This document shows positions 1 to 64,000 of a DNA stretch of 64,000 nucleotides, piece by piece. The notes under the pieces were generated by a model. That model was not told the DNA's origin, did no database searches, and saw only the letters and a list, made by a program, of their open reading frames with translations. This DNA is from a candidate division SR1 bacterium Aalborg_AAW-1 (GTDB lineage: Bacteria > Patescibacteriota > Gracilibacteria > Absconditabacterales > Absconditicoccaceae). Each line of letters opens with the position of its first letter. The first letter of the stretch is position 1. The translations under genes were made by a program, and so were the position numbers. The stretch lies in NCBI GenBank assembly GCA_001007975.1, contig CP011268.1:124001-188000 (forward strand). The letters run 5' to 3'.

Positions 1-2
1 AT

Positions 3-44
3 GATTATGGAGTAATTTATTATACTACAATAACACATGAGTAA
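3..44 (+). CDS. possible 3' end of an upstream gene (pilM?)
   Basis: The frame starting at base 3 is open from the window edge to a TAA at 42-44. It would overlap the ATG at 37 by 8 bases, a common spacing in tightly packed operons. In type IV pilus operons pilM normally lies directly before pilN, so this could be the PilM C-terminus, but about 13 codons cannot identify a protein. A competing reading is the frame-1 stop at 13-15. Confidence 0.25.
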   Translation, partial: DYGVIYYTTITHE

Positions 45-699
45 TACTATCATGCAGTCCACAACCAAATCACCATGGAGATATATGTATGGTGTTTGAT
101 TAGCTGTCTTTATCTTAAGCATCTTAGTCTATGGATGAACTTTTTTGGCTAATATGCGATTGGATAGTAGAATACAAACCAGAAAATCTGAACTCCAACA
201 AGTTGAAGATCTTATCGCTAAAATTGGGTCAGAAAGAGCTTTCTTTTCATATAAATTTGCAGAATGAACCAATAGCAAACAAGGCATCAAACGATCAGAT
301 CAGATTACTGCTCTCGTCACAGTATTGAGAAAAATTCAAGCCAACAATTCAATTGGTGCCAATGCAATCCAACTCTCTGATTTCTCTATATCACCTACAG
401 AACTTACGCTCAAAGGGAAAGTCAGTAATTTAATTCTTCTCTACTACTCATCTGAAGCAAATAACTATATTAATCTTATTGATCGTTTCGCTGAACTTCC
501 CTTTATTACCAATATTGCTATCAAAAAATATAACAAAGTAGGTAACTTCTACGAATTCTCTTTACAAGCTGATATTAATCCCAATGTTATTCTCGAACAA
601 AACACCACAACCACTCAACAACCAATCACCACAACTGGACAGCAACAAAACAGCGCCAGTACAAGCGGCAGCATCACAACCACTGGAAGCACAAACTAA
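37..699 (+). CDS. pilN: PilN-like type IV pilus inner-membrane protein
   Basis: Probable PilN, a bitopic inner-membrane protein that with PilM and PilO forms the alignment platform of the type IV pilus. The 220-aa product (UGA = Gly) has a short basic N-terminus, one membrane segment near residues 18-38, a coiled-coil-like stretch beginning RIQTRKSELQQ, then a ferredoxin-like periplasmic domain with the PFITNIAI strand. It ends in a Thr/Gln/Ser-rich tail. The call rests on architecture and on the following pilO-pilC-prepilin order. An alternative ATG lies at 52. The 3' end overlaps the next gene out of frame by 116 nt. Confidence 0.72.
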
Positions 700-1516
700 T
701 ACTGTAGCAGCGACTCCACAAGCGAATAAAGTAACCTTAGGATCGTTGCTACAAGGAGGAAATGCTTCAAACGTACCTGTTGTATCTAGTGGTGGAAATA
801 AAACACTCTCTACTGTTCAAGAGCAGAGGTTTTTGAGTGTGAAATATAAAATCTACACACTCATTATTGCAAGTGCATTGATTATACTCTATGGACCACT
901 GACGAGTGCCGTACAAGTGACTATGAACAAATGGAAAGAAGGAAATGATCTTACAACCAAGATCAATCAAAGAATTGATGACCAAAAAGATTATCAAGTC
1001 ACGACAGACTTCATCAAAGAAATAGAAAATAATAAGGCAGAAGTTATTACTTGTATCAATCAAGAAGTATGATGTGACAATTTACCTGATACCATCAAAG
1101 AAAAAACTGAAACAGTAAAAGACTATATACAAATTGGTGATCTTACAAAACCTAAAATGGCTATCAATGAATCCAAAATTCTGAAAAGTATCAATGAATT
1201 TATTACAAAAAGCTCACTTTCCTGACCAGATGAAAGAAAATATAATGGTACAGTCACTGATATATCTATAGGAGATAATGAGATTCTTGATAATAATATT
1301 GTTCAAGTCCCTATCAATCTCACCATCACCTTCAATACACAAGACAACCTTATTGATTTCCTAAATAATCTAGAAAATAGAATATTCTATGATCAAGTAG
1401 ATGGACTCAATAATAGTGTCTTATATAAAATTCAAGAAATCAAATATGATATTGTAAACTATAAAGATTCACAAGATGTAGAAGTAAGTCTATATGCTTA
1501 TGCTTATAACAAATAA
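584..1516 (+). CDS. pilO: PilO-like type IV pilus inner-membrane protein
   Basis: Probable PilO, partner of PilN in the pilus alignment complex. The ORF gives 310 aa: a low-complexity Gln/Ala/Asn-rich N-terminus, a membrane segment near residues 88-108 (IYTLIIASALIIL), a charged coiled region and a C-terminal ferredoxin-like fold with FNTQDNLIDFLNNLEN typical of PilO. Two in-frame UGAs read as Gly. The first ATG (584) lies inside pilN and would encode about 85 extra residues before the membrane segment. A GTG at 838, just before the membrane segment, would remove the overlap, so the true start is uncertain. Confidence 0.72.
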
Positions 1517-1544
1517 TAATCTTAATTCTTAATATTCTCTTTCA

Positions 1545-2636
1545 ATGATTGACGATCTTATTAAACAACTTATTATCAACTCTGACAAAGGATCTTTTGG
1601 TATCAAAGATAAGATTTTGCTCTTCAAAGAATTAGGAAATCTGTTAAAAGGATGAATTGGAATTGCAGAAGGACTGAAAATAGTAGGAGATAATAGCGAT
1701 AATTACGCCATCAAAGATCTTGCATACACTCTCAAAGAACAAGTCAATCAAGGAAAAAGTTTATCAAGTTCTTTGCTAAAATTTCCACAGTATTTTGATG
1801 AAACTGATATTGCAACAGTACAATCTGGGGAATCATCTGGTAACTTAGACGATATCCTTCTTATGATAGGGTGAGAGTATGCGTATATCAATACTCTTAA
1901 GAAAAAATTCGTAGGAGCACTTACCTACCCTATTATTCTTATTACTGTATCATTATGAGCAGTACTAGCACTATTTATGTTTATCTTGCCAGCTATTTTT
2001 GAAATTGCTGATCAGTTTGATGCACAAGAATTACCATGGGTCACAAGAATACTCAAACAATTTTCTGAGTATCTTGCAGCAAATGGATTAAGTATATGAT
2101 GAGTATTGCTTTTTGTAGGATTCGCGATCTTTGTCTTTGTATCTACAGAAAAAGGACAGAAGAAATTTTACGAACTTCTGTTCTGAGTTCCTGTGATAGG
2201 TAAAATGATAAAAGCATATTATCTTATCAGGTTTTCAAGATACACCAAAATGCTCCTAGAATCAGGAATAAACTATAGAACTATTTTCAAGATGCTCAAA
2301 AGTGTAATTTCCAACCCTGTCTTTACACCAGTATTTGAAAAAACTATCTCTTGATTAGATCGTGGTCTAACAATTTATGATTGTATCAAAGATGACACTA
2401 CACTTATACCAAGTAGTGTAGCAGCACTCATCAAAGTCTGAGAACAAACAGCAACCTTACCTCATACCTTTGATACCGTCATTGGTATCTATCAAGAAGA
2501 ACTTGATCACTATATTGCAAATCTCTCTAAACTTATTGAGCCGGTAATGCTTATTTTTGTATGAGGTATAGTCATTATGATCGCTCTATGAGTATTTGGT
2601 GTGATTATGAATATTATGGACAGTGTAGCAGTATAA
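1545..2636 (+). CDS. pilC: PilC/GspF-family pilus assembly platform protein
   Basis: Polytopic inner-membrane platform protein of the type IV pilus, which engages the assembly ATPase and moves pilins into the fibre. It has 363 aa and two GspF-type repeats: the first around residues 20-145, with the family motif VQSGESSGNLDD followed by a long hydrophobic segment, the second from about residue 225 with IKVGEQTATLPHTFD. A final membrane helix ends the protein.  Seven or more in-frame UGAs fall where the family has Gly, for example in the GE(S/Q) loops. It lies 28 nt after pilO and before the prepilins. Usual PilC length is about 400 aa, so the N-terminal domain is slightly short. Confidence 0.9.
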
Positions 2637-2670
2637 TATACTAGATATCTTTACCATCATTACTCATCCC

Positions 2671-3111
2671 ATGAACTATAAGGCATTTACGCTTATCGAG
2701 ATCCTGATTGTCATATCAATTATTGCAATACTATCATTGGTAAGTCTCAGACTAAATTGGTGACAGATTGGAGAAATGGAAGCTATGAATGAGAGAGAAC
2801 AACGATTAGCTTGGCATAGAAAACAAAACAATCTTATCACCAATACAAACTATATACAAGGCAATAAAATCAGTGAAGTCACATTCCAATACAGTCAAAC
2901 AGGTATTACTATGATCTCTTCATGAGGACAGGAATACTTTCCCTTCCATAAACAAACCTTGTCATGAGATACTATTCTTACGAAACAAACCTTGTCATTA
3001 TGATGTACTGCTACTAATACAACCATAGAACTCATAGGAAAAACAAAAAATACTTGCTTTACTCTCAATACTCGTTTATGCTCTCGAACACCATGCACAA
3101 GCAGCAACTAA
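2671..3111 (+). CDS. type IV prepilin-like protein
   Basis: Small (146 aa) protein with a class III signal: a short N-terminus MNYKA, then FTLIEILIVISIIAILSLVSLRL, hydrophobic with the conserved Glu at position +5. Prepilin peptidase would cut between Ala5 and Phe6. The C-terminal domain has several Cys residues, which could form a disulfide. It is a minor pilin or pseudopilin of the operon. The 3' end overlaps the next prepilin gene by 19 nt in another frame, suggesting translational coupling. Confidence 0.85.
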
Positions 3112-3740
3112 GTCAGAAAAAAGCCTTTACACTCATTGAGATGCTTGTAGTAATTTTTGTATTGTGAGTAGGAATATTGAGTATTGTAGTACTTATTACG
3201 CGTAATCTTTCACTCACCAAAAATATCCATATTCAAAACAGTGCAACCATCCTAGCTAGAGAAGGTATTGAATTAGCATATAATTACAAGAACACGAATA
3301 CCATGCTTTGATATCCCTGGAACTGTGCAATAAGAACGACCACTACAACAAGCGAAGATAATTGTGAGCAATACTTTTATACCTGAAATAGCAATAATTC
3401 TAGATTTAGAGTAGACGGCATTCTTCAGAATCAATCACAAGTGATACTCACGCCAGTATCTACAGCAGCACAAGATTTTGACACGATATGGAATGAAACA
3501 CAATTATACCTGACTGGTATCAATGTCGGGAATAGTACTATCACATGATACACCCATGAAGGAGGATCTCCATCACCATTTGCAAGATTTATTAGCTTTA
3601 CAGGAATGTCCAATCTACCTCAAGGGAGTCCTATAACCTCACAAGACATCCATCATATCACTTCTACAGTACTCTTTCATATCAACAATACAACTACTGG
3701 ACAAGTAAGTTTGGAATCTTTTATTAGCAACCCACGTTAA
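3093..3740 (+). CDS. type IV prepilin-like protein (PilV-like)
   Basis: 215-aa prepilin. After MHKQQLSQKKA comes FTLIEMLVVIFVLGVGILS, with Glu+5 and a UGA-encoded Gly in the hydrophobic spine. The spine continues into IVVLITRNLSL and then AREGIELAYNYKN, the region typical of PilV/PilW-like minor pilins. The ATG lies inside the 3' end of the preceding prepilin gene. The next gene begins 5 nt after the stop. It probably primes pilus assembly or sits at the tip; the precise minor-pilin class is not resolved. Confidence 0.85.
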
Positions 3741-3745
3741 ATTCT

Positions 3746-4375
3746 ATGAAAAAAGCATTTACCTTGATAGAACTTCTCCTCGTTATAGTCATATTTGGGA
3801 TACTCAGTATGTTGCTTTTTCGTACAATGGGAGAGATGATAAGAACCAATGCGAGAGTACAACAAGAAAAAATATTAGCAACAGAACTCATCAATATTCA
3901 AACCACCGTCAACAATATTGCAGAACAATATCCTTACATTAATCGAGAACAATACCAAGACCTTCCTGATAGTGCACGTTGATTTGTCTCTGAACTCCAT
4001 CTTACAAACTGATCAGGAGAAACTCTTACCTTACAATGAACTTGAGATTGTGCAGTATCATGATGCTCATTACAAGCCCTTATCAACAATACTGAATCCA
4101 TCAAACTTACAAACTCAAATCTCACTAAAATCAGCAACATCACATTTAAACTTCTTCCAACACAATATTATACAGGTACACAGTATACATCAAACAACTT
4201 TACAATTTCTACAATATCTGCACCATGATTCTGGATATTTGGGACACTCACCAATCATCTCAAAAATAACGCACCCAACAAAGTATCCTATACTCTACAA
4301 CACTTCATCAATCTTCAAGAACCTGAAGAGAAAGAGAATCAAAGCTCAAACAATACTCAACAAACTGGACCATAA
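3746..4375 (+). CDS. type IV prepilin-like protein (PilW/GspJ-like)
   Basis: 209-aa prepilin with MKKA followed by FTLIELLLVIVIFGILSML, a canonical cleavage site and Glu+5. The downstream domain contains a short Cys-containing loop (GTGDCAVSGCS) with several UGA-coded glycines and a Ser/Asn/Gln-rich C-terminus. Under the standard code only the first 78 residues are visible. Its size and position (third prepilin, before a PilX-like gene) fit a PilW or GspJ role, but that subfamily call is inference. Confidence 0.82.
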
Positions 4376-4412
4376 TAATTCTATATCATATCTTTTAATA
4401 CTATCAAACCTG

Positions 4413-5408
4413 ATGATCACTACAATAAGCAGACATCAATCACCATGATACAAAGGGAATATATCCCTGATGATGCTTTTTGTATTAGCTATTGGTTCTC
4501 TCATAGGATTAATGTCGACATGATTCGTGCAAGATATGATCTCATCAAGCAGTCAGATTCGTGATTTTTATCAAAGCTATTATATTGCCAAAGGAGGTCT
4601 AGAATTATGAACACTTGCAGTAAACAGATATGAATATGGATTTGAGGATCAACTCAGTGGAACTACTCTTATTATGAATAATCTCAACTGTAAAAAAGAT
4701 TGTAATCTTAATCTGACCGTAAAATCACGTATTACTACTGATGATAGTAATGGTATCACTATCAATACGAATCTTGAACCCATAGCCAATCATAGCTGTA
4801 CGTTCTCTACTCCTGATAAATTTACGCTAGCTCCTGGAGAATCAAGCATTATACCTCTCTTTGCCGATGAAAGAAAATTATCAGTACAGGGACCCAATAC
4901 TATTCAAAATATCCTCTCACAAACTCCTCAATATAACCTCACTCTCGCGAATAGTGAATGAGCAGCACAATCGCATCCGATCGGTGTAGGAGTAGTATTA
5001 TGAACTACACACCAGAATGAATATAATATTCAAGATATCACAGCACAACAGCAACTCTATATCACAGGCACCATAAGTGATACTCTCAACATTCAAAGTT
5101 TCCTCTACAATACGAAAGCTCTTGATCCAAGTTCTCAAGCACAGATTATGAGTATTGCTGATAAATTTTCTTGAAATCCAATAGCATGAGATCCAAATAA
5201 TGATCGCTTTAATTATCTCTACATTACGAATATTTCACCTACAAATAGTCTATCTTATTGTCTCACGATAAAACCTTCTGCATACGGTTATGTCAGCGAC
5301 AAAAGTATTGTAAGTGCAATAAGCACTTATGGAACTACATCACTCTGACTACAAGCACAAGTAAGAAAACCGCTTCTAGAATATGTTATTAGACCCTATA
5401 CGGAATAA
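4413..5408 (+). CDS. PilX/GspK-like pilus assembly protein
   Basis: 331-aa protein with one N-terminal hydrophobic segment (LMMLFVLAIGSLIGLMSTG, about residues 19-37) followed by YYIAKGGLELG, which resembles the region after the membrane helix in PilX/GspK-type proteins. The remainder is a large extracytoplasmic domain. At least six internal UGAs read as Gly. The start at 4413 is the first ATG after the preceding stop; ATGs at 4470 and 4473 are alternatives. It is the last gene of the pilus operon seen here. Confidence 0.65.
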
Positions 5409-5478
5409 GGAACAATATTATATCATTTTTACAAGATAATGTGCTAACAGAATAATAGCACATAATGCATTATAATCC

Positions 5479-5506
5479 TTGCAACCCTTTTCAACCTCCC
5501 TATAGT
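5479..5506 (+). promoter_or_regulatory. sigma70-type promoter for the 5513-5750 unit
   Basis: TTGCAA (5479-5484), a 16-nt spacer and TATAGT (5501-5506). Transcription would start near 5513. No ORF follows before the hairpin and T-run at 5717-5750, so the promoter appears to serve a short non-coding RNA. Confidence 0.5.
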
Positions 5507-5512
5507 CTTAGT

Positions 5513-5750
5513 ATCAAAAACAAAAACCAAACCGATCTGTATTTCAGATCACCCCTAAAAAACATTGTGTATCAATATTCTACCCAGTGAGAGCACGCCA
5601 AAATTCGTCTCCCATTCCTGCTATTTTGCTTTACTACTCATCATTAGTTATACAGTTTACTATTGTATCACTACTGCTGACTATTGAAGTCTGCCAGGAA
5701 TGGCAGATACCACTAGTCGCAAGGATTATCCTTAGCGATTTTTTCTTTTA
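5513..5750 (+). ncRNA. candidate structured non-coding RNA
   Basis: This is most of the 472-base gap between the pilus operon and grpE. It has no ORF even with UGA as Gly, is less AT-rich than its flanks, and is bounded by a promoter (5479-5506) and an intrinsic terminator (5717-5750). CCATTCCTG (5612-5620) is perfectly complementary to CAGGAATGG (5695-5703), extended across one C/C mismatch by GTCT/AGAT and then AGTG (5586-5589)/CACT (5711-5714). This gives a long rod. A local hairpin CTGCCA-GGAA-TGGCAG (5691-5706) competes with it, and GATCTG/CAGATC makes a 5' hairpin near 5540. The rod shape recalls 6S RNA, but SRP, RNase P and tmRNA signatures were not seen and the family is unknown. Confidence 0.45.
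5717..5750 (+). terminator. intrinsic terminator
   Basis: TCGC-AAGGAT (5717 on) pairs with ATCCTT-AGCGA (to 5738) with one bulge, followed directly by TTTTTTCTTTT. It ends the proposed non-coding transcript and would isolate grpE from upstream reading. Confidence 0.7.
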
Positions 5751-5813
5751 CAAAAAACAATAAAAAAAAGAATAAATATATGCGTATATATATTTAAAAC
5801 AAATGAAATCATA

Positions 5814-5841
5814 TTGAAATAAACAACAACATCAGTATAAG
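5814..5841 (+). promoter_or_regulatory. putative grpE promoter
   Basis: TTGAAA (5814-5819), 16-nt spacer, TATAAG (5836-5841), preceded by ATCAG like two other proposed promoters in this window. It lies 40 bases before the grpE ATG. Confidence 0.35.
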
Positions 5842-5880
5842 TAGAGTATTCAATTTATTTTATTAGTAAAATATACAATC

Positions 5881-6492
5881 ATGACACAAATAACGGATGA
5901 AAACACTACAACACCAATCACAGAAGATACTGATCTTCAAAACATACTCGATCAAGCACAAGAAACTCAAGATACCAAATCACAAGAGCTCTCTCTTGAA
6001 GAACTGCAAGCAAAAATTAAAGAACTTGAATCTAAACTTGCTGATGCAGAAGCGATCACCAAAAAAGCTCAATCTGACTATATTCATATGAAGTTTGATT
6101 TTGATAGTTATATGAGACGCAATGAAGAATCAGCGAAAACTGCCAAAGTCGATACACTCGTCGATGTGGTCAAGAAATTTACCCCTTTTATCGATGGTCT
6201 CCGCCAATCATTAGCAAATATACCAGACGAACAGAGAGATGATGTACTGGTTCAAGGAGTACAGATGGTCTACAATAAGTTTATCTCCTCTCTCGAGATG
6301 ATGGGTATACAAAAAATAGAATCTCTCTGACAGACACCTGATATCGAGCTCCACGAAGCTGTGTCTGCCCTCCCTGTCACGGATGAGACACAAAAAGGTA
6401 AAATCATTCAAGAATTTGAACAAGGATTTATTTACGATAAGTGAGATATTAAAAAGGTAGTTACTCCAGCGAAGGTTGTGATTGGACAGTAA
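5881..6492 (+). CDS. grpE: GrpE, nucleotide exchange factor for DnaK
   Basis: Cytoplasmic co-chaperone that releases ADP from DnaK. The 203-aa product has an acidic disordered N-terminus, a long coiled coil (about residues 38-90, ELQAKIKELESKLADAE then YIHMKFDFDSYMRRNEE), and the C-terminal beta domain with the family signature around HEAVSALPVTDETQKGKI and GFIYDKG. Two UGA codons fall at conserved glycines, including the Gly of the DKGDIKK turn. Length is normal. dnaK and dnaJ are not adjacent, unlike in many bacteria. Confidence 0.95.
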
Positions 6493-6515
6493 GATTTTTA
6501 TGATAAAGTCGACTT

Positions 6516-7052
6516 ATGAAAAAACTTATAATATGAGTTACAGTAGTCTTGTTATGAGCTTATTTCATATTTATATGAAAAAAAACATTTTCTATAATAA
6601 ACACTGACAACTCAATAAAAGAGTCTGTCAATTCTACCAATAGTCAATTACAGGTTAAAGAACAAAGAAATCTTGACGATCTTGATAGATTTCTCCTATT
6701 CAATTTTGGTCAAGATTTTTGTTCAGAAAGTAAAAATAAAAATCATACTTTTATCACTAAAACTGTATTATCTGGTAATAGTAATAATGAACGATTTGTT
6801 CAATTTAAGATTAGTAATTATGAATATATATCATGAACAATAATACATTGTCAGGACTGATGAGGAAATATCATGATAAAAAAACATAATCAACCACCAT
6901 TCTATATTATTACACATCAATATGATATGATATCATGATGATCAGATCCAATTCCAGGCGAACGATTATCTCAACTCATACAAAAAGAACAAACACACAT
7001 TCCATATCATCAAATCCTAGAACAAGAAACTAAAGTATTTTTTGAACAATAA
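6516..7052 (+). CDS. hypothetical secreted or membrane-anchored protein
   Basis: No family recognised. The 178-aa product begins MKKLIIGVTVVLLGAYFIFIGKK, a single hydrophobic segment that may be an uncleaved signal anchor. It lacks a lipobox. The rest is polar, with one Cys early (QDFCSES) and another in IIHCQDGGG, where three glycines are encoded by UGA, UGA and GGA. It contains about nine UGA codons and is invisible under the standard code. It lies 23 nt after grpE on the same strand. Confidence 0.7.
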
Positions 7053-7096
7053 TGTTAGTGATTGAAAATAAAGATAAATTTCTTATAATGTAATAT

Positions 7097-8884
7097 ATGA
7101 ACATCTCCCACATCCCCACATCTCCCTGAGTCTATCTCTTTAAAGATCGTAAAGAGAAGATTTTATATGTTGGGAAAGCAAAAAATCTGGCGAGAAGAGT
7201 CTCACAATATTTCACTCCCTGATCAGTGCGGAAACAGGACATGGTAGCAAAAGCTGCTCGTGTGGATTTCATCGAAGTAAGAAACGAATCAGAAGCACTC
7301 TACCTAGAAGACAATCTCATAAAAACCAATAATCCTGAGTATAATCGTCTCCTGAAGTGAGACAATAGTTATATCTACCTCAAGATCACCAAAGAAGAAT
7401 TTCCACAGCTCTTTCTCACGAGAATGAGAAAAAACGATGGAGCAACGTATATAGGACCGAAAAACAATACCTGAGATCTTCGTAAACTTATGCATTATCT
7501 CCGTCAAATATACAAATATAGAACTATGAAATCTGGAGAATTTAAACAAGGAAAGCTCTCTTCAGATATTTATTTTGGGCTTGATAAAGGATGGTCCGTC
7601 ATTGCAAAATACAAAGACGATATCATTGCGAGAAATGATGCAATACGCAAGAGTTGAATAGTCTTGGATAAATCTTACGAAGAATATAAACGCGAATACA
7701 AAGACATCGTTAAATCTATTACTTCATTTTTTGAAGGAAATACAAAAGAAGTAAAAAACAAGATCATGAATGATATTGATGAAGCGATATCCAAAGAACA
7801 TTTTGAACGATGTATCAACCTCAAAACGATTCTCACTCAAATTGATGCTTGGACAGAAAAGCAACATGTCGTTCTTGCTCCTAACTATTCTGGACACATC
7901 ATCACCATCAACGAACTAAAAAACTATCGAGTTATTATCATGATCAAAATTTTTGAAGGGAAAATTACAGATGTTATTAGAGAGAAAAAGCCCAAAGATG
8001 AATGGTCACTCAATCAAATGAAAGCATCATTAGAAATAGATCTTAAAGAAACATTTGTTATGAAAGAAACCGATAGTAATACATGATGATCTGTCATTGC
8101 GAGGAGGAACGACGAAGCAATCCATAGTGAATGAAGATGAACAAATATACTCTACTCCTCTTCACTCAAAACGCTTAGGAAAGCACAACGAAAAGAAATC
8201 AATGAACTTCTTGAAAAATTTCTCCAATCCTATATTGCAAGTACTACTTTTGATACTGAAGAAAACCTCACACAAGACTTGTTACAAACGCTACAGGACA
8301 GATACCATCTCCATAGATTTCCATACCGTGTAGAATGTATAGATATATCTCATTTCTCTGGATCAGCCATCTCTGGATGACTGTCCTGTATGCAAGAATG
8401 ACTCCTCTATAAACACGGATATCGCCATTATAAAATCAAAACCCTCGAAGACACAAAATGAAACTATTCCAATGATTTCCTTTCTCTACAAGAAATTGTC
8501 GTCAGAAGATTTGGACTTAAAAAGAAAACATCATCCTGACAGAATAACGAAGCTCATATTGAATATCCAGACGTTTTCATCCTGGATGGAGGACAGTGAC
8601 AGCTTAACATCTTACGTGAATTATGTCAGATATTTCCTTGTTTACAAACCATCATGAAAGAGAAAACGAGCTTTATTGCATTAGGTAAAGGAAAGGCACG
8701 TAAAGAAAGTGCTAAATCACAAGGAGAAACAGAAATGATCTACTATTTTGATCAACACTGAGAGATACAATCTCTTGCTCTCATCTATGATACCGCAGAC
8801 AGATTACTTACTAAACTCCGTGACGAAGCTCATAGATTTGCCAACAAATACAGGACTATGAGAATGGGGCAAGAATGGAAGTAA
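7097..8884 (+). CDS. uvrC: UvrC excinuclease subunit with repeat-derived insertion
   Basis: Nuclease subunit of UvrABC nucleotide excision repair; it cuts both sides of the lesion. The 595-aa product has an N-terminal GIY-YIG domain (residues 11-95, PGVYLFKD then [12 protein letters not shown]), a UVR motif near residues 230-260 and a C-terminal RNase H-like nuclease ([10 protein letters not shown], then FILDGGQGQLN). Three features are unusual. The cysteine cluster that holds a [4Fe-4S] centre in other UvrC proteins is missing. The protein stops right after [14 protein letters not shown], with no C-terminal helix-hairpin-helix pair. Codons from 8092 to 8124 read in frame through a dispersed-repeat-like sequence. 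About 14 glycines use UGA. Confidence 0.92.
8092..8124 (+). repeat. dispersed-repeat-like insertion inside uvrC
   Basis: The stretch beginning TGTCATTGCGAGGAGG and ending GACGAAGCAATCC matches a motif I know as a widely dispersed intergenic repeat in many unrelated bacteria. Here it is read in frame as [14 protein letters not shown] in the linker between the UVR motif and the nuclease domain. UGA codons flank it on both sides and read as Gly. A weaker resemblance occurs at 7623-7648 in the same gene. Confidence 0.6.
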
Positions 8885-8890
8885 TACTTC

Positions 8891-8919
8891 TTGTATTTAT
8901 ACTACCATATCAGTATAGT
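8891..8919 (+). promoter_or_regulatory. putative promoter for the glycosyltransferase gene
   Basis: TTGTAT (8891-8896), 17-nt spacer, TATAGT (8914-8919). The -10 lies in TATCAGTATAGTAA, a 14-mer found identically at the proposed promoter at 22847-22875. TATACT/AGTATA also forms an inverted repeat here. Confidence 0.4.
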
Positions 8920-8963
8920 AAAAAAAATTGAACACAAAGTAATGATTTAATTTTCTTTTTCCA

Positions 8964-10166
8964 ATGGCACGAATACTCTCACTTATACTTCTTAGTGTTT
9001 TTACTATCACTATTTTTGTATTATATTATATTGATTACAAAACTATTAGACCAAAACATAAAAACCCTAAGATATCATTCATCATACCATGTTATAATGA
9101 TGGACATCTGGTAAAACAATGTATTGAAAGTATCTATGCTAGTTATGACAAAAATAATCTAGAACTTATCGTCGTCAATGATTGTAGCAAAGATAATTCA
9201 GCAGAAGTGATTCAAGAGATGCAAAAAGTATATGACTTTGTTTTTATCAACCTTCCACAAAATGGTGGTAAATCTGATGCACTGAATCATGCAAGTAAGC
9301 GAGCAAATTATGATATCATATCCTTTATCGATGCAGATGCTGAGATCAATCCAGTAGCACTCAATGATGTATTAGATAGATTTGAAATGGATCCGAAGAT
9401 CTGAGCGATATCATGTCCTTATCTTCCTTCTAATATGTGATCATTTTGGTCCTATATGCAAGACATCGAATATACCATGCTCAAATTTGTACAATGATCC
9501 TACAATATCAAATCTGCGCTTGCAGCTCGATGAGGATGTCTTACCGTTAGAAAAAAAGCATTTGAAGAAATAGGAGGATTTTCTCTTCATGCGATTACAG
9601 AAGACATGTACTTAGCAATGCATATGAATAGATTTGGACGAAGAGTACAACAATCTAACTGTCAGATTAGAAGTGAAGTACCCGACACCTTCAAAACATG
9701 GTTAAAACAAAAAATCAGACGATGTTCAGGTGCTGTACAAGCATTCCTGTCTCATGTACCAGTCTGGATTCGCAATCCTATGCATGTCATCTATACATCT
9801 CTTATACACATCGTAAGTATTGTAGGTACGGTGGCATTAGTTACAAGACTTATTGTCTTCTGAGAGTTATTTGATATACTCATGACATTTACTGATATTC
9901 TCACCTTCAAACATGGATGGAATTTTTTCATGGCAGTCTATGGAAATGAAGTGATACATAATGTTATCTATACGAGTATATTTGCTCTTTTCTCTCTTCC
10001 TTATGTGATATTAGCGATTAAAAATAAGACACAAATCTGGAAGATCCTCCTTCTTATTCCTTATACAGTAGTCTATATGTCTCTGTATTCCGTAGTAGGA
10101 CTCTACTCTACAGGACTTGGTATCTACAAATTTCTTACCTTAGAGAAAGGTAAAAGATCATGGTAA
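8964..10166 (+). CDS. membrane-bound family 2 glycosyltransferase
   Basis: Processive-type GT2 synthase of the cell envelope, like PgaC/IcaA or hyaluronan synthase; sugar and product unknown. The 400-aa protein has an N-terminal membrane segment (residues 3-22), a GT-A domain starting at SFIIPCYNDG with the donor-binding Asp in VVNDCSKDNS, the DxD-like FIDADAEI, the acceptor motif ITEDMYLAM and a weak Q-x-x-R-W equivalent (QKIRRC). Three or four membrane segments follow after residue 265. UGA encodes Gly in SCPYLPSNMG and AARGG. Two terminators or promoters bracket it, so it is probably monocistronic. Confidence 0.85.
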
Positions 10167-10189
10167 ATTATCTACAATCTCAATTATAT

Positions 10190-10222
10190 AAAAAGTGAAA
10201 GGAAATTCCAATCACTTTTTTC
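10190..10222. terminator. bidirectional intrinsic terminator
   Basis: AAAAAGTGA (10190-10198) pairs with TCACTTTTTT (10212-10221), with GGAA/TTCC extending the stem inside. T-runs occur on both strands, so it can end both the glycosyltransferase gene and the convergent lipoprotein gene. Confidence 0.7.
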
Positions 10223-10237
10223 ATGTAAGAGTAATAC

Positions 10238-10564
10238 TTACCGTTTTTTCTTTGCAACGATTATAGAGTCATTTTCAGAGATGATTTCAATCACTTCTAT
10301 CACTCGATTATCTCCAGTTCGTTTATCAACCATAATCACTGACTGTGTTGTCTTACCAGATTGGTAAGTTGTTGAATTTACTTTCCCATCAAGGATAGCA
10401 ACTCGAACTTTTCCCAAACCACGTGTATTAACAGAGTAAACTTTTAATCCTTTAAGTTCCTCAGGTAAATTAGCTTCTGAACCATTAAGTGTTTGAGATG
10501 TTTCTCCTGGACTACAAGACAATATCAATGTAGCCATACACAATACTACAATAAGCTTTTTCAT
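10238..10564 (-). CDS. small predicted lipoprotein
   Basis: 108-aa protein of unknown function. The N-terminus MKKLIVVLCMATLILSCSPG has a basic start, a hydrophobic core and a lipobox ending in Cys (LILS-C), so Lgt and LspA would give a lipid-anchored mature protein of about 90 residues. The mature part is mostly beta-prone, with repeated Val/Ile strands (GKVRVAILDGKVNS, then DNRVIEVIEIISENDS) and a basic tail KKKR. It has its own promoter at 10608-10635. No internal UGA. lspA is present at 55659-56102 in this window. Confidence 0.8.
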   Translation of the reverse strand: MKKLIVVLCMATLILSCSPGETSQTLNGSEANLPEELKGLKVYSVNTRGLGKVRVAILDGKVNSTTYQSGKTTQSVIMVDKRTGDNRVIEVIEIISENDSIIVAKKKR

Positions 10565-10607
10565 AATGTTTTTATTTTATCCTTGGATTGTTAATCGCCC
10601 AAGTAGA

Positions 10608-10635
10608 AATATAATACATAATATATATATGTCAA
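10608..10635 (-). promoter_or_regulatory. promoter for the small lipoprotein gene
   Basis: On the minus strand: TTGACA (10630-10635), 16-nt spacer, TATATT (10608-10613). The -10 lies 43 bases before the start codon. Confidence 0.55.
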
Positions 10636-10643
10636 GTTATTTT

Positions 10644-10682
10644 TAATAAAAAAAATCTAGCATCTCACAACGAGAAGCTAGG
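10644..10682 (-). terminator. intrinsic terminator downstream of rseP
   Basis: On the minus strand CTAGC-TTCTC pairs with GAGA-GCTAG around a 5-nt loop and is followed by ATTTTTTTTAT. It separates rseP from the lipoprotein gene. Confidence 0.7.
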
Positions 10683-10716
10683 AACTTTTCACTCTACATC
10701 CGCAGTCAGGCAGGTT

Positions 10717-11919
10717 TTAACTTATAAACGGTATCTTCACTCCCCAAGCTACGACTAGGTCTTTGAAGATGATATATACTCACAGAGCCATCAGAAGCAC
10801 AAAGAATACAAAATTAATATATCATTCAATCGCAAAATATTTCTCTACTCTCTTACGGAACAACAATGATTGTATCATCACACCCAACCATCTTCCACCA
10901 TCTAGCGCTGGTATAGGAAGGATATTAAAGATCGCAAGTGCGAACGAGATCATCGCCCCAAACGCCAAGAATTGTGCTCGCATACCACGTTCGATCAACA
11001 CATCACCGAATTTCACAGCTCATACCGGACCAGACAGTCAGGAAAGTTCTTGTTGCACTTCTTTACCACTACCAGAGAAGAAACTAGCTCATAATGATCA
11101 TAATCTATCTAAGGTCATTACTCCTTGAGAATATAATTCTTGTAATGCAATTGTTGCTGATTGTCATAGAGGAAACTTGAAAAATACATCATTAACAACA
11201 CCTTGTTGTGGCATAGCAATTCATAAGAGACAATTATCACTTGGACAAGTTGCTGTCATAGGGATCAATTGATCTCACCTCTTTACTTCAATCATAATAT
11301 CTTCACCTATGAAGCTTTGTAAAGTTTTCTGAAGAGTAAGAGAATTGACAGGAGTATTATTGATAGCAAGAATAGTATCATTTTCTTGCATTCCAATAGT
11401 ACTTGCAATACTATCAGGCAACACTTCTTGGACAACAACCTCTTGAATCACTCATTCATCAATCAATCAACGCTCCATAAGAAAACTTACTGTTGGAGTA
11501 AGATAACTGTGTACAGTACTATCAGTTACATTATCAGGAAGTATCATAAGCGGACTCATTCCTCTCGTAAACAAGAACGTTAATACTCCCCATGCGAACA
11601 GGAAATTCACTGTTACTCATGCTAAGAGAATAAGCGTTTTTGAAAGAAAAGAAGCAGTAATAAAACTATCTTTTGCTTTAAAAGTTTCAGGATCTGACGG
11701 ATCTTCTCCTTTGAGTCTTACGAAGCCACCGAGCGGAATAGCATTGAGTGTATATTCTGTACCTGATTTATCTTTCCAAAGTGTAGCCACTTTCGGAGGT
11801 ATACCTAATCCAAATTCCAATACTTGTACTCCTGTCTTCTTGGCAGCGAAGAAATGTCCTAATTCATGAATAATAACCAAAAACATAAAGAGCACAATTC
11901 ATAATATAATTCAAATCAT
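10717..11919 (-). CDS. rseP: RseP-like site-2 metalloprotease
   Basis: Membrane zinc protease (RseP/RasP, M50) that cuts transmembrane segments of anti-sigma factors or leftover signal peptides. 400 aa. The first helix carries HELGH (VIIHELGHFFAAKKTG, about residue 17), the zinc-binding motif. A PDZ domain lies near residues 170-240 (IGMQENDTILAINNTPV). The third zinc ligand is in FNILPIPALDGG, and a final membrane segment ends the protein. Many UGAs are Gly, for instance in the first helix. I chose the ATG at 11919 because it supplies the complete first helix. Divergent from tatD. Confidence 0.93.
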
Positions 11920-12026
11920 AAGAAAATATACAACATATAAAAAACAATCAAGTATTATTGTAATCAAGTAGTAAAATGAATACAATAGGAAATAATACAT
12001 TGATATATTTTATCAGAACATAAGAT

Positions 12027-12959
12027 ATGAATTTTTTTGACGCTCACACCCACCTCAATCAGTCAGATTTATATATCAATCGACAACACCATCTTCAAAA
12101 CTTTATAAACGCAGGTGGGATTGGTTTAGTGAACATCGGTGTCGATCACACCTACAATACAAGAGGAATCGAGATAGCCAGTCAGGCACAGCAACTTTTC
12201 CCTCACACTATCGTAAAAACTACAATCTGATTACACCCCTATGAAGTAGCAATAGGAAATATTACCACAGAAAATATGGACGAAAAACTCAATCAACTTT
12301 ACGAACTTTATAAACCTTCAAACAAAGACCATATTATCGCTATCGGAGAAATCGGCATCGATATTTTTCATCCCAATACAGAACATACACTACAATTACA
12401 AAAAGAGATATTCTGACTCCAATGTCAGTGGGCTCGTACTCTCGGGCTTCCGATCGTAATTCATAGTAGAGCAAATCGACAAGCTACCCATGAAGTCCTT
12501 CAAGATTTTACTGATCTGACGATCTACTTCCACTGTCGACCCTACTGACCTGATGAAATAAGAACAATCAAAGAAACCTATCCAAATTTTTATATAGGTT
12601 TTTGTGGGAATATCTCGTATCCGAAAGCAGAAAATATCAGAAAATCACTCCGATATCTTATCTATAATAATGAAGACTATCCAGACCATGTCATCTCAGG
12701 AAAACTCAAAGACATTTCTTCAGATAATCTCCCCTCTCATGTCAATGAAGCGGAGCAAAATAAGGAGAGGGGTTGGGGGTGAGGTAGATTACTCATCGAA
12801 ACTGACGCCCCTTATCTTGCACCACAATCTCATAGAGGTCAACAAAACACTCCCACACTTGTGAAAGAAAATTATACTTATATTTCATCACTGTTATGAC
12901 ACGATATCTCAGAACAAGTCATAGAGAATAGTAAACAATGTTATAATCTTTGGAAGTAA
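12027..12959 (+). CDS. tatD: TatD-family metal-dependent DNase with repeat-derived insertion
   Basis: TIM-barrel metallohydrolase; TatD proteins are 3'-5' exonucleases and some act as D-aminoacyl-tRNA deacylases. The 310-aa product has the metal ligands of the family: DAHTHL (residues 5-10), GEIGID, VIHSR, FHCRPYG and ETDAPYL. An insertion of roughly 25 residues before LLIETDAPYL, ending NKERGWGGG, is encoded by a GC-rich hairpin repeat (12731-12785). It sits between the last helix and the strand carrying the catalytic Asp, so activity may or may not be preserved. UGA codes Gly at several family-conserved sites. Confidence 0.9.
12731..12785 (+). repeat. hairpin repeat element inside tatD
   Basis: CCCCTCTC (12731-12738) pairs with GAGAGGGG (12765-12772) and is followed by TTGGGGGTGAGGT. 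The second copy at 16816-16849 shares the same arms and nearly the same tail, so this is a dispersed element and not tatD sequence. It is read in frame; its GC-rich tail gives W-G-G-G, one glycine being UGA. Confidence 0.75.
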
Positions 12960-12969
12960 TATCATATTC

Positions 12970-14166
12970 ATGTACACCCTATCATCATATCAGTATCATC
13001 TCCCAGAACATTATATTGCACAATCACCAGTTAAGCCAGCTCATGATAGCAAACTTCTTTTGTGTAAATATAATAATAATGGATTCAATCTATCAGATCA
13101 TCATAGTTATAATCTCCCAGAACTCCTTGCACCAAACACTCTTCTCATAGCTAACAATTCACAAGTTTTTGCGGCACGTATTCCACTTCATAATACGAAA
13201 ATCATACTATCATCTGGAGAAGAATCCATATTGGAGTCAGGAGAAATTTTTATTGTAAGAGTGCTATTTCATGAAGATGGAAGCATAGATCAGACACATT
13301 GCATCATCCGATGATCAGACAAAAAACATTTTAAACCAGGGAGTAAAATTATTATTTCTGATACTATCTACGGTTACTCAAAAGAATTCGTAGATGATGG
13401 AATCGTACGAGAAATTCATGGGACGACGCTTGAACATCTATGTCAACACTATGGAGACTATCCTCTCCCACCCTATATCACTGATACGAGCGAAGAAAAC
13501 CAACAACTTTATCAAACATCATTTGGAAAACAGCAAGGATCAGTGGCGACACCGACTGCTTGACTCCATTTCACACCAGAGCTAAGAAATAAACTTTCTG
13601 AACAATGAATCAAACGAAGTGAAATTACTCTCCATGTAGGAATTGGAACCTTTGCACCAGTAGTCAGTGAGGATATTCGTGACCACGAACTCCATGCAGA
13701 GACTATAACTATCTCATACTCTCTCTTTGAAACGATTTATCATCACAAACAACATAATCATCCTCTCATAACTATAGGTACTACATCAACACGTAGCATC
13801 GAATCACTTCCTCAACTCTACCAACTTATACGTGAAGATATAGGAAATTATCTGTCTGATTCTTGTCGTGCACGACGAGATACTATCTCACAATCTTGTC
13901 AGAATTCTGATTTTCTCTTGATTATTTCAATAAATTCTGATACTATAACATTTAGTTCACGCCTCTTTATCTATCCTTGATATCACAGAATTCTTATTGA
14001 TGGAATTATCACGAATTTCCATCTTCCCTGAACCACACTTGTTATGTTGGTAGCATGACTCATGGAATTTGATAATTGGATTCAATCATATCATCATGCT
14101 TTAGAAAATAATTATAGATTTGCAAGTTTCTGAGATGCGATGTTTATAGACTTTACTACGCCATAA
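12970..14166 (+). CDS. queA: QueA, SAM:tRNA ribosyltransferase-isomerase
   Basis: Transfers and isomerises the ribosyl group of SAM onto preQ1 at position 34 of tRNAs with a GUN anticodon, the step before queuosine. 398 aa. Family landmarks: YHLPEHYIAQSP at the N-terminus, LLIANNSQVFAARI, GSVATPTAGLHFT, LHVGIGTF, GTTSTRSIESL and TNFHLPGTTLVMLVAG. UGA supplies Gly in PTAGLHFT, HLPGTT and VAGLM. Starts 10 nt after tatD, and its stop overlaps the next start codon. Confidence 0.94.
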
Positions 14167-15155
14167 TGCACACTATGCGCACTTTCAAAATTATACTCTT
14201 TCCCACACTAGCATTACTTATCTATATTCTTTTACTAGGAACAGTATTTTTTTGATCTTCTTCTATAGCAGAAATTGGTACCACCATCAGTCTACAGATT
14301 ATATTACTTATTTTTCTCCATTTTGCAGTTATACCGTTGAACCGAAAAACTCTCATCACTCTTTCACGATGAACAGCCTGACGATGAACTCTTCTTGCTT
14401 TACTTTCACTCTTCTTTCTTACACCACAACATAGTATATTCCTCTTCTTAACACATATGAGTTTGGCAATATATTTTTTCTTTTGGCATTATAATATTCA
14501 ATCAACTAAAAAACGATATTATCGATCTACCTCTCATCAATGACTCAGTCTTATGGCAATCATGCTTGCAATTACCTATACATCAACTATTTGGATAGCA
14601 GGTGCAACTGTCAATCTCAACTGTAACAGTCTTAAAGAACAAAGCATATGATTCTTAAACAACTTTATACCTTCATTAGATAGTAATTCATGAATCATAC
14701 AATGGTTAAATAATCTTGATACCCTCTGATCACAAAGCATTGGACAACTCTTATGAACACAAGAACAAGGATCAGGATCTCAACTTACTCTTGCTCTCCA
14801 ATCGCAGACATGAGATCAACTCTTGCTCTCTTGAAATAATTGAAATATGAAGAGTTGATTGTTATGAAATATACTCTCTTATCAAGAAAAGGTAATTAAC
14901 TGATTCATTACTAATCAAAATATCATAAACTCACAAGTGTGTGATATTACTCTCCAACAAATCAACAATCTTGCACAAAAAAATGATGTACAACTAATAG
15001 TATTTATCTCATTCGTATTATTACTTTACGTATTTATGAATACCATCACCTTTGTCATTGGACTTATCAATTATATTATCCTGATTATTCTCTTTAAAAC
15101 ATGATGGTTTATAAGAAAGCATCATAAAGATACAGTTGAAGACGTTACTATTTAA
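14166..15155 (+). CDS. hypothetical multi-pass membrane protein
   Basis: No family recognised. 329 aa with about four hydrophobic segments in the first half (residues 8-32, 45-60, 75-110, 130-150), a Gly/Ser/Gln-rich extracytoplasmic stretch (about 160-245) and two closely spaced C-terminal segments (about 270-315). Roughly 20 glycines are UGA, so only one 60-codon piece in another frame is visible with the standard code. The ATG overlaps the queA stop (TAATG); a second in-frame ATG is at 14175. Probably cotranscribed with queA and metG. Confidence 0.75.
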
Positions 15156-15174
15156 CTTATGACTCTATTATCTT

Positions 15175-16722
<1,548 letters not shown>

Positions 16723-16732
16723 ATAATTTTTT

Positions 16733-16766
16733 AAAGACTTTCTCTATGTAAGAATGTCTTTTTTTA
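16733..16766 (+). terminator. intrinsic terminator after metG
   Basis: AAAGAC (16733-16738) pairs with GTCTTT (16756-16761), followed by T-rich sequence. Confidence 0.6.
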
Positions 16767-16815
16767 TTCATAAAAAAACTCCCATTGTGGAAGTGATGAT
16801 ATGTAAATCAAAAAG

Positions 16816-16849
16816 CCCCTCTCTGGTAGGAGAGGGGTTGGGGTGAGGT
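16816..16849. repeat. hairpin repeat element, second copy
   Basis: CCCCTCTC and GAGAGGGG form an 8-bp stem with a short loop, followed by TTGGGGTGAGGTC. It matches the element inside tatD (12731-12785). Here it is intergenic, 3 bases beyond the stop codon of the convergent gene at 16853. Confidence 0.75.
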
Positions 16850-16852
16850 CTA

Positions 16853-17422
16853 CTATAATTGACTCATAAGATCATCCATCTTGCTCGCTTGTTCTTGAGC
16901 AGCAGCTTTTTGCAATTCATCTCTATCCAGAGACTCGAGCATCAATTTCCATCTTTCAAGTCTGAGATGTCTTTGTCAAAGAATTGCTTCAGCATCTTTT
17001 TCTTCTTCTTTAATCAAGATATGCAAGTTCATCTGTTCTTCTACATAGATTTCGTAGAGTCTCATGATTTGGAATGACCAGAGTTCTGATACTTTCTTCA
17101 CGACAGATTGGTCTCAAGATTTTACTGAGATAGTAAGTTCCCATTCAGCACCCTCTTCTTGAGATTCTTTTTCAAACATACACTCACTAGAAAACGATCC
17201 ACCAACAAGTTGAAGCAATAATTTCCAATCAAACTCTTCTTGAAGTTCTTCAGGAACTTTAAAAGCGTGATTTGCAAAGTTGATGAGATATTCTTTATAC
17301 CATTGTTGATCTTTGATCTCTCCTTGGATAGGTCCAAACCATTTTTCATACTTTTCAACAATCTCTTTTTTATCTTCTTTTTCTCTCATCTCAGCTATGA
17401 AAGCTTGAAAATTGAACAACAT
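16853..17422 (-). CDS. hypothetical cytoplasmic protein
   Basis: No family recognised. 189 aa, strongly charged, with no signal or membrane segment. The N-terminal half has aromatic-rich helices (KYEKWFGPIQGE, KDQQWYKEYLINFANHAF); the C-terminal half is mostly Glu/Lys/Leu helix of coiled-coil character, ending KAAAQEQASKMDDLMSQL. One internal UGA (17114-17116) reads as Gly and extends the 102-aa standard-code fragment to the natural TAG. The element at 16816-16849 lies directly beyond its 3' end. Confidence 0.7.
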
Positions 17423-17607
17423 TGTTATAAGTTTTGTTACAAACTAAAAATCTTTATTGATCATACAATAATCTTTTTTTATTCATTTGCAAGTGAAATC
17501 ACAACCTTTTCTTGCCTTTTTACCATCAAACAATATACTAAAAAGAACATCATTGCAAATTATATTGAAGCAATACATAAACTATAATTTACCAAGCATC
17601 TAACTTC

Positions 17608-17994
17608 ATGTCACAATCTCACCTCATCATCATCGCAATCATTCTGACCCTCTGAGCATTTCTCCTCGGATATTTGTTTGCAAAAACATATTTTCAGGCC
17701 CATATTCGTCGTGCCCGCTCCCAAGCCATCACGCAGTCCAAGTCAGTACACAAAGGTTTTAATAATGAAAAACTCGCTCCTCTCCTCCCAGGATTTAATT
17801 ATAGACCCAGAGACATGACTTTCGTAGGAAAAGGAGTAGATTATATTATTTTCAACTGACTATCACAATGATATGTCGACGAGATCGTCTTCCTCGAAGT
17901 CAAAACAGGAAAATCAATGCAAAACAATAATGAAAAACTTATCGAACAAGCCATAAAGGCTGGTAGAGTAAGATATGAAATTTTTAGGAGATAA
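17608..17994 (+). CDS. Holliday-junction-resolvase-like endonuclease (Endonuc_Holl type)
   Basis: 128-aa protein with one N-terminal membrane segment (LIIIAIILTLGAFLLGYLFA, residues 6-25), then a nuclease-like domain: LAPLLPGFNYRPRDMTFVGKG, the Asp in VDYIIFNG and the E-x-K motif in IVFLEVKTGKS. This is the pattern of the predicted endonucleases related to archaeal Hjc-type resolvases (PF10107). Three UGAs read as Gly. A membrane-anchored nuclease could process DNA at the envelope, but the substrate is unknown. Confidence 0.75.
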
Positions 17995-18095
17995 TCAAAA
18001 AACATTATAATTTTAAAGTATAAAGCTATCAGTTCATCTGTCATTGAGAAGGTGGTTTACGATCAGGAAACGAGTATGGCAATCTATAAGAAATA

Positions 18096-18263
18096 CTACT
18101 CACTACTCTCGTGTTTTGATTGAAACTCAAATACAGATTGTTCAAATACTCTAAACTGTTCTCTATCGCTATCATTACGATAATGAGATAAGGAAGCAAT
18201 ACCGATACCTTCATCACCATAATTAATATACTCAATACTATCTTGATCTAGTCCCTCAAACAT
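18096..18263 (-). CDS. small hypothetical protein
   Basis: 55 codons, start ATG at 18263, stop TAG. Acidic and soluble, beginning MFEGLDQDSIEYIN and ending KHESSE. No UGA inside and no recognisable family. Codon usage and amino-acid balance look protein-like, and no competing ORF covers the stretch on the other strand. Too short to be sure. Confidence 0.4.
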   Translation of the reverse strand: MFEGLDQDSIEYINYGDEGIGIASLSHYRNDSDREQFRVFEQSVFEFQSKHESSE

Positions 18264-18366
18264 AGTTATTCCCTAATTAGTAACTAAAACTAATAGGAGT
18301 ATAATCACAGGTACTATTTAGAGAATATTTAACATTATCACAGTTTACATAAAACCATTTTAATAT

Positions 18367-18391
18367 ATAAAAAAACACTCACTAGGAGTGC
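18367..18391 (-). terminator. intrinsic terminator
   Basis: On the minus strand CACTC, loop CTAGT, GAGTG, then TTTTTTT. It lies just downstream of the membrane-protein gene at 18408-18827. Confidence 0.55.
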
Positions 18392-18407
18392 TGGGGGATG
18401 TTTTTAT

Positions 18408-18827
18408 TTATATATTTTCATATGCTTTCTTAAGAAGGTAGTATGCTCAATTTTCATAAGAATCTCTAACGCCAAAACGAATAAAATCAACAACACAATA
18501 TAACCAGACTATGATATATAACAAACCTCATATCGTACTTATCATCTCTCAAATACTTGGATCTAAAAAGCTCGCAATAATACCTGGAATGATAGCAAAT
18601 CATAACAAAATTAAAAATCTCTTATAGTGTTTATACATAAGAAATATCAAACCAATAGCAATTGGTGATAGAATCTTTGTACCTCTAAGATAGTTTTTAC
18701 ATTTTTTTTGTTGTATCTCTGACAAATCTTTAAACAATAATGGTAGAGTTCATTCTTCTTTAGTTTTCTTATCTTCTACCTTAAAATGTTCTGAAGTACG
18801 AGTAAATTTATAACGATTAAAGTACAT
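18408..18827 (-). CDS. hypothetical membrane protein
   Basis: 139 aa, unknown family, found only when UGA is Gly (five internal UGAs). The N-terminal third is charged and cytoplasmic (MYFNRYKFTRTSEHFKVED), followed by hydrophobic segments around residues 52-64, 70-84 and 92-112, and a C-terminal FIRFGVRDSYENGAYYLLKK helix. The layout resembles small TM2-like or DUF-type membrane proteins, but no diagnostic motif is visible. A terminator follows. Confidence 0.65.
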
Positions 18828-18948
18828 AATAAATAAAATTACAATATAAAAACAATTGAGTTATACAAAAAAAAAAAAAACTATTGTCAAATATTTTATC
18901 ACTTCATCATTTTCAATAATACCAAATTACCTCACGTGCTATTTTCTC

Positions 18949-18978
18949 TTGAAATTCTCCAAAAAATGATTATATAAT
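18949..18978 (+). promoter_or_regulatory. putative groES-groEL promoter
   Basis: TTGAAA (18949-18954), 18-nt spacer, TATAAT (18973-18978), about 100 bases before the groES start. No CIRCE inverted repeat was seen in the leader, so HrcA-type control is not supported. Confidence 0.45.
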
Positions 18979-19077
18979 CTATCACTGACCACAACGCGAT
19001 CGCAACATTAACTAGGTCAGATCAAATCTTTTTTGAGGCTCATGCTTCATGATTTAATTCTTAATGTTTAATAATCT

Positions 19078-19371
19078 ATGAATCTTATACCACTCGTGGA
19101 CCACATTATTGTAGAACCAGTTCAAGCAGAAACTACTACTGCTAGCGGGATTATCCTCCCTACTGATAACAAAGAAAAACCATCGAAGGGAAAAGTTATC
19201 GCCCTTCCACAAGATAAGACCTATATCAAAGATGGAATCACCATAACTATGGATCTCAATATCGGAGATACCGTTTACTTTACCAAATATGCTCCTGATG
19301 AAGTAGAACTGAATGGTAAAATCTATCTTGTCATTAAACACTCTTCTCTTCTAGCTAAAGAATCTGCTTAA
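19078..19371 (+). CDS. groES: GroES co-chaperonin
   Basis: 97-aa lid of the chaperonin cage, forming a heptamer over GroEL. Family landmarks: PLVDHIIVEP at the N-terminus, ASGIILP then a mobile-loop region, GKVIALP and the C-terminal VELNGKIYLVIKHSSLLA. No UGA inside, so it is intact under either code. It stands 40 bases before groEL, probably in one transcript from the promoter near 18949-18978. Length is normal for GroES. Confidence 0.95.
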   Translation: MNLIPLVDHIIVEPVQAETTTASGIILPTDNKEKPSKGKVIALPQDKTYIKDGITITMDLNIGDTVYFTKYAPDEVELNGKIYLVIKHSSLLAKESA

Positions 19372-19411
19372 TTAATAATTATTAACTTTTAATTGCTAAT
19401 TTTAAATATTT

Positions 19412-21061
19412 ATGTCTGCTAAAATCATCAAATACGGCGACGATGCTCGCAAAGAAATATTTCAAGGTATGGAACAAGTAGCTAAAACAGTAATGGTTAC
19501 TATGGGACCAAAAGGTAAAAACGTCCTTCTCAGTAAATCATTTGGTGCTCCAGTACCAACCAACGATGGAGTAACTGTTGCTAAAGAAATTGAATTTGAA
19601 GATCAATATCACAATACAGGAGCTGCTATCGTCAAAGAAGCAGCTGATAAGACGAATAAACAAGCCTGAGATGGAACTACTACTACTACTACACTCCTGT
19701 ATGGTATTGCCAACGAATGACAAAGATATATTAGAGCGGGAGTAAATCCTTTTGCGCTTTCTAAGGGACTGCACAAAGGTGTCGCTAAAATTATCGAAGA
19801 ACTTCAAACGAAAGCTACCCCAGTCTCCAATAAAGAAGAAATCAAACAAGTTGCATCTATCTCAGCACAAGATGAAGAAGTTGGTCAATTGATAGCTGAT
19901 ATCATAGATGAAGTAGGGAAAGATGGTGTAATATCAGTAGAAGAAGGAAAATCTATGGGATTGACGAAAGAAGTAGTTATAGGAATGCAGTTTGACCAAG
20001 GATATGGTTCTCCATACTTTGTATCTGATCCACAACGTATGGAAGCAGTTATAGAAAATGCATCACTCCTTATTACTGATAAAAAAATCAGTTCTCTCAA
20101 AGATATTATCAATGTACTCGAATCTCTTGCTGCCACAGGACGCAAAAATATTGTTATCATTGCTGATGATGTGGAAGGTGAAGCTCTTACTTCTCTTGTT
20201 TTAAACAAAATGAGAGGTGCTATCAATGTCCTCACCGTGAAAGCTCCAGGATTTGGTGATCGTAAAAAAGAAATTCTCAAAGATATCGCAGCGGTTACTG
20301 GTGCAACCGTCATCACAGAAGAACTTGGACTCAAACTCGAAGAAGCGACACTTGATATGCTAGGTGCAGCTGATAAAGTTATTTCATCAAAAGATAAAAC
20401 AACGATTGTAGGAGGAAAAGGTGAACTTTCTGACATCGATGCACGTGTAAACGACATTAACGCTCAGTTTGAAAGATCAAGTTCTGATTATGATAAAGAA
20501 AAACTTGCTGAACGTAAAGCAAGACTTGTAGGAGGTGTGGCTGTCATCAAGGTAGGAGCTGCTACAGAAATGGAGATGAAAAATAAGAAATATAAGATCG
20601 AAGATGCGCTCAATGCTACACGTGCTGCAGTAGAAGAAGGTATTGTTCCTGGAGGATGAGTAACGCTTGCTAATATCGCTAAATCACTCGAACACTTCAA
20701 TCTTGAAGATGCTGACGAACATATCGGTATCGAAATCCTCAAAGAAGCTATCCAATATCCAGTCAAAAAGATTGCCGATAATGCAGGCTACAAAGGTGAC
20801 TGGGTAGTAGAAGCTATCAAAGCACAAGATGAATTTAACTTTGGATTTGATGCTAAGACTGGTGAGTTTAAAAATATGCTCCAAGCAGGTATCATTGATC
20901 CAGCCAAAGTACTCAGAGTATCACTAGAAAATGCTGTCTCAGCAGCTGCGATGTTCTTGACTACTGATGCTATCATCGTTGATGCACCAAAGAAAGACGA
21001 ACCTATGGCATGAGCTGGTATGTGAGGTATGGGGGGAATGTGATGAATGGATATGTACTAA
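19412..21061 (+). CDS. groEL: GroEL chaperonin
   Basis: ATP-dependent 60-kDa chaperonin. 549 aa, complete. Landmarks: VTMGPKGKNVLL and NDGVTVAKEI near the N-terminus, QAGDGTTTTTTLL, VKAPGFGDRKKE in the apical domain, GIVPGGGVTLANI and a Gly/Met C-terminal tail. UGA encodes Gly in QAG-DGTTT (19667-19669), in PGGG and repeatedly in the GGM tail (21010-21050), which is among the strongest evidence for table 25. The usual ATV after DGTTT is TTT here. Followed by a strong terminator. Confidence 0.98.
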
Positions 21062-21084
21062 AAAAAGAATAATCAAAAAATTAT

Positions 21085-21110
21085 AAGACGGATAATATCC
21101 GTCTTTTTTA
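21085..21110 (+). terminator. intrinsic terminator after groEL
   Basis: AAGACGGAT (21085-21093) pairs perfectly with ATCCGTCTT (21097-21105) and continues into TTTT. Confidence 0.8.
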
Positions 21111-21204
21111 GTATCTGCTATGCTCTTGCAAATTCACTATCCAAACTCTATAATCTCAGTCATAAAAAGAATTTTTTATATTATTTGTTGTAAAAACAAA
21201 AAAA

Positions 21205-22524
21205 ATGAGTTCATGAACAATACTAACCTTTATAATATTATTATGATTTTCAGCATTCTCAGCTGGTAGTGAAATCGCTATCATGTCGCTTCCTAGACAT
21301 CTCATCGAAACACTTATTAGGAAAGGGAAAACGAATGCAAAAACACTCCTCTGGCTCAAAGATAGAACAGATAAATTTCTTATCACCATATTAGTAGTGA
21401 ACAATCTCGTCAATACCCTTATTGCAGCACTAGCAACGAAAATTGCTATCGATTTTGCAAGATTATCAGATTTTGAAGAAAGTCTTGCTATAGGAATCAC
21501 AACCTGACTAATTACTATCCTTATTTTACTCTTCGGAGATATTTTGCCCAAAACTATGGCTACTCGTGCTGCTTTATCTATAGGTCTTGTCGCTGCTCCT
21601 GTCTACAAATTTCTCATTAGTCTTTTTCGTCCCATTGTATGGATAGTAGAAAAAATAATTAAACTTTTTGATAAAAGTTCATCGTCTCACATCAGGCAAA
21701 TAAATCAGGAAGAAGTAGAAGCGCTCGTAGATATCGCCAAAGAACAATGATCTATTGAGGAAGATATGGCAAGACATATCAAGAAAATAATAGATTTCCA
21801 TGACACTACAGTTCAGGAGATTATTACACCAAGAATAAGGATGGAAGCTCTAAAATCAAATACTACAGTGGAACAAGCATTACTGGATATGCAAAACTTT
21901 AGTCATACTCGTATTCCTGTATACAATGATGATATTGATGATATCGAACGAATAATTTCTCACAGAGAACTCGTTCAATATAAAGAACAGTGATTATGAT
22001 CACGTATTCTCGAAGATCTTCAACTCAAAAAAGCACTCAAGATACCTCTGACCATGCCTATCGATAAGGTCATTGAAGTATTCAAAAAAGATCGTCGTCA
22101 GATGGCAGTCGTTATGGATGAGTACGGTTGAGTGTCGGGGCTCGTTACATTAGAGGATATTGTAGAAGAAATTTTTGGAGAATTCGTAGATGAAACAGAT
22201 AAAGAGCTTACACCAATCAAAAATGATTGAGATACCTATATTGTACAATGATCAGTCGTTATTGATGATCTTCTCGACCATATGAATATCTCTTGGCAAG
22301 ATAGCGGATTAGACAAAAATGAATACAGTTGAGAGACAGTAGCCTATGTTATTACCAGTGAATTAGAAAGATTTCCAGAAAAAAATGAAAAAATAATATT
22401 TGAATCTCAATATAATGATACTGCATACACTGATGGTTATCAACATAAGTCACTTCATATCCAAATTACGAAGAGAGATGATAATACCATCAACGAAATT
22501 ACAGCAAAAATCAAAATAGATTAA
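21205..22524 (+). CDS. CNNM/CBS-domain membrane protein (CorC/TlyC, hemolysin-like family)
   Basis: 439-aa protein of the family linked to Mg/Co efflux. An N-terminal CNNM domain (residues 1-190) has three or four membrane segments, the first containing FSAFSAGSEIAIMSLPRH, and FGDILPKTMATR. Two CBS domains follow (about 205-330; TPRIRMEALKSNTT and [24 protein letters not shown]), then a CorC_HlyC transporter-associated domain. UGA supplies Gly in DEYGG and elsewhere. Length and domain order are normal. Substrate is inferred from family only. Confidence 0.92.
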
Positions 22525-22539
22525 AAAGTCATCAAAAAT

Positions 22540-22567
22540 TTGACAAAAGAAGAAAATAGATTATAAT
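22540..22567 (+). promoter_or_regulatory. consensus sigma70 promoter of the 54-aa gene
   Basis: TTGACA (22540-22545), 16-nt spacer, TATAAT (22562-22567): both hexamers match the consensus exactly. Start of transcription would be near 22574, 38 bases before the ATG. Confidence 0.7.
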
Positions 22568-22611
22568 GATATTGTTCATCAAGAACTATTTATCTTCTTC
22601 CTTAAAACACA

Positions 22612-22776
22612 ATGGCAAAAAAAATCGTAGACCACGTACATGAAAAGACACCTCACAAAGATCGTCTTATACTTGTAGCTCTTGTAGCAATCCTTGCATT
22701 TACAGTAGTGAATACAGTAATTCTTAGTGCTGAAGTTGCAGTTTCTTGAGCTGAACTTGCTGCTGCAGTAGTATAA
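22612..22776 (+). CDS. 54-aa single-pass membrane peptide
   Basis: Small protein with a charged N-terminus MAKKIVDHVHEKTPHKDR, one membrane helix (LILVALVAILAFTVVNTVI, residues 19-37) and a short Ala/Val-rich C-terminus with one UGA-coded Gly (VSGAELAAAVV). It has a perfect consensus promoter at 22540-22567 and its own terminator at 22808-22832, so it is a stand-alone and probably well-expressed gene. No family recognised. Too short for a default ORF cutoff, yet the flanking signals argue it is real. Confidence 0.75.
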
Positions 22777-22807
22777 AACAATTGTATATGAATTTTGTAT
22801 ACATATT

Positions 22808-22832
22808 AATCTCTCATAAGAGAGATTTTTTT
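22808..22832 (+). terminator. intrinsic terminator of the 54-aa gene
   Basis: AATCTCTC (22808-22815), loop ATAA, GAGAGATT, then five more T. Confidence 0.8.
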
Positions 22833-22846
22833 ACGCTAATTTTTTC

Positions 22847-22875
22847 TTGCTTTCTCTGCTCTGTATCAGTATAGT
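22847..22875 (+). promoter_or_regulatory. putative promoter of a non-coding unit
   Basis: TTGCTT (22847-22852), 17-nt spacer, TATAGT (22870-22875), with the -10 in the 14-mer TATCAGTATAGTAA also found at 8906-8921. Confidence 0.4.
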
Positions 22876-22881
22876 AATAAG

Positions 22882-23075
22882 CAGTTATTTTGACATAATA
22901 ACCCTCTTACTTCTATGGCATTATTCTTATATCAGTATTCAGTGGTGGTCTCCTAACCAGAGACTCCGCCGTGCGTCATCCCGAGTATATCGAAGGATCT
23001 CCCACTATAGCATATACTAGTCTCTCATTATTCCTTTCTGTAAGGCAATTTTGGGAGATTTTCTTTTTAATCTAA
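22882..23075 (+). ncRNA. candidate structured RNA with a dispersed-repeat motif
   Basis: This fills the 313-base gap before the next gene and has no ORF, with UGA as stop or Gly. Visible pairings: GTCTC/GAGAC around CTAACCA (about 22946-22964), AGTGG/CCACT enclosing that hairpin, CGA/TCG flanked by ATCC/GGAT, and ATCTCCC pairing with GGGAGAT just before TTTCTTTTT near 23060, which may act as terminator. Bases from GCGTCATCCCGAG to CGAAGGATCTCCC resemble a common dispersed repeat. Whether this is an RNA gene, a leader of the next gene or a repeat relic is unresolved. Confidence 0.3.
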
Positions 23076-23089
23076 TATTATTAATTAAT

Positions 23090-23704
23090 ATGTGGCAAAA
23101 CATACCTTGAGACAAGAACATGTGAAATAATTTAGGATATATACTTTCTATATGTTTCTTTATTCCTTTAATTAGTTCATACTTATTCAAGATACAGGAT
23201 AAAATTATTTTTACTGTAATATGATTTTTGATATCATTTGCATTATACTTTTGATTTCTACTACTAAAAAATTATCTTAATATTAATTGATATTTTATAT
23301 ATTCACAAAATGAATTAATAGAAAATCGAAAAAAATATTGAACATATCCAATTGAAGAAATTGAAACAGGAACCAGAATATTACCTTCTTCTTATGTTGC
23401 AAATTTAATTGTTGAAGTATTAATAAAAACTAAAGTAGAATGAAAAATAGTAACAAGTAATACAACTTTTTCAAAAAAGGATCTTCCAGCAGATATGTAT
23501 GAAAAAATATATCAATCTTACACTTTACATGATAGATTAATATGAGCGAAAGACAAATATAAAAATGAGATAGAAAATTTTCTAAAAGATAGATATGATA
23601 TCTATTTATGAAAAGAACTCATAGTTTACCAAAATCCTGACGATCCTAATGATTTCATAATTAAAAATCCATTTGAAGATCAAAATTCACAAAATAAATC
23701 ATAA
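23090..23704 (+). CDS. hypothetical membrane protein
   Basis: No family recognised. 204 aa with two adjacent membrane segments (about residues 15-34, GYILSICFFIPLISSYLF, and 40-60, IFTVIGFLISFALYFGFLLL) and a cytosolic-looking, charged C-terminal domain of 140 residues (NELIENRKKYGTYPIEE, then FLKDRYDIYLGKELIVY). Nine UGAs are glycines, so the gene is entirely hidden under the standard code. It precedes valS by 27 bases and may be cotranscribed. Confidence 0.7.
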
Positions 23705-23731
23705 TTTATACTTTAAAATTTACTACTTCCT

Positions 23732-26155
23732 ATGGCAAACTACTCTATCCACGATCGCGAATCACATCGACAACAGTTCTGGATCGATAATAATACGTAT
23801 AAATTCGATCCAACAGACACTTCCAGACCACTCTACACTATAGATACTCCTCCACCAACCGTGTCAGGAACCCTCCATATTGGACATATTTTTTCCTATA
23901 CACAAGCTGAGATTATCGCCAGATACAAGCGTATGACAGGACACAATGTCTACTATCCAGTTGGATATGATGACAATGGTATCCCGACGGAGATTCTGGT
24001 ACAGAAAGAACTGGGTGATCAAGCCAAACTTACCTGAACGGCAGTCAGGGATATGGATAGAAAAACGTTTGTGAATGCTTGTCTGGATATTACTGCACAA
24101 TATCGTGATGAATACAAAGCACTCTGGCAGTCAGTGGGGATGAGCTTTGATCGAGATATGACCTACTCTACGATATCTCCTATGGTACAGAAGATTGCAC
24201 AAGAGAGATTCGCAGAACTCTATAAGAAATGAGCCATCGTTCGCAAAGAATTCCCTGCACTCTGGGATTGGGCAAATCAAACAACTATCGCTCAAGCTGA
24301 AACGGAAGAAAAAGAAGAAGATGCATTTTTCAATGATGTAAGATTTGATGTCGAAGGTGGTGAACACATCATCATCGCTACAACCAGACCAGAACTCATG
24401 CCTGCTTGTGTAGCAGTATTTGTAAACCCTGAAGATAGTAGATATACGCATATGCTTGGAAAATTTGCTATTACTCCTTTTGGACACAAAGTACCAATCT
24501 TGGCTGATGAGAAAGCTAAAATGGATAAAGGAACGGGAGCCGTGATGTGTTGTAGTTATGGTGATGAGACGGATATTTACTGGATCATGACGCATAAGCT
24601 TGAACCTCGCATTATCGTAGGAAGAGACGGTCGTATCCACAATAGTGGTGTCGAAGAGATCGAAAACCTCAAACCCAAACAAGCCAGAGAAGCGATCATT
24701 CCCATCTTAGAAGAAAAAGGAAATCTCATCAAAAGAACACCTATCAGACAAGGTATTATGTACTCAGAGAGAGGAAAAGTACCTGTTGAGATTATCCCTG
24801 TGACACAATGGTTTATTAATATCATCCCAATCAAAGATCAACTCATCACCTATGCTAATGAGATGAATTTTTTACCAACTCATATGCAAAAAAGATACGA
24901 TGACTGGGTAGAAAATCTTCAATGGGACTGGAATATTTCTCGTAGTAGATCGTTTGGAATTCCCCTTCCAGTATGGTATAGTAAAATAACTGGTGAAGTT
25001 ATTCTTCCTGATACAGATCAATATCCTATTGATCCTCTTACAGAATCACCGAAAAACTTACCTGCCTGACATACCTTGGATGATATTATTCGTGAAGAGA
25101 TGGTCTTGGATACGTGGTTCACGTCTGGTATCTCTATCGATGTTAATAAGGAAATTATGAAAAAAAATGGAGTACAAGATATTCCTGCTACGTTTGATCT
25201 TCGTCCACAGGCACACGACATTATCCGTACATGGTTACTCTACACGGTAGTACAATCTCACTATGCTAGAGAAACGAAACCTTTTGATCATGTCATGATC
25301 TCAGGTCACGTACTCGCTGGTAAAGGAGAAAAAATTTCTAAATCAAAAGGTAATGCTAAATTCTGACCCAAAGAGCTGTTAGAGCAATTCGGTGCTGATG
25401 CAGTAAGATATCGAGCAGCAAGTGGCCAATTAGGGAAAGATATCGTCTTTGAAGAAACAGAACTCAAAAATGGACAAAGACTTATCACAAAACTCTGGAA
25501 TGCTTGTCAATTTGTAAAAATTCATATTGAATCAAGTAATCAAGAATTAGAAACTAATGATCTCTACCCTACTGACCAACGAATACTTTCTCGTCTCAAC
25601 GAAACCGTAGCTAAAGTAACCAAGGCCTATGATAACTACGAAGTTGGTCTGGCAAAAATTGCTTTTGAAGAATTCTTCTGGCGTGATTTCTGTGACAATT
25701 ATCTAGAACTTATCAAAAATAGACTCTATAAACCTGAACTCTACACAAATGGAGAAGAACTCAAAGTATCAGCTCAATATGCTCTTTCTCAGTGTTTCTG
25801 GACTATTTTGCGTCTGATTGCGCCTATCATTCCCCATGTAACAGAAGAATTATATCAGGATATTTTTAAATCTCAGTATGGATTACATTCAATACATCAA
25901 GCTACCATTCCTGCAATACAATCTATAAAGTCTATAATTCTTGATGATATTATAACTATCATATCTGATGTCAGATGATATAAAACTTCTCATAAACTCT
26001 CTCTATGATCAGAATTACAAAAAATAGTAATCAGCTGACCACAGTCACTTCTTGATAGTATTCAACCATATGAGATAGATATTTTGGGTGTAACCAAATC
26101 AAATAGCATTGAATATAACATTGCTGATAATTATAGTATTGATATAGTTGCATAA
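23732..26155 (+). CDS. valS: valyl-tRNA synthetase, archaeal-like type
   Basis: Class Ia synthetase charging tRNA-Val. 807 aa, shorter than the roughly 950 of E. coli. HIGH lies in PPPTVSGTLHIGH (about residues 40-52), the editing domain has ATTRPELMPACVAV, and the KMSKS loop is GEKISKSKGN with Ile for Met. UGA codes a Gly between NAKF and PKELLEQFG. The C-terminal coiled-coil arm of typical bacterial ValRS appears absent. ATTRPEL-(L/M)-PACVA and the short length resemble archaeal and Rickettsiales ValRS, suggesting transfer; a tree would be needed. Confidence 0.94.
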
Positions 26156-26191
26156 TTAACTCAACCATTCATTTTCCATTTTTTTATTGTC

Positions 26192-26893
26192 ATGCATTAC
26201 CCGCGTCATATCGGTATCATTCCAGATGGGAATAGAACACGAGCTCAAGAACGTGAACTTCCTAGCATTTTTTGACATAAAGCTGGTTTTGAAAATTCTA
26301 AAAAACTTGTTGAATACTGTTTTTTACAAACAGAAGTAGAATGTATAACATTACGATGAGCAAGCACAGAAAATATACAAGAAAGATCTCCTCAAGAACT
26401 TGAATATTTATATGATATTTATCAAACCATTGATGATGATATGAAAGAATTTTATCTTGAACATGGTATAGGATATAAACGAGTCTGATCCTCTGAGTGA
26501 TTACCGGACAAATTAGTAGATTTCTTTCATCAACAAGAAAAAAAATTTATATCAAAAAATGGGAAATACATCATCTTAGCTGTTAATTATGGAGGGAACG
26601 ATGAAATTATAAGAGGTATTAATAGCTTACTCCAGAATAATCCCAATCTACAATCCGTATCAGAACAGCAACTTTCAGATACTATGGATTTATGATCATT
26701 CCCAGCTGTGGATCTCGTTATTAGAACAAAAGGTGAAATGGCAAAAAGACTATCTGGTTTTATGACTCGATGGATAAGTTATGCAGAGCTTTATTTTTCA
26801 GACAAATTCTTTCCTGATTTTAGTATAGAAGAGCTTCAAAAAGCATTAGAACGATATGATAGTATTGTAAAATATAGAAATTTTTGAAAATAA
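26192..26893 (+). CDS. uppS: cis-prenyltransferase (undecaprenyl diphosphate synthase)
   Basis: Makes the polyprenyl carrier for envelope sugars. 233 aa. The catalytic Asp is in HIGIIPDGNRTRA (residues 6-18); the usual bacterial form is MDGNGRWA, whereas PDGNR is more like archaeal and eukaryotic enzymes. Further landmarks: LRGASTEN (WAFSTEN region), ILAVNYGG, DLVIRTKGEMAKRLSGF and YAELYFSDKFFPDF. UGA codes Gly at FGHKAGF, LRGAS and others. Lies 36 bases after valS. Confidence 0.9.
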
Positions 26894-26944
26894 ATACTTA
26901 TAAAATAATAGTATTCATTACATAATACCAACAAGAAATTATCC

Positions 26945-26973
26945 TTGCATACCATCCATAAGATGACTATAAT
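26945..26973 (+). promoter_or_regulatory. secA promoter
   Basis: TTGCAT (26945-26950), 17-nt spacer, TATAAT (26968-26973). An inverted repeat, AAATTATCCTT with AAGGGTAATTTTTT (26936-26988), overlaps it and could terminate uppS transcription or serve regulation; both cannot be decided here. Confidence 0.5.
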
Positions 26974-27007
26974 GAAGGGTAATTTTTTAATATACAATAT
27001 CAGTATT

Positions 27008-30000
27008 ATGTTTAATTGGATTATCAATAGTGTGGCTTGAAATTATAACGAAAGACAAATCAAATCACTTCTACCTCTAGTACAAAAAATAAATACTCTT
27101 TCTGACTCAATGGACGTATGGACAGATGATGAAATAAAAGCTCGTTCTTGAGAGCTTAAGTCTATCGTTTCACAGATCAATCTTCCTAAAAAAATAAAAG
27201 ATAAAGAAGGAAATTGGAAATTAGAATCCAATCATTCATCTTTAGATGAATATCTTCCTGAAGCATTTGCTCTGGTAAAGCAAGCAGCAAAAAGACTTGT
27301 AGGTACATCCTACACTATAAAAGGCAATGAAGTGGTATGGAATATGGTTCCTTATGATGTACAAATTATTGGAGGTATCAATCTGCATAAAGGAAAAATT
27401 TCAGAAATGAAGACAGGAGAAGGTAAAACCCTCGTTGCTACTATGCCTGCCTATCTCAATGCACTAACAGGGCGTGGTGTACATGTTATTACTGTGAACG
27501 ATTACCTTGCTTCTCGTGACAGCGATCAGATGAGAATTCTTTTTGAATTTCTCGGTATGAGTGTAGGATGTGTAACGAAAGGAACTCCTCCTCATATGAG
27601 AAGAGCTGAATATGAAAAAGATATCACCTATGTAGAAAATAGTGAATTAGGATTTGACTATCTGAGAGACAATCTTGTTAAATCTCTTGATGATAGATCA
27701 GTACTCCGAAGACCACTTTACTATGGAATTGTTGATGAAGTCGACAGTATTTTAATTGATGAATCGAGAACTCCTCTTATTATTTCAGAACCTGATTCTG
27801 AACCCACAGAAAAATATGCCTACTATGCACAAATCGTACCTACTCTCACTCCAAGTAAAACCAAGAAAAAAGTCAGTAAATGATTTCTTGCAGAACTTCT
27901 TAATAAAGAAGATGAAGATACTACCGAAGATCAAGGAGATTATTTTGTTGATGAAAAGCTTAAAACAGTTTCTCTCAGTTCACAAGGTATTGAAAAATTA
28001 GAAAAGATTCTCAACGTAGAAAATATTTATAGAGATCTCTGATATGAAGAAATTCATCATATAGAAAATGCACTCAAAGCATATGCTTGTTACACCAATG
28101 GGAAAGAATATCTTATTAATAGTGGAGAAATCATTATCGTTGATGAAAACACAGGTCGTGCACAACCAGGAAGAAGATTCTCACAAGGACTTCATCAAGC
28201 AATCGAAGCTAAAGAAAATGTAACTATCCAAAGAGAATCCAAAACACTTGCTACCATTACGTATCAAAACTTCTTCAAACTCTACTATAAATTGGGTGGT
28301 ATGACAGGTACTGCAACGACAGAAGGAGAAGAATTTGATAGTATTTATAATCTCCATGTACTTGCTATACCTACGAATAAACCTGTTATTAGAGTAGATA
28401 TTAATGATAAAGTATTTTTTAATCAACATGCAAAATGGAAAGCTGTCGTAGATCAAATTGCTTTCTCTCACAGTATTGGACAACCACTTCTTATTGGTAC
28501 ATCATCGATTAGTACATCAGAGTTTGTTAGTTCATTACTGACTCAGCGTAACATAAAACATTCTGTACTCAATGCAAAATATCATGAACAAGAAGCAAGT
28601 ATTATTTCTCGTGCTTGACAACTATGATCTGTAGTTGTAGCAACTAATATGGCTTGACGTGGAACAGACATCAAACTCAGTGACGATCTTAACAACCAAC
28701 TTGCTCTTCACTATGCTCAGTGGATAGAACAGACTATATCTGGAAACAACATCAATACAACACCATGATCAGTAAAGGCAAATATTTTCTCCAATTATGA
28801 ATTTGAGCTTACCATAGATGCTTTAAAAAATCAATTTTCTGACTTAAATGAAGATATAATTATTGCATCATATAAAACATTACAATCATTTTGAGACTAC
28901 ACTATCAAAATCAATCTCAATACAAAAAAGAAATTCCCTCATGAATACTATGCACAAATTCTTATATCACATCAAAAAACTAAAGTTAGTGATGGCTGAA
29001 TAGAAAGAAATTTTCACTATGGATTATGAATTATAGGTACTGAAAAACACGAATCAAGAAGAATAGATAATCAACTTCGTGGACGTGCTGGTAGACAAGG
29101 AGATCCTGGATTCTCTGTATTCTATGTTGCACTTGATGATACTATTATGCGTAAAATGTGAGGAGAAAAAATTCAATGAGTTGCATCTCTACTTTTACCA
29201 AAATCAGAACTGGAAAATTTAGAACTTACACAAAGTCAATTTACAAGTTCCATCATTAGAGCGCAAAAACAAATGGAAGGACGACACTTTAGTACAAGAA
29301 AGCATCTTTTTGACTATGATAGTGTTATTGATAAACAAAGACAATCTATCTATGGAAGAAGAGATAATATACTTCAGACACTTCATGACATTTATCATCC
29401 TAATGATAACAAACTTGATCATAAAACTCAGCAAGTTGATACTCTCATTACACATATTACGGATCTTGTACAAGGTTCTGTTGAAAGTTTCTTGCAAATA
29501 CAATACACATTAGGTACTTCTCAAGAAGAAATTCTTGATCTTATTAATAAAGAATATGGATTATCACTTGATGAAAGTCATATGGTATGATCTCTATACA
29601 ACAAATCCGCACAACATATTGCAGCTCATATTATTAGCAAACTTTCAGATGCAAGAAATCTTCTTGGAGATGACGTGTTTGTAAGAGTATGTGCAAACAT
29701 TTACCTCACTATGATTGATAGAAATTGGGTAGAACATATTGATGAAATGCAATATCTCAGAGAGAAAGTTTGATTAGTGGGTTACGCACAACTTGATCCT
29801 CTCGTCATATATAAGAAAGAAAGTTATGAAAAATACAAGGCTCTTAACACTCTTATCAATCAAAGCACAGTAAGTGTATTGTCAAATACCAACTTTGAAC
29901 AAATAGCAGAAAACATAAAAAATCAACAAGCACAACAACTACAACTTATGCAAGAACAACAAGACAACAATACTGATATTTTACAAAAATTAAAAACAGC

Positions 30001-30283
30001 TGCACAAGAGACTCCTAGAACTCTACAAGTCCAACCACAGCAAGCTGAAATAATTATTAATACAAAACAAAAAAACGACGATTGATTTGAAATTATTGAA
30101 CTTGACAATACAAATAATAATCAATCTCTTCAAGGGGCACAAACCTTCACCGTACAAAAATCAAACAAGCTTCGTCCCAATGACAAAGTAACCGTGAGAT
30201 ACGTTGATGGTAAAGTAGAATTTGATGTAAAATACAAAAAAGTAGCAGATGACATCAAAGCAGGGAAAGCAGAAATTATTTAA
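27008..30283 (+). CDS. secA: SecA preprotein translocase ATPase
   Basis: Motor of the Sec export pathway. 1091 aa, longer than the usual 850-900. Landmarks: [11 protein letters not shown] (Walker A, about residue 133), [18 protein letters not shown] (about 240), [12 protein letters not shown], the helicase motif AGRGTDIKL and [17 protein letters not shown] encodes many of these glycines. Insertions relative to short SecA lie around residues 285-330 and 575-660. The C-terminal zinc-binding (Cys-rich) tail is missing; instead a Gln-rich linker leads to [18 protein letters not shown] and ends KAGKAEII. Confidence 0.97.
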
Positions 30284-30343
30284 TCAACAATTATTACTTG
30301 TATCACATATAAATAAAGTGATTTTTTTGCGAATAACTACTAT

Positions 30344-32077
30344 ATGAACTACAGACTCTTAACAGAAAACCATACTAGCCCACTACTTGATCGTCTCCTC
30401 TCTGTAAGATGAGTGTTTGAAGAACATGAAAGTTTTCTCAATCCTACACTCAGTGAGAACCGATGAGATTCTTTTAATCTCAATGATATGGATAAAGGTA
30501 CAGATATTCTTATTCAAGCTATGAAAGATCGTAAATCTATTTGTATATTTGGAGACTACGATGTCGATGGTGTTACTTCAAGCTATCTTATGTACTTACT
30601 ATTATCACAATATCTTAAGTATCCTAAAGTAAAAATAATGTATCCTGACAGATTGAAAGACGGTTATGGTATGAAAATACATCATGTCGATACTATGAAA
30701 GCAGCTGGTCATGATCTTATTATCACAGTAGATAATGGTATCACCAGCATTCAAGAAATGATCCATGCCAAAAATCTTGGCATGCAAGTTATCATAACAG
30801 ATCACCACAAAGCTCTTGAAATCATACCAGAAGCTGATGCTGTCATCAATCCTCAAATTTCAAACAACTATGAATTTAAATGACTATGTTGAGCAGGAGT
30901 GGTATTTAAGTTTACTCATGCTTTACTAAAAAAAAGTACTCTTTCTCCAGAACAACAACAATCAATCATGAATCATTTTTTACCTATTGTATCAATAGCT
31001 ACCGTAGCTGACTGTGTTCCACTCTTAGGAGAAAATAGAGCAATTGTTAAAAGATGACTAGCTCAGATGACAAGAAGAAAATATATATTACCATCTCTCG
31101 ATTGATTGCTTGATTTCGTGAACATTTCCTGACCATTAAAAAGTTTTCACATAGGTTTTGTGATAGGACCAAGGATTAATGCATGATGAAGGTTAGCTAC
31201 AGGATATGATAGTCTAAAAACATTACTCTTTACTGGAGAGAAGCAAATTGAAGCATTAAAAAATCTTGATACAATAAATGATGAAAGGAAAAAACTACAA
31301 AAAGATGCATTAGAATTATGCCTTGAACAAATAGATGTACAACAATCTATTCTTATCGCAACAGATCCATCATTTCACGAAGGTATTGTAGGTATTGTGG
31401 CAGGTAGAATTACAGAAAAATATAATAAGCCTTCTATTGTCCTTCATATCAGTTCAGAAAAAAATATTGCAGTTTGAAGTCTTAGAGGACCAGATCACTT
31501 TGATGTCATGAAAATGATGCAACGAATACAAACACAATCATATGGAAAATGAAAAGAGTCAGATAAAGGTATTTTAATAAGATTTGGTGGACACAAACAA
31601 GCTTGATGACTGAGTATTCATCTGGATGATCTCTGAATACTAAAGCAATTAGCACAAGACTATGCTTCATCAACTATTACAGCACAACAAGAGAAAAAAC
31701 AAATCAATGTTGATACCATTCTCCACGCTCATGAGTGGAATGAAACAACACTCAAACCACTTGACCAAATGGAACCATTTGGGAAAAGCAATGAAGAACC
31801 CATATTTGCATTACAAAACACTCTCATAAAGTGAGTAGAGACAGTAGGAACAAGAGGAAAGTGACATCTTAAAATCACTCTCAATCATGAATGAAAGCAC
31901 ATTGAAGCACTTTATCGATCAAAAGGAGATAGGTGAGAAGAGTTTTCACTATGATCTCAAATTGACATTATTGGAAAAGTAAAATTTGATCATTATAAAC
32001 AACAACATTATATTGATGGAACATTATTAGATAATGAAGAAAATCCAGATCTCATCAATGAAGAAGAAAGCGAATAA
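30344..32077 (+). CDS. recJ: RecJ single-strand DNA 5'-3' exonuclease
   Basis: DHH-superfamily nuclease used in recombination and mismatch repair. 577 aa. Manganese-binding motifs: FGDYDVDGVTSSY (about residue 68), DNGITS, ITDHHKALE (DHH, about 151) and the family motif LCGAGVVFKF, where two glycines are UGA. The DHHA1 domain appears as GGHKQAGGLSI around residue 420, followed by an OB-like C-terminal domain. It is 60 bases after secA and 24 before nth, so repair genes cluster here. Confidence 0.95.
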
Positions 32078-32101
32078 AAAAAAGATTATATTTTCGTACC
32101 T

Positions 32102-32770
32102 ATGATTTATATCCCATATATAATGCAAAAAAAAAATATTGATATTTTCTTTACTACATTACAAAAACTCTATCCAGAAAATCGTACTGATCTCATCTGG
32201 AAAACTCCTTGGCAACTCCTCGTGGCTGTCGTAATGTCTGCTCAAACAACAGATAAACAAGTTAACAATGTTACCAAGCATTTTTTCGATAATATACAAA
32301 CACCTTATGATACTCTACAACTCTCACTAGAGCAACGATCTCAACTCATCAAATGAGTCAACTATGCTCCAACGAAAGCTAGAAATCTCTATACAACAGC
32401 TCAAATGCTGACTGAAGGTCGTACACATCCGAACTATCACATACCGGATACTCTGTCAGATCTCATCAAACTTTCCTGAGTTGGAGAGAAGACAGCAAAA
32501 GTTATCCTTCATGTCTTATATAACACCAATGACATTGCCGTAGATACTCATGTACATCGTGTCATGAATAGGATTGGACTCGTAAATACAGCATCACCAA
32601 TTCAAACATCAAAAATCATTGATAATGCTATACCAAAACGTTATGCTTATATAGCACATCACACGTTGATCTTCTTCGGACGTTATCATTGTCTTGCTCG
32701 TAAACCCAAATGCGAATCATGTCCCTTTACTTCGTTCTGTAGATATTACAAAAACAATATAAATTCTTAA
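32102..32770 (+). CDS. nth: endonuclease III (Nth)
   Basis: Bifunctional DNA glycosylase/AP lyase for oxidised pyrimidines. 222 aa, normal length. The helix-hairpin-helix is LSGVGEKTAKVI with catalytic Lys near residue 125; the catalytic Asp is in IAVDTHVHRV. The C-terminal cysteines of the [4Fe-4S] cluster follow the C-x6-C-x2-C-x5-C spacing (CLARKPKCESCPFTSFC). UGA codes Gly in LSGVGE. An in-frame ATG at 32123 (MQKKN) is an alternative start. Confidence 0.95.
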
Positions 32771-32797
32771 TATTTAATTCTTAATATGTAATGTTTA

Positions 32798-33454
32798 ATG
32801 CAAGAAACAATTATCCTAACACTCAACAACATGATGGCATCATCACCATTACTTATCACCCTTATTCCAATTCTAGGAGATGTTTTTGTCTTCTCTTATC
32901 CAATTTACCTCATATATCTGTATTTCTCACATCCAGAAAATATGAGTCGATGGAAGAAGATTTTTCATATATCAGAAGAAAAAACTCAAAAAAATAATGC
33001 CCTGACTATCTTCTTCGCTGCTGCTACAGGAGTAATTATGAACTACATTATCAAATTTTTTGTTACAGAACAGAGACCCTATCATGTTATCGACCTTGCA
33101 GTAAATCCCAAAGAGTCACTTATTCTCAAAAGTATTCCTACAGATTCCTTTCCCTCTGATCATGCTACAGTAGGAATGAGTATTGCACTCACTACGCTCA
33201 TCTTAGGATACAGATATCATAACACTCAGATGATTAAAATTGGTTGGATATTTATTGCCTTTACGCTCATCATGAATATCTCTCGTATCACTATCGGTGT
33301 CCATCGACCAGCAGATATTCTCTGAGGTATGGGAATAGGTATCATAGCAGCTCTTCTACTGACATATGATCCAGTTTATAATTTTTTGAGTAAAAAAATA
33401 TATACTCCTGTTATGAGATTTCAGGAATATATATTTGGAAAGATTATGAAATAA
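32798..33454 (+). CDS. PAP2-family membrane phosphatase (BcrC-like)
   Basis: Probable undecaprenyl-pyrophosphate phosphatase recycling the lipid carrier made by UppS; lipid phosphate phosphatase activity is the alternative. 218 aa with about six hydrophobic segments. All three catalytic motifs are visible: K-x6-RP (KFFVTEQRP, near residue 85), PSDH (near 119, usually PSGH) and SR-x5-H-x3-D (SRITIGVHRPAD, near 161). One UGA lies right after that last motif (33325-33327). Its stop codon abuts the stop of the convergent 460-aa gene. Confidence 0.88.
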
Positions 33455-34837
33455 TTAGCTTCACAAATAGGCTATATTTGTATTATTTTTTTGCTGATAA
33501 GTAATAACCTCTGACTTATTAAATTCTGGTATAAAAGACAATACTTTCTTATCTGTTTCTGTAATTATATTTTTTAATTTTTCTTCAGTACGATCTTCAA
33601 TAGGTAGATCATCTAAGTGTTGATTAAGATCTAATATAATTTTTTGAATTTCTGATGTATTAGTTTCTGGTAAAGTAATTGTTGATGGAATAAGACTATT
33701 TATTTTATTTATTTTCCAAAAATCAAAAATATCTGGTTCTTTTAATCTTTCAATAATTCTTGTTGTATTTTCAAATTTTATCTGATTTCAATCTACAAGA
33801 GAAATAGTCTTATCTGGATTGATAATTATTTCTTTTTTAACAAATGACAATCATTCTCATAGTGAAGAGAAGTAGGATATTTTATTATTCTTTATCGGGA
33901 AGATATTTCAATCAATAAGTGCATACTGATTATCTCCTTCTCATTTTAATTCCACAGAATTTTCTGAATCAGGATTTTTATCGTCTAGTCCCTTCACTTT
34001 AATTATATTAGGATTTTTTTCTTGTTCTTTAGTTTCTGATGGTTTATCTACTTTTTCTCATAAAATATTTAATAAATCTGTATTCGTAGGATCTTTAATA
34101 GCTGCTGCAATATATGCTTTTTGTTGATCAATTCATGCTCAAGCAAAGCGACGTTTCATATCTTGCATATTCTCATCATTTTTTCAAAGAGTAAGTAGTT
34201 TTAATGCTCTAATATAGGTCAATTCGTTTCATGCTTTATCTATTACTTTTTCTTCTTTATTGAGTTTAGATACTTTTTGTTCAGCTTCAGAAAATGCTGC
34301 TTCTGTGGCATATTTATTTTTATCCTCTTCTTTACCAAATAAAGCCATCATATTATAGAAGATAGCTTTAAATTCACCAGCTAAGGGACTATCAAATAAT
34401 GTTTTAAATCCATCTAAAAATCAGACTGCTTTTTGGGATACACTATTTGGAATATCTCATAATTTATCATTTTTTTTAGCTAATTCATTTTTCATAAATT
34501 CCATTTTAGTTTTTATATCATCCACAGCTCTAGGATTATCTTTAAGATATTGGAGATTCTTTTCATTATTGTTAGTAATATCAAATTTATTTCATTCTTT
34601 TCAAAAATTTGGGTTGTTAGGATCATCTGGAATATTAGCAATCGCTTGATCTGCTTGATATCAATCAATTACTGCATCAAGAGCAGCAGCATTTTTGATA
34701 TCTGAAGTACTCTTTTCAGCTTGTTTTCTTTGTTGTTCAGCTATATCTATAGCTTTTTGTTCAGCTTGAAGTTGTTCTGGGGTTTTAATCTTCAGATTAT
34801 CAAACTGCTTAACTGGTCCTCATTCAAAAGTAGTCAT
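33455..34837 (-). CDS. large hypothetical soluble protein
   Basis: No family recognised. 460 aa with no signal peptide or membrane segment. The N-terminal third is Ala/Gln/Lys-rich helix (EQLQAEQKAIDIAEQQRKQA), the middle is charged helix, and the C-terminal part is mixed alpha/beta with a strand-rich region around residues 285-345 (NQYALIDGNIFPIKNNKISY). About 18 UGA codons are glycines, so no long fragment is visible under the standard code. Ala/Glu/Lys/Asn composition with repeated DNP or NNNE spacers hints at a structural or filament-associated role, but that is a guess. Ends back-to-back with the PAP2 gene. Confidence 0.75.
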
Positions 34838-35024
34838 GATATAACTCATACAAAATAAACTACTATAAGTATACTCATTTCTGTCAGAAAAGGTCTTTTT
34901 TCATATCTTTACAGCAAGCAAAACAATGACATATCTACAAAATAAATTATAGTATTTCAATTGTTTTCACACTGTACTTAATTATAATCATTTTTGATTC
35001 TTAATTCATAATGCTTAATGCTTA

Positions 35025-37232
35025 ATGTCTGTACTCAACGATTATATCAAAACAAAACTCAATGAAGAACAATACGCTTCTGCCGTCCATACTGACACTT
35101 CTGCGCTGATATTAGCAGGTGCTTGATCTTGAAAGACAAGAGTTCTTACCTACAAAATCGCATACCTGATGTTTGGAAAATCAATTCCTCTTTCTCATAT
35201 TCTTGCTGTGACGTTCACCAATAAAGCCGCAAAAGAAATGAAAGAAAGACTCATGCATCTCAGTGAAGAACTCAGCACTACCCTTCCATGAGCACACAAA
35301 ATACATTTCTCTCGAAACAACAATTGGATTGGAACCTTCCACTCAATCTTTTTAAGAATTTTAAAAGAAGATATTGACCAGACGATGTTCGGGTTTACCA
35401 AAAACTTTGGAGTCTATGATACGGACGAAGCATTTTCTCTCATCAAGAAGATCATGAAAGACGATAAAGTTGATAAAGTGATTACTCCCAAAGAAGTCAA
35501 AAACTATATATCCAAACTAAAAAACGAAGGTACAACAGCTGATATGTATGCTAAAATGGTACAAACTCCTCAAGACAATATCATAGCTGATACGTATAAG
35601 AAATATCAAACCCAACTTCAAATTACCAATGCAATGGATTTTGATGATCTTCTTCTCTATCCCTATCGTATGTTCAAAGATTATCCAGAAATTCTCAAGA
35701 AACGACAGATACAATTTCAGTACATACTCGTAGATGAGGCACAAGATACCAACTGGATTCAGTTTGAACTTATGAAACAACTCACACAAGTCATTGTCAG
35801 AGATGAAACACTCCATAATCAATGACTAAAAAAACCAAACATCACTCTCATCGGAGATGATTTTCAATCTATTTATGGACGACGTGGAGCTTTGATGGAA
35901 AATTTTTTAAATGTAAAGAAAATTTGGCCAGATATCGAGATCTTTAAACTCCAAACAAACTATCGTTCTAAACCACATATTGTCCATGCAGGTTCTGCTG
36001 TGATCAAAAATAATACAAAACAATATGAAAAAGACATTGTAGCTCATAGAGCTGGTAATGAGAAGATTGTAATTTTTAATCATACTGATGAGAGTTCTGA
36101 GGCACTCAATATCGTAGAATTTATCGCCAAGCTTAAGGAGCAGAACAACAAACAGTGGTCAGATTTTGCTATTTTGTATCGTACCAATGCTCAGTCTTCA
36201 CCATTTGAACAAGTATTAGTTCAGGAAGGAGTTCCTTATAAAATTTTTGGTGCTTTTAGATTTTTTGATCGTAAAGAGGTAAAAGATATCGTGTCATACC
36301 TGAAATATCTCATCAATAATCGTGATAATGTAGCTCTCAAAAGAATCATCAATATTCCATCTCGCAAACTAGGAGACACCACAATCAAAAAAATCGAAGA
36401 TACAGCACTAACACAAGAAGTAAGTATGCATGATGTACTCATCGCGATTGATGCACTTTCTGCAGATATTAATATGCCAACAAGAGAAAGACTCAAAGAA
36501 TTTAATAAACTCATAGAATATTTACTTCAAAAAAGTACTGATCTGACCCCATCAGGTATTATCAAACAAGTGATCGCTCAGATAGACTATAAAGCTCATC
36601 TCCTGAAAGAAGAGTGATGAAATCAACAAGCTGCTGATGACAGATATGCGAATATTGGACAGCTGATCAATATGGGAGAGAAATATGACGAACTCGGAAT
36701 CTCAGGATTATCAAGACTTATGGATGAAATTAGTCTTCTTACTGATGCTGCCGAAAACGCTGATGAATCTATCGATAGTATCAAACTTATGACCGTCCAC
36801 TCATCGAAAGGACTAGAATTTAAGAATGTCTTTCTCGTTTGAGTAGAAGAGAATGTCTTTCCATTAGGAAATGCAAGACTAGAAGTAAAGCTCCTCGAAG
36901 AAGAAAGAAGACTTATGTATGTAGCGATTACAAGAGCAGAAGATCACCTCTTCATTTCCTATGCTGACTCACGTATGCAATGGTGACAAACCATGTACAA
37001 TCGTCCTTCGAGATTTTTGGAAGAAATTCCTGAAGAGCTCAAAAAAACCTATTCTCTTGCTGAAAATAGATCGTTCTCTCGTCCATCGTTTGATGAAGGA
37101 GATATAGTGAGTCATAAACTATTTGGAAAAGGTACTATCATTGAAATCCGATGAGAAATCGCGATTATTAAATTTCAAAACACCACCTTTGGAGTCAGGA
37201 AAGTACCTTTGAAACTTGTTAGTCCTGCTTAG
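35025..37232 (+). CDS. pcrA: UvrD/PcrA-family superfamily 1 DNA helicase
   Basis: 3'-5' helicase for repair and replication-fork processing. 735 aa. The P-loop AGAGSGKT (near residue 34) has two glycines encoded by UGA (35124-35126 and 35130-35132). Other motifs: [11 protein letters not shown] (Ia), [10 protein letters not shown] (II), [13 protein letters not shown] (III), NYRS (IV), [18 protein letters not shown] (V) and [14 protein letters not shown] (VI). The C-terminus carries the PcrA Tudor-like region [14 protein letters not shown]. It overlaps the convergent gene at 37219 by 14 nt. The leader has the TTAATTCATAATG motif. Confidence 0.96.
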
Positions 37233-37521
37233 TTTCTGAACCTTTAATAGCCTGCAAAAGCATAGACTCAAAATCAGAAAGCACTCAAGGAGCCCAATAT
37301 CCACGAACAGTATTAATCACAATTCATTCATCTCCTTCTCACCTTCTTACGATATTTTTTTCTTGTCCTTCAATTTCTGGTGCATCAGTTTGAAAGAGTT
37401 GCAAAATATCATCTCTCGTTAGTACTGTAGTTTCCTGAATATTTTTATATTCTTCATATTTTTTTGCTAGAAACTGTTCTTGTACATCAAGAATTTGTTG
37501 TGCTTCTGGAGTAAATCACAT
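37219..37521 (-). CDS. small hypothetical acidic protein
   Basis: 100-aa product starting MGFTPEAQQILDVQEQ, where the second codon is UGA. Acidic and helical in the first half, then a short strand-rich region (GIVINTVRGYWAPGVLSDFE). Five UGA codons, no recognisable family. It has a consensus promoter (37559-37586), lies between tRNA-Trp and the helicase, and its 3' end overlaps the helicase gene by 14 nt tail to tail. Confidence 0.68.
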
Positions 37522-37558
37522 TGTAAATTATAATAGATAAATAAAATAAGCATAATAA

Positions 37559-37586
37559 ATTATAATAATATTTTTATTTTTGTCAA
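37559..37586 (-). promoter_or_regulatory. consensus promoter for the 100-aa gene
   Basis: On the minus strand TTGACA (37581-37586), 16-nt spacer, TATAAT (37559-37564). It follows the 3' end of tRNA-Trp by 26 bases, so the gene can be expressed independently of the tRNA. Confidence 0.65.
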
Positions 37587-37611
37587 TTTTTTTTAATTAA
37601 AAAAAAAAAAA

Positions 37612-37683
37612 CAGGTCCGGCAAGAATTGAACTCGCGACGCGGAGCTTTGGAGACTCCCGCTCTACCACTGAGCTACGGACCT
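37612..37683 (-). tRNA. tRNA-Trp (anticodon CCA)
   Basis: Cloverleaf on the minus strand: acceptor AGGTCCG/CGGACCT, D-stem GCTC/GAGC, anticodon stem GGAGT/GCTCC with loop CTCCAAA (anticodon CCA), T-arm GCGAG-TTCAATT-CTTGC, discriminator G. 3' CCA is not encoded. CCA reads only UGG, consistent with UGA being Gly and not Trp. A run of T follows the 3' end. Confidence 0.93.
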
Positions 37684-37782
37684 ATGGAACTTTTTACAAC
37701 TCTTCTACTATACGAAACTCTAACTCTAAAATCAAGCACAAGACAATAAAATATTGTTTTTTGAAGCTTAAATCAGTATCAT

Positions 37783-38844
37783 ATGAATATGAAAAAACAA
37801 AAAGTTCTTGTCTGACTTTCTGGATGAGTAGACTCAGCAGTCACGGCCCATCTTCTCTTACAGCAGTGATACGATGTCACCGCTGGTTTTATGATAAACT
37901 ATAGAGAACCAGAAAATCCTCACTGTAGCACTCGTATCGATCAAGAAACTGCTAAACAAGTGGCAGATTTTTTGAAAATCCCTTTTTTGAACTTCGATTT
38001 CACCGTAGAATATGAAGATCGTATCATCAATTATATATACGAATGATACAAAAAGTGAATTACTCCTAATCCTGATGTCTTTTGTAATAATCTTATTAAA
38101 TTTGACCTCTTTCTCGAATATGCACTCATCGCCTGATTTGATTACATCGCTACAGGACATTATGCTCAAATTATAAAAATAGACAATACAAATACTCTTT
38201 TCCGTGGAATTGATCCCAAAAAAGATCAATCTTATTTTCTCTCTCGCCTCAACCAACACCAACTCGATCATGCTCTCCTTCCTCTAGGAACCTATACCAA
38301 AGAAGAGATTAGAGTTATTGCTAAAGACATCAATCTTCCCAACGCTAATCGTCCTGATAGCCAAGGATTATGTTTTATCGGAAATATTCCCATGTCTGAA
38401 TTTCTTAGAAAGAAACTTCCAGAACAGAAGTGAGATATTCTCGACCAATCTGGAAAGAAAGTCTGAACGCACAACGGTGCTCGATTCTACACTCTGGGTC
38501 AGAGACACCAACTTTTCTTACCTTTCAAAGCCTATGTCACCAAGATCGATGTGACCAATAATATCATTACCGTGGGTAATAAATATGATGAAAACTTATT
38601 ATCTGACACTGTGAAGGTCACTGATCGAGTATGGACGGGAAGCGAACAATCTCCAGAAGTCTTAGATAACTGTCTGATGAAAATTCGTTATCGCCAAGAG
38701 CCAGCAATAGAAGCAAAACTTATACACAACAATAATAGTAAATTTACGTTTTCCATTCCTGAAACACGAGGTATCACACCAGGACAGATTGCAGTAGCAT
38801 ATACTGAAGACAGAAAAGTACTCTGATCAGGTATTATTATATAA
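37783..38844 (+). CDS. mnmA: MnmA tRNA 2-thiouridylase
   Basis: Puts sulfur on U34 of tRNA Lys, Glu and Gln. 353 aa. The PP-loop VGLSGGVDSAV (near residue 10) has two UGA-coded glycines (37813-37815, 37825-37827). The catalytic cysteines are in NPDVFCNNLIKF and SQGLCFIG; PKKDQSYFLSRL and GARFYTLGQRH are further family marks. The stop is TAA after about 8 UGA codons. The partner sulfur source is probably SufS (53670-54863). Confidence 0.95.
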
Positions 38845-38877
38845 AGAGATAAATGAACTCAAATTGTCTATAAAAAA

Positions 38878-38905
38878 TTGACAAAAAAATTTTTTTAGGT
38901 AAAAT
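38878..38905 (+). promoter_or_regulatory. promoter for the Cys-module protein gene
   Basis: TTGACA (38878-38883), 16-nt spacer, TAAAAT (38900-38905), 28 bases before the ATG at 38933. Confidence 0.5.
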
Positions 38906-38932
38906 AGATTAATTTTAGTTTTTGTAATATGA

Positions 38933-40180
38933 ATGAAAAATCTCTGGCGTGCTATTCGTCTTATCCTAGAAATTGCAATTGCCTGCATCATATTTTTCTT
39001 TATTGCAACAAAAACACCACTCTTCGATAGAGCTATTCCATGACGAAATACTACAACATCAGTAAATCAAACGTGATCTACAGATACTATTCTATCAGGG
39101 ACTAATATAATATCTACATCCAAAAACACATCAGTAACAGTATGAACTACTCTATCTTCGTGAACAAGTTCAGAAGACCAGTTTTGGAATACAGTCCCAT
39201 CACAACACGTTATTGAACAACCTGTACAAGAATGAATAGCATGTAGAAGCCCACGATGAACATCAGTACAAAATAATGAAACCATTATTGCTTACAAAAC
39301 CACTATCGCTAATAGTGAAAATGTGTGTCTATCACAGACCAGAACATGTAATAATGGAACATTATGATGATCATATGAGTATGAATACTGTAATTATGAA
39401 ATTAATGGCACAATTACACAACACGATGGTACGAAAATTGAGACGATTGCATGAGCATCAAATAGTGAACAACAGCGAGTCAATCTTAACAACTATATCA
39501 AAAAAAAGGAAAGTATTCCAGACCGTTATATCCAACCTACAATAGTCAGAGATAACAGTACTCCTACACTAAGTGATGTAAAATGACAACCCATGAAAAA
39601 TAGCACAATCACCATAAAGCCCATAAATAGTACTGATCGTCTTGATCAAATCACAATCAGAGAGTCTGCACCATCTACGTATTATAACTGATGTGCTACT
39701 CCTCGATGAGACAGAGTACAACATGGAAATTTTATATATGCATATATGACATCATCCTCATCAATCAAACAACAATGTATTTCTGAAAAGAGAGCATGTG
39801 TAAATGGGAAACTGAGTGGCTCATTTCAATATAAATCATGTGAAATTACAGACGATCCTATAGGTGTAGTAAGAAATTATAATGGCGATATCGTACAACG
39901 ATGACTAACTCCTCTGTATGGAAACACAACAAGTCAAAATCATATCTCAATAAACAATACAACTGGATGTGTTACTCCTCGATGACAAACCATTCCTCAT
40001 ACTTCAACAGTCGTAGCATATCGTTTACCTACTAGCACAGATAATTCGCTGTGTGATAAAGAAGTAAGATCATGTAAAAATGGAGTACTTCATGGCTCTT
40101 ATACTTATCAAACTTGTATGGAACTACCACAAAACACAAAAAAACGAAGACGAGATTGGTGGAATAATTGGTGGAATTAA
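38933..40180 (+). CDS. envelope protein with three repeated Cys modules
   Basis: 415-aa protein: a membrane anchor (residues 9-26, ILEIAIACIIFFFIATK), a Ser/Thr-rich linker, then three related modules of about 50 residues, each with four Cys. The modules begin CRSPRGTSVQ, CATPRGDRVQ and CVTPRGQTIP, carry an AY pair, continue C-x4-R-x-C-x-N-G-x-L and end GS-(Y/F)-x-Y-x3-C. The Gly of PRG is UGA in all three. The tail is basic and Trp-rich ([13 protein letters not shown]). The first two modules are separated by about 125 residues. Likely disulfide-bonded and surface exposed. I do not recognise the family. Confidence 0.78.
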
Positions 40181-41931
40181 AATCCACTCTGTAACTCCAG
40201 CATCTTCGCATATGATCATTTTTTCTTGACTAACTCTATGTGATTACCTTGTTCAATTATTTTCCCTTGATCAAGGACAAGTATAGTATCAGCTTGTTTA
40301 ACAGTCTGAAGACGGTGAGCTATTATTATCACCGTTTTTCATTTCGCTAAATTATCAAAAGCTTTCGTCACTTCTTCTTCAGAAAAACTATCTAATGCTG
40401 ATGTTGGCTCGTCTAAGAGAATAATATTTGGATTTTTGAGCATAATTTTTGCTATCGCTAATCTCTGTCTTTGTCATCATGAAAGTCTAATTCATTTCTC
40501 TCCTATCTGCGACCCCAATCCATCTGGAAAATCTAAGACAAACTGACACTGTGCGTCGGACAATACTTGTTGTATTTTTTTATCATTGGGTTCATAATTC
40601 AGAGCATAGAGCAAATTATCATAAATCGATCCATCAAAGACACTTGGCTCTTGTGTAAGATACCCAATATGTTGGTAATATGACTTGAGAGATATAAAAT
40701 GAGTATTCTGACCATTAGGAAGTTCTTGCTTATCTACGGATATTGTCCCGAACTGAGGATGAATATATCCCGCAATGAGTTTCATTAATGTAGATTTTCC
40801 ACTACCAGAAATGCCGACAAGTGCAGTCTTTTTGCCTCATTGAATGCTAAGAGAAAAATCTTTTAATACCTCTCCTTTACCATAATCGTAAGTGACAGTA
40901 TCCAATACTATATCTCCTCTTTTGTAGATAAACTCTTTACCAGTATCATATCATTGTATCAGTGGAGCATCATCAAATGTCTCTCGCAGTTTTTCTACAT
41001 AAGTAATTCTACTATAAAAATCAGTGATATAATCATTTAAGTCCTGAACAGATCAGTTTATTTGGTTAGACAACATCCAAACCATAGCTAAGAGACCTAC
41101 TTCATATTGTCCATTCAATACACCATATCATACGTATAATAATAACAAAATTTGCATTATGTTTATTGATAATTTTTGAACATCAAAAGTAAATATCCTT
41201 ATAAAACTCTCACGATATCTTCTCACAAGAATGTTATCAAATATAACATCTAATTTTTTCAACTCAAATCATATTCTACCATTTGCTAAGACCTCAAATT
41301 TTGACATAATTAGTCTCACAATATCTTTGTCTGCTTGCGTAAAAAAATCTCTCATTTCTTTTCTCAATGGAATCATTTTCTTATTACCATATTGTGCAAT
41401 AACAAAGGAAATAATAAATACAAATAATACTAAAATTGTACCAATCCATCATGTGTAAGTCATAAACAATCAAATTGCTACAATAATCCTTATGATTACC
41501 TGTAATCAGCTTCCATTAATAGTTGACAATAAAGAAGCCCAATTATCTCATCATCTTTGTATAATATTATTAAAATAACCTGTTCATTTACTATCTGTAA
41601 GGTTATTTTCTAACTGAAAATATTTATCAATATAAATATTATAAAAATATTTTTGTAATCATCTGAAATATAGATTATTCATATTTCTGAAAAAGTAATT
41701 TGGTAATGTTGATAATAACATTAAAACTGCCATAATTCAAACCCCATAGAGAAACATTATTTCATTTCATTCTACCACTGAATCTACAGCAAGTTTCATA
41801 GCAATAGCATATCATCATCATTGTAAACCAAAAAACAATGATCTTATTAATCACCAAAATAATGGCCATTTTTCTTGTAATGTTGGTTTAAGAAATTTTT
41901 TAACTTTGATCAAATCAAAAGAAGAAAACAT
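40177..41931 (-). CDS. ABC exporter, fused membrane and ATPase domains
   Basis: 584-aa half-transporter of the lipid/peptide/drug exporter type. Six membrane segments in the first 320 residues, then the nucleotide-binding domain: Walker [10 protein letters not shown] (near residue 375), Q-loop [11 protein letters not shown], signature [13 protein letters not shown] (near 485), Walker [13 protein letters not shown] and IIIAHRL. Both Gly of LSGGQ are UGA (40474-40479). Substrate unknown; it would act as a homodimer. It overlaps the convergent Cys-module gene by 4 nt and lies directly downstream of trpS. Confidence 0.93.
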
Positions 41932-41953
41932 TATACAATAGACATAATAAATC

Positions 41954-42949
41954 CTATAACACAAATCCAACCTTCTGATTAATTTCTTCTATCTTCGCTG
42001 TTGCGATAGCGAGTGCTTTCTGAGTACCACGATGAACAATCGCCTTTACTTCTTCATCACTAAGACTATGGTAAATAGTTTGTATTTCTCCAGTAAAAGC
42101 TAATACTTTTTCAGTAAGATACTCTTTCGCTTCACCATATCCCATACCACCAGCCAGATAACGATTACGAAATACTACATCTTCCTCAGCAGTAGTAAAA
42201 AGCTTACTGAGAAGATACACATTACATTCATCAGGATTCTTAACTGCCTCAACAGGTAGCGAAGCTGTGGTTATCTGTTTAATCTTCTTACGCAAAGTTT
42301 TTTCATCATCCAAAAGTCATAAGAAATTATTATACGACTTTGACATTTTACGTCCATCGATTCACGGTACTACCGCTACATTCTCATCGATATAGGGGTC
42401 AGGAAGTTTCAATGTTTCACCAAAATGATCATTAAATCTCTGTGCAATATCACGACAGAACTCAAGATGTTGTTTCTGATCTTGTCAAACTGGTACAATA
42501 TCTGCATCATATAAGACAATATCTCCAGCCATAAGAATAGGATAATTAAACGTCCCCACACCAAATTCCTTACCCTTTCCTTTCGCTACAGCATCCTTAT
42601 ACGCATGCATACGTTCCATAAATCCCATATGAGTGACACATGATAAAATTCGTGATAATTGTGCATGGGCTGGAATAGATGCTTGATTGAAAATACATAT
42701 CTGTTCTTCATTCAATCCATACTGACGAATGAGAGCAATATACAGACGACAGAAATTGATCGTTTGTTGATGCATAAGAGATCAATCATGGATTGTCGTC
42801 AAGGTATGCATATTTGCTATCATAAAAAATCATTGATTCTGACTGTCTTTTGCAATCAGATCAAACAGTGGACGTGCTGCTCAGAAATAATTTCCAATAT
42901 GAATTTGATCAGAAGTTGGTTTAATACCAGTAAGGATTTTTTGTGCCAT
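41954..42949 (-). CDS. trpS: tryptophanyl-tRNA synthetase
   Basis: Class Ic synthetase for tRNA-Trp. 331 aa, normal size. N-terminus KILTGIKPTSDQIHIGNYFGA with the HIGH equivalent HIGN (near residue 17); KMSKSYNN lies near residue 203. The Trp pocket region includes VPVGQDQKQHLEF, with UGA as Gly in VGQDQ. Its tRNA partner, tRNA-Trp(CCA), is encoded at 37612-37683. Followed 22 bases later by the ABC exporter. Confidence 0.96.
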
Positions 42950-43153
42950 AAAACAATAATATACAATATCATAAAAATAAAGAAATACAGAGAGAAAAAC
43001 ATATCTTATGTCACTACTCTTTTCTTTCATCGTTATTATATATAGATACTTTTTTCAGTAAATATTGCAATTGTTTTTTCTCTTGCATTGATAGAATACA
43101 TCACTACGATTAATTATACTATGCATTTATCTTTTATTGTCAATTTGAGACTA

Positions 43154-44920
43154 ATGAATAAAATTCTCATGTGAACTTTTCTTGCTCTATGAGCTTTTCT
43201 AACCTATTCCTTTGCAGCTGATACCTGTAATGGCAATATTTGTATTGATGGAAGTGGCAATATCTATATGCAAAACAACGCTACCATCTATAATGAGCTC
43301 ATCAGTGGTCTTTCTTGAACAATAACAAGCTGATCTACAACAAGCTGATCAAGTATGACTTGAACAATCTCTACGGGGGCAATTTCTTCTGGATCAACAA
43401 CAAGCTGATCTACAACAACTGGATCTATTTTCAAACCTACAGGGAGTAACACAGTAGGAGCAAGTGAACTTGATGAAGCAATTCTACGATGATATACCAA
43501 TGGCCTTACTATGTATACCACTATTGCTGGATTTAATGGAGGGAACGCTCTCTTAAGGGAAGATGCTTCCAAATTATTCTATCAAGCAGCTCGTACCTTA
43601 TGATACAAAAGCACGAACTTTAGCGACTGTACATTTTCTGACATATCCACTGTGAGTGATTCACTGAAACAAAATATTGCAGACATATGCAAAGCTTGAG
43701 GTCTGATGAAGGGAGATAAAGGTAATTTCTTTCCGTTTAGAAAATTAAATAATGCAGAAGCAATAACAGTTATTGCAAGAATTGCAGGGATAAAAGATAC
43801 AACAACTTCAAGTGCACGATGGACTCCTTATCTTGACTATGTCAAAAAACTCTGAATACTCAATGGAACTGACATACATGAAGGAACAATGGAGAAAACA
43901 ATCACAAGATGAGAACTTATTATACTGCTTCATAGACTTGGAAAAGTCTACGACAAGTATTATGGAGACTTTTCTCAAGCGATCAACAATCCAGCTAATC
44001 TACCAACTGGAACAAGCAATTCTTCAGTAAGTATTGGTGCTGGTATTGTAGACACTCCAAGATTTACAAATGCACTACTCTGGATGTATAACAATGACAT
44101 GACCATGTTCTGGAAAGCATCTGATTATGATCCATATAATGTTTTAACAAAAGAACAAGCAGCAAAAATTCTTTCTACTTATCGCAAAAAATTTATCACT
44201 ACAGCAAAAACAACCGTTACTTGTAAATATACTGACATTACTACTTCCAATCTCAAAATCTACATAGAAGATGTCTGTAACTATTGAATATTTCCAAACA
44301 CAACTACTTTTGACCCAGGATATAATATTACAAAAGTAGAATTTGTAAGAGCTATACTTGCTATGCAATGATTAAGCACAGCCGACAGTACAACACAAAC
44401 AGTAATCGAAAAAGCACTTGAAGCTGAACTGATTACAGCTAGTGATCTTACCACTTTCGACAAACCTATTACAAGATATGAAGTAGCTATTATGCTTCAT
44501 ACACTCTATCTCAAAAATACGTTTATTAATAATCTCAATGATAATAATTCTATTTATTATGTCATTTCTCCTACTAGTGATCAAAGTACTGGTACAACAA
44601 CTACACAAAAATCATTCATAGACATTACCACTATTGATAGCAAAGATTTCAATAATGGATATATCAGTATATTTAATAAAGTGTATAAAATAAATAAAAA
44701 AGAAACAATCAATTATTTCCCTACAAGCTATTCTCGATATGGTACTATAAGTGATATTAATACTGACAACGTCATAGGAACCATAACACTAGCGATTGGG
44801 CAAAAATCATGAACCAAAATAGTTGTAGAATGATATATTATCTTCCAAAATACTGCAGAAATATTTACTATTTCACCAACAAATACTGTTCCATATTATA
44901 CGATCACAAAAATAAAATAA
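43154..44920 (+). CDS. SLH-domain cell-surface protein
   Basis: 588 aa. A signal peptide (MNKILMGTFLALGAFLTYSFA) leads to a Gly/Ser/Thr-rich linker of near-repeats (SGSTTSGSTTTG), then at least three S-layer-homology-like segments, e.g. CTFSDISTVSDSLKQNIADI followed by GGLMKGDKGNFFPFRKLNNAEAI near residue 150, a second near residues 215-260 and a third near 360-450. A C-terminal beta-rich part ends the protein. SLH domains bind cell-wall polysaccharide, so this is probably an S-layer or anchored surface protein. Around 15 UGA codons. Confidence 0.82.
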
Positions 44921-44949
44921 TCAAAAAAACTTTAGCAAAATAAAGTATT

Positions 44950-45891
44950 ATGCATATCGAAAAAATATCAATACATCAAGAATGAAAAGAAGAAAAATCA
45001 TCACATAGACCTATGCATTTCGATGAATTTATTGGTCAAGATCACATCATTCGTGTTCTAAAAACAGCCATATCAAGTGCTCAAAAAAACAATCACCAAC
45101 TCTGACACATTCTTCTTTCAGGTCCAAGTGGATATGGTAAAACTACGCTTGCACAAATTACTGCAAGAGTATATGGAAAACAATTTCATATCATTACTTG
45201 ATATGCTATCAATAAACCTGCTGAATTAATTTCTATCATGACGAGCATGAATGAAGGAGATATTCTTTTTATAGATGAAATTCATAGACTCAAACCTACA
45301 ATAGAAGAAATGCTCTATATAGCTATGGAAGATTTTGCTATAGATATGGTAATGGGTGACGGATGATCAGTAAGAGTTCCTCTTAAAGCCTTTACTCTAA
45401 TCTGAGCAACGACAAAACCTGAATCACTTTCAGAACCATTAAAAAACAGATTCATCTATAACTTTCATTGTATGGATTATACAGAGCAACAAAAGCATCA
45501 TATTATAGAAAGATATTTACAACATTATCATATAACATATCCTAAGAAACTATTAGAGTCCCTTGCTCTTAAAGTAGATACTGTACCAAGAAAAATTCAT
45601 AATTTTATTGTAACTATTAGAGATTACCTTATTACACATTATCATTCACTAGAACTTGATAATACTATACGACCAGCATGTGAACAATGGTTAAATATAG
45701 CTGATGGCTGACTCACTCCTATTCATCAACAATATCTTCATATTTTATCAGAAAGCAACAGTGCCTTAGGATTAAAAACTATAGCTCTTAAACTTGGTAT
45801 CAATGAAGAAAGTGTAGAGAATGAAATAGAACCTCTATTACTCAAATCCTGAATAATAGAAAAAACAAGTAAATGAAGAAAAATCAAATAA
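44950..45891 (+). CDS. ruvB: RuvB Holliday junction branch-migration helicase
   Basis: AAA+ motor that with RuvA moves Holliday junctions. 313 aa. Landmarks: [15 protein letters not shown], Walker [13 protein letters not shown] (near residue 57; usual GPPGLGKTT), Walker [13 protein letters not shown] (near 105), [18 protein letters not shown] with the arginine finger. UGA codes Gly in IGATT, and in GDGGS. The winged-helix C-terminus ends GRKIK. Compact for RuvB (about 340 aa) because the N-terminus is short. ruvA and ruvC are not adjacent. Confidence 0.93.
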
Positions 45892-45922
45892 CTATACTAC
45901 TCTGTTCATGTAATAGCTTAAA

Positions 45923-45952
45923 AAAAACTAGAATATCGCTTCTAGTTTTTTG
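45923..45952. terminator. bidirectional intrinsic terminator
   Basis: AAAAACTAGAA pairs with TTCTAGTTTTTT around ATATCGC. It sits between the convergent ruvB and DUF3127 genes. Confidence 0.75.
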
Positions 45953-45975
45953 TATAATATTATATTCTATTATGA

Positions 45976-46299
45976 TTAGAATGGAAGGTCGTCATCTTGA
46001 CTAGTAGATCCATTCGATGAACCACCATTGACACCATCAATTCTCCATGCACTAATACTAGTATAATATCTCTGGGTGTTTTCTGAATAATTCGTTCTGA
46101 AATTAAGAGATACTTTTACTGCATCACCTACTTGAAATGGATCAATAAGATTTACTTTATCTTTAATAAGATCAAAAGAGATACCTCACTTAAATTCTCT
46201 ATCAGTAATTTCTTCTAGTACTACTGTTCTTTTTTGAAGAGCATTTTGACCAACAGTTTCAATATCACCAATGTAAGTAATTGTTCCTTCATATTGCAT
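45976..46299 (-). CDS. DUF3127-like OB-fold protein with SSB-type acidic tail
   Basis: 107 aa. The N-terminal 85 residues fit the DUF3127 family, an OB-fold related to single-stranded DNA-binding proteins: YEGTITYIGDIETVGQNALQK, then FQVGDAVKVSLNFRTN and the closing SISAWRIDG. The tail is Gly/Ser-rich and ends DDDLPF, like the DDDIPF tip by which SSB recruits partner repair enzymes. One UGA (KGGISF). Possibly an SSB-like protein; a canonical ssb was not seen in this window. Confidence 0.72.
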
Positions 46300-46394
46300 G
46301 TGTAATGTGTATTAATGAATAAATAGAATAGTACAAACAATTCTAATTCTACGATAATTATTTTATCGTCATAAAGCAAGAGAAAATAAATAAA

Positions 46395-47798
46395 TTAAAT
46401 GTTTTTAAATTTATATAACTCAATACCATTAATCAATCAATCTATCACACTTTCTTTTACATCTTCTAAAATATTAACTATAACAACTTTATCATCTAAA
46501 GAAATATTTCATTTAAAATAAATTCTAATCATTTCTTTACCAATTTGTTTAAACATTTCGTATGTCGAAGTTTGTCAAATCTTATATCATTTTACTCACC
46601 AAAGAAGATTATTATACCTATATGAAAAATCATCTCTTGTAAAAATCAATAATGGAACACTCATACCTAATGCAGAAATTTTTGCTGCAGTACGGCCATG
46701 AGTTGTATAACATAAAACAATCTTCGCTTCAGTATCGGTAATAATTTTTGGCAATAAATCAATAAGATAGTTATTTTCATCAAGAATATCATCTTTTTTA
46801 TACTGAATACTTCTTATATTTGGCAGATACTGTTCTTGCGATTCAATAAGAGCCAATTCTGAAAATACTTTTTGAATATTTTCTAATGGTGCTTCAGATT
46901 CAGACAAAAATCATTCAGAAATAGTGATAATATCAACTCCTAGTTTTACATAGCGTTGTAATTGATTAATCATTGCTATATCCTCAGCAAGATCCATAGA
47001 ATTTAATACAATAATAACTGGCTTTCAGATATTTTTAACCGAAAGGATAAATTCATGTTCTCCATCCAAATCTGACCAATCATCATGATGTACTACTACA
47101 CCATCAACAGCATCAACGATAGGATATACTCATTCTTTAACCATTTTTTGTGAAAGACGAGCATAGAGTTTCATACCTTGCCCATTATTACTATTCAAAA
47201 AGATCCTAATATCTTCAACATCTCAAGGAGATTTCATTGATCAAGCAGATAATACATTGACACCACTTTGAATTCCCCATATTACATTCTTTTTATCTCT
47301 TTCAGACAAAAATGATACCTTTGGATTATAATTATGAAAAAATATTTTCTGTCCTAAATGGATACTTCATGGCATAACACATACAAGCTTATATAATTCA
47401 TTAGATCTATCAACCAATTTGAGTTGTACCTCACTTCCCATAAATCCTATAATAGTACCTACTGGACAATCATCAATATGAGCATAATTGATAAACAAAG
47501 CACTATTATCATCTTCTAAGATAGAAGAATATTCAAGATATATTGTTTGGTCTAGTACAAATTCTAAAGAATTCATATTTTTAACAGAAATATCTTCTCC
47601 TTTCGTCTCAAGCATAATTGTCTTACTATCATCCAATTTTAATATTGTATCAATATATTTTCTTTGAAGATCATCAAAATTTTTATTTGCAATATCTATC
47701 GAAAACATATTAATAGTATTGATAATTTTAGAAAGTATAGTTTCTTTAGCAATTGTTGAAGAAATTGCGACTCAAGCTTTAATAAATTTTAAGGACAT
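46395..47798 (-). CDS. degenerate pyruvate kinase homologue
   Basis: 467 aa. The fold of pyruvate kinase is recognisable from ordered landmarks: IMLETKGEDISV (usual LDTKGPEIRT), the B-domain, DAVDGVVVHHDDWSDL (usual SDGIMVARGDLG), GKPVIIVLNSMD (usual GKPVI-A-TQMLDSM) and the C-terminal VLCYTTHGRTAAKIS (usual TTSGRTA). The catalytic residues are gone: the ARGDLG loop, the Lys of the KIE strand (here YARLSQ) and the Arg/Asn/Ser of RLNFSHG (here SIDIANKN). It is probably no longer a glycolytic enzyme and may be structural or regulatory. Lies 16 bases downstream of the KH-ATPase gene. Confidence 0.75.
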
Positions 47799-47830
47799 TA
47801 TATAAATATACAAATTAATAAAGTAAGTTT

Positions 47831-49102
47831 TTATTTATAACGAAATCTTTTCTTTTTTTTCCACAACATATTATGAGGTTTGATAATACGCACTGTTTGT
47901 CAGAGTATATCATATTCAAAAGTTTTAATACTGACATGCATTCAGAGTTCTTTCTCTAATTCACGTACAGTATCTCCTCATTTACCAATTAAAGATCACT
48001 TCTCTTCATAAGGCACATAAATATCAAGGGTATTATCTTTAATATCTATACCATATTCATACTGAACTCTTTGAGATAAGTATTCTTCTATATACAAGGA
48101 AGCAAGTTTTAAGCTCCCTGACTGTAACTTTTCTGGATTAAGATCATCAAGAGGCATAACAACAACTTGTTCACCAAAACTATATAATTCATATACTAAC
48201 TGTCAGGAAAAAAAGTTTTTTACTTCCACAACAGGACGAGCCAAATCTTCAGACATCATACCTGATGGTGTTTTAACAGTGAATGATAATGTATAAACAG
48301 TGTGAATAGCACCTTCTTGAATAAATATAATAGTATCAATAACCTGAGGGATCATACCCAAAGACACAACTCATATAAATCTCTGTATACTATCAATAGC
48401 CTTGGTCGCATGAATCACTCATATCAATCAGATACCAGTCAGTCTTAAATCTTTATAGAGAACGAAGTCTGCTTGATTTCTCACCTCATCATATACTGTG
48501 AAATCTGGTCTTGAAAGAAGAAGAATATCCCTTACCTCATCATGAGTACCGTGAGAAAAAGAATATTGTACAACATCATCAGATACTTGCAAATCACGAG
48601 GAGCCTCTATCGTCTTTACAATTTTTTTCTGATCAACATACATATCAATGAGCGCTTGTGCAAATGTTGTTTTCCCTGATCCTGGAGATCAAGCAACTAA
48701 AATTCATTGTGCTTTATTTTTTAACAATTCTACTAGTGTATTATCAATATGGTAATCATCAAACGTCAATCTTTTTACAGGTCTTACAACGGTAATTTCA
48801 TAATCATCAGAAAGAGGAGGATAAACAATCACAATTCTATAATTTCACATCTGAATGACAGTTGATAGATTACGTTCTATCTCAATAGTAGCATCATCAC
48901 GACACTCTACTTCTTTATGTAAGGTTGCAATAATTGTTTTTACTTCTTGCTGTGTCATAATATTTCATACCAATTTCATCTCTCGAGCTCATGGTCATCA
49001 CTGCTTCAAGGATAATTGAGTTCAAGCCTTAATATGAATAGACATAATATCTGATTGGAAATATTGATCTAATATACTGGCATATGAATTTTTTTCTATC
49101 AT
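47831..49102 (-). CDS. PilT-family ATPase with C-terminal KH domain (COG1855 type, no PIN)
   Basis: 423 aa. RecA-like secretion-ATPase core with Walker [15 protein letters not shown] (near residue 137; Gly from UGA), the Asp box IEAPRDLQV, the Walker B-like [15 protein letters not shown] and [21 protein letters not shown]-binding domain follows near residues 345-400 ([26 protein letters not shown]). This order matches the archaeal 'PilT ATPase with PIN and KH domains' family, but the N-terminal PIN nuclease is absent. The start is preceded by no upstream extension. Role unknown; RNA-linked. Confidence 0.8.
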
Positions 49103-49181
49103 AACCAAGATTTAAAATAAAATATCATACAATATATAACCAGTATGTCACCATACCCAAAAAGATATTATAGAGAGTTTC

Positions 49182-49209
49182 TTGTCTTTAAGTATTTTTT
49201 AATTATACT
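49182..49209 (+). promoter_or_regulatory. putative promoter for the 380-aa membrane protein
   Basis: TTGTCT (49182-49187), 16-nt spacer, TATACT (49204-49209), in the 209-base gap between divergent genes. Weak -35. Confidence 0.3.
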
Positions 49210-49311
49210 ATTGTAGTAAGTATATAATACCAATATAAGAGAAAATACAAAACAGATAAAATATAAATAATCGCTTCTGTTTTGCAAGAGAATTTACTAC
49301 ACATCTATTCA

Positions 49312-50454
49312 ATGTTCTATCTTGTACGTACCCTTAAAGAAAACAATGGAGAAAGAATTAACACTGATTTTGTACTAGAAGCAAATGATGACAGTTTAAT
49401 AAAAGATTTTTTCAATAATAACAAAATCATTCTTTTAGGTATATCACAAGTACAAGGACGACCAAGCTCTGCTCAGTATTGTGGGATTTTACAAATAAAT
49501 GAAACAACAACAGCTAATTTTTGTCTAAAAGTTGATAGCGCTGAAGCTTTAGTACAGCGTTGTGTTGATTTAAATTTACCAATTATTAGTGTCAATACTT
49601 TTAATAATAGCATTACCAAAGAAACTTCAACAGGAATAATCAATAAATTACAACAAATAAAAATTGATCAAATAAGCAAACAAAAACAAATTGAACAAGA
49701 AGAAATTGCGAAACAAAACAAAATTATGGACAATAGAAAAAAAGAAAAAATAATGAGTGTAATAAATGATACTCTACAGGATATTAAAAAACTTGAAGAG
49801 CAATATGCCAATAATATGGAACTCATTAATGAAAAAAGAAAACTCAATGATCTCAAAGAACAACTTACAAAAATAAAGATGTGATCCAACATAGAAAAAG
49901 CTACATCAATTTTAGAAGAAACATTTGCCCTGATGGAGCAAATGGAAATGAAAACCATTTACCAACTCAAAGAACAAGAACAAAAAATCAATGAAAACTC
50001 TGTTATTTCAAATGTAGATATTATAAGTGAACTAGAAAAAATTAAAAGAGCACAACAGACTACAAAAGCAGGAACTAAAAAAAGTAAATCTGATCTTTAT
50101 TACACCTATCTTGGTGTCGTATGATTATATCAAAAATTCATCACAAAAGAAGCAATCAACAAAATATCGCATATCACAACAATAAATAAAGATATAATCA
50201 ATTATATATGATTTTGAATAAGTTGATGAGCATTCTGAATTGGCATACTTTTATTCTATTATATCATTACCAATAATATCCATTATAACTTACTATTATG
50301 AATGATTAGTATATGACTATTATGAATAATACGAGAATTATTATTCATTCATAAAAAAGACTCTTTTATTATCAACTTAATCTATATTATCCTTGCTATT
50401 ATACTTACAATTATTATACAAAGGATTATAATAATATTTTTTGCCCTTATATAA
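49312..50454 (+). CDS. hypothetical coiled-coil membrane protein
   Basis: No family recognised. 380 aa in three parts: an N-terminal alpha/beta domain (residues 1-115, MFYLVRTLKENNGER), a long coiled coil (about 120-260, KQKQIEQEEIAKQNKIMDN), and a C-terminal membrane region of four helices (about 295-380, GGAFGIGILLFYYI onward). About 12 UGA codons lie mainly in the membrane part, so only the first 190 residues are visible under the standard code. A TTG at 49282 would add ten residues. The next gene starts 11 bases later. Confidence 0.78.
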
Positions 50455-50465
50455 GTACAATCCTG

Positions 50466-51788
50466 ATGATAGAATTTCTTATCATAAGTATCATAAGCTT
50501 CATCACATGATATTTTTTTGTACGAATAGGCAATACTCGATTAGCACTTATTCCAGTAGTTGTACTATTTCTTTTCATTATGAGTTGATTATGAGGAGTA
50601 TGAATATGATCATTCACAAAAAATCATATAAAAGATCATGGTTCAAAATTATCTCGATGAATTATTGTTATAGGAATTATTCTATTACTTATTAATCAAT
50701 GAATAGTGCGATATCATGTGATTGCTATTACCGTATTACTCAACATTATTTTCTATTTTAGTTCATATCAATGGAACTATAAAGAAGGTAAAACAGTATT
50801 TTTACGATGAATTATTATGACTTTTCTAGTAGGGATTTTCTACACTTTCCAAACATGACAATATAATAGCATTGCTCATATCATTACTATAGGAGGAATA
50901 ATATTATTGTTGCTATCATACAGTATACTATGAATATTTCGCAACCTTTCACAAGAAGACAATATATATGTAAAACATCAAAAAGAATTCTCAATATATA
51001 TTGTGATATGAATCATTCTTTATCGAATATTTCAACCCAATTATAATGCTATTCTTGTTTCACAACTTGCTTTCATAACATTTACTATAGGACTTCGTCA
51101 AACCTATCTTACAAGAAAAAAAGAAATAAAACATGAAAAAAAAACCTGACTCAGTGGACGTTCTTTACTTGCATGACAGAAAGTATTAGAATGGTATGAT
51201 AATCAAAACGAATCTCTTGATCTTCATATATTCAATTTTCTAATCAACAAAGGATATATGCCATCCTCATATGGAATGATCATTCTTCAGTATAGCCAGA
51301 TTATATGAATTATTATTCTTATAGCACTAAGCATACGAAGTCTATTTCAAAACAATGGATATACACTTATACGATATTGGCTTGGGATCTTTTGCTTTAT
51401 CATAACACTATTTTGAATACAATCACAAGAAAAATTTATTCAATACTATAAAACTATTGCAATAGGATTAATTACAGGATCATATTACATTACCCTTTTC
51501 GATACTACTCACAGTAGCAGCACTTTCACACGATGATCTCTGCTTCGATTATGTATTAATATGATTATAGCATTATTTTACCAAGATATTTTCCCTCAAT
51601 CTAAAAATCTCTTCACAAAAAATGATATCGTTTTTTGGCTCATTATGATCATAATAGGAAGTATCATTACTACACTATCTCTGGTATGGTTAGCACTTCC
51701 ATGACAGATACTTTTTGCGATATGATGCATTATAATAGGTATTGTGAGTTATTTTTCTTATCATATTTGGAAAACAGTAAATAAATAA
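50466..51788 (+). CDS. hypothetical polytopic membrane protein
   Basis: No family recognised. 440 aa with about twelve hydrophobic segments and very little else; the central loop (residues 205-255) is basic and helical (RKKEIKHEKKTGLSGR). Over 25 glycines are UGA, so the gene cannot be seen at all with the standard code. Start ATG at 50466, 11 bases after the coiled-coil protein stop, and a strong terminator follows, so the two form a bicistronic unit. Transporter or channel-like by shape only. Confidence 0.75.
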
Positions 51789-51844
51789 CATCTATATTTA
51801 TATTTTGCGATAAAATATTAGAGTTATTCTAACCTAACCAAATA

Positions 51845-51877
51845 AAAAATCTCTATAATAATTATAGAGATTTTTTT
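51845..51877. terminator. bidirectional intrinsic terminator
   Basis: ATCTCTATAAT (51849-51859) pairs with ATTATAGAGAT (51861-51871), flanked by A-run and T-run. Shared by the membrane-protein operon and the convergent rpsA. Confidence 0.8.
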
Positions 51878-51896
51878 GTATTACTAAGCAATAATA

Positions 51897-52988
51897 CTAT
51901 TCTTCAGAGATTTTTTCTCCTTCAGCTGGTGCTTCAAGAGCCTTCATACTCAATCCAATTTTTCTTGCTCTAGGATCAAGAAGAATAAGTTTTGCTTGAA
52001 CAACTTGTCCAATTTTCACCTGACTCTTCTTTGACAATTCACTCAAGTGGATAAGTCCATTGATATCATCATAGATTCTCATAAACACTCCATAAGGTAC
52101 AAATCTCACGATTTCTCCTTCAATAATGTCTCCAATCTTGAAATTCTTTGGAATATATTCCCATGGGTCTCCTTTGAGTTGTTTTCTAGAAAGTGAGATT
52201 TTTCCATTTTCAAGTCCAATCACCTTCACTTCAAATGGATCACCAATTTTAGCAAGTTTACTAATATGGGCAACGTGTCCAAATGTCAATTCCGAGATAT
52301 GGACAAGTCCTTCCACAGATCCTCCAAGAGTCACAAACAATCCATAACTTGAAACACCACTCACCACTCCATTATATGATTTTCCAACTTCAATTTCTTC
52401 CAGAATCTTCTCTGTTTCTTCTTTCAAAGCTTCTCTTTCAGAAAGGATTACTCTCTTCTCTTCTTCATCAACTGAGATTGCTCTCACACTAAATTCTTTA
52501 CCAATAAGTTCTAGAAGCTTATCAAAAATCTGTTCTTGATCACCATCTTCTACTCTTGGGTAGTGAATTGGAGCAAGTTGAGAAAGTGGTATAAATCCTT
52601 TAATACCATGCATATCCACGAGAAGTCCTCCAAGATTTGCTTCAGTTGGCACAACAGTAAAGATTTCATTTGTTTCAATCTTAGAAAGAATGTTTTTCCA
52701 TACATCAATTTGGAGAAGTTTAGTAACAGAAATAATATAATAACCTTCTTTATGTCTAATAGTAGGATTAATAAGTTCAGCCTCGACAGAAGCACCAACA
52801 GATAAATCTACTCAACCTCTTAGAAGGTCTCTCATTTCTTTCTGAAGAATAATAGCAGTAATTGCACCATCAGCACAATCTACTAAAACTCCAGTATCAA
52901 TCTTTTTTACAACAACTCCTTTCAATTTTTGACCTTCTTTCAGAACAGGAACATTCTGTAACAATTGGTCTTCAGCTTTTTTTGCCAT
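51897..52988 (-). CDS. rpsA: 30S ribosomal protein S1
   Basis: RNA-binding ribosomal protein S1. 363 aa with four S1/OB repeats: residues 18-85 (GQKLKGVVVKKIDTGVLVD), 105-175, 193-260 (GKSYNGVVSGVSSYGLFV) and 280-345 (GDIIEGEIVRFVPYGVFM). E. coli S1 has six; four is common in reduced and Gram-positive-like genomes. One internal UGA near the start. Acidic tail APAEGEKISEE. Lies 78 bases downstream of rpsO. Confidence 0.93.
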
Positions 52989-53066
52989 TAAATAATAAAA
53001 AATAAAGAAATAAAATAACGATATACTATATTATTAAGCACAATTACCTAATATATAGTAATAATA

Positions 53067-53366
53067 TTACACCTTTAATCCTGTTTTTTTAGAAACAGTA
53101 AGATACGTTTCGAGATTATTATTCTTAAGATATCTCAAGAATGTTCTTCTCTTAGCTACCAATCTCAAAAGAGATCTTTTTGCATCAAAATCTTTGTGAT
53201 TAGTTTTTAGGTGTTCTTGAAGATCAGTAATTTTAGTAGTCATAAGATTGATTTGATATTCAGGAGATCCTGTATCAAGTTCATGTCTTTGATACCAAAC
53301 TGCTTGATCACCAGTTGCTTGTGTTTTTTTAGCTACTGGTTTTTTAGTTGTTTTCTTTTCTGCCAT
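53067..53366 (-). CDS. rpsO: 30S ribosomal protein S15
   Basis: Primary-binding protein of the 30S central domain, contacting 16S rRNA h20-h22. 99 aa with a short Lys/Thr-rich N-terminal extension (MAEKKTTKKPVAKKTQATGD) that is not usual in S15. Core: DTGSPEYQINLMTTKITDL, then LKTNHKDFDAKRSLLRLVAKRR, the highly conserved rRNA-binding segment. I chose MAEKK as start rather than the upstream TTG/ATG codons because it removes an implausible hydrophobic leader. Confidence 0.93.
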   Translation of the reverse strand: MAEKKTTKKPVAKKTQATGDQAVWYQRHELDTGSPEYQINLMTTKITDLQEHLKTNHKDFDAKRSLLRLVAKRRTFLRYLKNNNLETYLTVSKKTGLKV

Positions 53367-53523
53367 AGGCGAATGAAACATAAAAAATAAAAATTCTGAC
53401 AAGATATCAGTTCAACCACCGATCACGTCATACGACGGAATAATAATATACAAAGCGATAAAACCTTGTCTATGGTAGTAGAGAGCGAGATTGTATTCCT
53501 AGTATAGTATTTAGCCAGGAAAT

Positions 53524-53595
53524 TACCCCTGACAGGAATCGAACCTGTACTTACCCCTTAGGAGAGGGTCGTTCTATCCATTAAACTACAAGAGC
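53524..53595 (-). tRNA. tRNA-Arg (anticodon CCU)
   Basis: Cloverleaf on the minus strand: acceptor GCTCTTG/CAGGGGT with G-U pairs, D-stem GTTT/GAAC, anticodon stem ACCCT/GGGGT with loop CTCCTAA (anticodon CCT, reads AGG), T-arm ACAGG-TTCGATT-CCTGT, discriminator A. CCA is not encoded. Confidence 0.9.
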
Positions 53596-53669
53596 GCACA
53601 AAACTCAAGCTTACTTATACTAAAAAAATAATCAAATATCAAGAAGAAATCACAAAAAATCTATTATTT

Positions 53670-54863
53670 TTATATGATTTTAGATAATGTTTGCACCAAA
53701 GATTCCATATCTTCTACTGTATTGTAGACAAACGGCGATATCCTAACTACTCCATGAGAGATACCAAGACGAGTAAGAAGCGGGTGTGCACAGTGTCATC
53801 ATACCCTTACGCAGATATCATGAGAGGCAAGTTGTTCTCCTATATCATCACCATGAGCTACATTCAGAGATAAGATACCGACCATATTTTCACCTGCTCC
53901 TCATAATACAGCGCTATTTCAGAAAATGTCTTTTATATCATCATAAGATTCTTTCCACTTGCTATGGCTTTCTTTAATATTTGCGTATATATTAAAATTC
54001 TTATAAAAATCACACGCAGCTCATAATCCGACAGCTCATATAAGGTTTGGTGTCCCTGGCTCAAATTTATCTGCTGTACGAATGAGAGAACATCATCTTG
54101 TTGTAACTTCTTCTATAATACCTCATCATCATTGTAAAGTCTGTAGATTTCTTGATTTGTTTTTTTCTATCCATAAGAGGCCTATTCCTGTAGGCCCCAT
54201 CATCTTGTGTCCTGTAAAGAAATAGGCATCACATCATAAGGTAGATACATTCACCTGAAAGTGAGGTATAGCTTGTGAACCATCAACAGCAAAAAAAATA
54301 TCATCTGACAGACATTCATGTATTTTTTGGACATCATAGATTCTTCCTGTCACATTCGAAACATGACTACAAACGACAACTTTTACATTATTATTGTATA
54401 ATTGTTTTTTCAATCACTCAAGGTCAATATCAAGTGTATGTACATCTATATCAATAAACTGGACTTCAAAACCGAGTTGTTTAGACAACAACTGCCAAGG
54501 TACAATTGTTGCATGATGATCTCGTATACCAATGAGTACAGTATCTCACTGTTTCAATCAATAAGAATAGACAAGTGATTGTGCTAAAATATTCGACGCA
54601 TGAGTAGCATTATATGTATATATAATTTCACGATAATCAGATCATATAAATTGAGCCACATTCTTTTTTGAAGAAAGGTAAGCTAACTCTGACTGCTCTG
54701 CTAAAGCGTATTGTCCTCTATGAATATTTGCATAACTGTGACCTATATAAAAATTCATCGCATCAATAACTTGTTGAGGTTTGTGAGTTGTAGAAGCATT
54801 ATCCAGATATATAAGATCAGGATTATTTGTAAAAATAGGGAATTGTTCTCTAATAAATGACAT
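53670..54863 (-). CDS. sufS: cysteine desulfurase, SufS type
   Basis: PLP enzyme that takes sulfur from Cys for Fe-S cluster assembly and tRNA thiolation. 397 aa. Landmarks: YLDNASTTHKPQQVIDA, PLP-Lys in FFTGHKMMGPTGIGLLW (near residue 217), GGGGIIEEV, FEPGTPNLIGAVGLG and the active Cys in RVGGHCAHPLL (near residue 356). UGA makes two Gly in VGGHC and three in GGGG. SufS type by motif order. No sufBCD in the window; it likely supplies MnmA and Nth-type clusters. Confidence 0.95.
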
Positions 54864-54961
54864 ATAACCATACAACAAACTCTAAAAAAAACTTGCAATA
54901 GATAGAAAAACTTTTATATCTATATCAGAATAGTGTTTTTTATATCTTTTTGCAAGACATC

Positions 54962-55588
54962 ATGAAAAATTATGTTACTGAAGCATTATGAACGTTTTTT
55001 CTCGTTCTCGTTATTGGATTAGTAGTAGCTCAAGCAAGTGAATTTGCTCCATTAGCTATCGGAACTGTGCTGATGGTTATGGTATATGCTTGAGGACATA
55101 TTTCTGGAGCACATTATAATCCAGCAGTAACTGTATGACTGGCTCTTTCTGATAAAATCAGTTGGAACAAAGCAGGAGGATATATCCTAGCACAACTTAT
55201 TGGAGCATTCTTAGCTGCATGGGTAAGCTATATGCTTGTAGGTCAAGCTCTTGTTGTAGAACCAACTGCAGCATCTCGAACCTCTATTGTAGCAGAGCTT
55301 ATCTTCACATTTGCTCTTGTCTATGTGGTACTCAATGTTGCAGCTACGAAAGCAACTGAAGGAAATTCTTATTACGGATTAGCAATTGGATTTACGGTTA
55401 TGGCAGCAGCATTTGCAGTAGGAGGAATTTCTGGTGGAGCATTTAATCCAGCAGTAGCATTTGGACCACAACTCTTTGATGCTATTCAAGGAGGTTCATC
55501 AATAAGTTCTATATGGGTTTATCTCATTGGTTGTTTTGGTGGTTGAATTCTTGCTGCTCTTCGATATAATGCAGTAAATAACAAATAA
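54962..55588 (+). CDS. aquaporin/MIP-family channel
   Basis: 208-aa, six-helix major intrinsic protein. Two NPA loops: GGHISGAHYNPAVTVGLAL (near residue 54) and GGAFNPAVAFGP (near 165). Other marks: the conserved N-terminal EALGTFFLV and GLAIGFTVMAAAFAVGG. UGA codes Gly in EALGTF, AGGH, VGLAL and FGGG. Very Ala/Gly-rich. Water versus glycerol selectivity cannot be called from the filter residues I can see. Bounded by divergent sufS and a terminator. Confidence 0.95.
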
Positions 55589-55610
55589 CATTCACCCGTA
55601 TTCAAACAAA

Positions 55611-55643
55611 AAAAAGACTAGCAGACAGGTTGCTAGTTTTTTA
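55611..55643. terminator. bidirectional intrinsic terminator
   Basis: ACTAGCA (55617-55623) pairs with TGCTAGT (55631-55637), with A-run before and T-run after. Between the aquaporin gene and convergent lspA. Confidence 0.8.
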
Positions 55644-55658
55644 TATATGAAATCAATA

Positions 55659-56102
55659 TTATCATATTCATTGCACCTTTTGCTTATTATGTTGTATTAA
55701 ATATACAAAAGCAATAGCCATACCAAAAAATAACAACACATCTGCAACATTAAAAATAAACCAAGAAGGAAATACCAAAAAATCTCTTACTCCATCGTAG
55801 ATAATTCTATCATACAAATTACCTAATGTTCAAGCTATAAGTAATATGATAGCCATACGAGGAAACATCTTCTTATCATACATAACAATAAAAAGAGCCA
55901 AAGCAACTATTGTCATACCAATAATCAATCCTCAAGACATATTCATAGAGAATGAAATTCATCTATTGATAGCTGGTTCTAATAGAAAAAATTCTTCTCA
56001 TAACCTATTGTTATAAAACACATACTTTGTTATCAGATCAATCACTACAAAGGTGAATATACTTATTATATCAATCAAATAATAGGTATTTTTTTTGTTC
56101 AT
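55659..56102 (-). CDS. lspA: LspA lipoprotein signal peptidase II
   Basis: Aspartic membrane protease that removes lipoprotein signal peptides. 147 aa with four membrane segments. Conserved Asp pair: GNLYDRIIYDGVRDF and FNVADVLLFFGM. N-terminal VVIDLITKYV is the family motif with the conserved Asp and Lys. Three UGAs as Gly, including AGTLGNLYD, and two in the tail. 23 bases downstream of the TraG-like ATPase at 56126-58591, so probably in that operon. The small lipoprotein at 10238 is one possible client. Confidence 0.95.
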
Positions 56103-56125
56103 TATAAATACAACAAATAAAAGAA

Positions 56126-58591
56126 TTACACTCCTACCCTATAAAATATTTCTTTATCAACTAATTCCCTTTTCGTACCCCATTTCAAAGCAGAAATTTG
56201 TTTAATAATCGCTACTTTTTCTGGAGTATTAACAGGAGGAACAGAATGAGGGTTTCGCATATTAATAGAAAAAGGCCTTGTTGGTTGTCATCATACTGAA
56301 AGCGTCAATACTCATTTACGCGCATCAATACTTACCATGTCTTGTTTATTAAATTCAGGTGCAACATTCTTTTCTAAAAATTCTGCATCTTCTGGTCAGA
56401 CTTTATAATAAAGCTGATTACCGACATTACCGAAGATAGGTTTCGAAAGATCAATACTTCCACCCAATCCAGAATTTTTCAACTGTTCGATATATTGATG
56501 AGCAATACAAAGACCTAATTTATATTTACGAGCTTCAGACAATACTGATTCAAATGATTGAGAGACATAATTCTGGAACTCATCCACATATAAGAAAAAT
56601 GGGACCCTATCATCTTCAGGAATAGATGCTCTTTTCAGAGCTGCTAATTTAATCTGAGAAGCAAACATACGACCAATAAGTTGTGAATTTATTTCTCCTG
56701 TCAATCACTTAGAAAGGTTACACAGGATAATTTTCTTCTGGTTCATCGCATCAAAAAAATTAAATCCTGACTTCGGTTGTCAGATCACATTACGAACATA
56801 GACTCACGTCGTAAATGGTCAGAATTTTGCCTGTAGAAATGGAATAATCTCTGCTTTTTCTCTATCACCCATAGCTTTGTATGTTTTTGTCCACCAAGAA
56901 CGAATAACTGGATTCTTAAGATGGCGAAGTTTACTATCTAAATATGCTTCATCAGTAAACAATCTCATAATCTCAGGAAGTGTACCTCCATCAGGTTGTT
57001 CCATAAGAAGAAATGATGCATTACGAAAGTAATCCTGAATACGTGGACCAAATATCTCATGCCCATACATACTTACAAACATTTCAGTAATATCGTTAGT
57101 AACAATATCTCTCTCATCTTCTGTATCAGCTTCAAACATATTAAATCCAATCGGATAATCTGTATTTGCAAAATCAAAATAGATAAGATCTTCTATTCTT
57201 TCTTTAGGAATATACTTTAAAATATGTTCACACAGATCTCCATGAGGATCAATAAGACAAAATCCATTTCCAAGAGGAACATCCTGCTGAGCCATTGTTA
57301 ACAATGCTGTAGATTTTCCCGTACCCGTCTGTCAAATGATATAGAAATGTCTAAATCTATCAATATGAGAAACTCTAATATCCTTTTTAACACCCCCATA
57401 GATATTGTGACCAAGAATAATACCTTCAGATGGGATATTATCTGGAGCAGGAACAATTTTAAATGTTTGTCGTCTTAAACGAGGATTACGATTAAATTTG
57501 GAATTTGGAAAATGTACTAATGTAGAAAGTTCTTTAATATTTAAGATCTGTTGAGATTGATAGCGTTGTAATGATTGTCATAATGAATATTTTGTAAAAA
57601 AAGATCTCAAAACAAATGATTTCACAAACAAACTCAGATCATCTGGTTTTTGAAATACAAAACTATTCAATCCGACATAATTATATTGAAAAAAGGATCT
57701 TGTTAAGTCTTCTACAATACTATCAGGTCTTTTTTCAATAGGAGAAATAGCTATAACTCTTAATTTAACATCAAATAGTTCATCCTCAGCCTTCTTATCC
57801 AGATCTGCAAGTTGTTGCTGAGAAAAATCATGATTTTTACTTTCCTTTTTATCTCATCTTGCACCCTTTACAATATTGTTCCATATTCATTTTACTGTAT
57901 TCATAAATCAGTTTTTTTTTCATTCTTTAATATCGTCAATTGCCTTCCTCATTTTTTTGAGATGAGATATCTCTATAGGAGAAATAAGAATTTGAAATGA
58001 AAGTTTTTCATCTGCTTCCACTTTACTATATGATGCTAAGAGACTATCCATTGGATCAGCTTCAAATGATTCATATGTTTTAATAGGATACTCAGATTGT
58101 TTTTTTAAAACAATTTCTCATCATGATACATATTTTCCTGCTTCTAATAACTGAGGTTCTTGGATAAGATCTACGACTGCTCCAGGATAAAAAGATGGTA
58201 TCATTTTTTCCACATTTTCCACAAAATAATCAGGAACAGCTAATAAAAGTTTAATACTTTCTTTTTCTATATACAATTCTATAGAAATATAATCCTGTCC
58301 ATATTTTTTAGCCTGTGATTTTGTACTATATAATGCATAAAAATTTTTATATATCTGATTCATCAGTTGAATATTCTGTTTCATATCTTGAATATGATCA
58401 GTAACCTCGATATCTCCAGAATTTTTAGCAGCAATTTTTGGAATCTTCACACTGAGAAATTTTAATTTTTTAGATTGATCATATCTTCTTTTCCTCTGTT
58501 GATCTCTTATAAACCATACATATCACAAAAAAAATCATCATGTAATAAAACCAATTCACAATAAGATAATAACAATATCAATAAATCACAT
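56126..58591 (-). CDS. TraG/VirD4-like ATPase, second of a tandem pair
   Basis: 821 aa. One N-terminal membrane segment (IVIILLGIGFITGGFFGYVWF, residues 5-25), a long variable region, then a VirD4/TraG-type motor: Walker A GQTGTGKST (near residue 425; first Gly is UGA), IDPHGDL, a helical insert with MGDREKAEIIPFL, LCNLSKGL, Walker B YVDEFQNYVS (near 669), SEARKYKLGLCIAHQYI. Members of this class pump DNA or protein with type IV secretion; the closest in CPR bacteria are encoded without a relaxase. It shares motif order and wording with the upstream ATPase, so they are paralogues. Confidence 0.88.
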
Positions 58592-58619
58592 AGATACTTG
58601 TTTAAGAACAAATTAAAGA

Positions 58620-61600
58620 TTATGTTGTTGTATTCTCCTGTACTGTTGTATTCTCCTGTACTGTTGAAGAAGATCAATCAGGCACTAATGCTTCTTCATC
58701 CATAGTCAATCATAACCTTGCTGATATTTCAGCATCTACAAATTGCCTTTTACGACCATATTTTTTAGCTGAATACTCTTTTAGAATGCCACCAATTTTT
58801 TTATTTCTATAGTCCTGTGTATAGATAGCATTGAGAGAGAATACACGAGAAGTTGAGTTGTCTATATTGAGTTTACAATATGTTTTGTAGTTCGCAATAC
58901 CAATAATATCTTGAGCACCCAAGACTGGTGCATACTCTTTCTCCAAAAATTCTGCATCAGGAGCACCAATTTTGAACGATTGTATCGTACCCGCATTACC
59001 AAACACCGCAGCTTTTACATCTGCTTTACCTCCTGCTGATTTATCTCCAGATTCTAATTGTGCAATATATTGGTGAGCCATAATCAGACCTAATCTATAT
59101 TTACGTGCTTCTGAAAGGATGTCCGCGAACGTACCAGATACAAAGTTTTGAAACTCATCCACATATAAGAAAAAATCTTTACGATCTTCTTTTGCTGTAT
59201 TTGCACGTCCCATAGCACCATTATAGATTTGAGATACTATAATCATACCAAGCAGCTGTGCATTAATTTCTCCAATTTTCCCTTTCGATAATGAAACAAG
59301 GATAATTTTCTGACTGTCCATCGCTTCACGAAATTTGATGGCAGTTTCAGTTTGTCAGATAATATTTCTGATCAGTCTATTCGTATTAAATGATACAAAT
59401 TTTGAAGTAAAATAAGGTATAATCTCTTGTTTTTCACGATCTCCCATAGCAGCATATGTTTTCTCCCAGAAGTTTTTCACCACTGCATTTTTGACTTTTT
59501 TAGTTTTAAAGTCTCTATATGTCTCATCGGTGAACAAACGAGGAACATCAAGTAATGTAGGTTTGTCTTCCATATCCTCTAATAATGTCAAACTACCATA
59601 TTTAAAATATTCTTGAATACGAGGACCAAAAATTTCTGACCCAAACATTTTCAAGAAGATTTCTGTAGCATCGTTCACAGTACGATCAGCTTGATCTACA
59701 TTGTCAATATCATATAAATTAAGACCCATAGGACGATCTTCATTACCCGCATCAAAGAAAATTACATCCTTTGATCTTTCTTTTGGAATGTATTCCAATA
59801 TATCTTCTACAAGATCACCATGAGGATCTATCACACAACATCAGTCTCAGTTCCAAATATCTTGACGAGCCATAGTCTGTAACAATACAGATTTTCCAGT
59901 ACCTGATTTTCCAATCATATAATGATGTCTCATACGATCTTCTCTCTTCATATAGATTGGAGTATATTCATTTCTATAGATATTTACTCATAACAATACT
60001 CATCAACGATTTACTTTATATCCATATAATTCTTTTTCTGTATAGGTTTTAATAAATTTTTTCTCTTCTTTTTCTACCACTTCTTTATCAGCAAGATCAG
60101 CTTCTTTATATTGTTCTATAGGCACAAGAACCTCATCTTTTTGAATTCTCGTACCAATAGCGGGATCTTTTAAAGTACGTAAAATAGCATCCATTTTTCA
60201 TCATAAATAGGTTTCAGCAACTACTCCACTCATTACATATCACGTATCATCCGCAGGGTTCATAACTGGAGCATTACCAGGAGCAGCTAATGCTTTATAT
60301 TCCATCCAACGAATAGCCTGTGATCTATTATACATACCATCAGGTAAGTGAAATAATGATGACAACGCATTTACTGAAAATACGTGGGCTGTAGAGAAAA
60401 AATGTAAAAGTTTAAACCTGACAGCAAAACGTCGCATAGGCTTAAAAAATCGTCAGAAAATATCCTTTTTTACGTTGGATTCTTTGATTTCATTGAGATA
60501 TTGTTCAGAGTAAACAGAATATGCACTCGTCACATTTTGAAGATTATCAGTAACACGAGACTTCTCATCAGAGGAAGTAAGCAATACTAAACCTGTTTCA
60601 AATGCGTGATTAGCAGCTTCCTCTCCCATAGACTGGTAAGCATCTTCTTCAGCCTTAATCATACGAACAGCCCCTACAGGTTCATCTTTATCTTTACCTA
60701 ACAATTGTTTTGATGGGCCTTGAATAAAAAAAGTAAAAATCTTCCATGGCATGAGAAAATATTGTCGCCATGGTGTAGGTTTAAGTTTTGCATCTTGTTT
60801 TTTAAATAATGCATCAGCAAATTTCTTCACTCTTTTATTATGTTTCTCATCAACAGGTTTCAATATCATTAAGATATGAAATGTATCTTCACCATTTACC
60901 TTCGCTACTGAATCAACAAGATTATTTAACGGATCATCAGGCATATATTTATAGTTTTTTATCGTATAGACCACATCCTTTTCTGGTTCAAGCACAGAAA
61001 TATCACTATATTTTTTAGAGAAAAATTTAGGTTTGTCACATAATTCTATACTTGAATCACTAAATTGTGCAGATATTGCTCACTCTACAATAGCTCTAAA
61101 TTCTGGATAAACTCATACAATAAACTCTATCTTACTATTTTCATAAGAAATAGTAAGTGTAACTTTAGGTTTCTTTACTAGAAAAGACAGAATAGATTCA
61201 TAAAATGATGCCTCTCCTAATTTGTAAAGATTATTATACACTTGCGACATACGAGAAATTTTTTCTTTCATATCCTTGGCAAGTTCCTTATTCGCCTCAC
61301 GATCTACTTTACTATCTCCACGTGTTTGAAGAACTCTCAAATAAATTATACGATCAGCATTTCGTACATCATATAAGAAAATTACAAAATATCTAATAGT
61401 TTTATATAACAAAAATCAGACAAATAACAACAAGAACAGAATACCAATATTTTTTACAAAAGTTAGTGCGGTATTAGTTTCTTGAACTATCGTATCAGTT
61501 ACAACTGTAGAAGTGGTTGTAGTTGATGCTGATGGTAGCACAAGATTATTACGATCTACAGTTTGTACATAAGTATTTACTTTTTGTAATCCACCAAAAA

Positions 61601-61724
61601 GCGAGATACATTCCGTTCTCGAAGTTCCCCATGCAGCATTCGTAAGTTGAGAGATATTTGTAGTACCTCCACTACTCTTTGCTAAAATGGTATTCAGTTG
61701 TTGTTGGCACTGTGACAAATTCAT
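58620..61724 (-). CDS. TraG/VirD4-like ATPase, first of a tandem pair
   Basis: 1034 aa. A hydrophilic N-terminal stretch (MNLSQCQQQLNTIL), membrane segments near residues 90-118 (NIGILFLLLFVGLIFVI), a large middle domain, then the motor: Walker A GKSGTGKSVLLQTM (near residue 610), IDPHGDLVED, AMGDREKQEIIPYF, LVSLSKGKIGEINAQ, Walker B YVDEFQNFVSG (near 856) and SEARKYRLGLIMAHQYI. The C-terminus has a direct repeat VQENTT-VQENTT from an 18-bp tandem repeat (58630-58665). The paralogue starts 28 bases downstream. Eight or more in-frame UGAs hide it under the standard code. Confidence 0.88.
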
Positions 61725-61833
61725 ACCTTAAGTATAGAAATAGAGACAGAAAATACAATATTTCTGACCAAGATTCAGCATATCGACTTGACATTCAACA
61801 CCAAAAACAAATATATTTTTAATTTTTTTTTGA

Positions 61834-61855
61834 AAAAAACTCCCATAAAGAGAGT
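61834..61855 (-). terminator. intrinsic terminator after the surface-protein gene
   Basis: On the minus strand ACTCTC, loop, GGGAGT, then TTTTTTT. It lies 32 bases beyond the stop at 61887. Confidence 0.55.
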
Positions 61856-61886
61856 AACTGTAGGAATATACGAATATATCATAATA

Positions 61887-64000
61887 TTAATATGTAATCA
61901 CATATCCTATATCTTCCATATGATATTCATTATTTCTATACAGATCATAGATAGTAACTGCGATATCTTGTCTTGAATTAGAGTTTAGCTGTGCTGTGAC
62001 GTATCTTCTCAAGAATGATTTATAATGTGATGCTCGAGATTCTCACTCCCCTTCATTATATTCGTTAGTTACCAGTCTTACCATCGTTGCTATAATCTCA
62101 TCTCTTGAGATTTTATCCAAGGGTCTGAATGTTGTTGATGTTTTACTCTTTTCATCGACTTGGTCTCCATGGAAGATATCATATTCATATGATTTTCTGA
62201 TATAACTGATAAGTGTTGGATTAGCATCTGCTATATCAGTGAAGTTATCAGCATAAGATCTATTCGGTTTTCTACACAAGACATTGATAGCAAACTCTAC
62301 CATAAATCTTGCTGCTTCTTCTCTCGTGAGATAATCAAATGGTCTATAATCTCTTGTTCCTTGCCATCTAGTTAGTTCATAACTATAGAGCATCTGATGT
62401 GCTATTTTGAATGCTTCACTCACTTGGATTCCTTGATCAATTGTCTTCTTATCCATAGGAGTAAAACATGTACTTCCTATACTAGGATTATAAATATCAT
62501 CATCTATTACTCATGTCGTTGTACTTCATGTAGTTGGGGTATATGATCCTCATCACCCACTTGTAGATTTTTTAGTGACAATTATCGTAACGGTACTGGT
62601 ATCACAATTAGTTGGACGAGATAATTCACAAATAGTATAACTGTAAATATATGTTCAAAATATAGTACTATTAGATATAGAAAAGAGACCTGTGTTCGGA
62701 TCGAATGTAATACCATTAGCTAATGATCATGTCATAGTAATCACTATATCATCTATAGAAAGTGGAATCCCATTCACCATATCATTAGGAAGAATAGATA
62801 CAGTACCACTGATACCTTGTTGCAAAGTAAGAGTATCAGGATTTGCTTTAATATTAGGAATCTCTATTACAGGAATACCAATACTTGTACGCACAGTATC
62901 ATTATATTTCAAAATAATATCATCTGATGAATCAGAGTTGATCGATACATAATTTTGTATTACAGCACCATTCGTAAGTGCAGAATTCAGAATACCTTGA
63001 ACTCATAATACTATGGACTCTCATGGCAAGAGCAGTCATCATGATATAGTACAATTTCCATTTCAAATCATCCATTCAGGAATGGGATTACAGATCATAC
63101 CAGTAGGGGTATCAAGAGATGTGATAGCAATTTTATCAGGCTCTGGATAGTCCCATACATTAATAATACCAGTATTAGCAAGCGTACCTAAGTTAGATAC
63201 TGTAATAACATAATTCAACTCATCACCAGCTTGCGCAAGAGTTTTATCTACAGATTTATCTATCAATAGAATAGCTGCATCTCATACAAAATACAATGTA
63301 TTCGCGTTATTATATCTATCCATAATGACATCTTGAGGTATTGGAGCGCTTAAGTAATAATTATTTCTTATTATAGTTTGGTTTGGAATAGTATCTTTTA
63401 CCTGAGCTTGTACAATTATATCTATCGATGTACCAGGAGTTAGTATGCCTGGATCTATAATACATTCCATATATTCATAAGGCAACCAATTTCAAGGAGG
63501 AGGACATGTAACACCAGCTGGTGTAGATATATCTGTAATTGTGACATCATCATATTGAGGTATATCTCGCACACTAATAATACCACTATTCGCTACTGAT
63601 CCACTATTCCATACAGAGATAGTATAAGTTAGGAGATCATGTCAGGATATAAGAGGTTTATCTACTATTTTACTAGAATAAATCTCTGCTCTAGCGAGTT
63701 TAACTTCTGTAGACGTACTACATCATTCTTCACCACAAGTAATTGGTATATTTGCATTATAAGATACAGTATTGTTTATTATATTGGTACTATAGGAATT
63801 CGTCTGTCCAGATATTGTAATACGAGCATGTCCTGTATATGCAGGTAGTCCAGCTGAAATACTACATAACAATGGATTATGAGCCATAGAACATACGATA
63901 CTAGGACTTGAAGTAGATACAGTCACTGAAGAAAGTGATCGATGAATATAATCTTGTATAGTAACTACACCAGTAGTAGCAAGTGCTCCTGTATTATAAA
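61887..64000 (-). CDS. large surface protein with DUF11 repeats and C-terminal SLH domains (partial)
   Basis: Open to the window edge; 704 codons visible, N-terminus missing. DUF11-type repeats: one ending near GGSVANSGIISVRDIP, and KSVDKTLAQAGDELNYVITV followed by NLGTLANTGIINVWDYP. Next is a cadherin-like module (IPNIKANPDTLTLQQG, then LPNDMVNGIPLSIDDI). A Gly/Ser/Thr-rich linker leads to SLH-like segments: SEAFKIAHQMLYSYE, FDYLTREEAARFMVEFA and FRPLDKISRDEIIATMVRL. DUF11 repeats build stalks and SLH anchors to the wall, so this is a cell-surface adhesin or S-layer-type protein. It may be transcribed ahead of the TraG-like pair, but a terminator intervenes. Confidence 0.82.

Follow-up and report, generated by a model that had tools for sequence, protein, structure and literature searches.

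Intergenic small RNAs (sRNAs) are the class of bacterial RNAs closest to the locus described here, which shares with them a length of about 230 nt, a sigma-70-type promoter, an intrinsic terminator, a non-coding nature, a stable fold, and poor conservation between genera. Masking the ribosome site at the Shine-Dalgarno (SD) sequence is the commonest mechanism of sRNAs. The candidate departs from the general class in that its host is almost without SD sites, which makes SD masking unlikely. 6S RNA (RF00013) resembles the candidate in its rod-like appearance and in the type of promoter and terminator, but the candidate is matched neither by Rfam nor by a family-specific 6S model, and the true 6S RNA of the genome lies at another site. 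Bacterial SRP RNA (RF00169, RF01854) has in common with it a hairpin with a GGAA tetraloop, whereas the internal loops of domain IV, an Rfam match, and conservation in the family are all missing from the candidate. As in transcriptional attenuators and ON riboswitches, a long-range stem sharing an arm of the terminator is possible in the candidate sequence; unlike in those systems, the supported transcription start lies past the 5' arm, the downstream gene has its own promoter, and there is no conserved aptamer. A limited literature search turned up no publication on Gracilibacterial small RNAs.

Genomic context and transcription signals

The source genome is a single contig (C1) of 1.04 Mb, read with genetic code 25. 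The window, the whole stretch of 64,000 nt that was analyzed, corresponds to C1:124001-188000, and positions given below without a contig name refer to it. The candidate RNA locus is the intergenic region 5409-5880. It follows a + strand type II/IV pilin cluster (T2SSF and N-methylation proteins; last gene ending at 5408) and precedes grpE, which lies outside the RNA at 5881-6492 on the + strand (Pfam PF01025, E 2.8e-26).

To avoid reliance on the E. coli consensus, we built a promoter profile from the 6S promoters of the family. 6S RNAs were located in relatives and their promoters were placed by means of the 5' ends that the model predicts, giving CTTG(A/C)AA-16-TATA(A/C)T. The training set consisted of 14 foreign 6S promoters, all from other genomes, with scores of 10.2-14.4, and the top matches of the profile in the window are strongly enriched in intergenic DNA (8/16 versus 1.3 expected). 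The initial annotation had read a promoter TTGCAA-16-TATAGT at 5479, and both hexamers and their spacing were found exactly there, with TTGCAA at 5479-5484 and TATAGT at 5501-5506 on the + strand. The profile gives this site (5479-5506) a score of 13.5-14.3; at 13.5 it ranks seventh among all sites on both strands of the 64 kb and falls within the range of the 6S promoters. Transcription from it is expected to start at about 5511-5514. An alternative promoter, TTTACA-17-AATAAT (5428-5456), matches the E. coli consensus at 10 of 12 positions and was rejected because the family profile lends it no support. Since grpE has a separate promoter downstream, TTGAAA-16-TATAAG at 5814-5841 on the + strand (profile score 12.2-13.1), the unit is apparently an RNA gene in its own right and not a leader of grpE.

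Upstream of the RNA promoter is a near-perfect dyad, ATAATGTGCTA-N9-TAGCACATAAT (5436-5466, + strand), whose center lies approximately 61 nt before the expected start and whose exact motif occurs only once in the genome. It is possibly an operator or the 3'-end hairpin of the upstream mRNA; a CIRCE/HrcA operator was rejected because the order of the half-sites is reversed relative to the CIRCE consensus. Another promoter of the family type, CTTGAAA-18-TATAAT, is strong and lies in the large intergenic region 18828-19411, with its -10 box at 18976, 436 nt ahead of the next + strand gene.

At the other end of the unit, the strong terminator that had been claimed is present at 5715-5744 on the + strand as (AG)TCGCAAGGA-TTA-TCCTT(A)GCGA(TT) followed by a T-run (-11 kcal/mol). 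Its hairpin, 5715-5740, is the second best of 98 hairpin-plus-T6 candidates on both strands of the window and the best on the + strand. The 5479-5506 promoter and the separate promoter of grpE therefore suggest a gene of about 232 nt that stands alone, with a predicted structured, non-coding transcript at 5512-5743 on the + strand. As judged by sequence, the unit lies in intergenic DNA between a promoter and an intrinsic terminator of its own, as expected of a stand-alone bacterial sRNA. The initial annotation had further stated that the unit has no coding capacity. Taken literally this does not hold, as code 25 gives three mechanical open frames of 56-60 codons that overlap with the unit, but it is right in substance because the codon log-odds of these frames are slightly negative, compared with +0.47 bits per codon for grpE; they are negative in all frames of the predicted transcript, which thus carries no coding signature.

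Predicted structure of the RNA

The unit 5512-5743 folds with a minimum free energy (MFE) of -57.4 kcal/mol, compared with -34.1 ± 4.0 kcal/mol for dinucleotide shuffles (z -5.84), and none of 500 shuffles was as good. The fold of its minus strand is far weaker (z -2.55), and a minus-strand RNA was rejected on this value of only about -2.6. The 5' part of the RNA is C/A-rich, G-poor, and predicted to be mostly single-stranded with small hairpins, among them GATCTG-TATTT-CAGATC at 5534-5550 on the + strand (6 bp, -7.5 kcal/mol, z -6.2), which is dominant in the ensemble.

The part downstream forms an interrupted rod of 92 nt and 33 bp (5612-5703, + strand; MFE -28.6). Its base is the perfect 9-bp pairing of CCATTCCTG (5612-5620) with CAGGAATGG (5695-5703) that the initial annotation had pointed out, followed by helices of 6, 2, 3, 2, 4, and 7 bp and the loop TTACT; between the helices lie single mismatches of two pyrimidines and, once, a larger internal loop. 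Folded alone, the rod has a z-score of -5.59, and 0/1000 shuffles are as good. The competing hairpin with a GGAA loop proposed at the same time is likewise real: GTCTGCCA-GGAA-TGGCAGAT at 5689-5708 on the + strand (-11.9 kcal/mol) excludes the base of the rod. For an RNA starting at about 5512, the minimum is the rod-plus-terminator fold and the GGAA hairpin stays a local competitor.

When 120-nt stretches were scanned along the + strand of the whole window, several of the lowest z-scores fell in the candidate region. Among the 11 intergenic regions of at least 150 nt, the candidate's is the most structured and the other 10 are not comparable. A stable fold by itself is no proof of function. 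Very low folding z-scores (-5.9) were also observed on the + strand at 20701-20820, inside an open frame, and at 51781-51900, at the end of an open frame and before a bidirectional terminator.

Search for relatives

A covariance model built from the rod sequence alone, run over 49 family genomes, recovered the source locus itself and no match in the other 48, and it found no match beside grpE in 29 relatives. A conserved grpE leader was rejected, as the upstream regions in these 29 relatives are unmatched and of differing length. A control model of the same construction, with the genome's own 6S RNA as its only sequence, detected 11 of the 14 foreign 6S RNAs, each with at least 18.5 bits; this search covered 46 kb of loci rather than whole genomes, which makes the comparison with the rod model approximate. 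Because the rod model finds no relative whereas the control finds 11 of 14, the candidate is lineage-restricted or fast-evolving, either genus-specific or evolving much faster than 6S RNA. Apart from the source, the genomes searched included none from the same genus. A scan of GTDB contigs returned only Bacillaceae, and DNA similarity searches gave only short terminator-like and A-rich matches in the family genomes and nothing in phages and viral contigs.

Interpretation and mode of action

The promoter, the strongest + strand terminator of the window, the fold z-score, the strand bias, the non-coding nature, and the fact that the known families are accounted for all argue for a stand-alone RNA gene. 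We consider the locus to be probably a stand-alone, lineage-specific non-coding RNA gene, and most likely one for a fast-evolving small regulatory RNA of the ordinary kind in an under-studied group. The new regulatory RNA that the initial annotation had offered as one of two options is best supported with regard to an independent structured RNA gene, whereas its regulatory role is presumed. RNA polymerase would use a normal housekeeping promoter to start at about 5512 and would stop at the intrinsic terminator at about 5743, leaving an RNA of about 232 nt that consists of the mostly single-stranded C/A-rich 5' part with its small hairpins, the 92-nt rod, and the terminator hairpin. Such an RNA would most likely act in trans, either through unpaired segments that pair with mRNAs or through a rod that binds a protein. 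That a separate promoter-to-terminator RNA gene is kept in a genome with only 8% intergenic DNA in the window suggests that riboregulation persists in this compact genome.

An SD-like motif within 20 nt upstream of the start was seen for only 1 of 49 window genes, and the genome appears to initiate translation largely without SD sequences. Because these are hardly used, SD masking by the candidate is doubtful, and a candidate sRNA would need a mechanism other than that of the textbook sRNA. Duplex scores of the candidate against start regions in the window were unconvincing and no target was significant; for one weak case, gene 38933, 3 of 60 shuffles were as good, which is not significant after three tests. 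An antisense target at C1:653162-653194 (27/33 nt, E 0.02) lies inside a long open frame and not at a start, and was judged to be a chance match. A CsrA-titrating RNA was rejected, as there are only two GGA motifs. That would leave the candidate base pairing at other sites, or a protein bound by its rod.

Alternative explanations

There is some chance, if a modest one, that the locus represents a structured and possibly bistable regulatory RNA of a new class, confined to one Gracilibacterial genus, which would act without SD masking, for example by binding a protein through the rod and its mismatches.

It is unlikely that the unit is an attenuator or riboswitch-like leader of grpE, carried on a transcript from upstream of 5472 or on read-through from the pilus operon. 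In such a leader, the 14-nt segment 5472-5485 (+ strand) would pair with 5716-5729 and so take the 5' arm of the terminator, the polymerase would read into grpE, and closed and terminated folds would compete. The two segments do form an inverted repeat, complementary at 13 of 14 positions, and for a hypothetical transcript 5463-5745 the closed stem with the GGAA hairpin (-64.4), the closed stem with the rod (-63.7), and the rod with the terminator (-63.2) lie within about 1.2 kcal/mol of one another. However, the closing stem is possible only if the transcript starts upstream of 5472, and the best promoter sits on this 5' arm with its -35 box, so that its start falls downstream of the arm. Nor does the 5' part add stability beyond shuffles, as an equally good fold was obtained in 25 of 300 trials with a shuffled 5' part. 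The long closing stem was rejected on these two grounds, and the promoter of grpE at 5814-5841 and the absence of the structure upstream of grpE in relatives also argue against a leader.

Just as improbable is a reading in which the locus is no gene of its own but the end of the upstream pilin operon, with the 3' untranslated region and terminator, possibly as a processed fragment. The locus is on the same strand as that operon, a hairpin is present at 5436-5466, and no other intrinsic terminator was seen on the + strand between 5408 and 5715, making 5715-5740 the first strong one. Against this, a promoter of 6S quality intervenes, and a structured 3' untranslated region of 330 nt would be unusual where so little of the window is intergenic.

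Comparison with known RNA families

An Rfam search, which the initial annotation had proposed as a check, gave no match for the candidate at the gathering level; up to E 10, the only models returned were those of CRISPR repeats and snoRNAs, with low scores that fell well short of the respective thresholds. With the Rfam SRP RNA models, nothing convincing was found at E 10 in the genome and up to 59 relatives (one 14-bit match in 36 genomes), whereas in a positive control these models matched in 13 of 14 genomes, indicating that the SRP RNA of the family is lost or beyond recognition. This result and the GGAA-loop hairpin would both suit a highly divergent SRP RNA at the locus, which we nevertheless regard as very unlikely. 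The hairpin at 5689-5708 is fully paired, without the symmetric and asymmetric internal loops of domain IV, and the candidate is unconserved in relatives, unlike what an SRP RNA should show; these two points alone argue against the identity. The earlier statement that no SRP signature was seen agrees with the missing Rfam match and domain IV loops, although the SRP RNA of the genome was not found at any other place either.

The 6S-like RNA that had been suggested as the other option was not borne out. The size, the rod-like fold, and the arrangement as an intergenic unit with promoter and terminator do recall 6S RNA. Of 59 relatives searched with the Rfam 6S model, 8 gave a weak 6S RNA, and the 6S RNA of the source genome went unreported; a family 6S covariance model built from these weak matches finds 6S RNA in 34 of 49 family genomes. 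The source genome is among them, with its 6S RNA at C1:316911-317058 on the minus strand (E 5e-10, 54.2 bits). At the candidate, the same model gives 8.9 bits on 33 nt, covering the terminator hairpin alone, which we judge to be a chance match. A 6S identity, of negligible probability, is thus counted as refuted, barring a second, unrecognizable 6S RNA. RNase P RNA and tmRNA, of which no signature had been seen, were rejected as identities in the same way: neither has an Rfam match at the candidate, and covariance models place their genes at C1:892365-892717 on the minus strand and C1:780469-780863 on the + strand, respectively.
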